A stretch of 64,000 nt of DNA from Gemmatimonadaceae bacterium (lineage in GTDB: Bacteria > Gemmatimonadota > Gemmatimonadetes > Gemmatimonadales > Gemmatimonadaceae): NCBI GenBank assembly GCA_020851035.1, contig JADZDM010000001.1, positions 1 through 64,000 of the forward strand, given 5' to 3'. Positions 1 through 64,000 of this stretch are shown one piece after another. The notes under the pieces are model-generated. The model ran no database searches. It was not told the DNA's origin and saw only the letters and a list, made by a program, of their open reading frames with translations. The first letter of the stretch is position 1. Each line of letters opens with the position of its first letter. The position numbers and the translations under genes were made by a program.

Positions 1-2188
1 GCAGTTGCGCGACTGTCAGCGCCGGGGTCAGGCTCGTTTCCGCTCAGGTCAACGAGCGGCTCCATTGAAGCTCAACTACCGCACCCTGAAGAACTACGTC
101 GCGGCGTTGTTTCCGCTCAGGTCAACGAGCGGCTCCATTGAAGCGGGTCCGCGGCGCTCGCCGGACTGGGGGGCGTGTCGGTTTCCGCTCAGGTCAACGA
201 GCGGCTCCATTGAAGCAACTCTTTGTGGATGTAGACCGGGTTCAGCTCGGCGGGTTTCCGCTCAGGTCAACGAGCGGCTCCATTGAAGCGGGACGTGGAA
301 CAGCAGGCGGGCCCGTGCGTCTGGGTGGTTTCCGCTCAGGTCAACGAGCGGCTCCATTGAAGCGAGCGTGCTCTCTCCCGTGCCTCGGGCGCGACGACGC
401 TGTTTCCGCTCAGGTCAACGAGCGGCTCCATTGAAGCCGCACCGCCTTATTCGGGGTCGCCATCGTCCTCCTCGTTTCCGCTCAGGTCAACGAGCGGCTC
501 CATTGAAGCAGCTCTTTGTGGACGTACAGCGGCGCGAGATCGCCCGGGTTTCCGCTCAGGTCAACGAGCGGCTCCATTGAAGCCGTCCTCCGACGCCCCG
601 GCTACCACCGGGGCGTTCGGTTTCCGCTCAGGTCAACGAGCGGCTCCATTGAAGCCTGATAGAGCTGCGCCGCTTCCGGCGTCACCTCGCCCGTTTCCGC
701 TCAGGTCAACGAGCGGCTCCATTGAAGCAACACCGCGATCGTGCGCCGGTAGCGCTTCACGATGTTTCCGCTCAGGTCAACGAGCGGCTCCATTGAAGCT
801 AGTAGATCTTGAACGACGTCTCGTACGCGTCGCGGTCGTTTCCGCTCAGGTCAACGAGCGGCTCCATTGAAGCCAGCGCTCGCGCCCCGCCACCGACGGA
901 TCGATGTTGTGTTTCCGCTCAGGTCAACGAGCGGCTCCATTGAAGCACCCAGTTGTCCCACACCAGACGCGCCGGCACGTAGAAGGTTTCCGCTCAGGTC
1001 AACGAGCGGCTCCATTGAAGCATCATGACGACGCGGAGACCCCACGTCGCGAAGTTGGCGTTTCCGCTCAGGTCAACGAGCGGCTCCATTGAAGCGCCAC
1101 CCGCATGCTGGAGGCCGGGGCAGCCGTGCAGAGTTTCCGCTCAGGTCAACGAGCGGCTCCATTGAAGCCCATGACGGCGCAGGAAGCGGACTACTGGCAC
1201 AACTGTTTCCGCTCAGGTCAACGAGCGGCTCCATTGAAGCTGCTGCGGCGTCATCAGCATCCCTCCGCCTCGACCGTGTTTCCGCTCAGGTCAACGAGCG
1301 GCTCCATTGAAGCTGCCATGGGTCAGGCTCGGTGTGAGGGAGTGCGCCAGGGTTTCCGCTCAGGTCAACGAGCGGCTCCATTGAAGCCACGTCGCCGCGT
1401 TGGCGAGCGCGCCAGTCCACGCCACGTTTCCGCTCAGGTCAACGAGCGGCTCCATTGAAGCTCGAGCTCGGCCGACGTCGGGGCGTACCGGGAGTAGACG
1501 TTTCCGCTCAGGTCAACGAGCGGCTCCATTGAAGCACCTTCGGCGTGCGGCGCGACCTGCTGGTCTCGAAGGGTTTCCGCTCAGGTCAACGAGCGGCTCC
1601 ATTGAAGCTGCTGGTCGGGCTGTCCGGACCGGGAGTGCCCGACCCGTTTCCGCTCAGGTCAACGAGCGGCTCCATTGAAGCGGCTGCGTGGTCTGGAAGC
1701 ACACAACCACCGGCTCGTGTTTCCGCTCAGGTCAACGAGCGGCTCCATTGAAGCCTTTGCTGCGCTGCGCGCCGGCCAGCAGGAGCGGCGGTTTCCGCTC
1801 AGGTCAACGAGCGGCTCCATTGAAGCATCGTGTCGATGTCGATGCCGGTGCACACGAAGGGTTTCCGCTCAGGTCAACGAGCGGCTCCATTGAAGCGTGG
1901 ACTTCTGTATTTCACTCACACACGGCGAACGTTGTTTCCGCTCAGGTCAACGAGCGGCTCCATTGAAGCGGCGACGCTGACGTACGATGCCGATCACCTA
2001 CCTTTGTTTCCGCTCAGGTCAACGAGCGGCTCCATTGAAGCGCCGCCGCCATGTGGCGACCCCGACGCCGCAGCACGCGTTTCCGCTCAGGTCAACGAGC
2101 GGCTCCATTGAAGCTCAACATGGAGAAGTGCCAGCGGTGGAAGGTGCTGACGGTTTCCGCTCAGGTCAACGAGCGGCTCCATTGAAGC
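1..2188 (+). CRISPR. Type I-G CRISPR array, at least 30 repeats, open at the left edge
   Basis: Thirty copies of a 36-bp repeat start at 36, 109, 181, 254, 328, 402, 474, 548, 620, 693, 764, 838, 911, 986, 1060, 1133, 1205, 1278, 1352, 1426, 1500, 1573, 1646, 1719, 1791, 1861, 1934, 2006, 2079 and 2153. The 29 complete spacers are 34-39 bp. The repeat begins GTTTCCGCTC and ends CCATTGAAGC; inside it CCGCTC and GAGCGG pair around an 8-nt loop. I saw no base change between copies, including the last. The ATTGAAGC end resembles the usual 8-nt crRNA 5' handle, so I infer transcription on the + strand with the leader to the left, outside the window. That makes the array convergent with the cas operon. 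Bases 1-35 are probably a further spacer. Open reading frames across the array are repeat artefacts. Confidence 0.98.
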
Positions 2189-2205
2189 GGCGACATCACC
2201 TCGCC

Positions 2206-2509
2206 CACGAAGCAGGCCATCGGCCGCGGCCGGCGCTCGTCCTGTTGGTCGACAAGGTCAACGTCGGCCCCGCCGACGCGGTGATCGTGGTGCCGATCAC
2301 GACGACCACCACGCGATCGCTCCCGACGCATGTGCTGGTGCCTGCAGGCGACGCCGGACTGGGCTTCGACAGCTTCATCAGGGGCGAAGACCTGCGTTCC
2401 ATCTCCAATGATCGACTGGTGCGGCGAATTGGAGCCGTGGCCTGCCCGCAGATCGAGACTGTGCAGCGGTACGTCAGGGTGCTGCTGGGACTGCAGGCGG
2501 ACTTGCCGT
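2206..2509 (+). pseudogene. MazF/PemK-like toxin remnant, 5' end lost at the CRISPR junction
   Basis: In one frame the translation reads HEAGHRPRPALVL, then VDKVNVGPADAVIVVPIT, then FDSFIRGEDLRSISNDRLVRR and ends near VLLGLQ. This follows the body of the MazF/PemK endoribonuclease fold (R-PALV, VVPIT, S-F--CEDIRSIS---LV-R-G). The N-terminal strand carrying the family's RGDI motif is not in this frame. A GDI appears at 2189-2197 in the next frame, directly after the last repeat. There is no in-frame start codon outside the array, and the reading frame runs on to a stop at 2761-2763 with unrelated sequence. I read this as a broken mazF whose start was lost when array and gene were joined. No antitoxin partner is visible. 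Confidence 0.7.
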
Positions 2510-2612
2510 CAGTCCCGACCAGCACGACTTCAGGCCGGCCCGATCCGATCCGTGGCGTGAGCACGAATCACTCCGGCAGTATCCCGTCTGTGGAACAAGG
2601 CCTGCAGCGCCG

Positions 2613-4058
2613 TCACGCCGGTTCGAATTGCCCCAACCCCTGGCGGGCGCCGTACCCAACCGCGATCGGTCCCCGGACGGGCTCGGGAAACTCGAGGACG
2701 AATCCGTATCCAGCGCCGCCGCCGCGACTGCCGCCGCCGGACAGCCTGTTCATGCTGAAGTGACGCCAAGGGATCTCCTTGTCCGCCATCGTGTGCCCCA
2801 ACGGCGAGATCAGCGGCTCCGGAAGGCCAAGGCGCGCCAGCTCGCGCTTGAGTTGATCGATCGGTCCGTCGACCAGGCGCCCGCCGCGCACCTTCGCGTG
2901 GCGCGTGAGCACGAACGGCGTTCTGGACTTCCAGCGTCGCGCTGGCGTCAGCGGGAACCTGGACTGCGACGCACGAGGGACACCGAGCGAAGCGGGATCA
3001 CTCGTGGTCGTGCCACTTCCGGCAATGGCGGTCTCCAACGGGTAGTCGTCCACGCCCCAAAGCCGACGCAGTTCGGCGATCGCGCCAAGCGCGCCCGGAC
3101 TGAAGCCGTCAGGCGCCCACAGGAGGATGTGATCGAGGTGCCCGTCCCTGTCGTCGTCCTGCGGAAGCACGTGGAGGTGCCCGTTCCCGCGCAGTGGAGT
3201 TCCATCGATCTCCTTCCCCGAGAAGATGGAATCGACCTGTCCAGTCAGCTTCTCCGACTTGCTCATGAGGGCGCATCGAACCACATCGCCGACATGCACT
3301 GCGCGTGTCAAGCGCGGGGTCACTGTGCCGCCGACAGCCAGGCGCACAATCGTGGTTCGCTCGCTCGGCGACACCGCGTCCCGAACCGATCGACGATTCG
3401 CCTCGACGCCCCGGATACGATACGTCACCCACCGTGAGTCCGGCGGCTCGAGCAGCCGGGACTTCTGAAGACTCGCGGTCGTGCGCATCAGTGCCGCGAG
3501 CAATGCGTCACCCTGCACTTCCCCTGCCGCCAGAAGACGAGCGGTCTCCTCTCCGGAGAAGCCCGCATCGATGGACGCGCTCGGCCCACCCGCAGGCACG
3601 TCGCCGAGCCACGCCTCCACCCAGCTTTCAGCGCGTCCCAGATAGGCCAAGCCACCGAGCCAGCGGGCGAGCGCCGTCGAGGCCTGCGCACCGAGGTGTG
3701 CGTTCGGCCAGACGGCATGCACGACTGCCGTGTCGTCGCACGCGCCACCGCCGACGGCGACGAACGCATCCAGCACGAGCGATGTATCGCCCGCAGCGAA
3801 AAGCGGCTGATAGCTTCGCGTATGTGCCGACGTCGACGCGGGGAGGTGGTAGTCCGGCGCCATGCTCAACGCCCCGACCGTCTCGGCGAGCAGGGCCCGA
3901 TCCGGCGAACCGTCGACAGCATATGCCGCGGACACGACCGCACGAAGCAGACGCCACGGCGAGGGAGGCCACTCGGTGCCTCCCTCGTTGGGATGCTTGT
4001 CCCACGGCGTGGCGTGATAGCGACCGGCAAGGAAACGCATGGAGATCGTGAGAGGCAT
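2613..4058 (-). CDS. csb2: Csb2, Cas5-Cas6 fusion of type I-G Cascade
   Basis: 481 aa. Expected to be the fused Cas5-Cas6 subunit of type I-G: it processes the pre-crRNA at the repeat stem and holds the crRNA 5' end in the effector. The N-terminus MPLTISMRFLAGRYHATPW followed by EWPPSPWRLLRAVV matches the GSU0054/Csb2 family start. The C-terminal part carries a Gly-rich stretch (GGGSRGGGAGYGF) typical of RAMP folds. The ATG at 4058 overlaps the csb1 stop by one base (TGATG), so translation is coupled; a 45-codon upstream extension in the same frame overlaps csb1 and is unlikely. It is the last gene of the operon, 424 bp from the last repeat of the array. Confidence 0.9.
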   Translation of the reverse strand: MPLTISMRFLAGRYHATPWDKHPNEGGTEWPPSPWRLLRAVVSAAYAVDGSPDRALLAETVGALSMAPDYHLPASTSAHTRSYQPLFAAGDTSLVLDAFVAVGGGACDDTAVVHAVWPNAHLGAQASTALARWLGGLAYLGRAESWVEAWLGDVPAGGPSASIDAGFSGEETARLLAAGEVQGDALLAALMRTTASLQKSRLLEPPDSRWVTYRIRGVEANRRSVRDAVSPSERTTIVRLAVGGTVTPRLTRAVHVGDVVRCALMSKSEKLTGQVDSIFSGKEIDGTPLRGNGHLHVLPQDDDRDGHLDHILLWAPDGFSPGALGAIAELRRLWGVDDYPLETAIAGSGTTTSDPASLGVPRASQSRFPLTPARRWKSRTPFVLTRHAKVRGGRLVDGPIDQLKRELARLGLPEPLISPLGHTMADKEIPWRHFSMNRLSGGGSRGGGAGYGFVLEFPEPVRGPIAVGYGARQGLGQFEPA

Positions 4059-5074
4059 CAGTCCTTCTCCGCGCGGTCCGGTGATGACTTGCCCTTCGCT
4101 GCCTTCGCGGGCTTGGCCGCCTTGGCGCTTCCTCCGGCACTCCATTGCACGTCCGTCACGGCCGGCGTGGCAAACAACCCATCGGCCGTGCACTTCGCGA
4201 TGCCGTCCCGGATCTCCTGTTCGAGCGCCGCGATCGTCGGCAGCTCGTAGCTCGTCGGGCGCGTCGCCCGGATGTCAGTGACCTCGAAATCGCATGCAGT
4301 CCGCAGGCGCAGACCGTCGTCGAGCAAGGTGCGGACCTTCCAGACGGCGAGTGCGGCGAGGAGCGCAGTGGCGGCCTCCGGCAACCGGTATGCCCGAAGC
4401 TGTCCGAGGTCGAGATTGAAGTACGCCGTCACGCGTTCGGCCGTGAACTCTTCCCGCGAGAACGGCACGTTACCGAAACCCGCGCCCGTGTCGCCACTTG
4501 GATTCACCCGGTCGTTCTTCACGCCGCCGGACGCGACCGGGCTGACGTTCCGTGCTTCGATGAACGACGAGAGGGCGCGCCGAAGCCGGAATCTGCCACC
4601 CGAAATGTCCTTCTTCGCCAGGAAGAGTCCGTGGATGAGACTGCTGGGGTCATACTTCATCACCACGTTCGCCAGCAGCCGCTCGTCGACCGCCGTCTCG
4701 TCCGCCACGCCAAGCGCCTCGATCAGGGCATTCCGGAAGGACTTGTCGTCGCCCTCCAGGATGTAGGGCGAGTTCAGGCGATGTGCCTCCACGAGCGACG
4801 ATGTGATGGCAGCTCCTTCGCGGAGCACGCGCACGTACGGCAGCCCGGTGAAGAGTGCCCGCGGGGCGACGGAACCGGGCTCCAGCATGACCGTTTCGAG
4901 ACGGTTCGCCATCGACTGTGGTGACTCGACCAGGAGCATCGTCGTGTCGTCGGCCAGGCGATAGGTCGCTGCCCCCAGCGCGGGGAAGCCGGTCGGCTGG
5001 AACCGGTTGCCCTGAACGGGTGCGAGATCAGCGGAGATCAGCAGTCGCGAGCTGGTCGGAAACGAGATCGTCAT
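4058..5074 (-). CDS. csb1: Csb1, Cas7-type backbone subunit of type I-G Cascade
   Basis: 338 aa. GSU0053/Csb1 family, the Cas7 RAMP that polymerises along the crRNA. The start MTISFPTSSRLLISADLAPV followed by QGNRFQPTGFPALGAATY is characteristic of the family. The C-terminus has a Lys/Ala tail (GSAKAAKPAKAAKGK) that may bind nucleic acid or be disordered. The ATG at 5074 lies inside csx17, giving a 47-bp overlap; a longer frame begins at 5209 but lies entirely within csx17, so the family start was preferred. The downstream csb2 overlaps by one base. Confidence 0.92.
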   Translation of the reverse strand: MTISFPTSSRLLISADLAPVQGNRFQPTGFPALGAATYRLADDTTMLLVESPQSMANRLETVMLEPGSVAPRALFTGLPYVRVLREGAAITSSLVEAHRLNSPYILEGDDKSFRNALIEALGVADETAVDERLLANVVMKYDPSSLIHGLFLAKKDISGGRFRLRRALSSFIEARNVSPVASGGVKNDRVNPSGDTGAGFGNVPFSREEFTAERVTAYFNLDLGQLRAYRLPEAATALLAALAVWKVRTLLDDGLRLRTACDFEVTDIRATRPTSYELPTIAALEQEIRDGIAKCTADGLFATPAVTDVQWSAGGSAKAAKPAKAAKGKSSPDRAEKD

Positions 5075-7118
5075 TGGTCGGGTTCTCTTGGGGAGTGTCT
5101 GAGGAGGGATGGCACACGGAGCGAAGCGCCAGCGCCCGCAGTGAACGCGAGAGCGGGAACAGCAGCGCGACGGCGAGTCGGCGCGCGCCGTCCGACTCGA
5201 TGGAGACATGTGGAAAGCGCGGTCTGAAGTTGGCCGAGATCAGATACTGCCGGGCCGCCTGCAATGCACGGTCGCCGTCGCCGCTGGCCAGAAGTTCGAG
5301 CATCCTCGTGGGTAGGCGCCGCGTCTGTCCCGCATCCGACTCACCGGTCGCGACGAACAGCGCGGCGATGCATGTCGCGATGGGCACCGGCAGCACGACG
5401 TTCGGTTCCGGAATCCGAGGCGCGGGTTCGCTAGTGAGCAAGGCGGATTGGAATGCCCTTCCAAGCCAGCGTTCGCCACCCTTGAGCTGACCGTCGACGA
5501 AGGCGACGATCGTCGAAAGTCGAACGCTTGCCGAGGTCGTGGTGAAGGCGTAGAGCGGGGGATCCCGGTGCAGCCGGCGCTGCCCGACGCGCAACAGCCG
5601 ATCGACGAAGCCAACGGCCGGCCCCATTTCGCTTTCGCGGACCAGGTCACGCCAGATGTACCGCGCGCCAGGGTCCACCGGATCGACCTCCGCTCGTGCG
5701 CGTCCGCTGGCGAGAGCGCGCGCGATCTCCCAGACCGGATCGTCACTCGCTGCGAGCGACGGCCAGCTTCCCTCCGGCGTGGGTGGGATCGGGAGGACAT
5801 GCTCCAGCGCCTGCGCCCTGCGCGAACGGGCAACAGCTGCCGAGAGGTCGCCAAGCGCGAGCAGCAGATGCGCCTCGCCTCCACCAGCGCGACGGTCCAG
5901 AATGGCATCGGACAGCGTCCGGTACGCATGAACCACGCTCGCCGGACAACCCGGCTTCAGCGTCGCTGAGCGAACTCGTTCCAGCTGCGCATCGATTCCA
6001 GCAAGGGGGTCGGTTTCCGGGGTGTCTGCGACGCGATACTGGCCGGCCGGCGTCGCGAAGAAGGACAACCCGTTCCGTTGCGCGATCACGAAGCGCTGGA
6101 ACGCGGCAATCCCGCGACTCACGCCCAGTCGCCGGATCGCACGACTGAACTCCTCGCCAGTGCGTGCGGGTCGTGTGCTCAGCCACGCGCGTCCCTCGCC
6201 GATGAGGAGCGCAATCTCGTTGCTTGTGGCAGGATGCTGCCAGAGCGGCATCCAGAGCTCGCCACGATCTTCCTCGGCGCTCGATGCGCTCCCGAATCCA
6301 GCCATCGTTCCCCGAACGTAGAACGGGAACGCCACATCCGATGCGCTCTCATGTGAGCGCGAAGCGCTCGCGGCGAACAACAAGGCGCCCTCGAGCGCCA
6401 GTACATAGTCCCACGGATTGACAATCGCCTCGCGGCTGAACCCGAACCCGGTGTTCACCCCGCCCGCGCGACCGGGGGCGAACTGTCCGATCGGATCCTG
6501 CGAGCCCACGGCCGAGCTCCCATACAGCGCGTGCGCAAGCTGGCTGCGTGACACCCGTGCTTCCTTCGGCGTGAGCAGCAGCGTGACGAGTCGCTGCATC
6601 TGGTTGTTGCTGAATTCGAGCCGGCCGTCATTGCCACCCGTCCCCAGCAGCGGCGGATACTTCGGCGTGTCCGCCGCGCCCAGCACGACGGCGGCGTCCA
6701 GCCAGCGGATGGCATCGTCGGCGAGTTCGGCCCGCAGGCGTGCGAGAAGCTCAGGCTTGTCGGCGAGACCGTGTGACGCGAGCACACGCCGACTGGTCGC
6801 GATGGCGGATCGGTAGCGTGTGAACCGAGGGTCGGAGGAATGCTCGATCGTGGCGATACCAGCCTGCTGGTCCTTCTCCCGGAAACCGCTGCCGCCATTC
6901 CATGGCGCCACGACGGGTGTCGGTGACCAGCGAGTCAGCAGGAAATCCGCGAGCTCCGCTTCGTCCGCCGCAGCGCAGATGGCGAACCCATCTGCAGTCC
7001 ACCATCCCGTGACATCAGCGTCGAGCTGCTCGGCGACGATGCGCAACAACGCGATGGCCTTCAGGTACCCGGCGAGTGGCGTCGGGTGTACGCCGGTGAG
7101 AACGATCGTGGATGTCAT
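5028..7118 (-). CDS. csx17: Csx17, Cas8g large subunit of type I-G Cascade
   Basis: 696 aa. Signature large subunit (Cas8g, earlier Cas8u2) of type I-G, expected to recognise the PAM and recruit Cas3. The N-terminus VHPTPLAGYLKAIALLRIV followed by GWWTADGF and PTPVVAPWNGGSGF is diagnostic of Csx17. The middle carries the family's SNNQMQRLV and FGFSREAIVNPWDYVLALEG stretches. The ATG at 7118 overlaps the cas3 stop (ATGA), and the 3' end overlaps csb1 by 47 bp, so the four genes form one translationally coupled operon. Confidence 0.93.
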   Translation of the reverse strand: MTSTIVLTGVHPTPLAGYLKAIALLRIVAEQLDADVTGWWTADGFAICAAADEAELADFLLTRWSPTPVVAPWNGGSGFREKDQQAGIATIEHSSDPRFTRYRSAIATSRRVLASHGLADKPELLARLRAELADDAIRWLDAAVVLGAADTPKYPPLLGTGGNDGRLEFSNNQMQRLVTLLLTPKEARVSRSQLAHALYGSSAVGSQDPIGQFAPGRAGGVNTGFGFSREAIVNPWDYVLALEGALLFAASASRSHESASDVAFPFYVRGTMAGFGSASSAEEDRGELWMPLWQHPATSNEIALLIGEGRAWLSTRPARTGEEFSRAIRRLGVSRGIAAFQRFVIAQRNGLSFFATPAGQYRVADTPETDPLAGIDAQLERVRSATLKPGCPASVVHAYRTLSDAILDRRAGGGEAHLLLALGDLSAAVARSRRAQALEHVLPIPPTPEGSWPSLAASDDPVWEIARALASGRARAEVDPVDPGARYIWRDLVRESEMGPAVGFVDRLLRVGQRRLHRDPPLYAFTTTSASVRLSTIVAFVDGQLKGGERWLGRAFQSALLTSEPAPRIPEPNVVLPVPIATCIAALFVATGESDAGQTRRLPTRMLELLASGDGDRALQAARQYLISANFRPRFPHVSIESDGARRLAVALLFPLSRSLRALALRSVCHPSSDTPQENPTNDDLVSDQLATADLR

Positions 7119-9529
7119 GCCGTCGTGACTTCCGCGCTCGCTCGCCAGTCAGCGGCCCGGAGCAGCGTTTCGAGAAGGGCAAGTCGAAATGGGCCGTAGA
7201 GGTCGCGCAGCTCAGACGCTCGCGCGCTCCACCCGCGAGCGCCATTCGTTCCGCCGAGGCCGAACGGGCCGAGGTCCACCACCAGCGGCGCTGCAACGAC
7301 ACCTCCACCGAGATCGGTTGCGGGAAGCGCATCGTGGTCCCGGACGCCAAGAATCACGCGATCTCCGGATGGATGGACAGTTTCGCCAGGCCGCGCGCGC
7401 ACGACCAGTCGTGCCTTGCCATGGTGAGCCGCGATCAGGTAGGGCACCAGAAACTCCTGAGGAAACTCGCGCATCGCCAGCAGTGCGCTGGCCACCTCGT
7501 GTCGGAAACTTGGTCGTGAGTAGCGGGTGTTCCGTGGAGACTTGGCAAGCAGGCGTGACGGGTCCGGAGTACCGCCGTGCAGGGCGGCCTGGAAAACAGG
7601 ATGAGCCTTGCCCGCGTCGTGCCATCGCGCTGCCCGCAGGAGGGACGCGCGCTCCTCGGCGCCTATGGCTGGCGACCGATCTGCGATGGTGACGAGTTCG
7701 CGAAACACGGCATCCGTATGTTCGGCAATGGTCTCTTCGCGGGACAAGCGGGTGTGGGGGTCGTCTCGGTCTCCCTCGTTGGGTTGTCCGGCAGGGCCCG
7801 GCGGAAGTGGCGGTACCGCATCCGTGCTTCGGAGCGAGAATCCGATGTCCGCGGTGTAGCCCCCTGCTCCCGGGGAGACGAGCCAGGCGTGACCGGGAAC
7901 GGCCTGCGTGACCCGTGTCCACTCGCTGACACGCGTATCCCAACGCCACGCAGATTCGCGGCGTGTCGCGAGGATCTTGAGGAACGCTCGCGCATCGCTG
8001 ATCGACACGCGGCACTTCTCGTGGCGCTGCGGTTGCGCGGTCTTTGCGTCTGGCGCACCACGACGCTGGCCCGCCGCCTCGTGCCCGGCTGTCTCCTCCT
8101 CGCCAGGGGTATCTGCTTCATCACGGGCCGTGCGTACTGCCGAGGGCTCGGCGGTGCTCCAATCGCGCCAGGCGACGAAGACGTCGGTCTCCTCGTCATT
8201 GCGGATGAAGCGAGATACGTCGACATCCGCGCCAGAGAGGTCGGATGTGGTGTCGAACAGATCGATCAGGTCTCGTCGGCGGAGGACCGGCAACACCAGC
8301 TCGGTGTCAGCCTGCGGTACGATGGCGAGCTGGTTCGGCGCGGCGCCAGCGGCAGCTGCGAGATTCGTTCTCGCGATGTCGAGTTCAGATTCGGTGTACG
8401 GTACGGCACCGCTGCCGATCCGATCGATCCAAAGCACCTGACCGGATGAGAACTCGCCGTATCGATTGCATCGGCCGAAGCGTTGCACGAGCGACGGCCA
8501 CGGCGCGAGGTCGGTGACGAGTGTTGCCGCGGAGATATCGACGCCCGCCTCGACGACCTGGGTCGCAACGAGGATTCCGTGCCATGCACGGGACAGGACC
8601 TGCGTTTCCACGCCAGCACGGTCGGCCGGTCTGAACCGTGAGTGGAGCAGTGCGGTCGTCGTCGTGCCGGCGAGCCGTCGGACCGCCAAGTACAGGTCTT
8701 GCGCGCGGCGCACGGTGTTCACGACGACGACGGTGCGCGAATCCGTCCGGTGGGCTGCGACCACGGCCGCGGCGACGGCGCGGAGGTCGTCTCCGTCCGG
8801 GATCGGCAGTGGGGATATCGACTTGGATGCGTCGAGCAGGTGCGTCAGTTCGGCGCGTTCCGACGGAGTCAGTCGGAACACGTCGAGTTCGTGCGGATGG
8901 TCGACCGTGGTGATCCGGCCTGGCTCGAACGTTGCGCTCATCCACAGCGATCGGCACGCACCCATCGTGCCGAGCGTGGTACGCAACCCGTCGAGTTGCG
9001 CGCTGGTCGTTGCGCCGACGCCCATCAGCTGCACTTCGTCGAACACCCATTGCGTGTCGTTGTTCAGAAGCCCGAACGCCATCGGCCAGCTGTAGCGCGT
9101 CTGATCGAATCCACGATTCAGCGCCCGGGAGAGCAGCATGTCCTGGGTGCCCACGAGGATGCACTCGGCGTCAGGGATCCCCAGCCACGCATCGTCGACG
9201 TCGCCTCCCATCACGACGTGCACGCTCGGCCGACGCACGAGGTCGAGCGCGGCGATCCACCGCTCGACGGCGAGTGCCGTCTGCGTGGTGAGCGTTCGCA
9301 TCGGCAGGCAGATCGCGAGGCGTCGAGGCGTGGCAGTGCGGCTTTCCGCCGCGGCGCCGTAGCGCTTCCAGAGCCACGCCAGCACGACAGCGGCGGTCTT
9401 GCCGGCGCCGGTCGGCACTTCGACAGCGCCGGGAAGGGCAGCGGCTTCTGCGAGGCGCACCTGGTATCGATACGGCTCCATGCCTGTGGCACGCAAGAAG
9501 AACGCGTCGAAGCTCGTCGGAGAATTCAT
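7115..9529 (-). CDS. cas3: Cas3, helicase with C-terminal HD nuclease (type I-G arrangement)
   Basis: 804 aa from ATG 9529. Superfamily 2 DNA helicase-nuclease that unwinds and degrades target DNA after Cascade binding. Motifs in order: Walker A EVPTGAGKTAAVV near residue 43; DEVQ (VFDEVQLMG) near 163; motif III SATF; the motif VI region VATQVVEAGVDIS; and a C-terminal HD domain with AEHTDAV and RWHDAGKAHP near 640. Helicase-first, HD-last order is the known layout for type I-U/I-G Cas3. The frame can be extended 48 codons upstream, but the extension shows no family features; no strong Shine-Dalgarno precedes the chosen ATG. It is the first gene of the cas operon. Confidence 0.93.
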   Translation of the reverse strand: MNSPTSFDAFFLRATGMEPYRYQVRLAEAAALPGAVEVPTGAGKTAAVVLAWLWKRYGAAAESRTATPRRLAICLPMRTLTTQTALAVERWIAALDLVRRPSVHVVMGGDVDDAWLGIPDAECILVGTQDMLLSRALNRGFDQTRYSWPMAFGLLNNDTQWVFDEVQLMGVGATTSAQLDGLRTTLGTMGACRSLWMSATFEPGRITTVDHPHELDVFRLTPSERAELTHLLDASKSISPLPIPDGDDLRAVAAAVVAAHRTDSRTVVVVNTVRRAQDLYLAVRRLAGTTTTALLHSRFRPADRAGVETQVLSRAWHGILVATQVVEAGVDISAATLVTDLAPWPSLVQRFGRCNRYGEFSSGQVLWIDRIGSGAVPYTESELDIARTNLAAAAGAAPNQLAIVPQADTELVLPVLRRRDLIDLFDTTSDLSGADVDVSRFIRNDEETDVFVAWRDWSTAEPSAVRTARDEADTPGEEETAGHEAAGQRRGAPDAKTAQPQRHEKCRVSISDARAFLKILATRRESAWRWDTRVSEWTRVTQAVPGHAWLVSPGAGGYTADIGFSLRSTDAVPPLPPGPAGQPNEGDRDDPHTRLSREETIAEHTDAVFRELVTIADRSPAIGAEERASLLRAARWHDAGKAHPVFQAALHGGTPDPSRLLAKSPRNTRYSRPSFRHEVASALLAMREFPQEFLVPYLIAAHHGKARLVVRARPGETVHPSGDRVILGVRDHDALPATDLGGGVVAAPLVVDLGPFGLGGTNGARGWSARASELRDLYGPFRLALLETLLRAADWRASAEVTTA

Positions 9530-9897
9530 GGCGGAATATGCAGCGAGTGGAACCGAATGCTTGAAATGGGCACCTTGAAATGCGATGGGGGAAGTGCCGC
9601 GGCGTTGGCCTCCTCCTCTCGTATTGCGCATCGCTCCGTGGGTCGCGGAGACAGCAAAGAACCAGGTGGCCACGAACCATCTGTTCGGAAAGCACGAAGG
9701 GTGGGTGGCACGGGCATCCTGCGTTCGCGCACGAGAGCCGTCTCGTTCCCGGGGTAGGACCTAGCTCCCACGCAGCGCGATCGCGCTTTGGCAGGCTCTG
9801 CCGTGAGGCTCGGAGGCATCGGCGAGCTGTGCTGCAGGCGGACGACTGTTCGGCGTGACGAATCGGGCCTTGCCGCCTGAGCTGCCGCGTCGGCAAT
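9530..9897. other. Non-coding gap upstream of cas3
   Basis: No convincing gene. It must hold the cas operon promoter reading leftwards. The only structure I see is a 9-bp direct repeat CTTGAAATG at 9560-9568 and 9574-9582, 14 bp apart, 31-53 bp upstream of the cas3 start. It could be a regulator site. A frame across 9526-9819 on the minus strand has no family features. Confidence 0.4.
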
Positions 9898-10476
9898 TCA
9901 CGTGCTCCGCCGCCGCCGCGGCGGCTCGCCGCCCGCGACGAACATCCTCGGATCGTACAACCAACGCCGGACCTTGCTGGCGGTGACGTGTGCCACCCGT
10001 GCATGTGCGGGATTGATCAGCACGTTCGTCTCCTCCGGCACGATCGCCGACGGCACCTCGGCCAGCAGTGTGGCACTGCGCGCGGCCCACATCGTTCCCC
10101 AGTCGAGCGAGACGAGACCGGCGGGCTGTGCATCCCACCCCACCGCCTCGTCCACGCGGAACACCGCACGTGCGCGCCAGTCCGCCTCCGTGACCGTGAT
10201 CGCCACCAGGTAGCGGTTCAATGGCATTCCGGCGCCATGGAGATGCACCACCGTTTCCAGGCAGGCCAGCGCACGCGACGTGGATGCGTACACCATCGCG
10301 GTCCCGCTCCGATTCCAGCGCCCGCCCGTGGCGCGCGCGCCGGCGCCGGTGAGATCGTCGGCGCCGTATCCCGGCGTGTCAGTCGCGATCCGCCAGAGTG
10401 TGCGCGTCAGCGGCGGCCGGCCAGGCCGGCGCGACGGGCCATGCGCCGCCGCGGCACCCTGCTCAGGCGTACGCAC
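9898..10476 (-). CDS. RES-domain toxin of a RES/Xre toxin-antitoxin pair
   Basis: 192 aa if the GTG at 10476 is used. RES toxins are NAD+-degrading enzymes with an ADP-ribosyltransferase-like fold. The core reads LWRIATDTPGYGADDLTG, GGRWNRSGTAMVYASTSRA and CLETVVHLHG, supplying the conserved Arg (GGRWN), the Tyr/Ser strand and the Glu of the LE-VHL helix. The proposed GTG overlaps the last codons of the antitoxin gene, the usual coupled arrangement; an internal start at the CTG just before TRTLWRIA is possible, and a much longer frame upstream of the antitoxin stop is not believable. The exact start is uncertain, the family call is not. Confidence 0.82.
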   Translation of the reverse strand: MRTPEQGAAAAHGPSRRPGRPPLTRTLWRIATDTPGYGADDLTGAGARATGGRWNRSGTAMVYASTSRALACLETVVHLHGAGMPLNRYLVAITVTEADWRARAVFRVDEAVGWDAQPAGLVSLDWGTMWAARSATLLAEVPSAIVPEETNVLINPAHARVAHVTASKVRRWLYDPRMFVAGGEPPRRRRST

Positions 10477-11011
10477 CGGACTGCATCTGCGTGAGCAGCT
10501 GATGCACCACCGCGCGCCCATCGGCCGTGTCCATGAGCGCCATCGGCGGCACGCCGCCCAGCGCCGGCGCGGGAGTGCGCAGCCAGTGCGACGTCCACCG
10601 GCCCGCATCGAAGCCCGCCGGATCGCCGGACTCCTGCACCATCCGCCCCGCCAGCGCCACCAGCGTCGCGACGCCGAGCAGCCGCTCGCTCTCGGCTTGT
10701 CCAAGGGCGCCGGCGGTACGCAGCTTCCGCTCGACGGTGGCGCGGGGCAGCCCCAACTGTCGCATCAACTCGTCGCGCGACAGGTCGAGCGCCTCCGCCA
10801 GCGCCGGCACGATCTGCGCCGGCAGGCCTTCGCGCACTACCGTCATGCGCACCATCGTGCCGCTGCCGGCGAGACTGGCGATCCAGCTCGAGTCCGCCGG
10901 TGTGGTGAAGTACGCGGGGTCGAGATACCGCATCGCGGCGCGGGGAACCACAGGGGTGATCTCCGCCGGGTTGCACCCCGGCTCGTCCGCTGCGGCACTG
11001 CGGCTGGACAT
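10463..11011 (-). CDS. Xre/MbcA/ParS-family antitoxin (DUF2384)
   Basis: 182 aa. Partner of the RES toxin. An N-terminal helix-turn-helix-like segment (ALDLSRDELMRQLGLPRAT) is followed by the C-terminal toxin-binding domain (ESERLLGVATLVALAGRMV, GRWTSHWLRTPAPALGG, ALMDTADGRAVVHQLLTQMQ), the layout of ParS/MbcA antitoxins. The start is ATG 11011 (MSSRSAAADE); longer frames run through the intergenic region. The stop overlaps the inferred toxin start. Autoregulation is likely: a duplicated 12-bp motif lies 15-48 bp upstream of the start. Confidence 0.85.
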   Translation of the reverse strand: MSSRSAAADEPGCNPAEITPVVPRAAMRYLDPAYFTTPADSSWIASLAGSGTMVRMTVVREGLPAQIVPALAEALDLSRDELMRQLGLPRATVERKLRTAGALGQAESERLLGVATLVALAGRMVQESGDPAGFDAGRWTSHWLRTPAPALGGVPPMALMDTADGRAVVHQLLTQMQSGAYA

Positions 11012-11025
11012 GACTGTTCCTGTAT

Positions 11026-11059
11026 CGAATGAGACCGTGAATGTACTCGAGTGAGACCG
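11026..11059 (-). promoter_or_regulatory. Tandem operator-like repeats upstream of the antitoxin gene
   Basis: Two direct copies of CGARTGAGACCG lie at 11026-11037 and 11048-11059, differing at one base and spaced 22 bp apart, about two helical turns. They sit just upstream of the antitoxin ATG at 11011. A duplicated site on one face of the helix suits a dimeric HTH antitoxin that represses its own operon. This is inferred from position and pattern only. Confidence 0.5.
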
Positions 11060-11276
11060 CACACGCAAATCCTCCCGGCGCGGTCGCCGTGTCGGGGGCG
11101 ATGCGGCGAGGACCGGGGTGATCGTCGCCAAATTCGAATGGCCATGTTCGCCAGTGCGCCCCGGAACGGCTCGTGCAGCGGGACGTGGCGGCACCCGTGC
11201 GCCGGACCGGGGTTCATCTCCGGGCGCGCGAACGATCCATCCGACCAACGCGGTGGCACACCTTTCCCTGCCTGCC

Positions 11277-12506
11277 ATGATGTCGCATTGCCGATCCCGA
11301 CGGTCGTCGCGAGCCGCGCGCCCGAACGTGTTCCTGTTCCCGTTCGTTTTCCTGTTCCTGCTGCCCGTTGCCGCGGTACCGCTGCGCGCCCAGCAGCTCC
11401 CCGCCGGCTGGCGCGCCCTGCCGGTCCTCCCACCCGCGCCCGTCACGCGCGAGTTCGAGTCCGGCGCGCTCCCGCCCACCGAGTTCGTGCGCGTGCGCCA
11501 GTCGCCCGTCGCACCGCTCGCCGGGCTGCGCATCGACACGTGGCTGCGCGCCGCCGTCGCCACCGACGCGGCGCCGGACGGCGACTGGTCCGGCGACCTG
11601 CGGGTGATGCCGCCGGCCGGTGCACTCGTCACCGCCACACGCGAGTTCCGGCGCGTGTCCGGCGTGACCGGCGCCGTGCTCTATTCCGCCGTGGTGGTGA
11701 AGGGGGAACGCGCCCGCCTGCTGCGCACCGCGTTCAGTTCCTCGGCCGTCGTCACCGGTCCGGAGGGGCGCGCGGCGAAGGAGCTGATGCTGCAACTGGC
11801 GCGCGAGTCACCCGATGTGGTGCACGCACCGACGGCGGACTCGCCCGCGTCCGAACCCGCGTCCGATGCTGTGCGGACCGTGGGTGCGTCGCCACCGGTT
11901 GCCGCGCCGCCGGCCGCCACGCCCGTGCGCGCCGCCGCCGGCACCGGCGTGCGCGACGCCGACATCGAGGCGGTGTTCTATCACTGGGACCAGCGCTACG
12001 ACGCATTCCAGGGACTGGTGATGGACGAGGCGGTGTACCTGCTGCTGAAGGACGGCACGGTGTTCAGCCGGCTGCCGGAATCACTCGAGACGTTCGACGT
12101 CATCGCCTCGCGAGCGGCCGCGCCGCGGCAATGGGGGCGGTGGCGACAGGAGCGTGGCGCCTATGAGTTCAGCTGGTTGATCGGCGGCACCGGCTGGCGA
12201 CGGGAGCGCGGTAACGCGGTGCCACCGAGTGCGCCGGGCCGGAGCCTGTCAGGGCGGTTCCGGTCCGTGTCCACGTATCAACTCCCTGGCGGCAGCGTGG
12301 GGATGACGCTCTGGACGGACATGACCTTCACTGCCGACGGCCGGTTCACGGCCAACGACGAGCGACGGGGGACCTATCGCATCGACGGATACGCGATCGA
12401 ACTGCGGCAGGCGGATGGACGCGTCGAGCGGCGGCCGTTCCTGGTGGATGGCGACGGGATCATCCTCGGCAGCGGACGGCTGTCCCGGGTGAAGCCGGGA
12501 CCCTGA
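11277..12506 (+). CDS. Secreted protein of unknown function, paralogue of the next gene
   Basis: 409 aa from ATG 11277 (a second ATG follows at 11280). A hydrophobic signal peptide (NVFLFPFVFLFLLPVAAV) ends at LRAQ, followed by QLPAGWRALP. The mature part has an alpha/beta-looking first half, an Ala/Pro-rich linker around residues 200-230, then a module with IEAVFYHWDQRY and EAVYLLLKDGTVFSRLPES, and ends with a lipocalin-like run (GRFTANDERRGTYRIDG). The signal peptide, first half and C-terminal module recur in the next gene, so they arose by duplication. I do not recognise a named family. An exported or periplasmic location is likely. Confidence 0.8.
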   Translation: MMSHCRSRRSSRAARPNVFLFPFVFLFLLPVAAVPLRAQQLPAGWRALPVLPPAPVTREFESGALPPTEFVRVRQSPVAPLAGLRIDTWLRAAVATDAAPDGDWSGDLRVMPPAGALVTATREFRRVSGVTGAVLYSAVVVKGERARLLRTAFSSSAVVTGPEGRAAKELMLQLARESPDVVHAPTADSPASEPASDAVRTVGASPPVAAPPAATPVRAAAGTGVRDADIEAVFYHWDQRYDAFQGLVMDEAVYLLLKDGTVFSRLPESLETFDVIASRAAAPRQWGRWRQERGAYEFSWLIGGTGWRRERGNAVPPSAPGRSLSGRFRSVSTYQLPGGSVGMTLWTDMTFTADGRFTANDERRGTYRIDGYAIELRQADGRVERRPFLVDGDGIILGSGRLSRVKPGP

Positions 12507-12750
12507 CGGCCCAGGCCGGCGCCGTCGATCACCGTTGGGATGTCGCGGCGTCCGGTGCGACGGCGGGTGTTGGTGTGGGCCACGCGCCCATGGCGTGGGA
12601 CCCGGTGGCAGCGTGGACGGTACGCGAATGCAGCGTACGATGCCGGACCTCGGCTATGATGCCCGCGGCACACCGCGAGTCCGCGCGTTCGCGCAGGCGC
12701 CCGGGGTGGCGCTGGAACCGTTGCACCGCTTTCCGGGTCTCGACTGAGCG

Positions 12751-14580
12751 ATGACACCACCTCTCTCCGCCTCTGGCGTGCCTGCCGACTGCACGCGACG
12801 CCTGGATCACCCCGCCATGCGCGGTGCATTGCCCCCGGCCGCGTGGTCGTGCGCGCTGCCGAAACTGAGGCGAACGGCCGCGCTCATGTGGAGCGTCGGT
12901 CTGCTGTGTGCCGCGGTGCCGCTGCCGGCGCAGGTGCTACCCGCCGGGTGGCGAACGGCGCCGGGCACGGCGGCCGACGTGGAGCGCACCTACGAGGCCA
13001 CTGGTCTGCCGCCCGGACAGTTTCTGCGCGTCGAACAGACGGTGCTGCGGCCACTGGCCGGGGCGACGATCGACGCGTGGCTTTCCGCGGCCATCGTGGA
13101 CGATGCCGCGCCAGCCGGCGCCTGGTTCCCGCCGTCCCGCCCCGGCAACGTGGTGGAGTCGATGATGGCCACCATCACGCGGGAGTATCAGTCCCCGATG
13201 GGTGTGCGCGGCGGGCGCATCTACCTGGGCGTCGCGGGTGGCGAGTCACAGGCGCGGGTGGTGCGCCTCACGTTCAGCTCCGCGGCCGTGCTGCGCGCGT
13301 CGCAAGGCGCAGCCGCGAAGGAGCTCATGAGCACGTTGGCGCAGGCGTCGCTCGCGGGCCGGCGCGCATCGCGTGCGTCGTCGACTGACGGCGCCGGATC
13401 GCCCATCGCAGGCGAGGCACGGCGGGCCGTCGCGCCATCGCGCAACGGATTCCGCGCGGGTGGTGCGATCGTGCCCGGCCGATACGTCGGCGACATGGTC
13501 AACGACGAAGGGCGCGTGATCGTCCGCTACGACGTCACGCTCTTCGCCAACGGCGAGTACGCGGCGCCGTCCGGTGACAACCTGCTCGACTCCACCGGCA
13601 CCTACCGGTACGTCGCCACCACGGGGCGGCTCGACATCGACGGGAAGCTCGTCAACAGCCGCTACGATCCCGACCAGGATTTCTGCCTGTACGGGCGTGA
13701 TGCCGGCGGGGGCGCCGCCATCTACGTCGAGGACTACTACGGCATCGGCACCTTTCGCGCCCTGCTGCGTCGCGTCAGCGACCCCACCCGCGACATGCCA
13801 TCGGTGGTGCAGGCCGCGCGCAAGGCGGCCGCCGCCGAGGCGGCGCGATACCGGTTCGTGACGGCACCCGGGGCGGGGCTGCAGCCGTCGCAGATCGAGG
13901 CCGTGTTCTACGAGTGGCGGCAGGAGCTCGAAATCGGAGGCCTGCAGTTCAAGGAGGCCCTCTACGTGCTCCTCACGGACGGAACGGTGCGGAGCGGCAT
14001 GCCTGTGCCACCGCAGGATCTCGACGTGGCCGCCTCGCGTCGCGGCGAGCCCGGGGCGTGGGGCCGGTGGCGTCGCGCCGGCACGACCTACGAGTTCGCG
14101 TTCGGCGCTGACCGCGCGTTCGCGCGCAAGCAGGGCTACGTGGTGCACCCGGCGCGAGCGGGGCTCTCCCTGCAGGGCCGGTACGAGGGCAACTCGCACT
14201 ATGAGATCCCCGGTGGGGCAGGCGCCTGGTCGAACTTCGGGGTGACGTTCAGCGCGGGGCAGCGCTTCGAGCGATTCCGCAGCGGTGGTGCGGGGATGAG
14301 CGGCGGCTACGGCGACACGCGGGTGACGACGGCGACGGTGTACGACGACGACGGTGCGGTTGGCGGTGTCGCTGGCGCCACTGTCGCCGGGGGCAGCGTG
14401 CGGCGCACACCGGACACGGGCGCTCGCCGCGGGACCTGGCGCACCGAGGGGTACGCGCTGATCCTGACGTACGACAACGGCACGGTCGAGCGGCTGCCGT
14501 TCGTGATCGAGGAGAAGGTGCCGGGGCGGGTCGAAGGGGTCTGGCTCAACGGCTCCCTGCTCTCGCCGCCGAAGAAGTAG
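12751..14580 (+). CDS. Secreted protein of unknown function, longer paralogue
   Basis: 609 aa from ATG 12751; ATG 12817 (MRGALPPAAW) is a plausible alternative nearer the signal peptide, which ends at PLPAQ. Like its neighbour it starts QVLPAGWRTAPG and has the module QIEAVFYEWRQEL / KEALYVLLTDGTVRSGMP. An extra domain of about 150 residues sits between (VPGRYVGDMVNDEGRVIVRY, then GTYRYVATTGRLDIDGKL). Near the C-terminus is GTWRTEGYALILTYDNGTVE, matching the end of the shorter paralogue. Function unknown. It is 244 bp from the paralogue on the same strand; a possible -10 (TATGAT) lies near 12655. Confidence 0.8.
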   Translation: MTPPLSASGVPADCTRRLDHPAMRGALPPAAWSCALPKLRRTAALMWSVGLLCAAVPLPAQVLPAGWRTAPGTAADVERTYEATGLPPGQFLRVEQTVLRPLAGATIDAWLSAAIVDDAAPAGAWFPPSRPGNVVESMMATITREYQSPMGVRGGRIYLGVAGGESQARVVRLTFSSAAVLRASQGAAAKELMSTLAQASLAGRRASRASSTDGAGSPIAGEARRAVAPSRNGFRAGGAIVPGRYVGDMVNDEGRVIVRYDVTLFANGEYAAPSGDNLLDSTGTYRYVATTGRLDIDGKLVNSRYDPDQDFCLYGRDAGGGAAIYVEDYYGIGTFRALLRRVSDPTRDMPSVVQAARKAAAAEAARYRFVTAPGAGLQPSQIEAVFYEWRQELEIGGLQFKEALYVLLTDGTVRSGMPVPPQDLDVAASRRGEPGAWGRWRRAGTTYEFAFGADRAFARKQGYVVHPARAGLSLQGRYEGNSHYEIPGGAGAWSNFGVTFSAGQRFERFRSGGAGMSGGYGDTRVTTATVYDDDGAVGGVAGATVAGGSVRRTPDTGARRGTWRTEGYALILTYDNGTVERLPFVIEEKVPGRVEGVWLNGSLLSPPKK

Positions 14581-14632
14581 GCCGGCCGGCACGTCCGGCG
14601 CGGTCGCCTGCGGTGGCATCGTATCTTTGGCC

Positions 14633-15868
14633 ATGCGCATCGCCCACCTCGCCGACCTGCACCTGGGGTTCCGTCAGTACCAGCGCCTCAGCGCGGCCGG
14701 CAACAACCAGCGTGAAGCCGACGTGGCGTGGGTCACCCACGCCGCCATCGACGCGCTGATCGACGCGCAGCCGGACATCGTGCTCGTCGCCGGCGACGTG
14801 TTCCACCAGGTGCGGCCGTCGAACCCGATGATCCTGTTCGCGCTGCGCGAGTTCACCCGACTGCGTGCCGCGCTCCCCACCGTGCCGGTGGTGATGATCG
14901 CCGGCAACCACGACCTGCCGCGTGCGGCCGAGACGGGGTGCATCCTGGCACTCTTCCGGACGGTGGGCATCACGGTCGTGGAACATGCGCCGGAACGCCT
15001 CACCTTTCCGGATCTCGACCTCGCCATCCTCGCCGTCCCCGACCGGCTCGGCCAGCCGCTGCCCGCCCTCACCACCCTCGCCTCCGCCCGCCACAACGTC
15101 CTGCTGCTGCACGGCGAGGTGAAGGGCGTGCTCCCCGATCGCGCGGTGATGGTGGACCGGAGCCCCAGTGAGGTGACCGTGGAGGAGCTGCAGGCCGCGC
15201 CATGGGACTACGTGGCGCTGGGCCACTACCACGTGCACCGGCAGGTGGCCGAGCGGGCTTGGTACGCGGGGTCGCTGGACTACGTGAGCACGAATGCGTG
15301 GGGCGAGCTGGCCGAGCAGCGCCAGCACGGCGTGGATGGCAAGGGGTTCGTGCTGCACGACCTCGTCACCGGTGAGCACCGGTTCGTGCCCGTGCCGCCG
15401 CCCCGCCGCTTCCTGGATCTCGAGCCGGTGGATGCACGCCTGCTGGCACCGGCCGACGTGGATGCGGAGATCGCCGCGCGGATGACACGCATCCCCGGCG
15501 GCATGGACGACGCGGTGGTGCGACTGGTGGTCCGCGAGATTCCGCGGCACGTGGCGCGCGACCTGGACCACAAGGCCATTCGCGAGTACAAGCGGCGCGC
15601 GCTGCACTTCCAGCTCGACACGCGCAAGCCGGAGCTCGTGCGCACCCGCACCGGCTCAGGCGCCGGCGGCGCGCGGCCCTCGCTGCCGATGCTGTTGCGC
15701 GACAAGCTCACCTCGCGCGTGTTGTCGCACGACATCGATCGCGCGGCGTTCGTGGCGCTCGGGCTCGACTACCTGCAGCGCGTGAGCGAACCGGCTGCGC
15801 TCACGCCGGAGCCGGGGTCCGAGGCGGGCTTCATGCTGGTGGTGCCGGACGCGCCGGAGCCGGCATGA
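14633..15868 (+). CDS. sbcD: SbcD/Mre11-family exonuclease subunit
   Basis: 411 aa. Metallophosphoesterase nuclease of the SbcCD complex, which opens hairpins and trims DNA ends. Phosphoesterase motifs are clear: HLADLHLG (I), VLVAGDVFH (II), IAGNHDLP (III), LLHGEV, and LGHYHVHR (V). Residues 250-411 include a capping region and a Gly/Arg-rich linker. ATG 14633 was chosen; an in-frame TTG lies two codons upstream. A TATCTT at 14622-14627 sits so close that the transcript might be nearly leaderless. The stop overlaps sbcC by 4 bp (ATGA). Confidence 0.93.
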   Translation: MRIAHLADLHLGFRQYQRLSAAGNNQREADVAWVTHAAIDALIDAQPDIVLVAGDVFHQVRPSNPMILFALREFTRLRAALPTVPVVMIAGNHDLPRAAETGCILALFRTVGITVVEHAPERLTFPDLDLAILAVPDRLGQPLPALTTLASARHNVLLLHGEVKGVLPDRAVMVDRSPSEVTVEELQAAPWDYVALGHYHVHRQVAERAWYAGSLDYVSTNAWGELAEQRQHGVDGKGFVLHDLVTGEHRFVPVPPPRRFLDLEPVDARLLAPADVDAEIAARMTRIPGGMDDAVVRLVVREIPRHVARDLDHKAIREYKRRALHFQLDTRKPELVRTRTGSGAGGARPSLPMLLRDKLTSRVLSHDIDRAAFVALGLDYLQRVSEPAALTPEPGSEAGFMLVVPDAPEPA

Positions 15869-18306
15869 GGCTTCGCGCGCTGCGCCTGCAGAACTTCCGG
15901 CAGCACGCCGACACGCTGATCGAGTTCGAGAACGGGCTCACCGGCATCATCGGCCCCAATGGCGCCGGCAAGTCCACGATCCTCGAGGGGATCGCGTGGG
16001 CGCTGTACGGCAACCCGGTGGCGCGCGGCACGCGCGAGTCGATCCGCTTCCACGCCGCGCCGCCACGCGCCTCGGTGCGTGTGGAGCTGGACTTCGAGCT
16101 GGGCCCGCATCGCTACCGCGTGGTGCGCGGCCTGACCTCGGCGGAACTGTTCGTGGACGGCGGCACGGCGCCGGTGGCCAACAGCATCGGCGCCGTGAGC
16201 CAGCTCATCGAGCAGCGGCTCGGCATGACGAGCCGCGAGTTCTTCACCACCTACTTCACCGGCCAGAAGGACCTGGCGGCGATGGCGGCGATGGGGCCCG
16301 CCGACCGCGGGCGCTTCCTGTCCCGCGTGCTGGGCTATGACCGGCTGCAGAAGGCGCAGGAGCTGGCGCGCGAGACGCGCGGCCAGGTGATCGCCGCGCT
16401 GAAGGCGCTGGCGCAGTCGGCCGCCGATGCCGAGTTGCTGGCGGCCGAGGTGGAGGCCGCGCAGCTCACGGTGCGGATGACCGATGGCGCGCTGACGGCG
16501 GCCACCGCCGAACTGGCGCGCGCGGAGGCCGCACTGGCCGGCGCCGAGCCGCGCTGGCGGGAGTCGGAAGGTGCGCAGCTGCGTGACCTGGAGCTGCGCG
16601 AGGCCATCATCCGCGCCGCCGCCGCCGTCACCTCGGAGCAGCGGGAGCTGGAACGTGCAGCGGCCGCGGTGCGCGAGGCCGAGGGCGTGACTTCGGGGCT
16701 GGCGTCGGTGCTGGCGCAGCTCGCGCCGCTGGCGGCGCTGCGTGCGGAGTTGCAGCAGCTGGAGGACCGCTCGCGGGCGGCGGCGCGGCGCCAGGCGCTG
16801 GTGGAGGAGATCGCGCGGCTCTCGGCGAGCGTGGATGCGGCGTCGGCGCGGCTGTCGCAGCTCGCGCCGGCCCCCGCGCTGCGTGCGGAGGCGCTGGCTT
16901 CGCTCGTCACGGCGCGCGCCACGGCGACGGCGGCGATCGAGGCGGCCACCGCAAGGCGCACCGAGTGGGCGCGTGACCTGCAGGAAGCCGAGACGCGCCG
17001 GAACCAGAAGCGCGACGAGTACGCCGACATCCGGACGCAGCTGGACCGGCTGCGCGCCCTGGGCGTGGATGCCCCGTGCCCCACCTGCCTGCGCCCGCTC
17101 GGCGCCAGCCACGAGGCGCTGCTCGAGGAGCTCGGCGACAAGCTGGAACTCGTGCGCGGCGAGGGGTCGTACTTCAGCAAGCGGGTGGAGGAGCTGAAGC
17201 CCGAACCCGCCGACCTGGTGGCGCTGGATGCGGCGCGCACCGAGGCCGAGCAGGCCGTGCGCACGCTGGAGCGGCGCGAGGCGAAGATCGAGCAGGCGCT
17301 GAAGGAACAGGCGGAGAAGGAACGCGAGCTGGCGCAGCTCACGTCGGCTCGCGATGAACGGGCGCAGGCGGTGCAGGGGCTGGACGCGGCCTATGATGCG
17401 GCGCACCATGCGGCGGTGCGCGCCACGGTGGCGACGCTCGGTGCACTGGAAGTGGAGCATGCGGTCGCGAAGGGGATCGCCGACGACCTGCCGGCGCGTC
17501 GCGTGTCGCTGGAGACGGTGACCCGGTCGCTCGCGGCCGCGCAGGCGGCGGCCGCGGCGGCGCGCACGGCGCACGCCGCGCACGGCTTCAGCGACGCGGT
17601 GCATGCCGCGGCGCGGCTGGCGTGGGAGTCGGCGCAGGCGCAGCGCGAGAAGGCGGCGGTGCAGCGGCGCGGGTCCGAAAGTGACGCCACGAACGCGGCC
17701 GCGGCGCTGGCCCGGGCCGTGGCGGCCGCCGCGCAGGCGGCGCGGGTGCGTGAGCAGCAGCGCCAGCTGGAGGGGGAGCGGCGCGTGCATGACGAGCTCG
17801 ACACCGCCTACGGTGAGCTGCGCACCGAGCTGAACGCCCGGCTGCGGCCGGAACTCGGGGAGATTGCCGGATCGTTCCTCACCGATCTCACGGACGACCG
17901 TTACAATGAGTTCGAGCTGGATGAGAACTATGAGGTGATCCTGATCGGCGGTGGCGTGCCGCGGCAGGTCATCTCGGGCGGCGAGGAGGATCTCGCCAAC
18001 CTCGTGCTCCGCCTCGCGATCTCGCAGTTGATCGCCGAGCGCAGCGGGCAGCCGTTCTCGCTGCTGGTGCTGGACGAGGTGTTCGGGTCGCTGGACGACC
18101 AGCGCCGGCAGAACGTGGTGGAGCTGCTGCGACGGTTGCAGGATCGTTTCGAGCAGGTGATCGTGATCACGCACATCGACGGTGTGCGGGACGGGCTGGA
18201 CCGCGTGCTCGAGGTCAGCGTGGACGAGGCGACCGGGCGGGCGGTGGTGGAGAGTCGGGATGGTGGCCGCCTGCCGGCCGAAACCCTGGCCGGGCTGGAG
18301 GCCTGA
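15865..18306 (+). CDS. sbcC: SbcC/Rad50-family ATPase subunit
   Basis: 813 aa. SMC-like ATPase partner of SbcD. Walker A IIGPNGAGKSTILEG lies near residue 32. Long Ala/Glu/Arg coiled-coil arms flank a zinc hook CPTC near residue 404 that dimerises two complexes. The signature motif ISGGEEDLANLVLRLA and Walker B SLLVLDEVFGSLDDQR lie near the C-terminus. It is shorter than E. coli SbcC (about 1050 aa) because of shorter coiled coils. The ATGA overlap with sbcD and the 2-bp gap to the following GNAT gene suggest a three-gene transcription unit. Confidence 0.94.
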   Translation: MRLRALRLQNFRQHADTLIEFENGLTGIIGPNGAGKSTILEGIAWALYGNPVARGTRESIRFHAAPPRASVRVELDFELGPHRYRVVRGLTSAELFVDGGTAPVANSIGAVSQLIEQRLGMTSREFFTTYFTGQKDLAAMAAMGPADRGRFLSRVLGYDRLQKAQELARETRGQVIAALKALAQSAADAELLAAEVEAAQLTVRMTDGALTAATAELARAEAALAGAEPRWRESEGAQLRDLELREAIIRAAAAVTSEQRELERAAAAVREAEGVTSGLASVLAQLAPLAALRAELQQLEDRSRAAARRQALVEEIARLSASVDAASARLSQLAPAPALRAEALASLVTARATATAAIEAATARRTEWARDLQEAETRRNQKRDEYADIRTQLDRLRALGVDAPCPTCLRPLGASHEALLEELGDKLELVRGEGSYFSKRVEELKPEPADLVALDAARTEAEQAVRTLERREAKIEQALKEQAEKERELAQLTSARDERAQAVQGLDAAYDAAHHAAVRATVATLGALEVEHAVAKGIADDLPARRVSLETVTRSLAAAQAAAAAARTAHAAHGFSDAVHAAARLAWESAQAQREKAAVQRRGSESDATNAAAALARAVAAAAQAARVREQQRQLEGERRVHDELDTAYGELRTELNARLRPELGEIAGSFLTDLTDDRYNEFELDENYEVILIGGGVPRQVISGGEEDLANLVLRLAISQLIAERSGQPFSLLVLDEVFGSLDDQRRQNVVELLRRLQDRFEQVIVITHIDGVRDGLDRVLEVSVDEATGRAVVESRDGGRLPAETLAGLEA

Positions 18307-18308
18307 CC

Positions 18309-19286
18309 GTGGCAAGTCTGCGTACGTGGCGATCCGAGCCGGTGATCACCGGGCCGGAACTGATCCAGCCGGGCGATGTCCCGGCGCTCAACACCGTCTT
18401 CAGCGATGCGTTCTCGGAGCGCTACCGCAAGGACGGCCTGGTGGGCGTGCGCGTGCCGTTCCTGAATCCCATCATCTGGCGCTATGCCATCGAGGGGGCG
18501 GGCGCCGGGGCGGTGCTGTGGCGCACCCACCGTGGCTCGATCGCGGCGTTCAACATCGCGCACCGGAGCGGCGTGGAGGGGTGGATGGGACCGCTCGCGG
18601 TCTCGCCGGAGCTGCAGTCCCGCGGCGTGGGCCGGACGGTGGTGGAGTTCGGGGTGGACCACCTGCGTACCCTCGGGTGTCGCGTGATCGGCCTCGAGAC
18701 GATGCCGCGCACGATGGACAACATCGGCTTCTACTCGCAGCTCGGGTTCGTGCCCGGGCCGCTGACCATCACGGTGACGCTGGATGCCGCGGCCAGCGAC
18801 GGCTCGTTGCTGCTGCTGGGTCGGGTGTCGGCGCTCGAGCGTGATGACCTGGTGCTCGAGTGTGCCGCGCTGACGGGTGCCATCCGTGAGGGCTACGACT
18901 TCACGCGCGAGATCCGCATCACCGATGCGCTGTCGATCGGCGAGACGGTGCTGCTGCGGCGCGCCGGTCGCGTGACGGCGTACGCGATCTGCCACTCGGC
19001 GCCGCTGGTGGAGGGGCGATCGCGCGACGAGGTGCGGGTGCTGAAGTTCGTGGCGCAGACCGCGGCCGACGCGATGCTGCTGTTGACGCACCTGACCGAG
19101 TACGCCCGCCGCTGCGGCACGCGGCGGGTGGCGATCCGCGTGCAGGGTGACGCCTCGCGCCTGTACGCGGCGCTGATCGCGCGCGGTGCCCGCGTGCGCT
19201 GGACGGACCTGCGGATGACGCTGGCGGACTACGCCGAGCCGTCACAGCCGGCTGATGGCGTGATGCTGTCGAACTGGGAGATCTGA
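18309..19286 (+). CDS. GNAT-family N-acetyltransferase, two-domain
   Basis: 325 aa from GTG 18309. The first half is a GNAT domain with the acetyl-CoA loop LQSRGVGRTVVEFG, preceded by the strand GWMGPLAVSPE and followed by ETMPRTMDNIGFYSQLGF. The second half (about residues 175-310) resembles a degenerate second GNAT lobe (ESRDEVRVLKF-type strands and a helix LTEYARRCGTRRVAIRV). Substrate unknown. It starts two bases after the sbcC stop and probably shares its transcript, though no functional link with SbcCD is known to me. Confidence 0.75.
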   Translation: MASLRTWRSEPVITGPELIQPGDVPALNTVFSDAFSERYRKDGLVGVRVPFLNPIIWRYAIEGAGAGAVLWRTHRGSIAAFNIAHRSGVEGWMGPLAVSPELQSRGVGRTVVEFGVDHLRTLGCRVIGLETMPRTMDNIGFYSQLGFVPGPLTITVTLDAAASDGSLLLLGRVSALERDDLVLECAALTGAIREGYDFTREIRITDALSIGETVLLRRAGRVTAYAICHSAPLVEGRSRDEVRVLKFVAQTAADAMLLLTHLTEYARRCGTRRVAIRVQGDASRLYAALIARGARVRWTDLRMTLADYAEPSQPADGVMLSNWEI

Positions 19287-19706
19287 CGGTCGGCGGTGTG
19301 ACCGGCGCACCTGTCCAGGCGTCCAGTTGACGAATGTCCGCACGCAGTCCTACCTTCTGCGCAGCGAAAGACCAGGAACGGGAAGGCATAATTTTTGAGC
19401 CGATAAGTCTGCCGGTGAAGTCCGATAAATCGTGCTGACGTCATGCCCCAGTGCGGGGAAGGCGGAAGGCTGCGGGTGAGGGCTGTAGCGTATCGACGGG
19501 CTTCAGAAACCCCTTCTCGTTCCACCCTGTGAACGTGGGCGTTTCCTCATGGAGGAAGCGCCCACGTTCGTTTCGCCGCCCCGGGCGGGAACCCCGGCCG
19601 GGGCCGGTGTCTTTGTCTCCCAGCGCGCGGCGGGCAGGACGGGCCGCGCACGGTTCCGCCCCCTCTCGACTTCACCCGCGCCGTCGGCGGGTGCCAGCGT
19701 GCCCAG
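19287..19706. other. 420-bp non-coding leader region before the pterin cluster
   Basis: No credible gene on either strand. It contains a CATAAT hexamer at 19387-19392 (possible -10, no good -35) and a very strong hairpin at 19531-19569. The roughly 300 bases between the -10-like site and the pterin synthase start could be a structured 5' leader or a small RNA. I could not match it to a riboswitch class I know, including the THF, preQ1 and c-di-GMP types. Confidence 0.4.
19531..19569 (+). terminator. 18-bp hairpin, terminator or attenuator upstream of the pterin genes
   Basis: GAACGTGGGCGTTTCCTC (19531-19548) pairs along its whole length with GAGGAAGCGCCCACGTTC (19552-19569), with one G-T wobble and a 3-nt loop. 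It is followed by a weak T-rich run (GTTTCG). It lies 245 bp after the GNAT stop and 138 bp before the pterin synthase start, so it could end the sbcDC transcript or attenuate the downstream operon. Confidence 0.6.
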
Positions 19707-20120
19707 ATGCCGATCGTGACCGCCACGCGGCGGCTCCGCTTCAATGCGGCGCACCGCATCCACAATCCCGCGCTCTCCGATGCCGAGAACACCCGGCTGT
19801 TCGGCAAGTGCAACAACCCCAACTGGCACGGGCACAACTACACGCTCGACGTGTCTGTGGAAGGGGAGGTGGACGGCGTCACGGGGTATGTGATGGACCT
19901 TGGCCTGCTGCGTGCGGTGGTGGAGCGTGAGGTGATCGACCGGATGGACCACCGCAACCTGAACCTCGAAGTCGAGATCCTCCGCGGGATCAATCCCACG
20001 GCGGAAAACATCGTGGTGGCCTGCTGGCACGCGATCGCGCCGCACGTGGCGCCGGCGCGGCTGAGCCGGCTGCGACTCTGGGAGACGGAAAACAACTATG
20101 TCGAGTATTCAGGTCGTTAG
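19707..20120 (+). CDS. 6-pyruvoyltetrahydropterin synthase, PTPS-II type
   Basis: 137 aa. Converts 7,8-dihydroneopterin triphosphate to 6-pyruvoyltetrahydropterin. Zinc ligands are H16 (NAAHR), H41 and H43 (WHGHNY). The catalytic Cys is C35 in [11 protein letters not shown], giving the C-x5-HGH spacing of true PTPS rather than the C-x3-HGH of QueD or the Glu variant of the folate-bypass PTPS-III. The Asp-His pair is in RMDHRNLN and the pterin-anchoring Glu in [11 protein letters not shown]. The whole protein reads like the animal enzyme. It overlaps folE by 23 bp, which fits a shared pathway. Confidence 0.9.
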
Positions 20121-20736
20121 GCCGCGCGACGCCGACGAGGCGTTCGAGGATGTCCGCCCCGCGCTCTCGGGCTCGGCGCTGGCCGAGTACGAGGCGCTGG
20201 TGCGCCGCCAGCTCGAGCTGCTCGGCGAGGACGCGGAGCGCGAGGGGCTGGTGAAGACGCCGCTGCGCGTCGCCAAGGCGATGGCGTGGCTCACCCGCGG
20301 CTACGAGATGAACGCCTCCGAGGTCATCGGCGACGCGATCTTCGAGGAGAACGCCGACGGCATGGTGATGGTCCGCGACATCGACCTGTACTCGATGTGC
20401 GAGCACCACATGCTGCCCTTCTTCGGCAAGGCGCACATCGCCTACATCCCCGACGGGCGCGTGGTGGGGCTGTCCAAGCTGGCGCGCGTGGTGGAGGTGT
20501 TCGCGCGGCGCCTGCAGGTGCAGGAGCGGATGACCGAGCAGATCGCCCAGGCGCTGGCGGAGGTGCTGCGGCCGAAGGGAGTGGGGGTGGTGATCGAGTG
20601 CGCGCACATGTGCATGGCGATGCGCGGCGTGGAGAAGCAGAACTCCAAGACCATCACCTCGGCGCTGATCGGCAACTTCCGCAGTGACGCCAAGACGCGC
20701 GAGGAGTTCCTGCGCCTGGCCCACGCGCCACGCTGA
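20098..20736 (+). CDS. folE: GTP cyclohydrolase I
   Basis: 212 aa. Converts GTP to 7,8-dihydroneopterin triphosphate, the substrate of the preceding enzyme and of folate synthesis. Motifs: [36 protein letters not shown] with the zinc-binding Cys and His, [20 protein letters not shown], and [14 protein letters not shown] with the second zinc Cys. The ATG at 20098 lies inside the pterin synthase gene; the first 20 residues are poorly conserved in the family, so a later start cannot be excluded. Confidence 0.95.
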
Positions 20737-20830
20737 CGACGGACGGCACCCCCCGGGAAGCCCGCCCGCCCGTGAACGCACCTCCCGCCGCCGGCCGATC
20801 CGATCGTGCCGGCGGCGGTACAGTTCCGGC

Positions 20831-21541
20831 ATGACCTCCCGTCCACTCGCCGTCATCACCGGGGCCTCGCGCGGCATCGGTGCCGCCCTCGCCCGCCGCT
20901 GCATCGACGAAGGGATGCAGGTGGCCCTCATCGCGCGCACGGCGGTGCCGCTGCGCGAGTACGCGCGCAGCCTCGGTGCCGCGGCGCAGGCCTTCCCCTG
21001 CGACCTCACGGATGCCTCCGCCGTGCGCGCGGCGGCGGAGGCGATCACGACGTCGTTCGGTGTCGCCCCCGATGCCCTGGTGAACAACGCCGGCCTGTTC
21101 CAGATCGCGGCGGTGGACACCATGTCGCCGGCCGACTTCGCCGCCGTGGTGCAGGTGAACCTCGTCGCGCCGTTCCTGCTCACGCGGGCGCTGCTGCCCG
21201 CGATGCGTGCACGCGGCCGCGGCACGGTGGTGACGCTCGGCTCGATCGCGGACCGGACGGTGTTCGCCGGCAACGGCGCGTACGCGGCCAGCAAGTACGG
21301 CCTGCGGGCGCTGCACGAGGCGATGCGGCAGGAGCTGCGCGGCAGCGGCGTGCGGGCCACGCTCGTCTCACCCGGCCCGGTGGACACCTCCCTCTGGGAC
21401 CCCATCGATCCCGACAACCAGGCCGGCTTCACGCCACGCGCGGCCATGCTGCCGGCGACGGCGGTGGCGGATGCGATCTGGTATGCACTCTCGCGGCCCG
21501 CGGACGTGAACATCGACGAGCTGCGGCTGTCGCGGAGCTGA
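20831..21541 (+). CDS. Short-chain dehydrogenase, candidate sepiapterin reductase
   Basis: 236 aa. Classical SDR: cofactor motif TGASRGIG (residues 11-18), NNAG, catalytic Ser in LGSIAD, and Y-x3-K in YAASKYG, ending with a short C-terminal tail. Position directly after PTPS and GTP cyclohydrolase I suggests it reduces 6-pyruvoyltetrahydropterin to tetrahydrobiopterin, as sepiapterin reductase does; that is inference from context, since SDR sequence alone does not fix the substrate. ATG 20831 was chosen because the longer frame upstream overlaps the folE tail. An 8-nt gap separates it from the next gene. Confidence 0.85.
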   Translation: MTSRPLAVITGASRGIGAALARRCIDEGMQVALIARTAVPLREYARSLGAAAQAFPCDLTDASAVRAAAEAITTSFGVAPDALVNNAGLFQIAAVDTMSPADFAAVVQVNLVAPFLLTRALLPAMRARGRGTVVTLGSIADRTVFAGNGAYAASKYGLRALHEAMRQELRGSGVRATLVSPGPVDTSLWDPIDPDNQAGFTPRAAMLPATAVADAIWYALSRPADVNIDELRLSRS

Positions 21542-21548
21542 GGGCACC

Positions 21549-22208
21549 GTGTTCACGGAGCTGATCGACCTGCTGCGTTGCCCGCAGCCACACGAGGACA
21601 GCTGGCTGGTGGCCAGCAGCACGCGCACCGGCGACCGGCACATCCTCGACGGCCGGCTCGGCTGCCCGGTGTGCCGGGCCTCGTACGACATCACCGACGG
21701 CGAGGTGCTGTTCTCGTCGGCGCCGGTGCTGCGCAGCGCGATCACGCTGGATGAGGACGCGGCGTTCCGGCTGGCCGCACAGCTCCACCTGCTAGAGGCG
21801 CCGCCGCCGATCCTGCTGACGGGTCAGTGGTCGCGCGCGGTGGCCGCACTGCGCCGCATCACACCCACCGTCACGATGTTCGTCGGCGACGCGACCAGCG
21901 TGGTGGCGCAGGACGATCGCGTGAGCACGCTGCGCCTGCCGGCGTCCGGGATTCCGCTCGCCGCCGGTGCACTGCGCGGCCTTGCCCTCGACCGGGCCCA
22001 TGCCGGCGAGGCCTACCTGCCCGACGCCGCCCGCGTCGTCCGCGCCCGGGGGCGTCTCGTCGTGCCCCTCGGCACCCTCCTCGACGCCACGACGTGGCGG
22101 ACCCTCGCCAGCGACACCGACGTCACCGTCGCCGAGCGGCTCCCGGTGGCGACCGCCCCGGTCACGCTGCGCCGCGCGCCGGCCCATCCGCTCTTCACGC
22201 CGTCATGA
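21549..22208 (+). CDS. Protein with N-terminal Trm112-like zinc ribbon, function unknown
   Basis: 219 aa from GTG 21549, 7 bp after the SDR stop. The first 50 residues (LIDLLRCPQPHEDSW then RLGCPVCRASYDITDGEVLF) resemble the Trm112/UPF0434 zinc ribbon; the first metal site has one Cys (RCPQPH) and the second a full CPVC. The rest has alternating strands like a degenerate Rossmann methyltransferase (VTMFVGDATS, GALRGLALDRAHAG, VVRARGRLVVPLG) without a clear SAM-binding glycine motif. Probably co-transcribed with the pterin genes; role unknown. Confidence 0.7.
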   Translation: MFTELIDLLRCPQPHEDSWLVASSTRTGDRHILDGRLGCPVCRASYDITDGEVLFSSAPVLRSAITLDEDAAFRLAAQLHLLEAPPPILLTGQWSRAVAALRRITPTVTMFVGDATSVVAQDDRVSTLRLPASGIPLAAGALRGLALDRAHAGEAYLPDAARVVRARGRLVVPLGTLLDATTWRTLASDTDVTVAERLPVATAPVTLRRAPAHPLFTPS

Positions 22209-22234
22209 CGCGGGATCATCGACTGCAACTGCTC

Positions 22235-22381
22235 TGACGCAAAGACGCAAAGGGGACGCAAAGGACGCAGAGAACTGCTTTTTTGGGGGAACTGCGTACG
22301 CGCTTCAGCCTCCGAGCTTGCACACGCAGTTCCCAAGACTTCTTTCTTCGCGTTCTTTGCGCCTTTTGCGCCTTTGCGTCA
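22235..22381. repeat. Palindromic intergenic repeat element (GACGCAAAG family)
   Basis: A 147-bp imperfect palindrome. The outer arms are tandem TGACGCAAAG / GACGCAAAGG units on the left and TTTGCGCC / CCTTTGCGTCA on the right. A nested perfect inverted repeat GGGAACTGCGT (22287-22297) and ACGCAGTTCCC (22324-22334) forms the tip. It sits between two convergent genes and could end transcription from both. The GACGCAAAG pattern is one I have met as a dispersed intergenic repeat in several bacterial groups. Confidence 0.75.
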
Positions 22382-22397
22382 AGCTGTTCTTGTCCGG

Positions 22398-24278
22398 CTA
22401 ATCGCCAGATGATGGATCGGCGTAGAGCGCGTCGATCAGCCCGCGGAACTTCTCGTTGATCACGCGGCGCTTGATCTTGAGCGACGGCGTGAGCTCGCCG
22501 CCGTCGATGGTGAACTCGCGCTCGAGCAGGGCGATCTTCTTCGGCGCCTCGAACTTCGCCAGCCCCTGCAGCTCACCACGGACCTCGCGGTCCATCTTCT
22601 CGATGACCCGCGGGTCCGTGAGCAGCGCGCGGCGGTCGGTGGAGGTGATGCCCTTGTGCGCCGCCCAGCGGAGCAGGGCATCCCAGTCCGGCACCACCAG
22701 CATCACCGGGAACTTCCGCTGGTCGCCGAGCATCACCGCCTGGCTCACCATCGCGTTGGTGACCACGCGGTTCTCGATCGGCTGCGGCGCGATGTTCTTG
22801 CCGCCGGCGGTCACGATGATGTCCTTCTTGCGGTCGGTGATGCGGAGGAAGCCGTCCTGCATGGTGCCGATGTCGCCGGTGTGGAACCAGCCGTCGCCAT
22901 CGATCGCCTCGGCCGTCGCCTCGGGGTTGCGGTAGTACCCCTTCATCACGCTCGGGCCGCGGGTGAGGATCTCGCCGTCGGCGGCGATCGCCACCTCGAC
23001 GCCCGCCACGAGCTCGCCCACCGTGCCGACCCGGATGTTGTCGAGCCGGTTGACCGAGATCACCGGGCTCGTCTCGGTCAGGCCGTAGCCTTCCACCAGC
23101 GTGAGGCCGGTGGCGACGAAGAACTTGTTGATCGTCGCCGCCAGTGGCGCGCCGCCGCTGCAGGCCACCCGCAGGCGACCGCCGATGCGTGCCTTGATCT
23201 TGCTGAACACCAGCGTCTGCGCCAGCGCGTACTGCCCGGCCAGCACCGGCCCCGGGGCGCGCTTGGCGAGGTAGGCGTCGGCCCACTGGTCGGCCACCCC
23301 CAGCGCCCAGTGGAAGATCGCGCGCTTGAGCCCCGAGCCGGCGTTCCCGCCCTCCATGATGCGCGCGTACAACTTCTCGTAGATGCGCGGCACCGAGCTG
23401 AGGATCGTGGGGCGCACCTCACCCAGGTTGGCTGCCACCGCGTCGATCGACTCGGCATAGGCGATGGTGCACCCGCCGGCGAACATCATGTAGTGGCCGG
23501 CCATCCGCTCGAAGATGTGCGACAGCGGCAGGAAGCTCAGCGCCACGTCGTCGTCCTGCGGCTGCAACACGGGCAGCGACGCGAACACGTTCGAGTAGAG
23601 GTTGTCGTGCGTGAGCATCACGCCCTTCGGCAGCCCGGTGGTGCCGGAGGTGTAGATCAGCGTCGCCAGGTCGTCGGGCTGCGTGGCCAGTGCCGCGGCC
23701 TGCCACTGCGACGCGCGGTCCGGCGTGTCCACCTGCTCGCCGCGCGCCATCAGGTCCGTCATCGTCAGGTCGCAGCCCTGCGGCGTGGGTGCGCAGAAGC
23801 TGATCACGGTCTTCAGCGCCGGCAGGTCGGGGCGGATGCGTGCGATCTTCGCCGCCTGCTCCGGCGTCGAGACGAACAGCACCACCGCGCCGCTGTCGTT
23901 CAGGATGTGCACCATCTGCTCGGCCGGCAGCGTGGGGTAGATCGGCACGTCGGCGAGGCCGGCCATGAGGCAGGCGTAGTCGGCGATCGCCCATTCGGGG
24001 CGGTTCTCGCTCAGGATCGCCACGCGGTCGCCGCGGGCGAGCCCGAGTTCCTGCAGCGCCAGCGAGGCCCGTCGCACCCGCACCAGCAGGTCGGCATGCG
24101 AGATGTCGCGCCACGCGCCGTCAGCCTTGTACCGCAGTGCCGCCGGCTTCGAGAAGGTGGCGACGGCATCGAGGAAGAGACGCGTCAGCGTGCCCGGCTC
24201 CGGGCGCGGGGGACCCCGATGCACCACCAGCGTGCCGTGGCGCGCTGCGGTGTCGATTGCGGCGCTGGGAACTGCCAT
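22398..24278 (-). CDS. Long-chain acyl-CoA synthetase (AMP-forming)
   Basis: 626 aa. Activates fatty acids with ATP and CoA. The AMP-binding signature [20 protein letters not shown] is near residue 210, followed by [22 protein letters not shown] and the hinge [19 protein letters not shown]-terminal KIKRRVI supplies the late lysine region. Length fits the FAA1/long-chain ligase group. ATG 24278 follows a GGAGG six bases upstream; an in-frame GTG lies two codons earlier. Convergent with the upstream operon across the palindromic element; transcribed alone. Confidence 0.93.
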
Positions 24279-24400
24279 GACCACCCTCCGGGCATCGGGT
24301 CCGACGGAGCCTGCGTTCCGGCGAGCCCGGCCGGTGCCGGTTCGCGTCGACCGGAGGCTAGGGCACTGCGCGACCGTTTGCCAGCGCCCCGCCTTGCGAA

Positions 24401-25162
24401 CTAGAAGACCGTCAGCCGGATGGGAAAGGTCAGCGGGCTGCCGGGCACGCTCGCGCCGAGCGCGTTGATGGACGCCTCGAGCAGCACCGAGTCCGTCCCG
24501 GTCGCCCCCGTCTTCGGGTACACCTTCACGCGGATCAGTGCCGCGCCGCCGGTCATCAGCGCCGAGGTGGCGTTCCGGCCGTCGGTGCCCACCAGGCGCA
24601 CCGAGTCGAGCAGGGCTGCAGGAAAGGCCGCCACACGGAAGTGCACCCGCAGCCCGTTCACGGGTGTCGTGTCCCGCAGCACGCGGACGCGCGTGTCCAC
24701 GAACCGGCTCACGCTGTCGAGCGGCAGTGACACGATCGAGTCGGACGCGCTGGCGGCGCTGCGGGTGAGCGCGGTCGGCGCCGCCACCACGGCGAACGTC
24801 TGCGTCTGGCTCTGCAGTCCGCCGGCCTGTGCCACGATCCGCACCGCGGCGGTGACGACCTTGCCGGTGAGGAACAGCCCGTTCACCAACCCGAAGGCCT
24901 TCACCGACGTGGTGTCGATGCCGAGGACGCGGAGCTGCGAATCACTCACGGTGCTGCCGTTGCCGCTGAAGGCCCGCACCGGGAGCCGGGCCGGCTGCAG
25001 CGTGCCGTCGCGCATCGTGTCGCCCACCACGACCGCCAGTGCGGGCAGCGAGTCGAACTGCAGCGACACCGGCACCTGCGGATCGGTGCTCACCTCGGTG
25101 CAGGCCGCGACGGTGACGCAGCCCAGCAGCGCGGCGATCACGCCACGCCGTGCGCCGTTCAC
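24401..25162 (-). CDS. Predicted lipoprotein, function unknown
   Basis: 253 aa. A lipoprotein signal (MNGARRGVIAALLGCVTVAAC) gives a lipid-modified Cys after VTVAA. The mature part is rich in Ser, Thr, Val and Ala and probably all-beta (LPVRAFSGNGSTVSDSQLRV, AAVRIVAQAGGLQSQTQTF, VRVLRDTTPVNGLRVHFRV), like repeated Ig-like surface domains seen in this group. The start overlaps the parA stop by 4 bp, so it is the last gene of the TPR-parA-lipoprotein unit. No enzymatic motif. Confidence 0.78.
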   Translation of the reverse strand: MNGARRGVIAALLGCVTVAACTEVSTDPQVPVSLQFDSLPALAVVVGDTMRDGTLQPARLPVRAFSGNGSTVSDSQLRVLGIDTTSVKAFGLVNGLFLTGKVVTAAVRIVAQAGGLQSQTQTFAVVAAPTALTRSAASASDSIVSLPLDSVSRFVDTRVRVLRDTTPVNGLRVHFRVAAFPAALLDSVRLVGTDGRNATSALMTGGAALIRVKVYPKTGATGTDSVLLEASINALGASVPGSPLTFPIRLTVF

Positions 25163-25944
25163 GCGAAGTGCTCCGCGAGCAGGTGCGCGAGGTTCGTGTA
25201 GGCGAGTGCCGCGGGATCGCTCGGGTTGCGCAGCACCACCGGCACGCCGGCAGCAAAGGCGTCGGCGGCAGCCATCGAGCGGGGGATCGTGAGATCGTAC
25301 ACGAGGTTCGGCGGCAGGTGCTGGCGGATGTACTGCGCGGTGCGCTCGCTGACGGAGTTGCCAGCCTGGTACATGGTCAGCAATACCCCTTCCAGCGCCA
25401 GTTGATCATTCGAGCGCAGGGCATCCTGGATGCCGCGGAGCACCTGCGGCGTGGTCTGGACGGCGAGGGGCTCGCACTGCAGCGGCACGATCACGTGCTG
25501 GCTGAGGCTGAGCACGGCACGCACGATCCCGCCCAGGCCAGGCGGCGTGTCCACCACGACCACGTGGCAGCGCTCCCGGGCCACGCGCAGGAGCTGGGCG
25601 AGCTGCTGCGTCTCGGTGGCGCGGCGGATGTAGTCGTCGTGCTCCACGCCGTCGATCACGCTGCCGACGAGCATCGCCCGCAGCCATGGGAGCTGCGTGG
25701 GCAGGATGATGTCGCGCAGCGGGACGTCGCCGCGCAGGTAGTCGGCGAATCCGACCGTCGGGTGGCCCTTCCGCAGGCCGACGCCGTACCGCACCGCCCC
25801 CTGCGGATCGACATCCACGATCAACGTCTTCAGCCCGTGGCGCGCGAACGCGGCCGCGAGGTTCACCGCCGTGGTCGTCTTGCCGACCCCGCCCTTCTGG
25901 CTGACGACCGCGAGGACGCGGCCGAGCGGCTGTTCAGGCGTCAT
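25159..25944 (-). CDS. ParA/MinD-family ATPase (orphan)
   Basis: 261 aa. Deviant Walker A VVSQKGGVGKTTTAVNLA with the signature lysine, switch I VDVDPQGAVRYG, Walker B HVVVVDTPPGLGG, and the Soj-type IVPLQCEPLAVQTT. These proteins dimerise on DNA with ATP and position chromosomes or cargo. No parB, no parS-like TGTTTCACGTGAAACA, and no origin genes lie nearby, so it may position something other than the chromosome. It overlaps the TPR gene by 11 bp upstream and the lipoprotein gene by 4 bp downstream. Confidence 0.88.
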   Translation of the reverse strand: MTPEQPLGRVLAVVSQKGGVGKTTTAVNLAAAFARHGLKTLIVDVDPQGAVRYGVGLRKGHPTVGFADYLRGDVPLRDIILPTQLPWLRAMLVGSVIDGVEHDDYIRRATETQQLAQLLRVARERCHVVVVDTPPGLGGIVRAVLSLSQHVIVPLQCEPLAVQTTPQVLRGIQDALRSNDQLALEGVLLTMYQAGNSVSERTAQYIRQHLPPNLVYDLTIPRSMAAADAFAAGVPVVLRNPSDPAALAYTNLAHLLAEHFA

Positions 25945-26545
25945 TCCCGTGACGGAGCCCGTCGGTGCCGGTGGCCTTCAGGCGGTCATCGACCAGGTCC
26001 TCCTCGTCGAGCAGCTCCCGCAGCGAGACCAGGCGCACGGGGGTGTCCACCGGGGCCGCCGACTCGCCGGCCTCCGCCACCGGCTCCGCCTCGGCAGGTT
26101 CCCCGCGCAGGGTGCGGAGCGTGGCCTGGGCGTGTCCGATCCATCGGGCGCTGTCGCCTCCCGACGGGGCCGCGACGAGGAAGGTCTCGAGGTGCTGGAT
26201 GGCGGCGTCCACGTCGCCCTTCTTCGAGAGCAGGAAGGCGATGCCGTAGTTGGCGCCCGGGTGGGTGGGCTCCGACTCGAGGATCTTCCGGTAGGCGCGG
26301 ACCGCCTCGTCCATCCGACCGGACTTGGTGAACACGATCGCCATGTTCAGCAGGATCCGCGGGTCATCCGGGCTCGTCCGTAGCGCGAGCCGATAGGATG
26401 TCAGCGCACCGTCGAGGTCGTTCACCTTTTCCAGCGACATTCCTTCGGCGACGAAATCGGGTCGACTCGCACCCAGTTCGCGCGCGGTGGGGTGGCCGCC
26501 CAGCAGGCGGGACACTCCGTCGGAGACACGGCGCAAGAACGTCAT
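25934..26545 (-). CDS. TPR-repeat protein coupled to parA
   Basis: 203 aa from ATG 26545 (MTFLRRVSDGV); 12 further upstream codons are in frame but unlikely. Three TPR units occupy about residues 45-150 (DLDGALTSYRLALRTSPDD, GRMDEAVRAYRKILESEP, GDVDAAIQHLETFLVAAP). An acidic Pro/Ala/Glu linker and a short conserved-looking end (RLVSLRELLDEEDLVDDRL) follow. No signal peptide, so probably a cytoplasmic adaptor. First gene of the unit with parA, overlapping it by 11 bp. Confidence 0.82.
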   Translation of the reverse strand: MTFLRRVSDGVSRLLGGHPTARELGASRPDFVAEGMSLEKVNDLDGALTSYRLALRTSPDDPRILLNMAIVFTKSGRMDEAVRAYRKILESEPTHPGANYGIAFLLSKKGDVDAAIQHLETFLVAAPSGGDSARWIGHAQATLRTLRGEPAEAEPVAEAGESAAPVDTPVRLVSLRELLDEEDLVDDRLKATGTDGLRHGNDA

Positions 26546-26772
26546 GGATACATGGAGCGGAGGAAAAAGTCGCAAGGCCACGCCAGGCGCACCTGAAGAG
26601 CGGACTCGTGATTCTGCACAAGGTATGCATGCGGTACCGGGTCCTGCAATGTTTTCCCGACAGCAGCGTGACCCGGTTTGGGGTACCTTCGAATGGCCTC
26701 CCGGTTTCCGCCCTCGCGCTCCACTGCGGCGCAGGGCGGATCAGTCCGCCCCGCAGAACGAGAACCGTCGTC

Positions 26773-27303
26773 ATGGCGCCCCGCCGCACCTCCGTCGATC
26801 CCTCCAAGGGCGTGTTCGAAGTCGAGTGGCAGCTTTTCGGGGAACTCTCGCGGGCCCTCGCCCTGAAGGTCTCGCGCGACTTCGATCCCGAACTCGTGAT
26901 CGGCATCGCCAACGCCGGCGTGATTCCCGGCGCCACGATCTCGTCGATCCTGGATCGCCCGTTCGCCTCGATGACCGTCAGCCGGCACTACCGGCCCGAT
27001 GCCCAGGTGCGCGAGACCCCCGCCATCTTCGGCGAGGTCCCGCACGCCGCGCGTGGCAAGCGGGTGCTCCTGGTGGATGAGACCTGCGATTCGGGCGACA
27101 CCCTGCGCCTGGCCAAGGCCGCGATCGTGAACGCGGGAGCCGAGGCGGTGCGGACGGCGGTGGGCTTCCGCACCGGCGCCTACGCCCCGGATTTCGCCGC
27201 GATGACCACCGAGGCGGCGATCGTGCTGCCGTGGGACCGCGAGCTGCTGATCAATGGGGAGCTGGTACTGAACCCGGCCTACACGGCGCTGTTGAACCCC
27301 TGA
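26773..27303 (+). CDS. Phosphoribosyltransferase-family protein
   Basis: 176 aa. The PRPP loop RVLLVDETCDSGDTLRLA (residues about 97-114) and the preceding LVIGIANAGVIPGATIS are typical of type I phosphoribosyltransferases, nearest in look to xanthine/hypoxanthine types. The substrate cannot be read from sequence. ATG 26773 was chosen (MAPRRTSVDPSKG); the long frame upstream runs through the divergent intergenic region. Transcribed away from the TPR-parA unit. Confidence 0.85.
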   Translation: MAPRRTSVDPSKGVFEVEWQLFGELSRALALKVSRDFDPELVIGIANAGVIPGATISSILDRPFASMTVSRHYRPDAQVRETPAIFGEVPHAARGKRVLLVDETCDSGDTLRLAKAAIVNAGAEAVRTAVGFRTGAYAPDFAAMTTEAAIVLPWDRELLINGELVLNPAYTALLNP

Positions 27304-27335
27304 CGCGCGCGGGGGGGGGCAGCAGCGCGCGGCGT

Positions 27336-27486
27336 TTCAAGGGGACCGCTTCAAGGGGACGGAGATCTTGAACCCGAGATCCCCGTCCCCTTGAACGTGA
27401 GGCTGTTCAAGATCTCCGTCCCCTTGAACGCGAGATCCCCGTCCCCTTGAACGTCGGGCGGTTCAAGATCTCCGTCCCCTTGAACG
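27336..27486. repeat. Clustered palindromic repeats with a CCCCTTGAAC core
   Basis: About 150 bp of alternating palindromes. CGTCCCCTTGAACG-type ends recur four times on the + strand (near 27388, 27420, 27444 and 27476), and the reverse TTCAAGGGGAC twice (27336 and 27350). The unit running GTTCAAGATCTCCG to CCCCTTGAAC (27405-27429) recurs identically at 27461-27485; CGAGATCCCCGTCCCC recurs at 27375 and 27431. A long hairpin spans 27350-27396. It lies between convergent genes beside a 9-G run (27311-27319). Confidence 0.8.
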
Positions 27487-27503
27487 GCGCCCGGGAACGA
27501 CGC

Positions 27504-29585
<2,082 letters not shown>

Positions 29586-29706
29586 CTAGCGGCGGCGGCG
29601 CACGTATGGTGTCGCGGCGGACGGGCCCGCGCGAGAGGGCACGGAACCTGCCCGACGGTGTACCACGGACAGCAGCACCTGACACTGAATCAGAGGAGAG
29701 ACTTGC

Positions 29707-30012
29707 ATGATCTACGAAGAGGATGAAGTGACCGAGGACACCGGCGCCGAGATGCAGGAGACAGCGCATGACGAGGGCGCGTCCACCAGCACCGTGGCGC
29801 TGGCCGTGCTGGCCGGTGCGGCCATCGGCGCTGCCGTCGCGCTCATGCTGGCGCCGAAGAGCGGCCAGGAAGTGCGCCGCGTGATCCGCAAGCGTGCGCA
29901 GGGGCTGCGCGAGACTGCCGGCAACCTGATCGACGACACGAGTGAGGACCTGAGTCGCGAGCTGCGCCGTCGTGGCCGCCAGATCCGCCGTCGCCTGGAC
30001 CGGATGGCCTGA
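29707..30012 (+). CDS. YtxH-like small membrane-associated protein
   Basis: 101 aa. An acidic N-terminus (YEEDEVTEDTGAEMQ) precedes one transmembrane helix (VALAVLAGAAIGAAVALML) ending APKSGQEVRR, the YtxH/gas-vesicle-like signature, then an Arg-rich amphipathic tail. Family members are small stress-related envelope proteins without a known reaction. A strong ribosome site AGGAG lies about nine bases before ATG 29707. Confidence 0.82.
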   Translation: MIYEEDEVTEDTGAEMQETAHDEGASTSTVALAVLAGAAIGAAVALMLAPKSGQEVRRVIRKRAQGLRETAGNLIDDTSEDLSRELRRRGRQIRRRLDRMA

Positions 30013-30024
30013 CGGTCGGCGCGG

Positions 30025-30798
30025 TCAGCGGGTGCGGGCGATGATCTGCTCGCACTGCTGCTTGTAGCGCGCGTCGTTGAACTCCACCACGGGCATGCGC
30101 AGCACCGTCTCACAGGTGCTGCGTGCCCGTGGCTTCGATCCTTCGTCGGCGAAGATCGCGGCGAGATCCAGGCGATGCGTGATCCGCCCGGGATCGGCGG
30201 CCACCGCCGCCTCCATGTACCGGATGGCCTCGGGCCAGCTCGCCTGGTCGAAGACCTTGCCGCCAAGGAAGTTGCGCGCGGCGAAGCGGGTGAAGCTGCC
30301 GAGCCGCATGATCTCCGCATTCCAGACACCGAGCACGTGCAGGGCGCCGGCGTGCTGCGGCTCGATCCGGACGGCCGCCAGTGCCGCACTCCGCACCTCG
30401 GCGGCATACCGCACCCGCTCCCGGGCACTCACCGACTGCGCCGTGCGTCCCAGCGCCACCGAGAGCATGAAGTGCCCGTCGGCACCGCCAGCGTTGGCAC
30501 TCACCGCGCGGCGCGCGTAGCCTTCCGCCTTGCTGAAGTACTCGCTGCGCCGGGCGCCGGTCGCGGCCTCGCCGAGGTCGATCCCTTCGCGGGACGCGCG
30601 CCAGAGCAGGTCGTAGCTGGTGGGCGCGGTGGCGAGGGCCGATTCGTAGCGCGCGAGTGCCGCGGCCGGGTTCCGTGCCGCGCGATCGCGCTCCGCGAGC
30701 TCGATCACCGCCGCCGCATCCTGCGCGACGGCCCGGACGGGGGACAGGGTCGTGATGACCAGCGCGAGCAGGACGAGTCGGAGCACGGGGCGGGGCAT
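30025..30798 (-). CDS. Exported TPR-repeat protein
   Basis: 257 aa from ATG 30798. A signal peptide (VLRLVLLALVITTLSPVRAV) ends at VAQ, followed by four to five TPR-like helical pairs (AAVIELAERDRAARNPAAAL, EGYARRAVSANAGGADGHFM, EAIRYMEAAVAADPGRITHR). The spacing is like periplasmic TPR scaffolds. A longer in-frame extension upstream overlaps the divergent phosphorylase gene and is rejected. Partner unknown. Confidence 0.8.
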   Translation of the reverse strand: MPRPVLRLVLLALVITTLSPVRAVAQDAAAVIELAERDRAARNPAAALARYESALATAPTSYDLLWRASREGIDLGEAATGARRSEYFSKAEGYARRAVSANAGGADGHFMLSVALGRTAQSVSARERVRYAAEVRSAALAAVRIEPQHAGALHVLGVWNAEIMRLGSFTRFAARNFLGGKVFDQASWPEAIRYMEAAVAADPGRITHRLDLAAIFADEGSKPRARSTCETVLRMPVVEFNDARYKQQCEQIIARTR

Positions 30799-30870
30799 GT
30801 GGGATTCCAACAGGGACACGATGGCAGAGAACGTGGACACGCAGCGCAGCAGTACACGGCCGGGCCGGTC

Positions 30871-32214
30871 ATGGTCCGCCGCATGATCCTTCGTGAACTG
30901 ATCGAGCGCAAGCGAGATGGCGGCCGGCTCACGGACGAGGAACTCTGCGAGGTGGCCGACGCGGCCGCCCGCGGCACCGTGCCGGAGTACCAGCTCGCCG
31001 CCCTGCTGATGGCGATCTACTTCCGCGGGCTGGATGCGGCAGAGACGCGTGCACTCACCGCGGCCATGCTCGCCAGCGGCGACGTGCTCCGACGACCAGC
31101 CGGCGCGCCCCCGTGGATCGACAAACACTCCACCGGCGGTGTCGGCGACAAGACGTCACTGATCCTCGCCCCGCTGCTGGCCGCGGTGGGCGTGGCCGTG
31201 CCGATGATGTCGGGTCGCGGCCTGGGGCACACCGGCGGCACCCTCGACAAGCTCGAAAGCATTCCCGGCTTCCGCACCGACCTCTCGCTGGCCGCCGCCG
31301 CCGCACAGCTCGACCGGCTCGGCTGCGCGCTGATCGGGCAGACTGCCGAGATCGCCCCGGCGGACCGTCGCCTCTATGCGTTGCGGGACGCCACCGCGAC
31401 GGTGGAGTGCGTGCAGCTCATCGCGGCCAGCATCATGAGCAAGAAGCTGGCGGAAGGGCTGACCGGACTGGTGCTGGACGTGAAGACCGGCAGCGGCGCG
31501 TTCCTGCCCGATCTCGACCGCGGCCTGGAACTGGCCCGGACGATGATCGCACTCGGCAGCGCTGCCGGCGTGCCGGTGGTGACCCTGGTGACCGCCATGG
31601 ACCGGCCGCTGGGCGCCGCCTGCGGCAACGCGCTCGAGGTGGTGGAGTGCATCGACGTGCTGCGGGGGGGCGGGCCGGAAGACCTCTGGACGGTGACCGA
31701 GGCGCTGGCGATCGAGATGCTGCGGCTGGCGCGGCCGACGCTGACCGTCGACGCGGCGCGCGTCACGCTGCGGGCCGCGATCGACGATGGCTCGGCGCTG
31801 GCCCGGTTCCGCGAGATCGTGGAGGCCCAGGGAGGCGATGTCTCGTGCATCGACGACCCGTCGCGGCTGCCGGTCGCACCCTGCATCGGGGTGGTGCCGG
31901 CACTCCGCGATGGTGTGGTGCACGCCATTCCGCCGCGGCCGGTTGGGCACGCGATCATCGCGCTGGGTGGCGGCCGGACCAGGACGGATGACGTCGTGGA
32001 TCCGTCGGTCGGGATCGTCTTCAGGGTGCGGGTGGGTGACCGGGTGACGGCCGGCGCGCCGCTGGCGACCGTGCATGCCGCCACACCGTCGGCGCTGGAG
32101 GCGGCCGTGGCCCGGGTGCAGGACATCGTGGTGCTGGGTGATGGGCCGCCCGCCGGGATCCTGCCCTGGGTGAGCCACCGCGTGACCGCTGCCGGCGTGG
32201 AGCGGCTCGCGTAG
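30871..32214 (+). CDS. deoA: Pyrimidine-nucleoside/thymidine phosphorylase
   Basis: 447 aa. Phosphorolysis of thymidine or uridine to base and (deoxy)ribose-1-phosphate. Family signature SGRGLGHTGGTLDKLES, phosphate-binding KHSTGGVGDKTSL, and DVKTGSGAF are present. The C-terminal alpha/beta domain has PVGHAIIALGGGRTRTDD. ATG 30871 was taken; ATG 30883 (MILRELIERKRDGG) is equally possible since the conserved part starts there. Divergent from the TPR gene with only 72 bp between. Confidence 0.93.
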   Translation: MVRRMILRELIERKRDGGRLTDEELCEVADAAARGTVPEYQLAALLMAIYFRGLDAAETRALTAAMLASGDVLRRPAGAPPWIDKHSTGGVGDKTSLILAPLLAAVGVAVPMMSGRGLGHTGGTLDKLESIPGFRTDLSLAAAAAQLDRLGCALIGQTAEIAPADRRLYALRDATATVECVQLIAASIMSKKLAEGLTGLVLDVKTGSGAFLPDLDRGLELARTMIALGSAAGVPVVTLVTAMDRPLGAACGNALEVVECIDVLRGGGPEDLWTVTEALAIEMLRLARPTLTVDAARVTLRAAIDDGSALARFREIVEAQGGDVSCIDDPSRLPVAPCIGVVPALRDGVVHAIPPRPVGHAIIALGGGRTRTDDVVDPSVGIVFRVRVGDRVTAGAPLATVHAATPSALEAAVARVQDIVVLGDGPPAGILPWVSHRVTAAGVERLA

Positions 32215-32319
32215 CGGACGGCCCCGCCCCTAGCCCGCGCCAGCTGGTCCGGCGATCTTTCGCGCGCCCGCCCGACACCCCTCGGGCGCGGTGCTCCTGA
32301 CGACTCACCCGCCTCATTC

Positions 32320-32553
32320 ATGCTCAAGCTTCAGGCCTTTGCGGCCCTGGGTGTCGCCGTGCTCGCCGCGGCGTTCTACTTCGGCTTCTATTTCGCCGTG
32401 ATGACGCCGGTGACGCCGACCACGGCCGGCCTCGACGTCGGATCGTCGAACATCTCGCGCCTGGCCGTCGGCGTGATCTTCGCGGCCATCATCGCCGTCG
32501 GCATCGCGTTCTTCCGCCAGCTCTGGAACGGCGCCAAGCACCACAAGCACTAG
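32320..32553 (+). CDS. Small two-helix membrane protein
   Basis: 77 aa. Two hydrophobic helices (AALGVAVLAAAFYFGFYFAV and LAVGVIFAAIIAVGIAFF) are joined by a short polar loop (TPTTAGLDVGSSNISR), with a His-rich end (GAKHHKH). No family recognised. The coding potential is supported by position between two genes on the same strand, the 4-bp gap to the next gene and the hydrophobic pattern. Confidence 0.65.
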   Translation: MLKLQAFAALGVAVLAAAFYFGFYFAVMTPVTPTTAGLDVGSSNISRLAVGVIFAAIIAVGIAFFRQLWNGAKHHKH

Positions 32554-32557
32554 CCGA

Positions 32558-34507
32558 ATGTGCCGCACGCGCTGGCTGGCGACCGCCGGCGCGTGCCTCT
32601 GTTCCGCCATGCTCGGCGCCCAGGCCGCGCCACGGGTCGTGGATGGCGTGACGGCAGTGCGGCGCGCCGACTCGCTCTGGCAGGCCGCTGCCGCCCGCGG
32701 CACGCGCGCCGATTCCGGCACGCCGGGGCCCCGGCACTGGGTGCAGGGCGCCCGTTATGTCCTGCAGGTCGAGCTCGCGGCGGGGATGCGGTCCGTGCGT
32801 GGGGCCGGGCTCCTGCGCTACCGCAACAGTTCCCCCGACACACTCGACCGGATCGCGCTGATGCTGGCGCAGAACCTGTTCCGCGCCGGCGCGCCGCACA
32901 ACGAGCCCGTCCCGGTCACCGGGGGCATGGTGTTCGACAGCCTGTGTGTGGCGCGGCTCACCCGTGCCCCCGCCGCGCGCCTCTGCGGCGCGGCGGGAGG
33001 GGCGTCGGTGACCCCCGACCTGCGCGTGGAGCACACCGTGGCCTGGCTCACGCTGCCGGCGCCGCTCGCACCCGGCGACTCGGTGGATCTCCGCGGCCGC
33101 TGGCACTTCACGCTGCCCCCCGAAACCGCGCCGCGCATGGGCACCGACGGGCAGGTGGCGCTGATCGCATACTGGTATCCCCAGTTCGCGGTCTACGACG
33201 ACGTCGCCGGGTGGGCTGCCGACCCGTACCTGGCCGCCGGCGAGTTCTACATGGATCCCGCCGACTACGACGTGCGGATCACCGCGCCCGCCGGCTACCT
33301 GGTGGCCGCGACCGGCACGCTGCAGAACCCGGCCGAGGTGCTGGCGCCGGCGGTCCGGGAGCGGCTGCAGCGGGCGGCGCGCAGCTTCACGACGGTGCGG
33401 GTGGTGACCGACAGCCTGCGGACGGCGCGGGGGGCGACGCCCGCCGGCGCGCCGCTGACGTGGCGCTTCACCGCGGCCGGTGTGCGCGACTTCGCCTTCT
33501 ACGCCTCACGCGAGGTGGTGTGGGACGCCATGGCCGCGCTGGTGCCGCGGGGCGGCACTGACACCGGCGTGGACACGGTGCTGGTCCATGCGTTCTACCG
33601 GCCGTCGGTGAAGGGCTGGCGTCGCGCCGCCGACTACGGCCGCCAGAGCATCGAGCTCTTCTCGCGCACGCTCTGGCGGTACCCGTGGCCCCAGATGACG
33701 CTGGTGGAGGGGATCGTCGACGGCGGCATGGAATACCCCATGCTGACGGCCGTGTCGGTGAGCAACGATCCGCGCGAGCTGCTGGCCACGCTCGCGCACG
33801 AGATCGGCCACATGTGGTTCCCGATGCAGGTCGGGAGCAACGAGCGCCGCTTCGCCTGGATGGACGAGGGCGTCGCGAGCTGGCTCGAGCGCAGCCTGCT
33901 GCGGGCCAGCACCGGGCACGACGACGACGATGACGGCCTGCCCGACCTGTACCGCACCGTCACGCGGATGCGCGGCGAGCAGTCGATGCTGGTGCACGCC
34001 GATCACTACAGCGGACCGCTGACGTACACGGCGGCGAGTTACGACAAGCTGGTGGTTGTGTTCCGTGCTTTCGCGGCGGAGTACGGTGACAGTGCGCTGG
34101 CGCAGGGGCTGCGGCGCTACGGGCGCGCCTGGACGGGCCGGCACCCCTATCCGTCGGACTTCACGCGCATGGTGTTCGCTGCGGCCGGGACGGGGCGGGA
34201 GGCCTTCGTGCGCGAATGGGTGGCCGGCACCGGGTACTTCGACGCGCGCATCGAGGACGTGACGCGCGCCCGCGACACGCTGACGGTGTCGGTGCGGGTG
34301 GACGGTGGCGCGCTGCTCTCGGTGCCGGTGGCGGTGACGCACGCCGACGGCCGCACCGAGGTGCACACCATCCCGGCGGCCGACTTCCGCCGGAATCCGC
34401 TGCAGGTGCTCCGCATCGGTGGTGCCCGCTCGGTGAGTGCGGTGATCCTCGATCCGGCACGCACCCGTCCCGACATCGACACCTCGAACCAGCGCTGGGC
34501 CCCTTGA
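32558..34507 (+). CDS. M1-family metallopeptidase, exported
   Basis: 649 aa. A signal peptide ends at LGAQA. An N-terminal aminopeptidase-N-like beta domain precedes the gluzincin core TLAHEIGHMWFPMQ; the third zinc ligand is the Glu in WMDEGVASWLE, exactly 18 residues after the second His, the HExxH-x18-E pattern. The substrate-side sequence DGGMEYPMLT corresponds to the GAMEN motif in degenerate form. It probably releases N-terminal residues from peptides in the periplasm. ATG 32558. Confidence 0.9.
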   Translation: MCRTRWLATAGACLCSAMLGAQAAPRVVDGVTAVRRADSLWQAAAARGTRADSGTPGPRHWVQGARYVLQVELAAGMRSVRGAGLLRYRNSSPDTLDRIALMLAQNLFRAGAPHNEPVPVTGGMVFDSLCVARLTRAPAARLCGAAGGASVTPDLRVEHTVAWLTLPAPLAPGDSVDLRGRWHFTLPPETAPRMGTDGQVALIAYWYPQFAVYDDVAGWAADPYLAAGEFYMDPADYDVRITAPAGYLVAATGTLQNPAEVLAPAVRERLQRAARSFTTVRVVTDSLRTARGATPAGAPLTWRFTAAGVRDFAFYASREVVWDAMAALVPRGGTDTGVDTVLVHAFYRPSVKGWRRAADYGRQSIELFSRTLWRYPWPQMTLVEGIVDGGMEYPMLTAVSVSNDPRELLATLAHEIGHMWFPMQVGSNERRFAWMDEGVASWLERSLLRASTGHDDDDDGLPDLYRTVTRMRGEQSMLVHADHYSGPLTYTAASYDKLVVVFRAFAAEYGDSALAQGLRRYGRAWTGRHPYPSDFTRMVFAAAGTGREAFVREWVAGTGYFDARIEDVTRARDTLTVSVRVDGGALLSVPVAVTHADGRTEVHTIPAADFRRNPLQVLRIGGARSVSAVILDPARTRPDIDTSNQRWAP

Positions 34508-34584
34508 CCGCGGCGCCACCGCGCGCGCACCGCTCCTGACACTCCACCTCGCGCGACACCGTCGCGACCACCGCCGGGGAAGCC

Positions 34585-35592
34585 ATGCACCTGCCGTTCC
34601 GGATCACCGCCGTCACCGCGACGCGGCTCACCGCCCTCGCACTGCTGGTGACGGCGCTCGCGCCGCCGCTCGCGGCGCAGCGTGCGGCGCGCCCTCGCAG
34701 CACCACGCCACCGGGATGGCGCCTGGCCTGGCACGACGAGTTCGCCGGCACCACGGTCGACACCACGAAATGGGGCTTCGATCTCGGCAACGGGTTCACG
34801 GGCGACAACGGCGTGTACGTGGCCGGCTGGGGCAACGACGAGCTGCAGTGCTACACCAGCGACCCGAAGAACGTGTTCGTGTCCGGTGGCTCCCTTCACC
34901 TGCGCGCGCGGCGTGGTGGCGCCGAAGGTTGTGCCTTCACCTCGGCCAGGCTGCGCACGCGACGGCGTGACGGGAGCGCGCTGTTCGCCGCGACGTATGG
35001 CCGGTTCGAGTTCAGGGCGCGGCTGCCGGTGGGCCAGGGCATCTGGCCGGCACTCTGGATGTTGCCGCATGACACGAAGTACGGCACCTGGGCCGCGAAC
35101 GGCGAGATCGACATCATGGAGGCACGCGGGCAGACGCCCTCGACCGTGCTCGGCACGCTGCACTACGGTGCGCGCTGGCCGAAGAACGTGCACACGGGGA
35201 TGGACTACGTGCTGCCGCGCGGCGGCACGATCGCCGACTTCCACGTGTACGCGCTGGAGTGGGAGCCGGGGCGCATCCGCTGGCTGGTGGATGGGGTGGC
35301 GTACCAGGAGCAGCGGTTCTGGTGGAGCAGCGCGGCGATGGCGGATGGCCAGGGCGTGATGCCCGCGGGTGAGTCCGACCTGCACCCCTGGCCGGCGCCG
35401 TTCGACCGCCCGTTCCACCTGCTGATGAACCTGGCCGTGGGCGGCCGGTTCCTCGGCAATCCGGATGCGACCACCCCGTTCCCGGCCACGATGGAGGTGG
35501 ACTGGGTGCGCGTCTTCGAGCGGCGCGGTGGCGCGGGGGCGCTCTCGCCTCGTGGTGCCGGTCTCCTGCCGTGGGCGCAGCCGTCGCGCTGA
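34585..35592 (+). CDS. GH16-family glucanase (laminarinase-like), exported
   Basis: 335 aa. A signal peptide ends at LAAQR. Family 16 glycoside hydrolase: catalytic motif GEIDIMEARG (Glu nucleophile and acid/base), the entry WHDEFAGTTVDTTKW, the aromatic cleft QGIWPALWMLP, LHYGARWPKN, and the exit RPFHLLMNLAVGG, VDWVRVFER. Likely cleaves beta-1,3 or mixed-link glucans outside the cell. A short Gly/Ala/Pro tail ends the protein. A hairpin with a T run follows 80 bp downstream. Confidence 0.92.
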   Translation: MHLPFRITAVTATRLTALALLVTALAPPLAAQRAARPRSTTPPGWRLAWHDEFAGTTVDTTKWGFDLGNGFTGDNGVYVAGWGNDELQCYTSDPKNVFVSGGSLHLRARRGGAEGCAFTSARLRTRRRDGSALFAATYGRFEFRARLPVGQGIWPALWMLPHDTKYGTWAANGEIDIMEARGQTPSTVLGTLHYGARWPKNVHTGMDYVLPRGGTIADFHVYALEWEPGRIRWLVDGVAYQEQRFWWSSAAMADGQGVMPAGESDLHPWPAPFDRPFHLLMNLAVGGRFLGNPDATTPFPATMEVDWVRVFERRGGAGALSPRGAGLLPWAQPSR

Positions 35593-35673
35593 GGGTGACT
35601 CGGCGGAAACCGTCTAAAGCGCAGACATTCGGTTAGTCGTGTGCGGGTCTCGCGGCTGACGCTGCCGGCGATC

Positions 35674-35700
35674 CCCCTCTGGCGCTTTTGTGAGGGGTTT
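35674..35700 (+). terminator. Intrinsic terminator after the GH16 gene
   Basis: CCCCTC (35674-35679) pairs with GAGGGG (35692-35697) and is followed directly by a T run (TTTT). It lies about 80 bp after the GH16 stop and separates that gene from the antenna promoter. Confidence 0.55.
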
Positions 35701-35745
35701 TCCTGTTTCGCAGGGGAGTGGTCCGACGCGGCGTCCGCGGCTAAC

Positions 35746-35812
35746 TGTCAATCTTAGTTGACGCTTGAAGATGTCACGAAGCCTTGACACCAGCGGGAGC
35801 GGGCGCAGAATA
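35746..35812 (+). promoter_or_regulatory. Antenna promoter with tandem PpsR/CrtJ boxes
   Basis: Two TGT-N12-ACA-type sites: 35746-35763 (TGT...ACG, one mismatch, but with a perfect GTCAA/TTGAC inverted repeat) and 35772-35789 (exact TGT...ACA). Exactly 8 bp separate them, the spacing known for cooperative CrtJ/PpsR binding at photosynthesis promoters. The second box contains TTGACA (35784-35789), a perfect -35, with CAGAAT 16 bp downstream as a -10. A repressor on the boxes would block polymerase. Repression in oxygen or strong light is inferred from the family; no ppsR gene is in the window. Confidence 0.85.
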
Positions 35813-35941
35813 GGACTGTGGTTCCGGACTTGTGTTGTCGCGAGGACAACGCCGGAGACGGGAACACTCTGCATGGCTAGCCGAGCCATGGTCCCCCTAC
35901 GTGCGGGTAAGCACGGAAGTTGTTGCTCCGGGAGATTCGTT

Positions 35942-36100
35942 ATGGCAGATAACGATCCGAATCGCGTCTGGCCGTCAGGCCTGACGACGAGGGAAGCTGA
36001 GGAGTTGCACGACGGTCTGAAGCAGGGCACCCGCATTTTCGGTGCGATTGCGATTGTGGCACACATCCTCGCGTTCATTCAAACTCCCTGGCTCAAGTAG
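35942..36100 (+). CDS. pucB: LH2-type light-harvesting beta polypeptide
   Basis: 52 aa. Beta apoprotein of an antenna ring that binds bacteriochlorophyll in the membrane. Pattern as in LH2: LTTREAEELHDGLKQGTRIF then IVAHILAFIQTPWLK. H41 matches the B850 ligand (His30 of the Rhodoblastus acidophilus protein), H23 the conserved second His, R31 the Arg that hydrogen-bonds B800. ATG 35942 has GGGAGA six bases upstream; an in-frame extension back to 35765 overlaps the promoter and is rejected. A 130-base leader holds two small hairpins (35834-35850, 35872-35890). Confidence 0.95.
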   Translation: MADNDPNRVWPSGLTTREAEELHDGLKQGTRIFGAIAIVAHILAFIQTPWLK

Positions 36101-36112
36101 AGGGCTACCGTC

Positions 36113-36352
36113 ATGAACGAAGGAAAAATCTGGACCGTCGTGAAGCCGAGCACGGGTGTGCCGCTGTTCCTGGGCACGGTCGTCGTGATGGTCTTCGCGG
36201 TTCACTATGCGATCCTGTCGCACACGACCTGGTTCGCGTCCTACTGGCAGGGTGGTGCCAAGGCTCCGGTGACGGCTTCGGCACCGGCGATCGAAACCGC
36301 TCCGGCAGCTGCAACGCCGACGTCGGCTGCACCGGCAACGCCTGCGCCGTAA
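36113..36352 (+). CDS. pucA: LH2-type light-harvesting alpha polypeptide with long C-terminal tail
   Basis: 79 aa. The first 50 residues follow the R. acidophilus B800-850 alpha protein position for position: MN-GKIWTVV-P--G at the start, H31 as the B850 ligand, AILSHTTWF, and Y44-W45 (SYWQGG), the pair that red-shifts B850. The N-terminal Met corresponds to the B800 ligand. Unlike the 53-aa classical protein it has a 27-residue Ala/Pro/Thr tail ([18 protein letters not shown]...). It starts 12 bp after pucB. It may correspond to the outer-ring LHh antenna known from Gemmatimonas phototrophica; I cannot confirm that here. Confidence 0.94.
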
Positions 36353-36356
36353 TGGT

Positions 36357-36409
36357 CTTGCCGAAAGGCAAGGCGTCATAGGGGCCGGGATCTTCGATCC
36401 CGGCCCCTA
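36357..36409 (+). promoter_or_regulatory. Two intercistronic hairpins between pucA and pucC
   Basis: Hairpin 1: CTTGCC / GGCAAG closing a GAAA tetraloop (36357-36372), five bases after the pucA stop. Hairpin 2: a perfect 14-bp stem TAGGGGCCGGGATC / GATCCCGGCCCCTA with a 3-nt loop (36379-36409). No T run follows, so they look less like a terminator than like the mRNA-stabilising hairpins that raise antenna transcript over downstream genes in puf/puc operons. Partial termination remains possible. Confidence 0.7.
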
Positions 36410-36457
36410 CGTCGCTTCCGCCCTTCCGCTTTCCGGCATCGGGGTCAGTTTTTCGGC

Positions 36458-37861
36458 ATGAATCGGATCTCCCGCAAGGTTCTCAGCGCCTGGGCGTCAC
36501 AGGGATCGCGGCTGCTCCCGTTTGCGGATGTGGCGACGCCGGACCTGCCGCTGGCGCGCCTGCTCCGGCTCTCGCTGTTCCAGATCTCGGTCGGCATGGC
36601 TTCCGTGCTCCTGGTGGGCACGCTCAACCGGGTGATGATCGTCGAGCTGAGGGTCCCGGCGTCGATCGTCGCGATCATGATCTCGCTGCCGCTGCTGGCC
36701 GCCCCGTTCCGTGCCCTCATCGGCTTCCGTTCCGACACGCACACCTCTGCCCTGGGGTGGCGTCGTGTGCCGTACATCTGGAACGGCACGATGCTCCAGT
36801 TCGGCGGCTTCGCGATCATGCCGTTCGCGATCCTGGTGGTGTCGGGACGCAACGCGGTCGGTGCGCCAGACTGGATCGGCCAGGTCGGTGCGGGCCTCGC
36901 GTTCCTCCTCGTCGGTGCCGGACTGCACACGGTGCAGACGGCGGGACTGGCGTTGGCCACGGACCTGGTCGCCGAGGACTCGCAGCCGCGGGTCGTGGGG
37001 CTGATGTACGTCATGCTGCTGGTCGGGATGATCGCGAGTGCGATCGTGTTCGGGTGGCTGCTCACCGATTTCTCGCCCGGGCGGCTGATCCAGGTGGTGC
37101 AGGGCGCGGCGGTGGCGACGATCATCCTGAACGTCATCGCGATGTGGAAGCAGGAAGCGCGTGACCCGAACAAGACGCGCGAAGGGCGGGTGGAGCCGTC
37201 GTTCGCCGAGTCGTGGTCCAGCTTCATCGCCGGTGACGGCGCGATTCGCCGCCTGATCGCGGTGGGCATCGGCACGATGGCCTTCAGCATGCAGGACGTG
37301 CTGCTGGAGCCGTACGGCGGGCAGGTGTTGGGCCTGACGGTGGCGAACACCACGCGGCTCACGGCCACGCTCTCCTCGGGTGGCCTGCTGGGGTTCCTGC
37401 TGGCGTCCCGTCTGCTCGGGCGTGGCGGTGATCCGTTCCGCATGTCGTGCAGTGGCGCATTGGCGGGGATTCCCGGCTTCGCGTTCGTGATCATGGCGGC
37501 GCCGATGCACTCGGGGCTGCTGTTCTTTGCCGGCACCTTCCTGATCGGGTTCGGCGGTGGGCTGCTGAGCCACGGCACGCTGACGGCGACGATGCAGAAT
37601 GCGCCGGAGGCGCAGCGCGGGCTGGCGCTCGGTGCGTGGGGGGCGGTGCAGGCCTCGGCGGCGGGGCTTGCGGTGGCGTTCGGGGGCGTGGCGCGCGACG
37701 TGATGAACGGGTTGCAGTCGCGGTCGGTGTTGGGCTTCAGCCTGGATGGCCCCGCCACCGCCTACACCTTCGTCTACAGCCTCGAGATCGTGCTGCTGGT
37801 GGTGGCACTGGTGGCGATGGCGCCGTTGATCCGCCGCGCACCCCACGCGGTCACGGCCTGA
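36458..37861 (+). CDS. pucC: PucC/LhaA-family antenna assembly protein
   Basis: 467 aa, about 12 transmembrane helices. Member of the bacteriochlorophyll-delivery (BCD) branch of the MFS, needed to assemble LH1 or LH2. The sequence shows the family's opening LARLLRLSLFQISVGMASVL, GTLNRVMIVELRVPASIVA, GFRSDTH followed by GWRRVPYIWNGTML, and PYGGQVLGLTVANTTRLTA, all PucC/LhaA-like. Same strand as pucBA, 105 bp downstream across the two hairpins, so probably read from the same promoter at lower level. Start ATG 36458. Confidence 0.93.
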   Translation: MNRISRKVLSAWASQGSRLLPFADVATPDLPLARLLRLSLFQISVGMASVLLVGTLNRVMIVELRVPASIVAIMISLPLLAAPFRALIGFRSDTHTSALGWRRVPYIWNGTMLQFGGFAIMPFAILVVSGRNAVGAPDWIGQVGAGLAFLLVGAGLHTVQTAGLALATDLVAEDSQPRVVGLMYVMLLVGMIASAIVFGWLLTDFSPGRLIQVVQGAAVATIILNVIAMWKQEARDPNKTREGRVEPSFAESWSSFIAGDGAIRRLIAVGIGTMAFSMQDVLLEPYGGQVLGLTVANTTRLTATLSSGGLLGFLLASRLLGRGGDPFRMSCSGALAGIPGFAFVIMAAPMHSGLLFFAGTFLIGFGGGLLSHGTLTATMQNAPEAQRGLALGAWGAVQASAAGLAVAFGGVARDVMNGLQSRSVLGFSLDGPATAYTFVYSLEIVLLVVALVAMAPLIRRAPHAVTA

Positions 37862-37876
37862 CCGGTCACGCGCCGG

Positions 37877-38191
37877 TCATTCGCCGGGCGTGATGCGTTC
37901 GTCGCGGCCCGGCGACGCCACGTCGCGCAGCAGGCCCTGCTGCTCGCGCAACGAGCGCCATTCGGCATCGAGCGCGGCGCGCGCCACGCGCAGGGCTTCA
38001 CGCTCCCGCTCCACCTCGCGCTGGGCCTCGTAGAGCTCGGCCACGCGGGCGCGCAATTCCTGCAGCGACAGCAGCTCGAGTGCGGCGGGCGAGGGCAGGG
38101 CGCTGGCGCGGCGCTCGATCGGGCGTGGTGCGGCGGCGATGTCGGGCAGGGAGATCGATGCGGCGTCTGCGGGGCGGCGCGCGTCGGTCAT
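37877..38191 (-). CDS. Small coiled-coil protein, function unknown
   Basis: 104 aa from ATG 38191. An N-terminal Ala/Pro-rich stretch with SLPDIAAAPRPIERR is followed by a long charged helix (LQELRARVAELYEAQREVER and EALRVARAALDAEWRSLREQ) that should form a coiled coil. No family recognised. It lies convergent with pucC, 15 bp from its stop. A longer frame upstream is not supported. Confidence 0.55.
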   Translation of the reverse strand: MTDARRPADAASISLPDIAAAPRPIERRASALPSPAALELLSLQELRARVAELYEAQREVEREREALRVARAALDAEWRSLREQQGLLRDVASPGRDERITPGE

Positions 38192-38400
38192 CGTGCTGCA
38201 CTCCGTGGGGATCGTGGTGTCGCGCGCATCGACACGTGCTGGGCGCGAGCCGGTATCACGGCGGGCAGTCGGCACTGCATCGAGCCGACGGGTGCATCGG
38301 GGAAAGGTAGGGTTGATACGGCGTCGTGACGAGGTCGATCCGACCGGCCGCCCGCACTCATCCGTTTGCCGGATCTCGTCGCATCCCACCGATCGCGACA

Positions 38401-38448
38401 ACGGTCCGAGGGGCAGGCACCGGTGCGTGTGCCTGCCCCTCGGACCGT
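38401..38448 (-). terminator. gyrB terminator hairpin
   Basis: ACGGTCCGAGGGGCAGGCAC (38401-38420) pairs perfectly with 38429-38448 around an 8-nt loop, a 20-bp stem lying 20 bp beyond the gyrB stop. There is no clear T run on the gyrB side, but nothing else explains so strong a hairpin. Confidence 0.75.
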
Positions 38449-38467
38449 GTGCGACCCTGCCAGCGGC

Positions 38468-40739
<2,272 letters not shown>

Positions 40740-43577
40740 ATGGAGCGCGTCCGCCCTCGACCCACGCCGGTGTTTTCCCCGATCTCCACCCCGGCTGAAC
40801 CAGCCGAGGTCGGGTTGCCCGTGCGCGAGCAGCTGGACCCGGGTCCGCCTGCGCGGACGCTCCTCGTTGCCGCCGCGCTCCTGATCCTCGCCATGGTGCT
40901 CACGCAGCGGCAGGGCCTGCTCGCCGGCGAAGCCACGGGACTCGCCGTCGTCGCACTCGCCGGCGGGTTGCTCATCGCCCTCGTGCCGATCGTCGCCCTG
41001 CTCACCGACCGGCGCATGGACGACCGCCCCAAGCGCGCCTGGCGACTGCTCGCCCTGGCGGCCTGTGCCCTGACCCTCGCGTGGTGGGGGGAGCTGCAAT
41101 GGGTCGGCCCGCGTGGGCACCTCATGGCGGCGGTGCTCAACGTCGCCTTCCATGTGCTCGCCTTCGCCGCGGTCGCGATGCTGCCGTGCGGCCTGCGCAC
41201 GCCCATGGAGCGCGTCCGCCTCCTCTTCGACGTGATCGTCACCGCCGGTGCGGCGATGACACTCACACTCGTCTTCCTCCCGGGCGGCCTGGGCGCCTCG
41301 GGCGAGGGTGGGGGCGCCCCGTCCGTGCCGCCGGTGGTGGCCGTCCTCTGTGACGCGGTCCTCTTCGCCACCGTCGCCATGCTCTGGCTGCGCGGCATGG
41401 TCACGGTCCTCCGGGATCCGCTGGCGCCGCTGGCGGCATCGAGCCTGGCGCACCTGGCGGTGCACGGCGTGGCCGGCGCGGTGCACTCACCGGCCGGCCT
41501 TGCCACGGTGCGCGCGTTCTCCATGCTGCCGCTGGTGCTGCTCGGGCTGGCGGCGGTGCGTCACCGTGCCCACGTGGTGAGCGTGGGCGTGACCTGCGGC
41601 GCACCACGACGCCTCTCGCTGCTGCCGACCGGGGCCGCCGCAGCGGTCCTGTTCACGATTCTGTGCCTCTTCCTCGCCGGACACCCGCCGTCGACCATGG
41701 CGGTGGTCAGCACCGCACTCGTCGGCCTCGCGGCGCTGGCCCGGCAGGTGCTCGGCATCCGCGACGAGATCGGCGCGCGCGAGCAGAACGCGCTGGAGCA
41801 GGCCGACCGCCGGCTCGCGGCGCTGGTGCGCCACGGCAGCGACATGCTCACGATCCTCGAGGCCGACACCGAGGTGCGCTACGCGAGCCCGTCGCACCTG
41901 CAGGTGATGGGCATCCCGCCGGAGCTGCTGGTGGGGCGCCGGATGGCCACCGAGATCCACCGCGACGACTATCCGGCGGCGCAACGCGGCTTCGACCGGC
42001 TGCTCACCGGCGAGTCGATGCGGGAGTCGCTCGTGGTCCGCATGCGTGACGGCACCGGCCACTGGCGCTGGGTGGAGGCGGTGGGCACGAACCTGTTCAG
42101 CGAGCCGACCGTCGCGGGCCTGGTGCTCAACAGCCGCGACATCACCGATCGCAAGCAACTCGAGGCCCAGCTCATCGAGCAGGCGCTGCGCGACCCGCTC
42201 ACGGGGCTGGGCAACCGGCGCCTCTTCTCCGACCGCGTCTCGCACGCGCTCGACCGTCGCCTGCGCAGCGGGGCACGGGTGGCCGTGCTCCTGCTGGACC
42301 TCGATCACTTCAAGTTCGTGAACGACACGCTGGGCCACGCCAAGGGTGACGCCCTGCTGGTGGCGGTGTCGGAGCGATTGCGCAACGTGCTCCGCACCGG
42401 CGACACCGTCACGCGGCTGGGCGGCGACGAGTTCGCCGTGCTGCTCGAGGACATGGTCGCCGACGAGGAGGCGGATGCCACCGCGCTGCGCATCCAGCAC
42501 GCGCTCGACCGGCCGTTCCGGCTCGACGAGCGCGAGGTGTTCGTGCGCGCGAGCATCGGCATCGCCTGGGCCACCGACGGGCAGGACTTGGATGCCCTGC
42601 TCACCGACGCCGACGTGGCGATGTACGGCGCGAAGAACTCCGGCCGCGGTCGCGTGGAGCGCTATTCGAGCGAGATGCGGGCCCGGGTGGCCGAGCGCCT
42701 CGACCTCGAGGCCGACCTGCGCTGGGCGCTGGAACGCGACGAGCTGGATCTCGTGTACCAGCCGGTGGTGGACCTGGAGACGGGCACGATCAGCGGGGCC
42801 GAGGCGCTGATCCGCTGGGCACACCCCGAGCATGGCCTGGTGATGCCGGCGCGCTTCATCCCGGTGGCGGAGGAGTCGGACCTGATCATCGAGATCGGGC
42901 GTTTCGTCACCCGCCGCGCGACGATGGATGCCGCGCGTTTCCGCTCGCTCTGCCCGGCCTCGGCCGAGCTGCGCGTGGCGGTGAACATCTCGGCGCGGCA
43001 CCTGCTCTCGCCCGAGCTCGTGCCCGATGTCATGCAGGCGATGCTGGATGCCGGCCTCAGTGGGTCGGCGATGACGGTGGAGCTCACCGAGTCGGTGCTG
43101 GCGTCGAACGAGCCGATCGTGGCCGGACGGCTGCAGGCGCTGCGCGACCTGGGGCTGCACATCGCGCTCGACGACTTCGGCACCGGCTATTCGTCGCTGG
43201 CGTACCTGCGCCGCTTCCCGATCGACGTGCTGAAGGTGGACAAGAGCTTCGTGTCGTACGGCCAGACGGACGTGATGAACGACGGCGTCACGAAGGCGAT
43301 CGTCTCGATCGGGCTGAGCCTCGGCATGCGGACGGTGGCCGAGGGGGTGGAGACGGTGGAACAGCTCGACCGGCTGCGGCAGATCGGCTGCGCGCTGGGG
43401 CAGGGCTACCTCTTCTCCCGGCCCGTGAACCGCGAAGCGTTCGAGGCGCTGCTGCTGCAGTGGGAACCCGCGACGTTCGCCAGTCCGCTGCGCCTGGCGA
43501 CGAGTGGCCAGTATCGCGTCGAGCCTGCGCGCGAGGGTCAGGCGCCGGTGGGGCCGTCGAGCGCGAGTTCCATGTAG
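40740..43577 (+). CDS. Membrane PAS-GGDEF-EAL cyclic-di-GMP protein
   Basis: 945 aa. Eight or so transmembrane helices (about residues 40-330) lead to a PAS domain (ALVRHGSDMLTILEADTEVR, VLNSRDITDRKQLEAQL), a GGDEF domain with intact RLGGDEFAVLL and an RTGD inhibitory site five residues before it, then an EAL domain with AEALIRW, NISARHL, ELTESVL and DDFGTGYSS. Catalytic residues of both domains are present, so it may make and break c-di-GMP, with feedback inhibition. The membrane region is MHYT/MASE-like in general look but not assignable. Its 3' end overlaps the convergent GNAT gene by 40 bp. Confidence 0.92.
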   Translation: MERVRPRPTPVFSPISTPAEPAEVGLPVREQLDPGPPARTLLVAAALLILAMVLTQRQGLLAGEATGLAVVALAGGLLIALVPIVALLTDRRMDDRPKRAWRLLALAACALTLAWWGELQWVGPRGHLMAAVLNVAFHVLAFAAVAMLPCGLRTPMERVRLLFDVIVTAGAAMTLTLVFLPGGLGASGEGGGAPSVPPVVAVLCDAVLFATVAMLWLRGMVTVLRDPLAPLAASSLAHLAVHGVAGAVHSPAGLATVRAFSMLPLVLLGLAAVRHRAHVVSVGVTCGAPRRLSLLPTGAAAAVLFTILCLFLAGHPPSTMAVVSTALVGLAALARQVLGIRDEIGAREQNALEQADRRLAALVRHGSDMLTILEADTEVRYASPSHLQVMGIPPELLVGRRMATEIHRDDYPAAQRGFDRLLTGESMRESLVVRMRDGTGHWRWVEAVGTNLFSEPTVAGLVLNSRDITDRKQLEAQLIEQALRDPLTGLGNRRLFSDRVSHALDRRLRSGARVAVLLLDLDHFKFVNDTLGHAKGDALLVAVSERLRNVLRTGDTVTRLGGDEFAVLLEDMVADEEADATALRIQHALDRPFRLDEREVFVRASIGIAWATDGQDLDALLTDADVAMYGAKNSGRGRVERYSSEMRARVAERLDLEADLRWALERDELDLVYQPVVDLETGTISGAEALIRWAHPEHGLVMPARFIPVAEESDLIIEIGRFVTRRATMDAARFRSLCPASAELRVAVNISARHLLSPELVPDVMQAMLDAGLSGSAMTVELTESVLASNEPIVAGRLQALRDLGLHIALDDFGTGYSSLAYLRRFPIDVLKVDKSFVSYGQTDVMNDGVTKAIVSIGLSLGMRTVAEGVETVEQLDRLRQIGCALGQGYLFSRPVNREAFEALLLQWEPATFASPLRLATSGQYRVEPAREGQAPVGPSSASSM

Positions 43578-44029
43578 ACGTCGGCCGTCACGTAGCCGAC
43601 GTCGGGCGGGCAGGGATGGTCCACGAATCCGAGGCTGCGATAGAGCGACAGGGCGGCGGTGAGCCCGGAGTTCGACGTCAGCACCACCCGCGCCATGCCG
43701 CGCTGGCGCGCATGCGCGATCACGGCGCACACCAGGCGGCGGCCGGTGCCGCTGCTGCGGGCCGTCGGCACCACGCCGACCTTCACCAGCTCGACCGCAT
43801 CGGTGCCGGCCGGGATCGCGGCGGCGGTGCCGATGACGGTGTCATCCTGCACCGCGAGGAAGATCGCGCCACCGGGGTCGAGGATCATGCGGCGTGGTGC
43901 GGTGAGATACGGCTCGTCGAGTGGCTCGAGCAGTCCGCACGCCGCGAGCCAGGTGCGGTTCAGGCGATCGAAATCGGCCGCATGGCGATCCTCGAACGGG
44001 ATGATGTCGATGCGCGAGGACGTCGTCAT
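43538..44029 (-). CDS. GNAT-family N-acetyltransferase
   Basis: 163 aa. Core: strand DAVELVKVGVVPTARSSGTG with the acetyl-CoA loop ARSSGTGRRLVCAVIAHARQ, then VLTSNSGLTAALSLYRSLGF. The residue pattern resembles small-molecule acetyltransferases; substrate unknown. ATG 44029. It is convergent with, and overlaps by 40 bp, the GGDEF-EAL gene. A strong hairpin lies just upstream. Confidence 0.85.
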   Translation of the reverse strand: MTTSSRIDIIPFEDRHAADFDRLNRTWLAACGLLEPLDEPYLTAPRRMILDPGGAIFLAVQDDTVIGTAAAIPAGTDAVELVKVGVVPTARSSGTGRRLVCAVIAHARQRGMARVVLTSNSGLTAALSLYRSLGFVDHPCPPDVGYVTADVYMELALDGPTGA

Positions 44030-44054
44030 GGCGGCGGCTGGTGCGGATGTGACA

Positions 44055-44085
44055 CGCCCGGTCGTGCATGGTGCACGACCGGGCG
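44055..44085 (-). terminator. Hairpin between yidB-like and GNAT genes
   Basis: CGCCCGGTCGTGCA (44055-44068) pairs perfectly with TGCACGACCGGGCG (44072-44085), loop 3 nt. It lies 22 bp beyond the yidB-like stop and 26 bp upstream of the GNAT start, in the right place to end the former's transcript. Confidence 0.65.
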
Positions 44086-44106
44086 TTCATCGTGCAGCGG
44101 GGAGGA

Positions 44107-44463
44107 TCAGGGCGCCGGCGGCAGCGTGCCGGTCGGCGTCGCGGCGTCCACGGCATCCGGCAGCATGGCGGCGAGCTTGTCGGCCGCATGCGAGGGATCG
44201 ATGCCGAGCTTGGAGGCGATCGACGTGACGTACTCGTTGCCGAGTGCGGCCTTGAGCTGGTCGCCGGTGATCGGGAGGTTCTTCGTGCCGGTGGCGATCC
44301 ACGAGTTCACCGTGTCACCGAGGCCGCCGGCCTTCAGCTTGTCGACCATCGCCGTCAGGCCGCCGTGCGCGGGATCGTTGATGGCACCCATCGCCTTGTC
44401 CACGAGGCCGTCGGCGGCATCGGGCAGGATGTTCTTCAGGGAATTGGCCAGGCCTTCGAGCAT
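44107..44463 (-). CDS. YidB-like protein (DUF937)
   Basis: 118 aa. GGLTAMVDKLKAGGLGDTVN, SWIATGTKNLPITGDQLKAA and LGNEYVTSIASKLGI are the DUF937/YidB pattern. A Pro/Thr tail follows. The family is common but its role is not settled. ATG 44463 with a GGAG upstream; transcribed alone, ended by the hairpin downstream. Confidence 0.82.
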   Translation of the reverse strand: MLEGLANSLKNILPDAADGLVDKAMGAINDPAHGGLTAMVDKLKAGGLGDTVNSWIATGTKNLPITGDQLKAALGNEYVTSIASKLGIDPSHAADKLAAMLPDAVDAATPTGTLPPAP

Positions 44464-44684
44464 GAGTGGCTCCGGGAGGAGTGGGGTAGCGGAGAGAACA
44501 GTCCGAGATGCGACGAAGCTAATGGGCCGCCGTGGCGGGGACAGGGCGCCGGGCGCCGGCGTATGATGTGCCGGCCGGCGACCGCGCGGCGGGACCCGCT
44601 AGCTTGCGGCTGTCTCGCGCCGGCCCGTGTGAGGCGGTCTTCCGCCCGTGCCGCGTCGTCACCCGCTTCCCGGGGCCCTGCCTG

Positions 44685-44987
44685 ATGCTCGTCCATGCCG
44701 TGTACTTCTCGCTGCGCGCCGACCTGCCGCCAGCCGACCGTGCCACCTTCGAGGCCTGGCTGCCCAAGCTCTGCGCGATCGCCAGCGTGAAGGACGGCCA
44801 TCCGGGAGTGCCGGCGGACACCGACCGGCCGGTGATCGACCGGGCCTACACGCACGCGCTGGTGCTGCTCTTCGAGACGGCGGCCGATGAGGTGGCGTAC
44901 CAGGTCGATCCCGTGCACGACGCGTTCCGCGCCGAGTGTCACACCTTCTGGGACCGCGTCCGCATCTTCGACTCGATCACCGCGTAG
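44685..44987 (+). CDS. Dabb-family protein (dimeric alpha-beta barrel)
   Basis: 100 aa from ATG 44685. MLVHAVYFSLRADLPPADRA, then LPKLCAIASVKDGHPG and YTHALVLLFETAADEVAYQV, then DPVHDAFRAECHTFWDRVRI fit the stress-response A/B barrel (Dabb) fold. Members bind small hydrophobic ligands or act as minor enzymes; no specific role can be given. Confidence 0.82.
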   Translation: MLVHAVYFSLRADLPPADRATFEAWLPKLCAIASVKDGHPGVPADTDRPVIDRAYTHALVLLFETAADEVAYQVDPVHDAFRAECHTFWDRVRIFDSITA

Positions 44988-45008
44988 CTGCGCGGGTGGC
45001 CGCTGGCG

Positions 45009-46667
45009 TCAGGCGCTGGCCGCCACGGCCTCGCGGGCGCGGGCGACGGTGGCCGCGAGCTGCGAGGAGGCGTCGGCGGAGGCCTCGGCCGTGATGCGGC
45101 CGGCCGCGACGGCATCCATGAAGGCGTGCACGACGCGTGGGTCGAAGTGCGTGCCCGAGCTGCGCTGGATGATGTCGCACGCCTCGCGGGTGGAGAGGCC
45201 GGCGCGATACGGACGGTGGCTCGCGAGGGCATCGAAGACGTCGGCCACGGCGGCGATGCGCGCCAGCCAGGGAATCTCCTCGCCGCGGAGCTGGTCGGGG
45301 TAGCCGGTGCCATCCATCCGCTCGTGGTGCCAGCGCACGATCGGCAGGGTGTCGGCGAAGGCGGGGATCGGCGCGAGGATCTCGCACCCCACCACCGGGT
45401 GGCGCCGCATGACGACCCACTCCTCGTCGCTCAGGCGGCGGGCCTTGTCGAGGATCTCGGGGGGGACGGCGATCTTGCCGATGTCGTGCAGCAGCCCGCC
45501 GCGGCGCAGCGTGTCGAGGTCCGCGGCACTGAGGTGCAGCGTCCGCCCGATCTCGAGCGCGACCGTGGTGACGCGCTCCGAGTGACCCGCGGTCCAGGGG
45601 GAGTTTGCATCGATGGCGCGGGCGAAGGCGAGCACGGTGCCGGCCTGCAGCGCGTCGAGGCGCTGCAGCGTCTGGTGCAGTGACGACGCCATGTGGTTGA
45701 ACGAGGTGGCCACCTGCGCATACTCGTCGTCTCCCTGCACCACCACCGGGGTGCCGAAGTCGCCGGCCTCGAGGCGCCGGGTGCCATCCTGCAGCCGCGC
45801 CAGCGGTTCGGTGGTGCGCCGGATCTGCGCGTGACTGACGGCGAAGATCAGTGCCAGCACGGCTGCTGCCAGGCCGAGGAACGTGTTCCGGAACACGCGC
45901 GCGGCCGCGAAGGAGGCACTCTCCGGCTGCAGCACCACGGTGCGCCACTCGGCCGCGGCGTATTCGTGGCGGAGGTAGATGTCGCGTGCGGACGTGAACA
46001 CGCCGTCGCGGCCGATGCTGTCGTGCTCGATGCCGCCGCGCCGCGCGCGTGCCGTCATCAGGTCGCGCTGCGCTGGCGTCGCGCCATCGGTGCAGTGGAT
46101 CACGGCCAGCGTGCGCGTGTCGAAGATGCAGGCGACTGCATCCTCGGCCGTGACCGACTCGTCGGACTCACCGAACAACGCCTCGCTGCGGAGCAGGGCC
46201 CACTGCACCGGCTGCGCCTGGTCGTTCCACGGCAGGCGGGCCCTGGCGAGCAGGACGCGCTGTCCCTCCGGTGCGGGGGCGAGCCGGACGAGCGGCCGGC
46301 CCCCAGCCAGGTGTGTGCGCTCGGCGTCCGTCAGTGGTGCGGGTGGTGGCGTCGCTGCCGGACCGGTTGGCACCGGTGTGCCGGCAGCGCGCGCGTCATC
46401 CAGCGTCACCTGCTCGAAGAACCGCGCCGCGTTCGTGCTGTCCACACCCTCGCGCAGCTGCCAGGAGAGGGATGTGAGGTACGACAGTGTGCCCAGGCCG
46501 AGTGTCCGGCCCAGTCGCACCACGCGGGTCTCGGCCTGGTGGCGCAGCTCGGCGTTCACGAAGTGGAACGACACCGCGATGACCAGCGCCACCGGCACGA
46601 AGGCGGTGAGCAGGTTCACGGCCAGGAAGCGCCGGCCGACCTTCGTCTTCAGGAATCCGGCGGCCAC
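45009..46667 (-). CDS. Membrane HAMP-HD-GYP c-di-GMP phosphodiesterase
   Basis: 552 aa from GTG 46667. An N-terminal transmembrane helix (FLAVNLLTAFVPVALVIAV), a periplasmic sensor of about 220 residues, and a second helix (GLAAAVLALIFAVSHAQI) lead to a HAMP domain (EPLARLQDGTRRLEAGDFG), then an HD-GYP domain with GLLHDIGKIAVP and WHHERMDGTGYPDQLRGEEI. This gives the HD and GYP residues needed to hydrolyse c-di-GMP. It starts 6 bp after the pseudopilin gene and is likely co-transcribed. Confidence 0.92.
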   Translation of the reverse strand: MAAGFLKTKVGRRFLAVNLLTAFVPVALVIAVSFHFVNAELRHQAETRVVRLGRTLGLGTLSYLTSLSWQLREGVDSTNAARFFEQVTLDDARAAGTPVPTGPAATPPPAPLTDAERTHLAGGRPLVRLAPAPEGQRVLLARARLPWNDQAQPVQWALLRSEALFGESDESVTAEDAVACIFDTRTLAVIHCTDGATPAQRDLMTARARRGGIEHDSIGRDGVFTSARDIYLRHEYAAAEWRTVVLQPESASFAAARVFRNTFLGLAAAVLALIFAVSHAQIRRTTEPLARLQDGTRRLEAGDFGTPVVVQGDDEYAQVATSFNHMASSLHQTLQRLDALQAGTVLAFARAIDANSPWTAGHSERVTTVALEIGRTLHLSAADLDTLRRGGLLHDIGKIAVPPEILDKARRLSDEEWVVMRRHPVVGCEILAPIPAFADTLPIVRWHHERMDGTGYPDQLRGEEIPWLARIAAVADVFDALASHRPYRAGLSTREACDIIQRSSGTHFDPRVVHAFMDAVAAGRITAEASADASSQLAATVARAREAVAASA

Positions 46668-46673
46668 GCGTGC

Positions 46674-47261
46674 TCAGTAGCCTTCGGCGACACCGACGTA
46701 CTTGCCGTCGTTGGCGACGATGATGTCGTCGCGCGAACGCGCGGCCGTGAGCGGCAGGTTCGATGCGCCGTCGGGCCCCTTCGAATAGAGGTCGAAGCGG
46801 CTGTTGAGCGGGTGCAGGCTGCGGTCCTTGCGCGAGCCGGCGGGGTTGCCACCGCGCCAGTCGTCGAAGCGCAGGTACTCGTAGGGGTGGCCCCACGGGT
46901 CGAGCATGTCGCCGCGGCCGATGGCAGCCAGAGACGCCGGCAGCTCGTCCATGGTGCTCAGCTGCATGACGAGTCCCTGCAGGTCCATGATCGCGCGCGC
47001 CTGCTTCGCCTTGTCGGTCTGATTCCGGTACTTCACCATCGCAATGCCGGCGAGGATCGCGACCACGAGGATCACGGCCATCAGCTCCACGAAAGTGAAG
47101 CCACGGCGTTTCCGGCGGCGGCGCAGGCGAAACGGAATCACAGGGTCAGGGACCGCAGGTGCGACGGCTGGGGGGATGGCATGGACCGGCGGGGTGGCGC
47201 CCCTCGTGGGCGGCCCCCTCCATGTGTCCTGACGAGTGACGGCCGGTCCGGGCACGGACAT
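46674..47261 (-). CDS. Type II secretion GspG-like pseudopilin
   Basis: 195 aa if ATG 47261 is used. The prepilin site is RRG followed by FTFVELMAVILVVAILAGIA, the N-methylated Phe/Glu5 helix. After it come the GspG-type repeats: DPWGHPYEYL, RFDLYSKGPDG, and SRDDIIVAND. The leader of about 55 residues is long and Pro-rich, so a start closer to the Arg-rich RLRRRRKRRGF (for example the GTG of VHAIPPAVAP) is plausible. No other secretion genes are adjacent. Confidence 0.83.
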   Translation of the reverse strand: MSVPGPAVTRQDTWRGPPTRGATPPVHAIPPAVAPAVPDPVIPFRLRRRRKRRGFTFVELMAVILVVAILAGIAMVKYRNQTDKAKQARAIMDLQGLVMQLSTMDELPASLAAIGRGDMLDPWGHPYEYLRFDDWRGGNPAGSRKDRSLHPLNSRFDLYSKGPDGASNLPLTAARSRDDIIVANDGKYVGVAEGY

Positions 47262-47344
47262 GAGTGCCCGGCGTGGCGCCGGGGGGCCGGTGCGGCCGCG
47301 GATGGAGGGGCCGGTGCCACCGGTGCCACCGGTGCGGCGGAGTG

Positions 47345-47662
47345 CTACGCGCGTCCCAGCCGGAACCGGAGCTGCCGGACCGGCGCGCGGCCGGGCACGG
47401 CGTTGATGCGGGCCAGCAGGGTGGGTGCCAGCAGGCTCAGCTCGTTCATCCAGGCCGCCGTCGACACCCGCACCCACAGCACACCGTCGGCGGTGATCGA
47501 GAGGGGCTCGGTCACCGCGGCGATCTGTGCGCCGACGGCGAGGGCCCAGTCGTCCATGGCGCCCACCTGGGCCACACGCTCGGTCATGCCCTTCTGCGCC
47601 AGCACCTGCGCCATCACGTCGGCGATGCTGGTGGGCTGGCTTTTCTTGACGGGGCCGGTCAC
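47345..47662 (-). CDS. dciA: DciA-like replicative-helicase loader (DUF721)
   Basis: 105 aa from GTG 47662. DUF721/DciA domain: ADVMAQVLAQKGMTERVAQV, then DGVLWVRVSTAAWMNELSL and LRFRLG at the end. DciA loads DnaB helicase in bacteria lacking DnaC. The GTG overlaps the recF stop by 4 bp (GTGA), the usual recF-dciA neighbourhood. Longer in-frame extension through recF is not credible. Confidence 0.85.
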   Translation of the reverse strand: MTGPVKKSQPTSIADVMAQVLAQKGMTERVAQVGAMDDWALAVGAQIAAVTEPLSITADGVLWVRVSTAAWMNELSLLAPTLLARINAVPGRAPVRQLRFRLGRA

Positions 47663-48852
47663 GGGCCGACCCGCAGGGTGCCGTGCTGCACGTGCACGGT
47701 CTGCAACCCGGTCAGCGCGCGCGGGATATCCTCGCTGCGCGGGACGGCCAGCACCACCTGGCCCAGCCCGCGGCTGCCGAGCAGGCCGAGGATCCGGGCG
47801 CTGCGATCGGCGTCCAGCTCGGCGAACGGATCGTCGAGAAGCAGGAGCGGCGCGGTGCCGAGGGCGGTGTGCAGCGTGCGGGCCTCGAGCATGCGCAGCG
47901 CGATGGCGGCGCTGCGCTGCTGGCCGTTGCTGCCGAAGCTGCGCAGGTCGCGGTGGTCGAGCAGGAGTTGCACCTCGTCCCGGTGCGGCCCGGTGTGCGT
48001 GGTGCCGCGGCGCACGTCGTGGACGCGCTGCTGCTCGAGCGTGCCGGCGAGCCATGCCGCCAGCTCCGCCTCGTCGGTGCGGGCACCGCCACCACGCTTG
48101 AGCGTGAGCGAGACGGTGGTGCGTTCCCCGATCGACTGCAGCATCTCTTCGTACACCGGTGCCGCGGCCAGTGCCCAGGTGTGACGCTTCACGAGCATGG
48201 TGGCGCCCGCCTCCGCCATCGCCGGCTCGAAGGCCGCGACCCCGTCGAGCGCCCCGGCATCGCGCGCATGGCCCGCGAGCGTGCGCAGGGCCGCGTTGCG
48301 CTGCGCGAGCGCGTGCCGGTAGCGCTGGAGCGCCAGCAGGTAGCCGCGGTCGGCCAGCGCGAGCATCACGTCCAGAAAGCGACGACGCTCGGACGGTGCC
48401 CCGCGCACCAGCGCCACGTCGGCGGGGGAGAAGAGCACGGCCGGCGCGGCCCCGATCGCATCGCTCAGCCGCGTGACCTCCACGCCATCGAGCATCACCT
48501 TCTTGCGCTGGGTGGCCATGTCGAAGCCTGCGCTGACGCCCAGCGCGCCGCGCGGCGACCCTTCGAGCGTGGCCGACACGTGGAAGCCGGCGCCACCGAA
48601 CTGCACGAGGTCGCGATCGCGCGCGCCGCGTGCACTGCGGAACAGCTCGAGGTAATAGATCGCCTCGAGCAGGTTCGTCTTGCCGTGCCCGTTGTCGCCA
48701 AGCAGGGCGGCGCCGTCGGGGGGCATGTCGAGCACGGCGCGCCCGTAGTTGCGGAAGCCGGTGAGCGTCAGGCGGCCCAGACGCACGGCGCGCGCGTCCG
48801 TCGCGTCATGGGCGACGGTGTCCCCGGCAGCCGGCGCCACGGTGGTGCTCAC
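47659..48852 (-). CDS. recF: DNA replication and repair protein RecF
   Basis: 397 aa from GTG 48852. Walker A ALLGDNGHGKTNLLEAIYYL, the family motif LFSPADVALVRGAPSERRRFLD, the signature FGSNGQQRSAAIALRML, and Walker B PLLLLDDPFAELDADR. RecF helps load RecA at gaps through RecOR. The start overlaps the enoyl-CoA hydratase stop (GTGA) and the stop overlaps dciA. A 20-residue acidic N-terminal extension precedes the conserved VRLGRLTLTGFRNY. Confidence 0.94.
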   Translation of the reverse strand: MSTTVAPAAGDTVAHDATDARAVRLGRLTLTGFRNYGRAVLDMPPDGAALLGDNGHGKTNLLEAIYYLELFRSARGARDRDLVQFGGAGFHVSATLEGSPRGALGVSAGFDMATQRKKVMLDGVEVTRLSDAIGAAPAVLFSPADVALVRGAPSERRRFLDVMLALADRGYLLALQRYRHALAQRNAALRTLAGHARDAGALDGVAAFEPAMAEAGATMLVKRHTWALAAAPVYEEMLQSIGERTTVSLTLKRGGGARTDEAELAAWLAGTLEQQRVHDVRRGTTHTGPHRDEVQLLLDHRDLRSFGSNGQQRSAAIALRMLEARTLHTALGTAPLLLLDDPFAELDADRSARILGLLGSRGLGQVVLAVPRSEDIPRALTGLQTVHVQHGTLRVGP

Positions 48853-49628
48853 CCGCCGGTGAACACGGGCGGCCGCTTGTCGAGGAACGCCTGCATCCCC
48901 TCGCGCATGTCGGTGGTGGACGACAGGGTGCCGAAGTGGGCCGCCTCGTAGGCCAGCGCATCGTCCAGCGGCAGCGAGTGCCCGCGGTAGACGGCGTCGA
49001 TGCAGGCGCGGATGGCCAGCGGTCCGTTGGCCAGCATCTGAGTGAGCATCGCGGTCGCGGTGGGGATCAGCTCCGCGTTCGGCACCACCTTGTTCGCGAG
49101 CCCGATGCGGTACGCCTCAGCGGCGTCGATGATCTCGGCCGTCATCAGGAGCTGCAGTGCGCGCCCGGTGCCGACCAGCCGCGGCAGGCGCTGCGTGCCG
49201 CCGTACCCGGGAATGATGCCGAGCTTCACCTCCGGCTGCCCGAACTTCGCGAACTCGCCGGCGATGCGCAGGTGACAGGCCATGGCCAGTTCGCACCCGC
49301 CGCCGAGCGCGAAGCCGTTGACGGCGGCGATGACGGGCTTGGGGCTGCGCTCGAACTTGCCGAAGATCACCTGGCCGCGGCGCGCCCGCGCGACGGCGCT
49401 CATCGGGGTCTGGCCGGCGAGCTCACCGATGTCGGCACCGGCCACGAACGCCCGTCCGGCGCCGGTGAGGATCACGCCGCCGACGGCGTCATCGGCGATG
49501 GCGAGGTCGATGGCGGCACCCAGCTCACCGATCAGGGCGGTGCTGAGCGCGTTCAGCTTGTCCGGACGGTTGACCGTGATCGTCGCGATCCGGTCCGCCA
49601 CCGAGTAGAGCAGCAGGTCGAAGGACAT
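48849..49628 (-). CDS. Enoyl-CoA hydratase/isomerase family protein
   Basis: 259 aa. Crotonase fold: oxyanion-hole residues in GAGRAFVAGADIGE and in ALGGGCELAMACHLRI, then GYGGTQRLPRLVG with the catalytic Glu region, and a DALAYEAAHFGTL end. Hydrates trans-2-enoyl-CoA in fatty-acid oxidation or butyrate metabolism; the exact substrate is open. ATG 49628. First gene of a leftward hydratase-recF-dciA unit, each overlapping by 4 bp. Confidence 0.9.
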   Translation of the reverse strand: MSFDLLLYSVADRIATITVNRPDKLNALSTALIGELGAAIDLAIADDAVGGVILTGAGRAFVAGADIGELAGQTPMSAVARARRGQVIFGKFERSPKPVIAAVNGFALGGGCELAMACHLRIAGEFAKFGQPEVKLGIIPGYGGTQRLPRLVGTGRALQLLMTAEIIDAAEAYRIGLANKVVPNAELIPTATAMLTQMLANGPLAIRACIDAVYRGHSLPLDDALAYEAAHFGTLSSTTDMREGMQAFLDKRPPVFTGG

Positions 49629-49848
49629 GCCGGGCGTGGTTGCGGGTGGGGTGAGGCGCCCAGCGGCGCGGGGCGGCGTGGGTGAAAGCTACCCCGGTCG
49701 CGTCGCGCCACTGCGAGGGGTGGCTGGGCGCCGGCCGGCCGCCGTCGACATCGCTGCGCGTGTCGTAGTTTCCACGGCACGAGCCGTGTCCGGCGCGCCC
49801 CGCGCGGGACGCCGGACGCCTGCCCACCGCCTCCACCCTCCCTGACTC

Positions 49849-51693
49849 GTGTCCCGACTTCCGCTGCTCGTCCCGGCGCTCGCCTGCGCGGTGCTCACCG
49901 TCGCCTTGCCGCACCATGCCGCTGCCCAGGCCGCGGGTGGCGCCGGCAGCACGTTCTGGCCCGACGAGGGACCGCGCACGTGGGCCCCGCGTCCCACCGC
50001 CCCCGCGATCACCGCCAACGACCTGCGCACGCGACTGTACCAGTTCGCCGCCGACTCGATGCAGGGGCGGCGCATCGGTGAACCCGGCAACGTCAAGGGC
50101 ACCGACTACATCGCGAGCGAATTCCGCCGGCTGGGACTCAGGCCGGCGGGCGACAGCGGCACGTACTTCCAGGTGCTGCCGTTCGGACCGGTGGGCTACG
50201 ATGCGGCGGCGTCGGTGCTGCGGGTGCGCGGTCGCGCCCTGCGCCCGTCACGGGACTGGATCCCGATGACGCCGTCGGCGCCGATGCGCATCGTGTCGCA
50301 GGCCGCGCTGGCGAACGTGCCCACGGTGTTCGCCGGGCGATGGGGCGACACGGTGGCGCTCGACGCCGCGATGCTGCGCGGCAAGGTGGCGGTGTTCCGC
50401 GCCGCGCCGCCGGCGCAGGCGATCGGCGGGGCCGGTCGCGGACCGGCATCGTTCCTGAGCTGTGACCAGGTGCCGAACATGTTCGGTGCCGCGGCGGCGG
50501 CGGCGGCGGAAGCGTCCGGACGCGCGCCGCGCCGCGTGGCAGGCGCCGGCCCGGTGCGCGACCTGCGCGCGCAGGCGGCCGGTGCCGTCGGCATCCTGAT
50601 CGTCGGGCTGGACGGGATGACGCCGGCGGCGGTGGCGGCGGCGTTCACGCCGCGTCCGACGATGCGTCCGGCACCGGTGACCGATGGCGCCGCTGCCGCC
50701 ACGATCTCGTCGGCGGTGGCGACGCAGCTCTTCGGGCGGAACGTCGAGGCCCTCGCCGTGGGGAGCACCGGCGCGCCAGTGTCCGCGAGCTGGACGTATG
50801 CCTGGAAGCCGGCGGCGGCGCCGGCCCGCAACGTGATCGCGATCCTGCCGGGTTCCGATCCGGCGCTGGCCTCGGAATACGTGCTGGTGGGCGCCCACAG
50901 CGACCACGTGGGCACCAGCCCCGTCGCCGTGGACCACGACTCGCTGCGGGTGGTGAACACCGTCACGCGGCCGCAGGGTGCGAACGACCCGGTGTGCATC
51001 CCGACGGCGGCGCAGCAGCGTCGCATCGACTCGCTGCTGACGGCGGTCCGCGCCCTGCGTCCGCCGCGCCGCGACTCGATCTTCAACGGCGCCGACGACG
51101 ATGGCTCGGGCACCGTGGTGCTGCTGGAGATCGCCGAGCAGTTCGCGGCCGAGAAGCCGGCGCGCTCGATCATCTTCGTGTCGCACCAGGGGGAAGAGAG
51201 CGGGCTGCTCGGCTCGTTCTGGTTCGTGCAGCACCCGACGATCCCGCTCACCTCGATCGTCGCGGCGCACAACATGGACATGGTCGGGAAGGGGCGCGTG
51301 GACCAGGTGAAGTTCGGCGGGCCCACGTCGATCCAGATGCTCGGGGCGCGGCGCATGTCGCGCGAGTTCGGCGACATCATCGACTCGGTGAATGCCACCC
51401 GCAGCGAGACGATGGCCATCGACAAGTCGTGGGACGTGACGGCGAACCCGCTCAACCGCTTCTGCCGCAGCGACCAGGTGGCGTACGTGAACAAGGACAT
51501 CCCCACGACGTACTTTTCGCTCGGCTACGCGCAGGACTACCACCAGCTCACCGACGAGCCGCAGTACATCGAGTACGAGCATGCGGCGCGGGTGGGGCGG
51601 TTCGTCCACGACATCATGCTGGCGGTGGCGACGCGGCGCGAGAAGCCGGCGATCGCCGGCGCCGATCCCGCCTATCCGTCGTGCGCACGCTGA
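49849..51693 (+). CDS. M28-family zinc peptidase, exported
   Basis: 614 aa from GTG 49849. A signal peptide (LPLLVPALACAVLTVALP) ends near AAAQA. Zinc ligands of the M28 family are seen in VLVGAHSDHVG, GADDDGSGTVVLLE, SHQGEESGLLGS and HNMDMVG. A PA-like inserted domain occupies about residues 130-270. The end (TTYFSLGYAQDYHQLTDEPQ) supplies the last His ligand. Probably a periplasmic aminopeptidase. Confidence 0.92.
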   Translation: MSRLPLLVPALACAVLTVALPHHAAAQAAGGAGSTFWPDEGPRTWAPRPTAPAITANDLRTRLYQFAADSMQGRRIGEPGNVKGTDYIASEFRRLGLRPAGDSGTYFQVLPFGPVGYDAAASVLRVRGRALRPSRDWIPMTPSAPMRIVSQAALANVPTVFAGRWGDTVALDAAMLRGKVAVFRAAPPAQAIGGAGRGPASFLSCDQVPNMFGAAAAAAAEASGRAPRRVAGAGPVRDLRAQAAGAVGILIVGLDGMTPAAVAAAFTPRPTMRPAPVTDGAAAATISSAVATQLFGRNVEALAVGSTGAPVSASWTYAWKPAAAPARNVIAILPGSDPALASEYVLVGAHSDHVGTSPVAVDHDSLRVVNTVTRPQGANDPVCIPTAAQQRRIDSLLTAVRALRPPRRDSIFNGADDDGSGTVVLLEIAEQFAAEKPARSIIFVSHQGEESGLLGSFWFVQHPTIPLTSIVAAHNMDMVGKGRVDQVKFGGPTSIQMLGARRMSREFGDIIDSVNATRSETMAIDKSWDVTANPLNRFCRSDQVAYVNKDIPTTYFSLGYAQDYHQLTDEPQYIEYEHAARVGRFVHDIMLAVATRREKPAIAGADPAYPSCAR

Positions 51694-51709
51694 AGGGGAC
51701 CTGCGCCGC

Positions 51710-52749
51710 ATGACCACCACCGGGGCACCGCTGTCGGCGGTCTCGTTCAGTGCCGACGGCCTGGCGCTGCGCATCATCGACCAGACGCGCCTGCCACAGT
51801 CGCTGGTGGAGCTCGACCTCGACACCCTGCCGGCGATGGTGGAGGCGATCCAGTCGCTGCGGGTGCGCGGGGCACCGGCGATCGGGGTGGCCGGCGCGAT
51901 CGGGCTCGCGGTGCTGGCGGGGCAGGCGGCGCTGGGCTCGCCCGCCACCTTCGATGCCGTCGTGGCGGAGGCGGCGCAGGCGCTCCGGACCGCGCGCCCC
52001 ACGGCGGTGAACCTGGCGTGGGCGGTGGACCGGGTGCTGGCGTCGGGGCAGGTGGGGGGCGGGGCGCCGCACCTGCGTGCCGCCGCGATGCAGGAGGCGG
52101 CCGCGGCCATCCTCGCCGATGACATTGCGATGTGCGCGCGCATCGGGGCGCACGGGGCGACACTGCTCCGCGCCGGCATGACGGTGCTCACCCACTGCAA
52201 CGCGGGCGCACTGGCCACCGCCGGCATGGGCACGGCGCTGGCGCCGGTGTACACCCTGCACGCGCGCGGCGAGGCCATCCGCGTCTTCGCCGACGAGACG
52301 CGGCCGCTGCTGCAGGGCGCGCGGCTCACGGCCTGGGAGCTGGAGCGCAGCGGCGTGCCGGTGACGCTGCTCACCGACGGCATGGCGGCCAGCGTGATGC
52401 GCGCCGGCGCCATCGACGCCGTGCTGGTGGGCGCCGACCGCATCGCAGCCAACGGCGACGTGGCCAACAAGGTCGGCACCTACGGCCTGGCGGTGCTTGC
52501 CCGCCACCATGGCGTGCCGTTCTACGTGCTGGCACCGCGCTCCACGCTGGACGCCGCGACGCCGGATGGCGAGGCCATGCACATCGAGATGCGGGATGGC
52601 AGCGAGGTGCGCGCGCTCGGCGGCGTGGCGGTGGCACCGGCCGGCGTCGCCGTGCACAATCCCGCCTTCGACGTGACCCCCGCCGCCCTCGTCACGGCGA
52701 TCGTGACCGACACCGGCGTGCACCATCCACCCTTCGACTTCTCCGCCTG

Positions 52750-52750
<1 letters not shown>
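51710..52750 (+). CDS. mtnA: S-methyl-5-thioribose-1-phosphate isomerase
   Basis: 346 aa from ATG 51710. Converts methylthioribose-1-phosphate to methylthioribulose-1-phosphate in methionine salvage. Motifs: RVRGAPAIGVAGAIGLAV, NLAWAVDRVL, LTHCNAGALATAGMGTALA (catalytic Cys), FADETRPLLQGARLTAWEL, and VGADRIAANGDVANKVGTY (catalytic Asp). The family also holds ribose-1,5-bisphosphate isomerases, but the Cys/Asp pattern fits MtnA. The stop overlaps the glpK start (TGATG). Confidence 0.92.
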
Positions 52751-54237
<1,487 letters not shown>

Positions 54238-54350
54238 CCCGTGATCCGCGGCTTCGGTCGGCTCGCCGGCAGCCCGTCCCGGGCTATATTCCCGGACAGG
54301 CTGGCGGAACACCACGCGCCCGCTGACGGTACGCGCACGCACTCGGAGGA

Positions 54351-54560
54351 TTGGTCATCTCGACACCGGAACAGGCAAGCGACCGGAGGGCGAACCTCGT
54401 CCTGCGGGCGCTCATCGACGAGATGCTGGAACGGGTCCGCGGGCTGAACGCCAACCCGTCGACGATGACCACCGACGAGCGCTCGCGCGCCGAGGCGGAG
54501 CTGGAGTCGATCATGGCACGCGTGCGGCGGTATGCGGCGTTACGTGACCAGCAGCTGTAA
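54351..54560 (+). CDS. Short helical protein of unknown function, odd start
   Basis: 69 aa. EQASDRRANLVLRALIDEML, ERVRGLNANPSTMTTDERSR and AEAELESIMARVRRYAALRD predict two or three helices. The GGAGGA at 54345-54350 lies directly against the only conventional start (TTG 54351), too close for normal initiation, while ATC 54357 would have a normal spacing of six bases. A TATATT at 54285-54290 is a possible -10. It may be the first gene of the ccm operon. Confidence 0.6.
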   Translation: MVISTPEQASDRRANLVLRALIDEMLERVRGLNANPSTMTTDERSRAEAELESIMARVRRYAALRDQQL

Positions 54561-54632
54561 CGCACGACGACACTCACAGGGACGCGGCGGCGCGGGTTGC
54601 CGGCCGCGTCGCTTTCCCCGGCGGTCGGTCTC

Positions 54633-55115
54633 ATGAATACGCGCTCGAAGTTCCTGCTTGGCGGGCTCCTGATCCTTGGCACGGCCAGCTTCCTGGCGGC
54701 CAAGAGCACGGCGGCCACGGCCCAGTTCTACCTCACGCCGCACGAACTCGCCGAGCGGCTGCAGGCCGATGATTCCTTCCGGGAGAACGGGATGAAGGTC
54801 GGCGGGCGGGTGGTGCCGGGCACGATCGTGCGCGCGCCCGGCAACAAGGAGGTGCGCTTCGTGATGCGTGACACGCTCGCCACCAGCACCGCGCGGTTCA
54901 CCGTCGTCTACAAGGGGATCATCCCCGACACGTTCACCGACAGCGTTGACGTGGTGGTGGAGGGCCGGCTCGACGCCGGCAACACCTTCCAGGCGACAGT
55001 GCTGCTGGCCAAGTGTGCCTCGCGCTACGAGAACGCCCCGGGCAAGCCTGGCGCCCCCGGCGGCGGCCACCCGGCCGGCGTGCCGAAGGGTCCGGACGCG
55101 GCCCCGCAGACGTGA
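54633..55115 (+). CDS. ccmE: CcmE heme chaperone, CxxxY variant
   Basis: 160 aa from ATG 54633. Periplasmic heme carrier of cytochrome c maturation system I. Membrane anchor FLLGGLLILGTASFLAA, then an OB-fold (YLTPHELAERLQADDSFREN, MKVGGRVVPGTIVRAPGNK, YKGIIPDTFTDSVDVVVEG). The heme-binding site reads AKCASRYEN: Cys128 with Tyr132, i.e. CxxxY, where most proteobacteria have HxxxY. The Cys form is known from some deltaproteobacteria and archaea. A Gly/Pro tail follows. The stop overlaps ccmF (GTGA). Confidence 0.9.
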   Translation: MNTRSKFLLGGLLILGTASFLAAKSTAATAQFYLTPHELAERLQADDSFRENGMKVGGRVVPGTIVRAPGNKEVRFVMRDTLATSTARFTVVYKGIIPDTFTDSVDVVVEGRLDAGNTFQATVLLAKCASRYENAPGKPGAPGGGHPAGVPKGPDAAPQT

Positions 55116-57148
55116 TCCTTCTCGGGGAGTTGTCGCTGTGGGTGGCGCTGCTGATGGCCACCTGGATGATGACCGTGAGCTTTGCCGGCGGGGCGACCCG
55201 GCGCGGTGAGCTGGTGATGAGCGGACAGCGTGCGACGTATGCCACGCTGTTCTTCGTGGGCCTGGCGAGTGCCGGCCTGTGGACGGCGCTCTTCACCCAC
55301 GACTTCAGCCTCAAGTTCGTCGCCAGCTACACCAGCGCGAACCTGCCGAAGGTCTACCTCTTCAGCGCCTTCTGGGCGGGCCAGTCGGGGTCGCTGCTGT
55401 TCTGGTGCCTGATCCTGGCGGTGTTCTCCGCCATCGCGATCTTCACCAACCGCGCGCGCAACCGTGAGCTGATGCCATGGGTCACCGGCACGCTCGGCGT
55501 GATCCTGGTGTTCTTCATCGGCACCATCATCTTCGCGGCCAACCCGTACGAGCGGATGGAGTGGGTGCCGCCCGACGGTCGCGGCATGAATCCGCAGCTG
55601 CAGAACCCGGGCATGGCGATCCACCCGCCGATGCTCTACCTCGGCTGGGTCGGCACGGCGATCCCGTTCGCATTCGCGATCGGTGCGCTGGCCACGCGGC
55701 GACTGGACACCGAGTGGCTCGGCGCCATCCGCCGCTGGAGCCTGATCAGCTGGTTCTTCCTCACGATCGGGCTGGTGCTGGGCATGTGGTGGGCGTACGT
55801 GGAGCTGGGCTGGGGCGGCTACTGGGCGTGGGATCCGGTCGAGAACGCCCCGCTCACCTCGTGGCTCTGCCAGACGGCGTTCCTGCACTCGATCATGATC
55901 CAGGAAAAGCGCGGCATGCTGCGCAAGTGGAACGTGACACTGGTCATCGCCGCCTTCCTGCTCAGCATCCTCGGTACGTTCCTCACGCGCAGCGGCGTGA
56001 TCGAGAGCGTGCACAGCTTTGCGCAGAGCCCGATCGGCAACTACTTCTCGACCTTCCTGGTCCTGATCTTCGTGGTGACGACCATCCTCGTGATGACGCG
56101 CCTGAAGGACATGGAGGCAAAGGCGCAGCTCGAGAGCATGGTGAGCCGCGAGGCGGCGTTCCTGTACAACAACCTGGTGCTGGTGGGCATCGCGTTCAGC
56201 GTACTCTGGGGCACGCTCTTCCCGATCATCAGCGAGGCCGTGCGGGGCACGAAGATCACGGTGGGCCCGCCGTTCTTCAACTCGGTGAACGTGCCGCTCG
56301 GCCTCGGCCTGCTGGCACTCACCGGCATCGGGCCGCTGATCGCCTGGCGCCGCGCGAGTGCGGCGAACGTTCGCCGGCAGTTCGTCTTCCCCGCCGCCGC
56401 CGGCCTCGTCACCGGCGCGGTCCTGATGGCGCTCGGCATGCGCGCCTTCTACCCCATCGTCGCCTACATCCTGGTGGGCTTCGTGACCGGCACGATCGTG
56501 CAGGAGTTCTGGAAGGGCACGCGCGCACGCATGCGCATGTACGCGGAGAACGTCGTCCTGGCGGCGCTGCGGCTGGTGGGCAACAACCGCCGGCGCTATG
56601 GCGGCTACATCGTGCACCTCGGCGTGGCGATGATCTTCGCCGCCTTCGCCGGCTTCGCCTTCAAGAAGGAGTTCGACGTCTCGCTCAAGACCGGCGAGGT
56701 GTTCCGGGCCACCGACCCGTTCGGGCACCAGTGGACCTTCACCAGCCAGGGCGTGAGCGAGTTCAAGCGGCTCAACCGCTACGTCACGGCGGTCGCACTC
56801 GCGGTCACGCGCGACGGGAAGCCGATGCCGCTCCTGGCGAGCGAGAAGCGCCAGCACGTGGACAGCAACGACCAGCCCACGTTCGAGCCGAGCACCGAGG
56901 TCGGGCTCTACGAGACGACCATGCAGGACGTGTACCTCGTCTTCAGCGGCATGATCGGCCCCGACCAGGCGGAGATGCGCCTCAGCTTCAACCCGCTGGT
57001 GTGGTGGGTGTGGTACGGCGGCATCGTGATGGCGATCGGCGGCATGATCGTGATGTGGCCGCAGGCGGAGAAGAAGCGGCAGGGCGGCTACGTGACGGTG
57101 CTGACGCCGGGGCGTGAGTCACTGGAGCCGGCGGGAGCGGGCGCCTGA
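55112..57148 (+). CDS. ccmF: CcmF cytochrome c heme lyase subunit
   Basis: 678 aa from GTG 55112. Multi-pass membrane protein that transfers heme from CcmE to apocytochrome. WWD domain WGGYWAWDPVENAPLTSWL, preceded by LYLGWVGTAIPFAFAIGAL and followed by FLTRSGVIESVHSFAQSP. Conserved His residues lie in the flanking loops (AIHPPMLYLG, FLHSIM). A periplasmic domain near the C-terminus precedes NPLVWWVWYGGIVMAIGG. It overlaps ccmE and the next gene. Confidence 0.95.
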   Translation: MILLGELSLWVALLMATWMMTVSFAGGATRRGELVMSGQRATYATLFFVGLASAGLWTALFTHDFSLKFVASYTSANLPKVYLFSAFWAGQSGSLLFWCLILAVFSAIAIFTNRARNRELMPWVTGTLGVILVFFIGTIIFAANPYERMEWVPPDGRGMNPQLQNPGMAIHPPMLYLGWVGTAIPFAFAIGALATRRLDTEWLGAIRRWSLISWFFLTIGLVLGMWWAYVELGWGGYWAWDPVENAPLTSWLCQTAFLHSIMIQEKRGMLRKWNVTLVIAAFLLSILGTFLTRSGVIESVHSFAQSPIGNYFSTFLVLIFVVTTILVMTRLKDMEAKAQLESMVSREAAFLYNNLVLVGIAFSVLWGTLFPIISEAVRGTKITVGPPFFNSVNVPLGLGLLALTGIGPLIAWRRASAANVRRQFVFPAAAGLVTGAVLMALGMRAFYPIVAYILVGFVTGTIVQEFWKGTRARMRMYAENVVLAALRLVGNNRRRYGGYIVHLGVAMIFAAFAGFAFKKEFDVSLKTGEVFRATDPFGHQWTFTSQGVSEFKRLNRYVTAVALAVTRDGKPMPLLASEKRQHVDSNDQPTFEPSTEVGLYETTMQDVYLVFSGMIGPDQAEMRLSFNPLVWWVWYGGIVMAIGGMIVMWPQAEKKRQGGYVTVLTPGRESLEPAGAGA

Positions 57149-57765
57149 TGCCGGCGTCCCGCCGGGCGTTCCTCCGCGCCGGTGGCGTGGCACTGGCCGT
57201 TGCCGTGCTGGCGCCGCGACTGCGGGCGCAGGAGGCGGCGCAGGGTGCCGCGAACATCGAGATGCCCCAGTCGGCGTACAAGCCCGTGTCGCTGCCGAAG
57301 AAGGCGGGCGCCACGCCGCTGGTGACGCAGGCCCAGCGGGATGAGCTGGAACGGGGGCTCAAGTGCGCCTGTCCGTGCAAGCTCGACGTCTTCACCTGCC
57401 GCACCACCGACTTCCAGTGCGGCATCAGCCCGGCGATGCACTCCGATGTCGTCCGGCTGGTGGACGGCGGCTACAGCGCCGACGAGATCGTGGCGGCGTT
57501 CTCCACCGTCTACGGCGAGCGCGTGCTGATGGCGCCGGTGAAGGAAGGGTTCAACATCGCCGGCTACGTGGTGCCGTTCATCACGGTGGGCATCGGCGCG
57601 ACGCTGCTGGTGTCGCTCCTGCGCCGCTGGCAGCGCGAGACGGAGAGGGCGGCCCCGGCGGTCACGACGAAGTCGGTGCTGCCGATCAGTGGCAGCGTCC
57701 CGGCCGCCACCGACGACGAGTTGCGCCGGCTGCAGGATGCCGTGCGCGGCAGCACCGACAGGTGA
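57148..57765 (+). CDS. ccmH: CcmH-like protein with twin-arginine leader and extra cysteines
   Basis: 205 aa. The N-terminus ASRRAFLRAGGVALAVAV fits a Tat signal (S-R-R-x-F-L). The CcmH motif LRCxxC is here LKCACPCKLDVFTC, with Cys at 73, 75, 77, 84 and 91, so it is a variant thiol site. The CcmH end GYSADEIVAAFSTVYGERVL and a C-terminal anchor (YVVPFITVGIGATLLVSLL) are standard. Expected to reduce or hold apocytochrome cysteines. It starts on the ccmF stop (TGATG). Confidence 0.82.
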   Translation: MPASRRAFLRAGGVALAVAVLAPRLRAQEAAQGAANIEMPQSAYKPVSLPKKAGATPLVTQAQRDELERGLKCACPCKLDVFTCRTTDFQCGISPAMHSDVVRLVDGGYSADEIVAAFSTVYGERVLMAPVKEGFNIAGYVVPFITVGIGATLLVSLLRRWQRETERAAPAVTTKSVLPISGSVPAATDDELRRLQDAVRGSTDR

Positions 57766-57772
57766 CCGTGGA

Positions 57773-58324
57773 ATGAACGCATTGCTCGGAAGTGACTCCG
57801 CCCCGTTCGTGATCGGCATCGCCCTCGCCCTCATGGCGCTGGCGGTGGTGCTCTGGCCCGTGTTCAGCGACGAGCTGCCGGTGGAGGTCCGCCCGGAGCA
57901 CCGGCGCGCACCGAAGCTGGAGGTGGATGACGAGCCGGTGCCGGGGTCGGCGATCGAGGCGCTGCGCGAGATCGAGTTCGACCGCGCCACCGGCAAGTTG
58001 TCGGAGGACGACTACGACGGCATGAAGGCGCGCTACACCGTGCAGGCCCTGGTGGAACTGCGCGAGCAGGACGCCGCAGCGTCCCCCATGCCCGCAGCGG
58101 CCGGCGCACCGGAGTCGGCGGCTGCCGTCGCCGAGCGGCTGGTGCGCAAGTACCGTCCGGGTACGACCACCTGCCCGACGCACGGGCAGCGCCCCGAACC
58201 CGACGCGATGTTCTGCTCGGAGTGCGGCACCTTCCTGCCCGGCACCTGTGATCGCTGCGGGACGACGGTGACGGCTGCGGGCGCCCACTTCTGCACCGGC
58301 TGCGGGCACGTGCTGGCGGCGTAG
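57773..58324 (+). CDS. CcmI-like protein with C-terminal zinc ribbons
   Basis: 183 aa from ATG 57773. One N-terminal helix (FVIGIALALMALAVVLWPVF), then the CcmI-like segment ALREIEFDRATGKLSEDDYD, then a linker and two zinc ribbons (CPTH...FCSECG and CDRCG...FCTGCGHVL). The ribbons are not a usual CcmI feature. As the last ccm gene it may hold apocytochrome near the lyase; the role of the ribbons is unknown. Confidence 0.75.
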   Translation: MNALLGSDSAPFVIGIALALMALAVVLWPVFSDELPVEVRPEHRRAPKLEVDDEPVPGSAIEALREIEFDRATGKLSEDDYDGMKARYTVQALVELREQDAAASPMPAAAGAPESAAAVAERLVRKYRPGTTTCPTHGQRPEPDAMFCSECGTFLPGTCDRCGTTVTAAGAHFCTGCGHVLAA

Positions 58325-58534
58325 TCGTGCCGGACTTCGCTGCGCATGCCCCGTCGCAGCGCGCGATCGACACCAACCCGGCCTGGTGACTGCTGCAGGA
58401 CGCGGGGCTCGCCAGATGCGCGTCGCGCGTCAGCTGAACTCATCGCGTGGGGGCAGGCACGTGCCACCACACTGCAGCGACCCTGCCGCGGTGGCGAGTC
58501 CTTCCTCGACGACTGCGCCGGCAACGGCGCCGCG

Positions 58535-59047
58535 TCAGGTCCGGAGGAGGGCCAGCGCGGGGCCGGCCGGCTGGGCGACTGCCAGGTGCGCGAGCACCTC
58601 GGCGGCGTCGAAACCGCCGAGCAGGGCGAGCTGGGCGAGGGCCGGCACCGACGCGGCGCCGGTGCGCAGCATGATCGACGCGCGGTGATTCTCCACGGTG
58701 CGCTGGCTGATGCCGAGGACGGCCGCGATCCGCTTGCTGGGATGGCCGGCGATCACGAACGCCAGCACTTCGCGCTGCCGACCGGTGAGGGTGGCGAGAT
58801 GCGCGCGGCTGGCGGCGCGCCGCGGATCGGGGGCGCCGGACACGCGTGCAGTGTCGAGCGCGTGCGCCACCGAGACCACGAACGCCTGGAGCGCATCCAG
58901 CGTGCTGTGCTGCTGCTCGAGCATGGCCAGGAGCAGCAGGTTGTGCGTGACGAGTGCCTCGTTGCAGGCCACGACCTGCTCGTGTGCGGTGCCGTGCGCA
59001 CCGGTGGGGGTCGCACGCATGAACGCTGCCGGAGTGATGGAGTGCAT
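58535..59047 (-). CDS. LuxR-family transcription regulator
   Basis: 170 aa from ATG 59047. The C-terminal LuxR HTH reads LTGRQREVLAFVIAGHPSKR, IAAVLGISQRTVENHRASIM and LRTGAASVPALAQLAL. The N-terminal 70 residues are a short helical region (VACNEALVTHNLLLLAMLEQ), not a receiver or PAS domain. Target unknown; the exporter operon starts on the same strand just upstream. A longer frame to 59218 is possible but not supported. Confidence 0.85.
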   Translation of the reverse strand: MHSITPAAFMRATPTGAHGTAHEQVVACNEALVTHNLLLLAMLEQQHSTLDALQAFVVSVAHALDTARVSGAPDPRRAASRAHLATLTGRQREVLAFVIAGHPSKRIAAVLGISQRTVENHRASIMLRTGAASVPALAQLALLGGFDAAEVLAHLAVAQPAGPALALLRT

Positions 59048-59214
59048 TGGGCGTGCGGAGAGGGAAGTCGCGGGGCGGAGGGTCGACGTGGCCCGTGACG
59101 CACATGAGGGCGCTCGCGAGCGCGCAGCTGTGCACCGTTCGTTCACTGCAAGAATCGGGCGGCGCCGGCTCCGTGGCGCCGGGGTGGGTGCCAGTGGCGC
59201 TGCCGCCGTCCCGG

Positions 59215-59905
<691 letters not shown>

Positions 59906-59922
<17 letters not shown>

Positions 59923-61135
59923 CCACCGGATCGAGCCGCGCCGCGGAGATGGCCGGCAGCGCCGCAGCCAGGACCCCCGTCACCACCGCCAGTGCGATCG
60001 ACCACCCGAAGAGTCCGGGCGTCACCGCGAGCGGGAACAGCTCGCTGCCATCACCGAGCCGCACCTGCGCGTGGAAGAACGCCAGCGCACCGACGCCCAG
60101 CACCGAGCCGACGACCGCCCCGGCACCGCCCAGCACGCCACCCTGCAGCAGGAAGACCCGCAGCATCTGGTGCTGCGTGGCCCCCATCGCCCGCAGGATC
60201 CCGATGTCCTGCGAGCGCTGGATCACCGACACGATCAGCACGCTCGCCACGCCGAAGGCCACCGACAGCGCCACGAAGCCGCGAATGGTGGTGAACGACA
60301 TCTCCTGCGCACTGAGCGTGCTGAACATCTGCGCGTTGGTCGTGATCCAGCTCTCCGCCTTCACCCCTGTGCCGGCCGTCACCGCCGCCGCGATCGCCTC
60401 GGCCGCGTAGAGGTCGTGGACGCTGATCTCGATCGCGGTCACGCCCCCGTCGAGGTTGGCCAGCGATTGTGCGGTGCGCAGCGCCACGAAGGTCGAGCGC
60501 TCGTTCGCCCCCTTGTTGCCGAGGTCGAAGATGCCGCTGACGGTGAGCGTGCGCGTGAGCGCACTGGCGGCCACCACGTTCAGCTTGTCGCCGACGGAGA
60601 CGCCCAGCTGGCGCGCCAGCTCACTGCCGATGAGGATGTCGCTGGCGGTGAGGTCCGGGACGCCGTGGATCACGTACGCCGGGATCTTCACGATCCGGAA
60701 GTACTCCGCCGCCTCGATGCCGGTGAGCGAGATGGAGCGACTGGCATCGCCGCGCACGGCGAGGGCGGCGGCCGAGACGGTCGGCGCGACGACGGCGATG
60801 TCGGCGCGGCGACGGAGCAGGGCGGTGATGCCCTGCCACTGGTCGATCGAGCGGAGGCGCTGCGTGGGACGCTGGATCATGCTGGCGAGGAGCACGCCGG
60901 CGGTTGCCTGCCGCAGCGGGCGCGCCTCCTCCTCGGGCGGGAGGATCTCGATGTGCGCCTGCGACATCAGCACGCGGGTGACGAAGTTGCCCTGCAGCGA
61001 CGTGAGCATGGCGGACATGAACACGATCACGCCCACCCCGATGGCGACGCCGCTGACGATGGCGAGCGTCTGCATGCGTCCCTCGCGCAGGAACCGGATC
61101 GCGGTGACAGCCTCGAAGGGCACCCAGGTCCTCAT
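59906..61135 (-). CDS. ABC transporter permease, MacB/DevC-like
   Basis: 409 aa. Four-helix FtsX-type permease: an N-terminal helix ([20 protein letters not shown]), a large periplasmic MacB-PCD domain, then three helices ([60 protein letters not shown]) and the family end [10 protein letters not shown]. Cytoplasmic coupling motif [20 protein letters not shown]. It overlaps the adaptor gene by 4 bp and the ATPase gene by 17 bp. Confidence 0.92.
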
Positions 61136-62490
61136 GGCGTCGCGGCGCTCGTCGCCGGCGTGGCGAGGCGCAGACGGTCGCCGTCACTCACGGCCACCGC
61201 GGTGGCCGGCACCAGCACGTCCCCGGCCACCAGGCCGCCCAGGATCTCGGCGCGGCCACCGGTGATCATGCCGGTGGCGACGGCCTGGCGCCGCGCACGG
61301 CCGTCGCGCACCACCAGCACCCACGGCGCCGTGGTGCCGCCGTCGTGGATGTCGGCGGCCGCTGCCACCAGCACACCGGGATGGCGCGCGGTCTCGATGT
61401 CCACCGAAACCGTCATGTCCTGCCGCAGGTACGCTGGTGGTGTCGTGACGGCGAGTTGGACCTTCACCGAGGCACGCAGCAGGTCGACCCCCGGGTTGAT
61501 GAAGGAGACGGTGGCCGCGAATCGCTCCGCCGGATAGGCGTCGGCCGACACCAAGGCCGCCTGGCCCACTGCCACCTGTGCCAGGTTCTTCTCGTCGACC
61601 TGCACCTCGATGCTCATCGCGCCGGAGGGTGACAAGGCCATCAGGGCCACCCCGACCTGCGCCACGTCGCCGACCTCGATGTTCCGCGCGATGAGCACGC
61701 CGGCGCGCGGTGCGAGGATGACCCGGTAGCCGACCCGGGTGCGTGCGGCCTCCAGGCTCGCGCGCGCCTGCGCGAGCTGCGTCGCGACGACGGTGAAGTT
61801 CCCGCCCCCGCGCTGGTTCGTGAACACCGTGAGTTCGGCCGCCCGCACGTCGGCCCGGGCGAGTGCGAGGTTCTTGCGCGCCGCGTCCATCGAGGACTGT
61901 GTGTCGAACCCCTCGGCCGCGAGGTTCCGGCCGACCTCCTGCTCGACGTTCAAGAGCGAGGCGCGCGCCTGCGCGAGCGCCTGCTGCGCCGCCGGGAGCG
62001 TCAGCTCACGCAACTGCCGGACCTGCGCCTCCGCCTGCCGCACCTGGCCATCCGCCTGCAGTGCCAATGCGCGGGTCTCGGTCGCATCGAGCACGATGAG
62101 CGTGTCGCCGGCGCGTACGGTCTGCCCCTCGCGCACGGGCACGCGCACCACCACGCCGCTGGCGAGTGTGCCGATCTCGGAGCGGAAGAGCGTGGCCACG
62201 TGACCACTGGCGACGAGCGTGCGCACCAGCGCCACCCGCACCACCGGGGACGGCACCACCACGGGACCGAGCAGCCACGGGCGCACCAGCACCACAGCCA
62301 GCACGCTCGCGCCGACCGCACCTGCCGCCCAGAGCCACCGCGACCGGTGTGACGCTGCCACTGCCACCGGTGGCCCCGGTCCTGGGGGTGGGGTCGTCGC
62401 TGGGTCCGGCGGGCGGCGTGGCGCGGGCGCCGGCGCCGGGCGTGGTGGAACTGGTGCTGGCGCTGGCTCTCGTGTGAGTGTCGGTGTCAC
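61132..62490 (-). CDS. Periplasmic adaptor (HlyD/MacA family)
   Basis: 452 aa from GTG 62490. A Pro-rich cytoplasmic N-terminus ([20 protein letters not shown]) leads to one membrane helix ([18 protein letters not shown]), a biotinyl-lipoyl half ([20 protein letters not shown]), a long coiled-coil hairpin (residues about 150-250), the second lipoyl half ([20 protein letters not shown]) and beta-barrel domains. It forms an exporter with the two downstream genes; the outer-membrane partner is not here. The cargo is unknown. Confidence 0.9.
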
Positions 62491-62499
62491 CGTGCCGCG

Positions 62500-63087
62500 C
62501 TACGCCGCGACCGTCAGTTCCGGCCGGTACTGCTGGCTGCGCGGACCGAGTGTGTCGCGGATCGCCCCCAGTTCGTGCGCCGTGCCGTGTGCGATCACGA
62601 CGAAGCGGCCCGCGGTGAGGTGTGCCTCGTACTCGATGATGCTGTCCTTCGGGATGCCGATGCTCACCAGTGCTGCGCCGATCACGCTCGCGCTGCCGAG
62701 CAGGACGGCGCCCTCGAGCGTGGCGATGATCCACGTGAGCAGCGGGCCCGCCACCAGCAGTGGTCCGACGCCGGGAATGACGAAGAAGGCGGAACCGAAC
62801 AGCATGCCCCAGAGTCCGCCCCAGAATGCCCCGGACTTGCCCCATGCCTTCATCCGGCCGCCGGTGGAATAGTACCCCACCACCTCCTCCTCCGTCTGGT
62901 AGTCCTTCGCGACGATGGAGAGCTTCCGCATGTCGAATCCGGCCTTCTGCACGTCACGCACCGCCTTCTCGGCGGCCTCATGTGAGTCGTAGACGGCGAC
63001 GACGGCCTCGATCACCCCGGTGTCCAGCTGCTTCAGCGGAGCGTGCGCCGCGACGGATGGTGCGTCCATGTGCATTCCTGTGGTCAT
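62500..63087 (-). CDS. General-stress-type membrane protein (DUF1269-like)
   Basis: 195 aa. A ferredoxin-like N-terminal segment (IEAVVAVYDSHEAAEKAVRD, VQKAGFDMRKLSIVAKDY) is followed by a Gly-rich membrane stretch (WGGLWGMLFGSAFFVIPG, VGPLLVAGPLLTWIIATL) and a second ferredoxin-like repeat (VSIGIPKDSIIEYEAHLT, FVVIAHG). This layout is seen in general stress 17M / DUF1269-like proteins. Role not established. ATG 63087. Confidence 0.78.
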   Translation of the reverse strand: MTTGMHMDAPSVAAHAPLKQLDTGVIEAVVAVYDSHEAAEKAVRDVQKAGFDMRKLSIVAKDYQTEEEVVGYYSTGGRMKAWGKSGAFWGGLWGMLFGSAFFVIPGVGPLLVAGPLLTWIIATLEGAVLLGSASVIGAALVSIGIPKDSIIEYEAHLTAGRFVVIAHGTAHELGAIRDTLGPRSQQYRPELTVAA

Positions 63088-63234
63088 GGGGGGCGGCGCG
63101 TGCGGCGGGCCGCTGCACCGGACCGGGGGTGCGGCGGACAGTGTCGCGCACGCCCGGACACCATGACGCTACGTCTTCGGTGCCCTGACGCGGAGGTTCG
63201 GAAACTACGTACGGACTGTCATCGCATCCCGGCG

Positions 63235-63984
63235 TCAGTGGCCTCCGGTCGCGCCGTCCACATCCGTGGCGAGGAAAGCAGCCGCCTGCGCGTCGCCGTC
63301 GGCCGCCGCCTGGCGCAGCAGTCGTTCCCCCCGCGCCCGGTCCTGCTTCACTCCCGTCCCATGCCAGTACAGGCGACCGAGCTCGCCGTTCGCCGCCGCG
63401 ACGATGTCCGGTGCATCGCACCCGGTGGCGCGCTGCAGGTGATACACCGCCTGCTTCGTGGCACCGGCATCACCGCCGGCGAGCAGCACCCGCGCGATGT
63501 TGTACTCCGCGCTCAGGTCGCCGCCCTTCGCGGCGGCGGTGTAGTGCTTGGCCGCTGCCGCCAGGTCCACCGCCGTGCCGCGACCGAATTCATGGATGAG
63601 GCCGAGGTTGTAGCTGGCGGTCGTGTTCCCGAGCTTCACGGCCTGCAGGCTGAGTTGCCGCGCGCGCGCCTCGTCGATCGGGCCGCCGATGCCCTCGAGC
63701 AGCAGGAATCCCAGCAGCATGTGCGCATCGGCGCGGCCGCGCTCACGACCCGTTCCCCGGGTGATCGCGAGTTCCATCCACGCACGCGCCGCGGCATGAT
63801 CGGTCTCGTCCTGCGAATTGGACGACAGGTCACGCGCGAGCTCCACCATCGCCGCCACGTCGCCCCGCGGATCCGGATCGGAGGGCAGAACGGGTGACGG
63901 CGGCCTCGCGCCGAGCAGGCGACGGAAGAGTCCCGGCGCCGGCGCCTCGAACACCGACTCCGGCTGGCCTGCCGCCAGCAGCAT
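63235..63984 (-). CDS. Sel1-repeat protein, possibly continuing past the right edge
   Basis: 249 aa from the only visible ATG, 63984; the frame stays open to the window edge, so the true start may lie beyond it. Sel1/TPR-like repeats: AHMLLGFLLLEGIGGPIDEA, ASYNLGLIHEFGRGTAVDLA, AEYNIARVLLAGGDAGATKQ, and GELGRLYWHGTGVKQDRARG. Such proteins are scaffolds, often exported. No signal peptide is visible in the part seen. Confidence 0.8.
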   Translation of the reverse strand: MLLAAGQPESVFEAPAPGLFRRLLGARPPSPVLPSDPDPRGDVAAMVELARDLSSNSQDETDHAAARAWMELAITRGTGRERGRADAHMLLGFLLLEGIGGPIDEARARQLSLQAVKLGNTTASYNLGLIHEFGRGTAVDLAAAAKHYTAAAKGGDLSAEYNIARVLLAGGDAGATKQAVYHLQRATGCDAPDIVAAANGELGRLYWHGTGVKQDRARGERLLRQAAADGDAQAAAFLATDVDGATGGH

Positions 63985-64000
63985 CCACCGCCGTGACAGC

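Follow-up and report, generated by a model that had tools for sequence, protein, structure and literature searches.

The window, by which we mean the whole stretch of 64,000 nucleotides that was analyzed, contains a small operon of antenna genes next to gyrB and, in front of it, two putative binding sites (boxes) for the regulator PpsR (Table 1). The operon consists of pucB, pucA and pucC and lies outside the photosynthesis gene cluster of the host; the 349-bp gap between the end of a GH16 gene (35592) and this LHC/PUCC operon houses both boxes. That antenna genes stand behind the operator, as an earlier reading of the sequence alone had it, is confirmed, and their type can now be given as LH2, which goes beyond that identification. 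PucA matches the LH1 alpha subunit of Gemmatimonas phototrophica with only 26 bits, against ~74 bits to LH2 alpha, and it has an LH2-type N-terminal start together with His31, Tyr44 and Trp45, as read from the sequence. Judged by such comparisons, the predicted PucBA polypeptides are closer to LH2 than to LH1 and are assigned to LH2.

Table 1. Features of the pucBAC locus (positions in the window)
Feature	Position	Strand	Remarks
PpsR box 1 (putative)	35746..35763	+	TGTCAATCTTAGTTGACG; final G for A is the one mismatch to TGT-N12-ACA; center about -64
Spacer between boxes	35764..35771	+	CTTGAAGA, 8 bp
PpsR box 2 (putative)	35772..35789	+	TGTCACGAAGCCTTGACA; exact TGT-N12-ACA; -35 element inside; center about -38
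-35 element TTGACA	35784..35789	+	terminal part of box 2
-10-like element CAGAAT	35806..35811	+	16 bp 3' of the -35 element
pucB leader element CCCCCTA-CGTGC-GGGT-AA-GCACG	35893..35915	+	conserved; possible pseudoknot or hairpin
pucB, LH2 beta subunit	35942..36100	+	Pfam LHC; PDB LH2 beta chain 7zdi_B, 71 bits
pucA, LH2 alpha subunit	36113..36352	+	Pfam LHC; LH2 alpha 7zdi/1kzu, about 74 bits
Strong hairpin in the pucA-pucC gap	36381..36407	+	78-nt region folds at -47 kcal/mol
pucC, LH2 assembly protein	36458..37861	+	Pfam PUCC, 510 bits

The host has four LHC genes in total, namely one pufBA pair and the pucBA pair, and therefore no pufA2 for an outer LHh ring. A search of 395 Gemmatimonadota genomes detected LH2 alpha in six, namely the host, its congener G090 and four members of another family. 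Published descriptions of Gemmatimonadota include neither an LH2 antenna nor its regulation, and no report of LH2 genes in the phylum was found in the open-access literature that we searched. The hairpin between pucA and pucC is probably an mRNA stabilizer or attenuator and likely sets the ratio of pucBA to pucC transcripts. In a related genus (G014, L216 6050-6592) an antenna alpha fused to an OmpA domain adjoins gyrB, which is the same neighborhood as that of the LH2 operon in the window.

Direct reading of the region upstream of pucB bears out what had first been noticed there, namely two TGT-N12-ACA sites separated by 8 bp, one exact and one with a single mismatch, the second of which contains TTGACA. 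The box centers at -64 and -38 are counted from a predicted +1 near 35818 in a promoter that is itself predicted from the sequence. The predicted -10 element lies outside both boxes, and the overlap with the core promoter is limited to the -35 element, which is covered by box 2. The likeness to promoters repressed by CrtJ/PpsR, which the sequence-only reading had emphasized, holds for the tandem palindromes, the 8-bp spacing and the coverage of the -35 element but not for the register, which is -64/-38 rather than -35/-10 as at bchC. On the evidence of sequence and its conservation, we consider it very probable that the two boxes form the operator through which the PpsR of the host would control pucBAC.

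Exact single TGT-N12-ACA sites occur at chance level, with 6 in the window compared to 5.84 expected (no enrichment) and 409 in the genome compared to 398 for the reversed control. This speaks for a chance resemblance, or for the site of another regulator. However, pairs at the 8-bp spacing with at most one mismatch number 4 per strand in 4.97 Mb while the reversed-pattern control gives 0, and they are located at the pucB promoter, in the gap between ppsR and bchG, and in two further places. Dinucleotide shuffling of the 349-bp intergenic region produces the 8-bp pair in 5e-5 of cases, rising to 1.5e-4 when spacings of 7-9 bp are allowed. The exact core TGTCA-N8-TGACA has four copies in the genome, three of which are at photosynthesis promoters (pucB, bchG and bchF). 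Given the shuffling result, the retention of the pair in the sister genome and its recurrence at pucB across phyla with the same spacing, we regard chance or a different regulator as an extremely improbable source of the boxes. A third TGT-N12-ACA at 35831 has no conserved counterpart in the sister genome and is probably due to chance.

In that sister genome (G090, locus L054) both boxes are found at the same promoter, which provides the conservation in related strains that the sequence-only reading had called for. The counterpart of box 1 is TGTCAACTAAAGTTGACG and that of box 2 is TGACAAGCAGACTTGACA, with one mismatch; the -35 element corresponds to TTGACACCAGCGG and the -10-like element to GCAGAATAG. 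In the comparison of the host (G000) with G090, the pucB boxes are kept amid diverged DNA. Among 55 pucB promoters drawn from several classes, 39 contain the boxes at the 8-bp spacing when up to two mismatches are allowed (0.9% in shuffles), a count that measures recurrence and not 39 separate events because the promoters are phylogenetically non-independent; a spacing of 7 bp was found in three and of 9 bp in two. In a second family of Gemmatimonadota (L205-L208, from G290, G237, G276 and G369) pucBAC is also accompanied by 8-bp tandem PpsR boxes. The register varies, in that the boxes of Comamonadaceae pucB promoters are mostly on -35/-10 while the upstream and -35 register is found in the window, in G090 and in a few others. 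In L059 and L123 a box is present at each of the upstream, -35 and -10 positions, and a triple array trimmed at either end would account for both registers. As an aside, three public metagenome-assembled genomes labelled Rickettsia typhi, Akkermansia muciniphila and Bordetella parapertussis (L114, L129 and L130) carry pucBAC of the Comamonadaceae type and are probably misnamed.

The search for ppsR that had been suggested together with the operator yielded one strong homologue in the host assembly (34 contigs, estimated 95.7% complete with 1.2% contamination), scoring 467 bits against TIGR02040 (cut-off 275) at C25:81787-83211, within a photosynthesis gene cluster of ~41 kb. The protein has PAS and HTH_8 (Fis-type HTH) domains and matches the PDB PpsR 4hh2 with 172 bits; PpsR is present in 26 of the 27 phototrophic genomes tested. 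The gene adjoining ppsR encodes two B12-binding domains, as in PpaA/AerR. AppA was rejected as antirepressor because the genome gave a single BLUF match, to a short protein with no domain other than BLUF.

The host PpsR (474 aa) contains no cysteine and neither do the PpsRs of the congeners G089 and G090; the other Gemmatimonadota PpsRs with a recovered reading frame have none in the HTH stretch inspected. The host protein thus lacks the redox cysteines of PpsR/CrtJ, which makes a disulfide or sulfenic-acid switch of the CrtJ type, and thiol-based oxygen sensing, impossible. Such cysteines (Cys249/Cys420 in Rhodobacter capsulatus) are not universal, as the one in the HTH is missing from PpsR2 of Bradyrhizobium and Rps. 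palustris (PMC4452267). In Rubrivivax an 8-bp spacing goes with redox-insensitive binding (PMC4452267), and from the combination of this spacing with a cysteine-free PpsR we predict a weak direct redox response. The oxygen comparison proposed earlier for this operon presupposes redox sensing, and the PpsR here is without cysteine.

Sites of the same type were found at other promoters of the photosynthesis cluster, where the gene calls are those of this analysis and the names confirmed by NCBIfam are bchG, PpsR, bchF, bchC, bchI, bchX and pufM only. The host has tandem boxes at bchG (C25:81695-81738) and at bchC (C25:110183-110226), where the gene-proximal box has TTGACA. Further boxes are a perfect one at bchF, which includes TTGACA, and a single good one at bchI; in comparisons between the congeners, the boxes at bchF, bchC and bchI stand out as islands of conservation amid diverged DNA. 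No such pair is found at the main puf operon of the host. The paired motif, which had been expected to recur at photosynthesis promoters, is thus found at bchG and bchC in the host and in phototrophic relatives, but not at the main puf operon of the host. Most of the phototrophic Gemmatimonadota that were examined have the 8-bp tandem at bchG or bchC; among them are G. phototrophica (G045, recognized by a 71/71 match to PDB 7o0u) and G. groenlandica (G044, with a PufA that agrees with PDB 9h19). In G. phototrophica these tandem boxes are degenerate (bchG, L186 about 7823; bchC, L218 about 3845), with two mismatches in one box. The published description of the cluster of this species gives a single PpsR site and minimal regulation (PMC11406998), and in view of the additional tandem boxes the single-site count looks low. 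Two unrelated features of the host contig are a predicted PufM frame of 506 aa (L012 11161-12681; G000 C25:101161-102681) with an OmpA-like C-terminal domain after the M subunit, and a GGTGACAGTGCACGAATATC-like repeat array downstream of pufC (G000 C25 about 99540-99850).

The mechanism that we propose is that two PpsR oligomers would bind side by side on the tandem boxes, where the downstream one would occupy the -35 hexamer and block RNA polymerase while the upstream one would stabilize it cooperatively. The likeliest route for the signal that would relieve the repression, or convert it to activation, is the adjacent B12-binding PpaA/AerR-like protein, which would make the signal light or the state of cobalamin rather than oxidation of thiols in a PpsR that has no cysteine. 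We rate the chances of a B12 or light input through this protein as about even. The PpsR-bound operator could instead act mainly in activation together with PpaA/AerR. The boxes are centered at about -64/-38, the position of box 1 would suit an activator too, the -10 box of most Comamonadaceae promoters is missing here, and in R. capsulatus both CrtJ and AerR are needed for photosynthetic expression (PMC5362033). We nevertheless consider a mainly activating operator rather unlikely, since box 2 terminates exactly on the -35 hexamer, a -35 element with the full consensus TTGACA needs no activator, and the PpsR of Rubrivivax strongly represses pucB, whose aerobic expression goes up about 190-fold when ppsR is deleted (PMC4452267).

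The photosynthesis genes of G. phototrophica are insensitive to oxygen and react to light only transiently (PMC11406998). Because this species has PpsR, PpaA and tandem boxes, the conservation of boxes is no guarantee of strong regulation, and those at pucB might be a relic that was inherited with the operon and has lost its useful regulation, as perhaps happened in G. phototrophica, which retains ppsR and its degenerate boxes. However, the boxes of G. phototrophica are visibly further from the consensus, whereas both pucB boxes persist with near-perfect cores amid much diverged DNA in two species that share only 79-80% identity in PucC. A relic appears distinctly improbable on these grounds, and control of pucBAC by PpsR, with repression as its expected main effect, is the reading that we prefer.

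Horizontal acquisition is the best explanation for the presence of the LH2 operon pucBAC. In the congener G089, whose gyrB is 95% identical, a peptidase gene leads straight into gyrB and both GH16 and pucBAC are missing, while G090 has the order GH16-pucBAC-gyrB as in the window; GH16-pucBAC was therefore gained or lost as a unit. Contamination as the source of the window was rejected because its gyrB, which is present once, shares 95% identity with the gyrB of each congener, and because the order GH16-pucBAC-gyrB is also found in an independent assembly. In the tree, PucC groups with the LH2-associated PucC of Beta- and Gammaproteobacteria, away from the LhaA of the host, and the host and G090 proteins are only 79-80% identical. 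The PucC of the second Gemmatimonadota family is placed elsewhere, and a single origin of all Gemmatimonadota LH2 operons is disfavored by the tree, although not rejected (p-AU 0.075).

The non-coding DNA in front of pucB has affinities of its own. A leader element with the consensus ACCC-N-CGTGC-GGGT-NNN-GCACG, about 40-50 nt 5' of pucB, is common to the window, G090 and most pucB leaders of Beta- and Gammaproteobacteria, with the GTGCGGGT core in 36 of 55, and is absent from the second Gemmatimonadota family. We tested whether the element is a structured RNA; only its sequence conservation was upheld, and the structural claim was dropped because there is no Rfam family for the pucB leader and the covariation of the proposed pseudoknot is weak and not clearly above that of shuffles. 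The shared element nonetheless speaks for a joint transfer of the genes and the non-coding DNA in front of them, which suggests that the operator also came along with the LH2 genes. The proposal that the regulatory logic arrived together with the genes thus receives support that falls short of proof.

In the host, an LH2 operon of its own thus stands behind a predicted PpsR operator that is well conserved, and candidate tandem PpsR boxes at bchC and bchG prove widespread in the phylum, G. phototrophica included. The broader picture, to which we would give about an even chance, is of a Gemmatimonadota lineage with a modular antenna of LH1 and LH2 where Gemmatimonas has a fixed double ring. In this picture the amount of LH2 is set by a cysteine-free PpsR read via a B12 photoreceptor, and both operator and mRNA leader were imported from a purple bacterium along with the genes. 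The locus offers a clear test case for two questions, namely whether transcriptional control survives when photosynthesis passes from one phylum to another and how a cysteine-free PpsR receives its signal.

Among known systems, the bchC promoter of R. capsulatus, a photosynthesis promoter bound by CrtJ, likewise has two TGT-N12-ACA palindromes with exactly 8 bp between them (PMC6199135, PMC5362033), but its boxes are on -35 and -10 (PMC5362033) and not at about -64 and on -35 as here. The boxes at R. capsulatus puc are 240 bp apart (PMC4452267) compared to 8 bp in the window. The pucB promoter of Rubrivivax gelatinosus belongs to the same gene, likewise has one TGT-N12-ACG and one TGT-N12-ACA box, and has this pair 5' of the leader element that is common to the window (L083); it differs in its 9-bp spacing and in boxes that lie over -35/-10, and its PpsR has the redox cysteine Cys436 (PMC4452267), in contrast to the gemmatimonad protein, which has none. 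G. phototrophica has the same arrangement of PpsR and B12 protein and 8-bp tandem boxes at bchG and bchC, but these are more degenerate than those of the host, and in place of LH2, which it does not have, it carries a second pufA for the LHh outer ring.

Follow-up and report, generated by a model that had tools for sequence, protein, structure and literature searches.

The window analysed here, a 64,000-base stretch of DNA, spans positions 1-64000 of the 215-kb contig C1 in the Gemmatimonadaceae genome G000. It carries pucB, pucA and pucC as intact open reading frames, in that order on the + strand, and the locus comprises the following features.

34508..38467, no strand: 3.96-kb interval with the GH16 gene and pucBAC, missing from a third species of the genus, G281 (locus comparison)
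34585..35592, + strand: GH16-type glycosidase gene (Pfam Glyco_hydro_16, 4.3e-17; synteny)
35746..35789, + strand: tandem PpsR/CrtJ-type operator, TGT-N12-ACG, 8 bp, TGT-N12-ACA, overlapping the -35 box
35784..35812, + strand: sigma-70-like promoter, TTGACA-N17-AGAATA (conservation in the sister species G393; promoter scan)
35942..36100, + strand: pucB, LH2 beta apoprotein, 52 aa (PDB matches, Pfam LHC)
36113..36352, + strand: pucA, LH2 alpha apoprotein, 79 aa, with an Ala/Pro-rich C-terminal tail (PDB matches, alpha tree)
36379..36409, + strand: 14-bp stem-loop between pucA and pucC (fold z-score; conservation in G393)
36458..37861, + strand: pucC, LH2-type antenna assembly protein (MFS/PUCC), 467 aa (Pfam PUCC, PucC tree)

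The 52-aa PucB peptide (MADNDPNRVWPSGLTTREAEELHDGLKQGTRIFGAIAIVAHILAFIQTPWLK) and PucA were recognised by Pfam LHC (E-values of 4.6e-9 and 6.3e-11 for the pair), and PucC by PUCC (6.4e-153). When compared with all PDB chains, PucA found LH2 alpha chains as its best matches (7zdi, 4.3e-20; 1kzu/1nkz, 5.8e-20; 7zcu) and Gemmatimonas antenna chains at only ~1e-4, while the best matches of PucB were LH2 beta chains (7zdi, 2.8e-19, then 8z81 and 7ze3). Alignment with the LH2 of Rhodoblastus acidophilus showed matching alpha Met1, His31, Trp40, Tyr44 and Trp45 and matching beta His/Arg/His, i.e. the B850 ligands (alpha-His31 and beta-His) and the B800 site (alpha-Met1 and beta-Arg) are present. The coordinates and residues that an earlier note on this DNA had given for pucB and pucA proved correct. 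Judged by sequence, pucB, pucA and pucC are thus confirmed as a complete, canonical LH2 locus of the B800-850 type.

LH2 forms small rings (7-9-mers) absorbing at 800 and 850 nm. In it, the B850 acetyl groups receive hydrogen bonds from Tyr44 and Trp45, and without this pair the B800-820 form results. The pigment ligands and the Tyr44-Trp45 pair are kept in both LH2-bearing species of the genus (G000 and G393), and because the pair is retained a B800-850 spectrum is expected; the red-shifted B850 ring predicted earlier is consistent with it. PucB also passes the NCBIfam model NF040862, named 'LH1 beta' (67.2 against a cut-off of 61), which we attributed to the misnaming of a broad model; such acceptance may be the reason why genes of this kind escape automatic annotation or get misnamed.

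Control elements and conservation within the genus

The tandem operator reads TGTCAATCTTAGTTGACG-8 bp-TGTCACGAAGCCTTGACA across the -35 box. The binding motif of PpsR is TGT-N12-ACA; a TGT-N12-ACG variant is known from one pucB site of Rubrivivax (PMC4452267). Both sequence features of a PpsR-type promoter were found, namely two close boxes (one an ACG variant, one exact) and a ppsR gene in the genome (match at 6.9e-140). Lone TGT-N12-ACA boxes were discarded as evidence (6 found vs 5.3 expected) in favour of the tandem arrangement, which occurred in 0 of 40 simulated 64-kb windows. The same two-box, 8-bp design recurs about equally far upstream of most fetched purple-bacterial pucBA loci and near pucB in G093 and G288, two genomes of a second Gemmatimonadota family, f5. 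In G393, the tandem operator is kept with two mismatches at fixed positions, and both promoter hexamers, TTGACA and AGAATA, recur unchanged in the same place (promoter scan: 1 found vs 0.2 expected). The intercistronic region folds with a z-score of -7.7 (36353-36420), and its hairpin is kept in G393 despite sequence changes. In purple bacteria, a pucA-pucC hairpin of this type lets pucBA RNA exceed pucC RNA.

From these elements, pucBAC is probably controlled through PpsR. In Gemmatimonas phototrophica, a single PpsR site was reported in the cluster, with little regulation (PMC11406998). Since PpsR regulates little there, the pucBAC operator may be inert; a regulated LH2 would be a difference from that species.

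The locus was then compared among the three genomes of the genus, g1. The sister species G393 shows the order M1 peptidase, GH16, pucBAC and gyrB, as in the window, on a 19,052-base contig, with a PucB 92 % identical to that of the window; the GH16 gene is directly upstream of pucBAC in both LH2-bearing species. In G281, the M1-peptidase gene and gyrB are ~190 bp apart with neither GH16 nor pucBAC between them, i.e. a clean empty site. The GH16 gene had no match in G281, and an LH2-type PucC was not found elsewhere in this 90 %-complete assembly. Either a gain of the 4-kb piece in the lineage leading to G000 and G393 or its loss from G281 would account for this difference; no mobile-element or insertion footprint was recognised at the junction in an alignment made by eye. 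Since G281 belongs to the same genus and is without LH2 at this locus, the antenna is dispensable. Between G000 and G393, dN/dS was 0.14 for pucB, 0.26 for pucA and 0.20 for pucC (0.27 for the neighbouring peptidase), and pucBAC is under purifying selection.

In another genome, G244, a gene beside gyrB (L189:5050-5592, - strand) encodes a 180-aa fusion of an LH1-type alpha chain with an OmpA-like domain, and thus shares the chromosomal neighbourhood (gyrB) of the window pucBAC.

The earlier note had placed the pair away from any reaction-centre genes and called for a search of the genome for pufLM and puhA. Its statement holds for the contig of the window but fails for the genome, where pufBALMC, a split puhA and bch genes all lie on contig C25. 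There, pufB, pufA, pufL, pufM and pufC are clustered, including LH1 genes of the genome's own; pufM is single-copy genome-wide, with none on the contig of the window, and pufC was identified by eye as a multihaem cytochrome. The puhA gene is split in two, a short membrane piece and L005:6533-7108 (both read by eye from ORFs), which agrees with the Hc and Ht subunits reported from G. groenlandica. C25 also carries bchFNBHLM, acsF, bchXYZ, bchID, bchP and ppsR. As G000 has its own reaction centre and LH1, the LH2 would therefore be an added peripheral antenna, encoded away from the cluster.

It is quite unlikely that pucBAC is real but consists of relics or is barely expressed. The absence of the locus from the third species and the little regulation of photosynthesis genes known in the phylum (PMC11406998) would both agree with this, but the intact ORFs with low dN/dS, the conserved promoter, operator and hairpin, and the complete set of reaction-centre and pigment genes all speak against it.

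Origin of the pucBAC genes

A purple-bacterial fragment wrongly assembled or binned with Gemmatimonadota is a highly unlikely source of the locus. The genus is represented by draft assemblies in all three cases, LH2 is typical of purple bacteria, and the G+C of pucBA is below that of its surroundings. However, the locus lies within a 215-kb contig, adjoining a Gemmatimonadaceae gyrB, and the GH16-pucBAC-gyrB order is repeated in the independent assembly of G393 with 72-92 % protein identity. Furthermore, the third-position G+C of pucC (0.91) is host-like, the values of pucBA agree with those of the host's own pufBA, and no fetched purple-bacterial record was equally close in PucB or PucC. Contamination was ruled out on the grounds of the G393 synteny and the host-like codon composition.

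As PucC is longer than the antenna peptides, it gave a clearer tree. In it, the window's genus forms a basal branch of the LH2-PucC clade, and the four LH2-PucC of f5 make up one group (97/88) among mostly gammaproteobacterial-type sequences. Constraining all six Gemmatimonadota LH2-PucC, a group fixed by phylum beforehand, to one clade cost 61 log-likelihood units (p-AU 0.0024), by which a single acquisition for Gemmatimonadota was rejected. With joint origin rejected, the PucC phylogeny points to two or more captures of LH2 by gene transfer in Gemmatimonadota, from different purple-bacterial sources. The PucC sequences nearest to that of the window come from a Gammaproteobacteria bog MAG (bog_1200, 69 % identical) and from Bradyrhizobium/Rhizobiales; no direct donor was found, and the basal position points to no named one. 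A plasmid origin was likewise discarded: among the plasmid matches listed, PucC relatives reach no more than 62 % identity and come from Pseudomonadota throughout. All LH2 loci returned by a scan of the genome collection belonged to Pseudomonadota, except those described here and one record titled only 'uncultured bacterium'.

In the PUCC tree, the LhaA proteins of G000, G393 and G281 (L154, L155 and L150) share a very long stem branch (0.96).

Antenna type and its distribution in Gemmatimonadota

The alpha tree (111 chains) has few columns, and only its deep splits were used. It places the window PucA inside a single LH2 clade (100/100) and the LHh chains in another (100/100), with the LH1 alpha of G000 outside both. 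Against the LH1-alpha model, the window chain scored 23.2 bits (cut-off of 35 bits), and it also falls outside LH1 in the tree. PucC belongs to the LH2-PucC clade (100/100), apart from purple-bacterial LhaA; in a wider PucC tree, the Gemmatimonadota LhaA proteins fall outside this clade, including that of G000. The earlier note had left open whether the pair was the LHh locus or a separately acquired LH2, and had named two findings that would count against its reading, peptides falling in an LH1 clade and pufLM directly adjoining them. The alpha chain groups with LH2, and pufLM is on another contig beside its own pufBA. For the window pair the question is settled, as far as sequences can do so, in favour of LH2, on account of the alpha clade, the PucC clade, the separate contig with pufLM and pufBA, and the absence of the LHh alpha from the genus.

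That the locus holds LHh outer-ring genes moved away from the puf operon is scarcely credible and was ruled out by clade and profile search: although no outer antenna other than LHh has been described in cultured Gemmatimonadota (PMC12817894), the LHh alpha chain PufA2 is of a different clade, encoded in Gemmatimonas between pufB and pufA and using the shared PufB without a beta of its own (PMC10214105), whereas the window pair includes a beta of its own beside an LH2 alpha, and G000, G281 and G393 have no LHh match above the LH1 cross-match (~35 bits).

With a search profile built from eight LHh chains, LHh was found at 77-120 bits in 29 of the 43 phototrophic Gemmatimonadota genomes. It was not found in the other 14, including all three of genus g1, from which pufA2 is absent by this search. 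LH2 is present in 6 of the 14 LHh-less genomes vs 0 of the 29 LHh-bearing ones, a distribution with a probability of 5e-4 (3003/6096454) if draws are independent, with just two LH2 origins behind it. As the origins number only two, the mutual exclusion of LH2 and LHh is suggestive rather than proven. Among 179 Gemmatimonadaceae genomes, the LH2 alpha is confined to the window's genus, and among the 18 Gemmatimonadota genomes searched, an LH2-type PucC (>470 bits against PUCC, beside pucBA) occurs only in LH2-bearing ones. No report of LH2 or puc genes in Gemmatimonadota was found in the open-access literature searched.

The second family, f5 (G150, G093, G166 and G288), carries a complete pucB-pucA-pucC and no LHh. 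The Tyr44-Trp45 pair of the window is altered in three of its four genomes: the alpha chain has Phe44-Met45 in G150 (L038:8327-8470) and Phe44-Trp45 in G093 (L041:5800-5960), and stops at residue 43 in G288 (L043:4277-4408). These variant chains are expected to give blue-shifted forms. In the 95 %-complete genome G166 (L040, contig C18), pucBAC is present, no pufM was found and there is only one PUCC gene; either this genome has LH2 but lacks a reaction centre, or a contig is missing from the assembly.

A probable peripheral LH2 in a foreign photosystem

Taken together, pucBAC is very probably a functional LH2 operon acquired by horizontal transfer, whose rings would feed RC-LH1 in the place of LHh. 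An ancestor of this Gemmatimonadaceae genus would have taken up pucBAC from a purple bacterium, a member of Pseudomonadota. Aided by PucC, PucB and PucA would assemble into small LH2 rings passing excitation to an ordinary single-ring RC-LH1 encoded by the C25 cluster. The operon, probably PpsR-controlled, would thereby fill the place held in Gemmatimonas by the fixed LHh outer ring.

The reaction centre of this genus has a peculiarity of its own. The PufM of G000 (L005:11162-12682, - strand, C25) bears a C-terminal OmpA-like domain (residues 392-488, Pfam 7.8e-20), also found in G281 (L236) and G393 (L240), hence in all three genomes of g1, and in none of 27 PufM tails read from other Gemmatimonadota. 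Frame lengths had suggested the fusion in all LHh-less Gemmatimonadaceae, but reading the tails limits it to g1. The PufM C-terminus is periplasmic, so the domain, of the peptidoglycan-binding type, could bind peptidoglycan and may tether the reaction centre to the wall.

More tentatively, and with rather less than even confidence, we propose that Gemmatimonadota have two exclusive second antennas, LHh derived from LH1 or LH2 captured at least twice, and that this genus combines a scalable, PpsR-regulated LH2 with a wall-anchored PufM-OmpA reaction centre. G. phototrophica was reported to have no LH2 genes (PMC5749889), and its outer LHh ring to be hardwired, with adaptability lost (PMC10214105). 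The known light-harvesting members of this phylum have a fixed double antenna ring, unlike the detachable LH2 of purple bacteria. Here, LH2 genes occur in the same bacterial family as Gemmatimonas, in LHh-less genomes, and in a second family from another source. This example suggests that a foreign photosystem can gain LH2 in the form of a compact module, three genes together with a regulator site of their own. It opens to test why the fixed double ring is retained by only some Gemmatimonadota, and G000 and G393, with LH2, vs G281, without it, provide a natural experiment within one genus.

Among known systems, the window alpha is 67 % identical over the core to that of R. acidophilus LH2 (1nkz) and 59 % to that of the Rhodopseudomonas palustris LH2 (7zdi). 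With both it has in common the pigment ligands, Tyr44-Trp45, an own beta, an adjacent pucC and a PpsR-type operator; unlike them, it has another host phylum, a single copy of the pair and an Ala/Pro-rich alpha tail exceeding that of the solved chains in length. The f5 pucBAC is, like that of the window, complete in LHh-less Gemmatimonadota, but a common PucC origin is rejected (p-AU 0.0024). With the LHh (PufA2) of G. phototrophica and G. groenlandica (7o0u, 9h19), the window LH2 would share the role of second antenna, in the same bacterial family, whereas LHh belongs to another clade and locus, shares PufB with LH1 and forms a fixed 24-mer ring.
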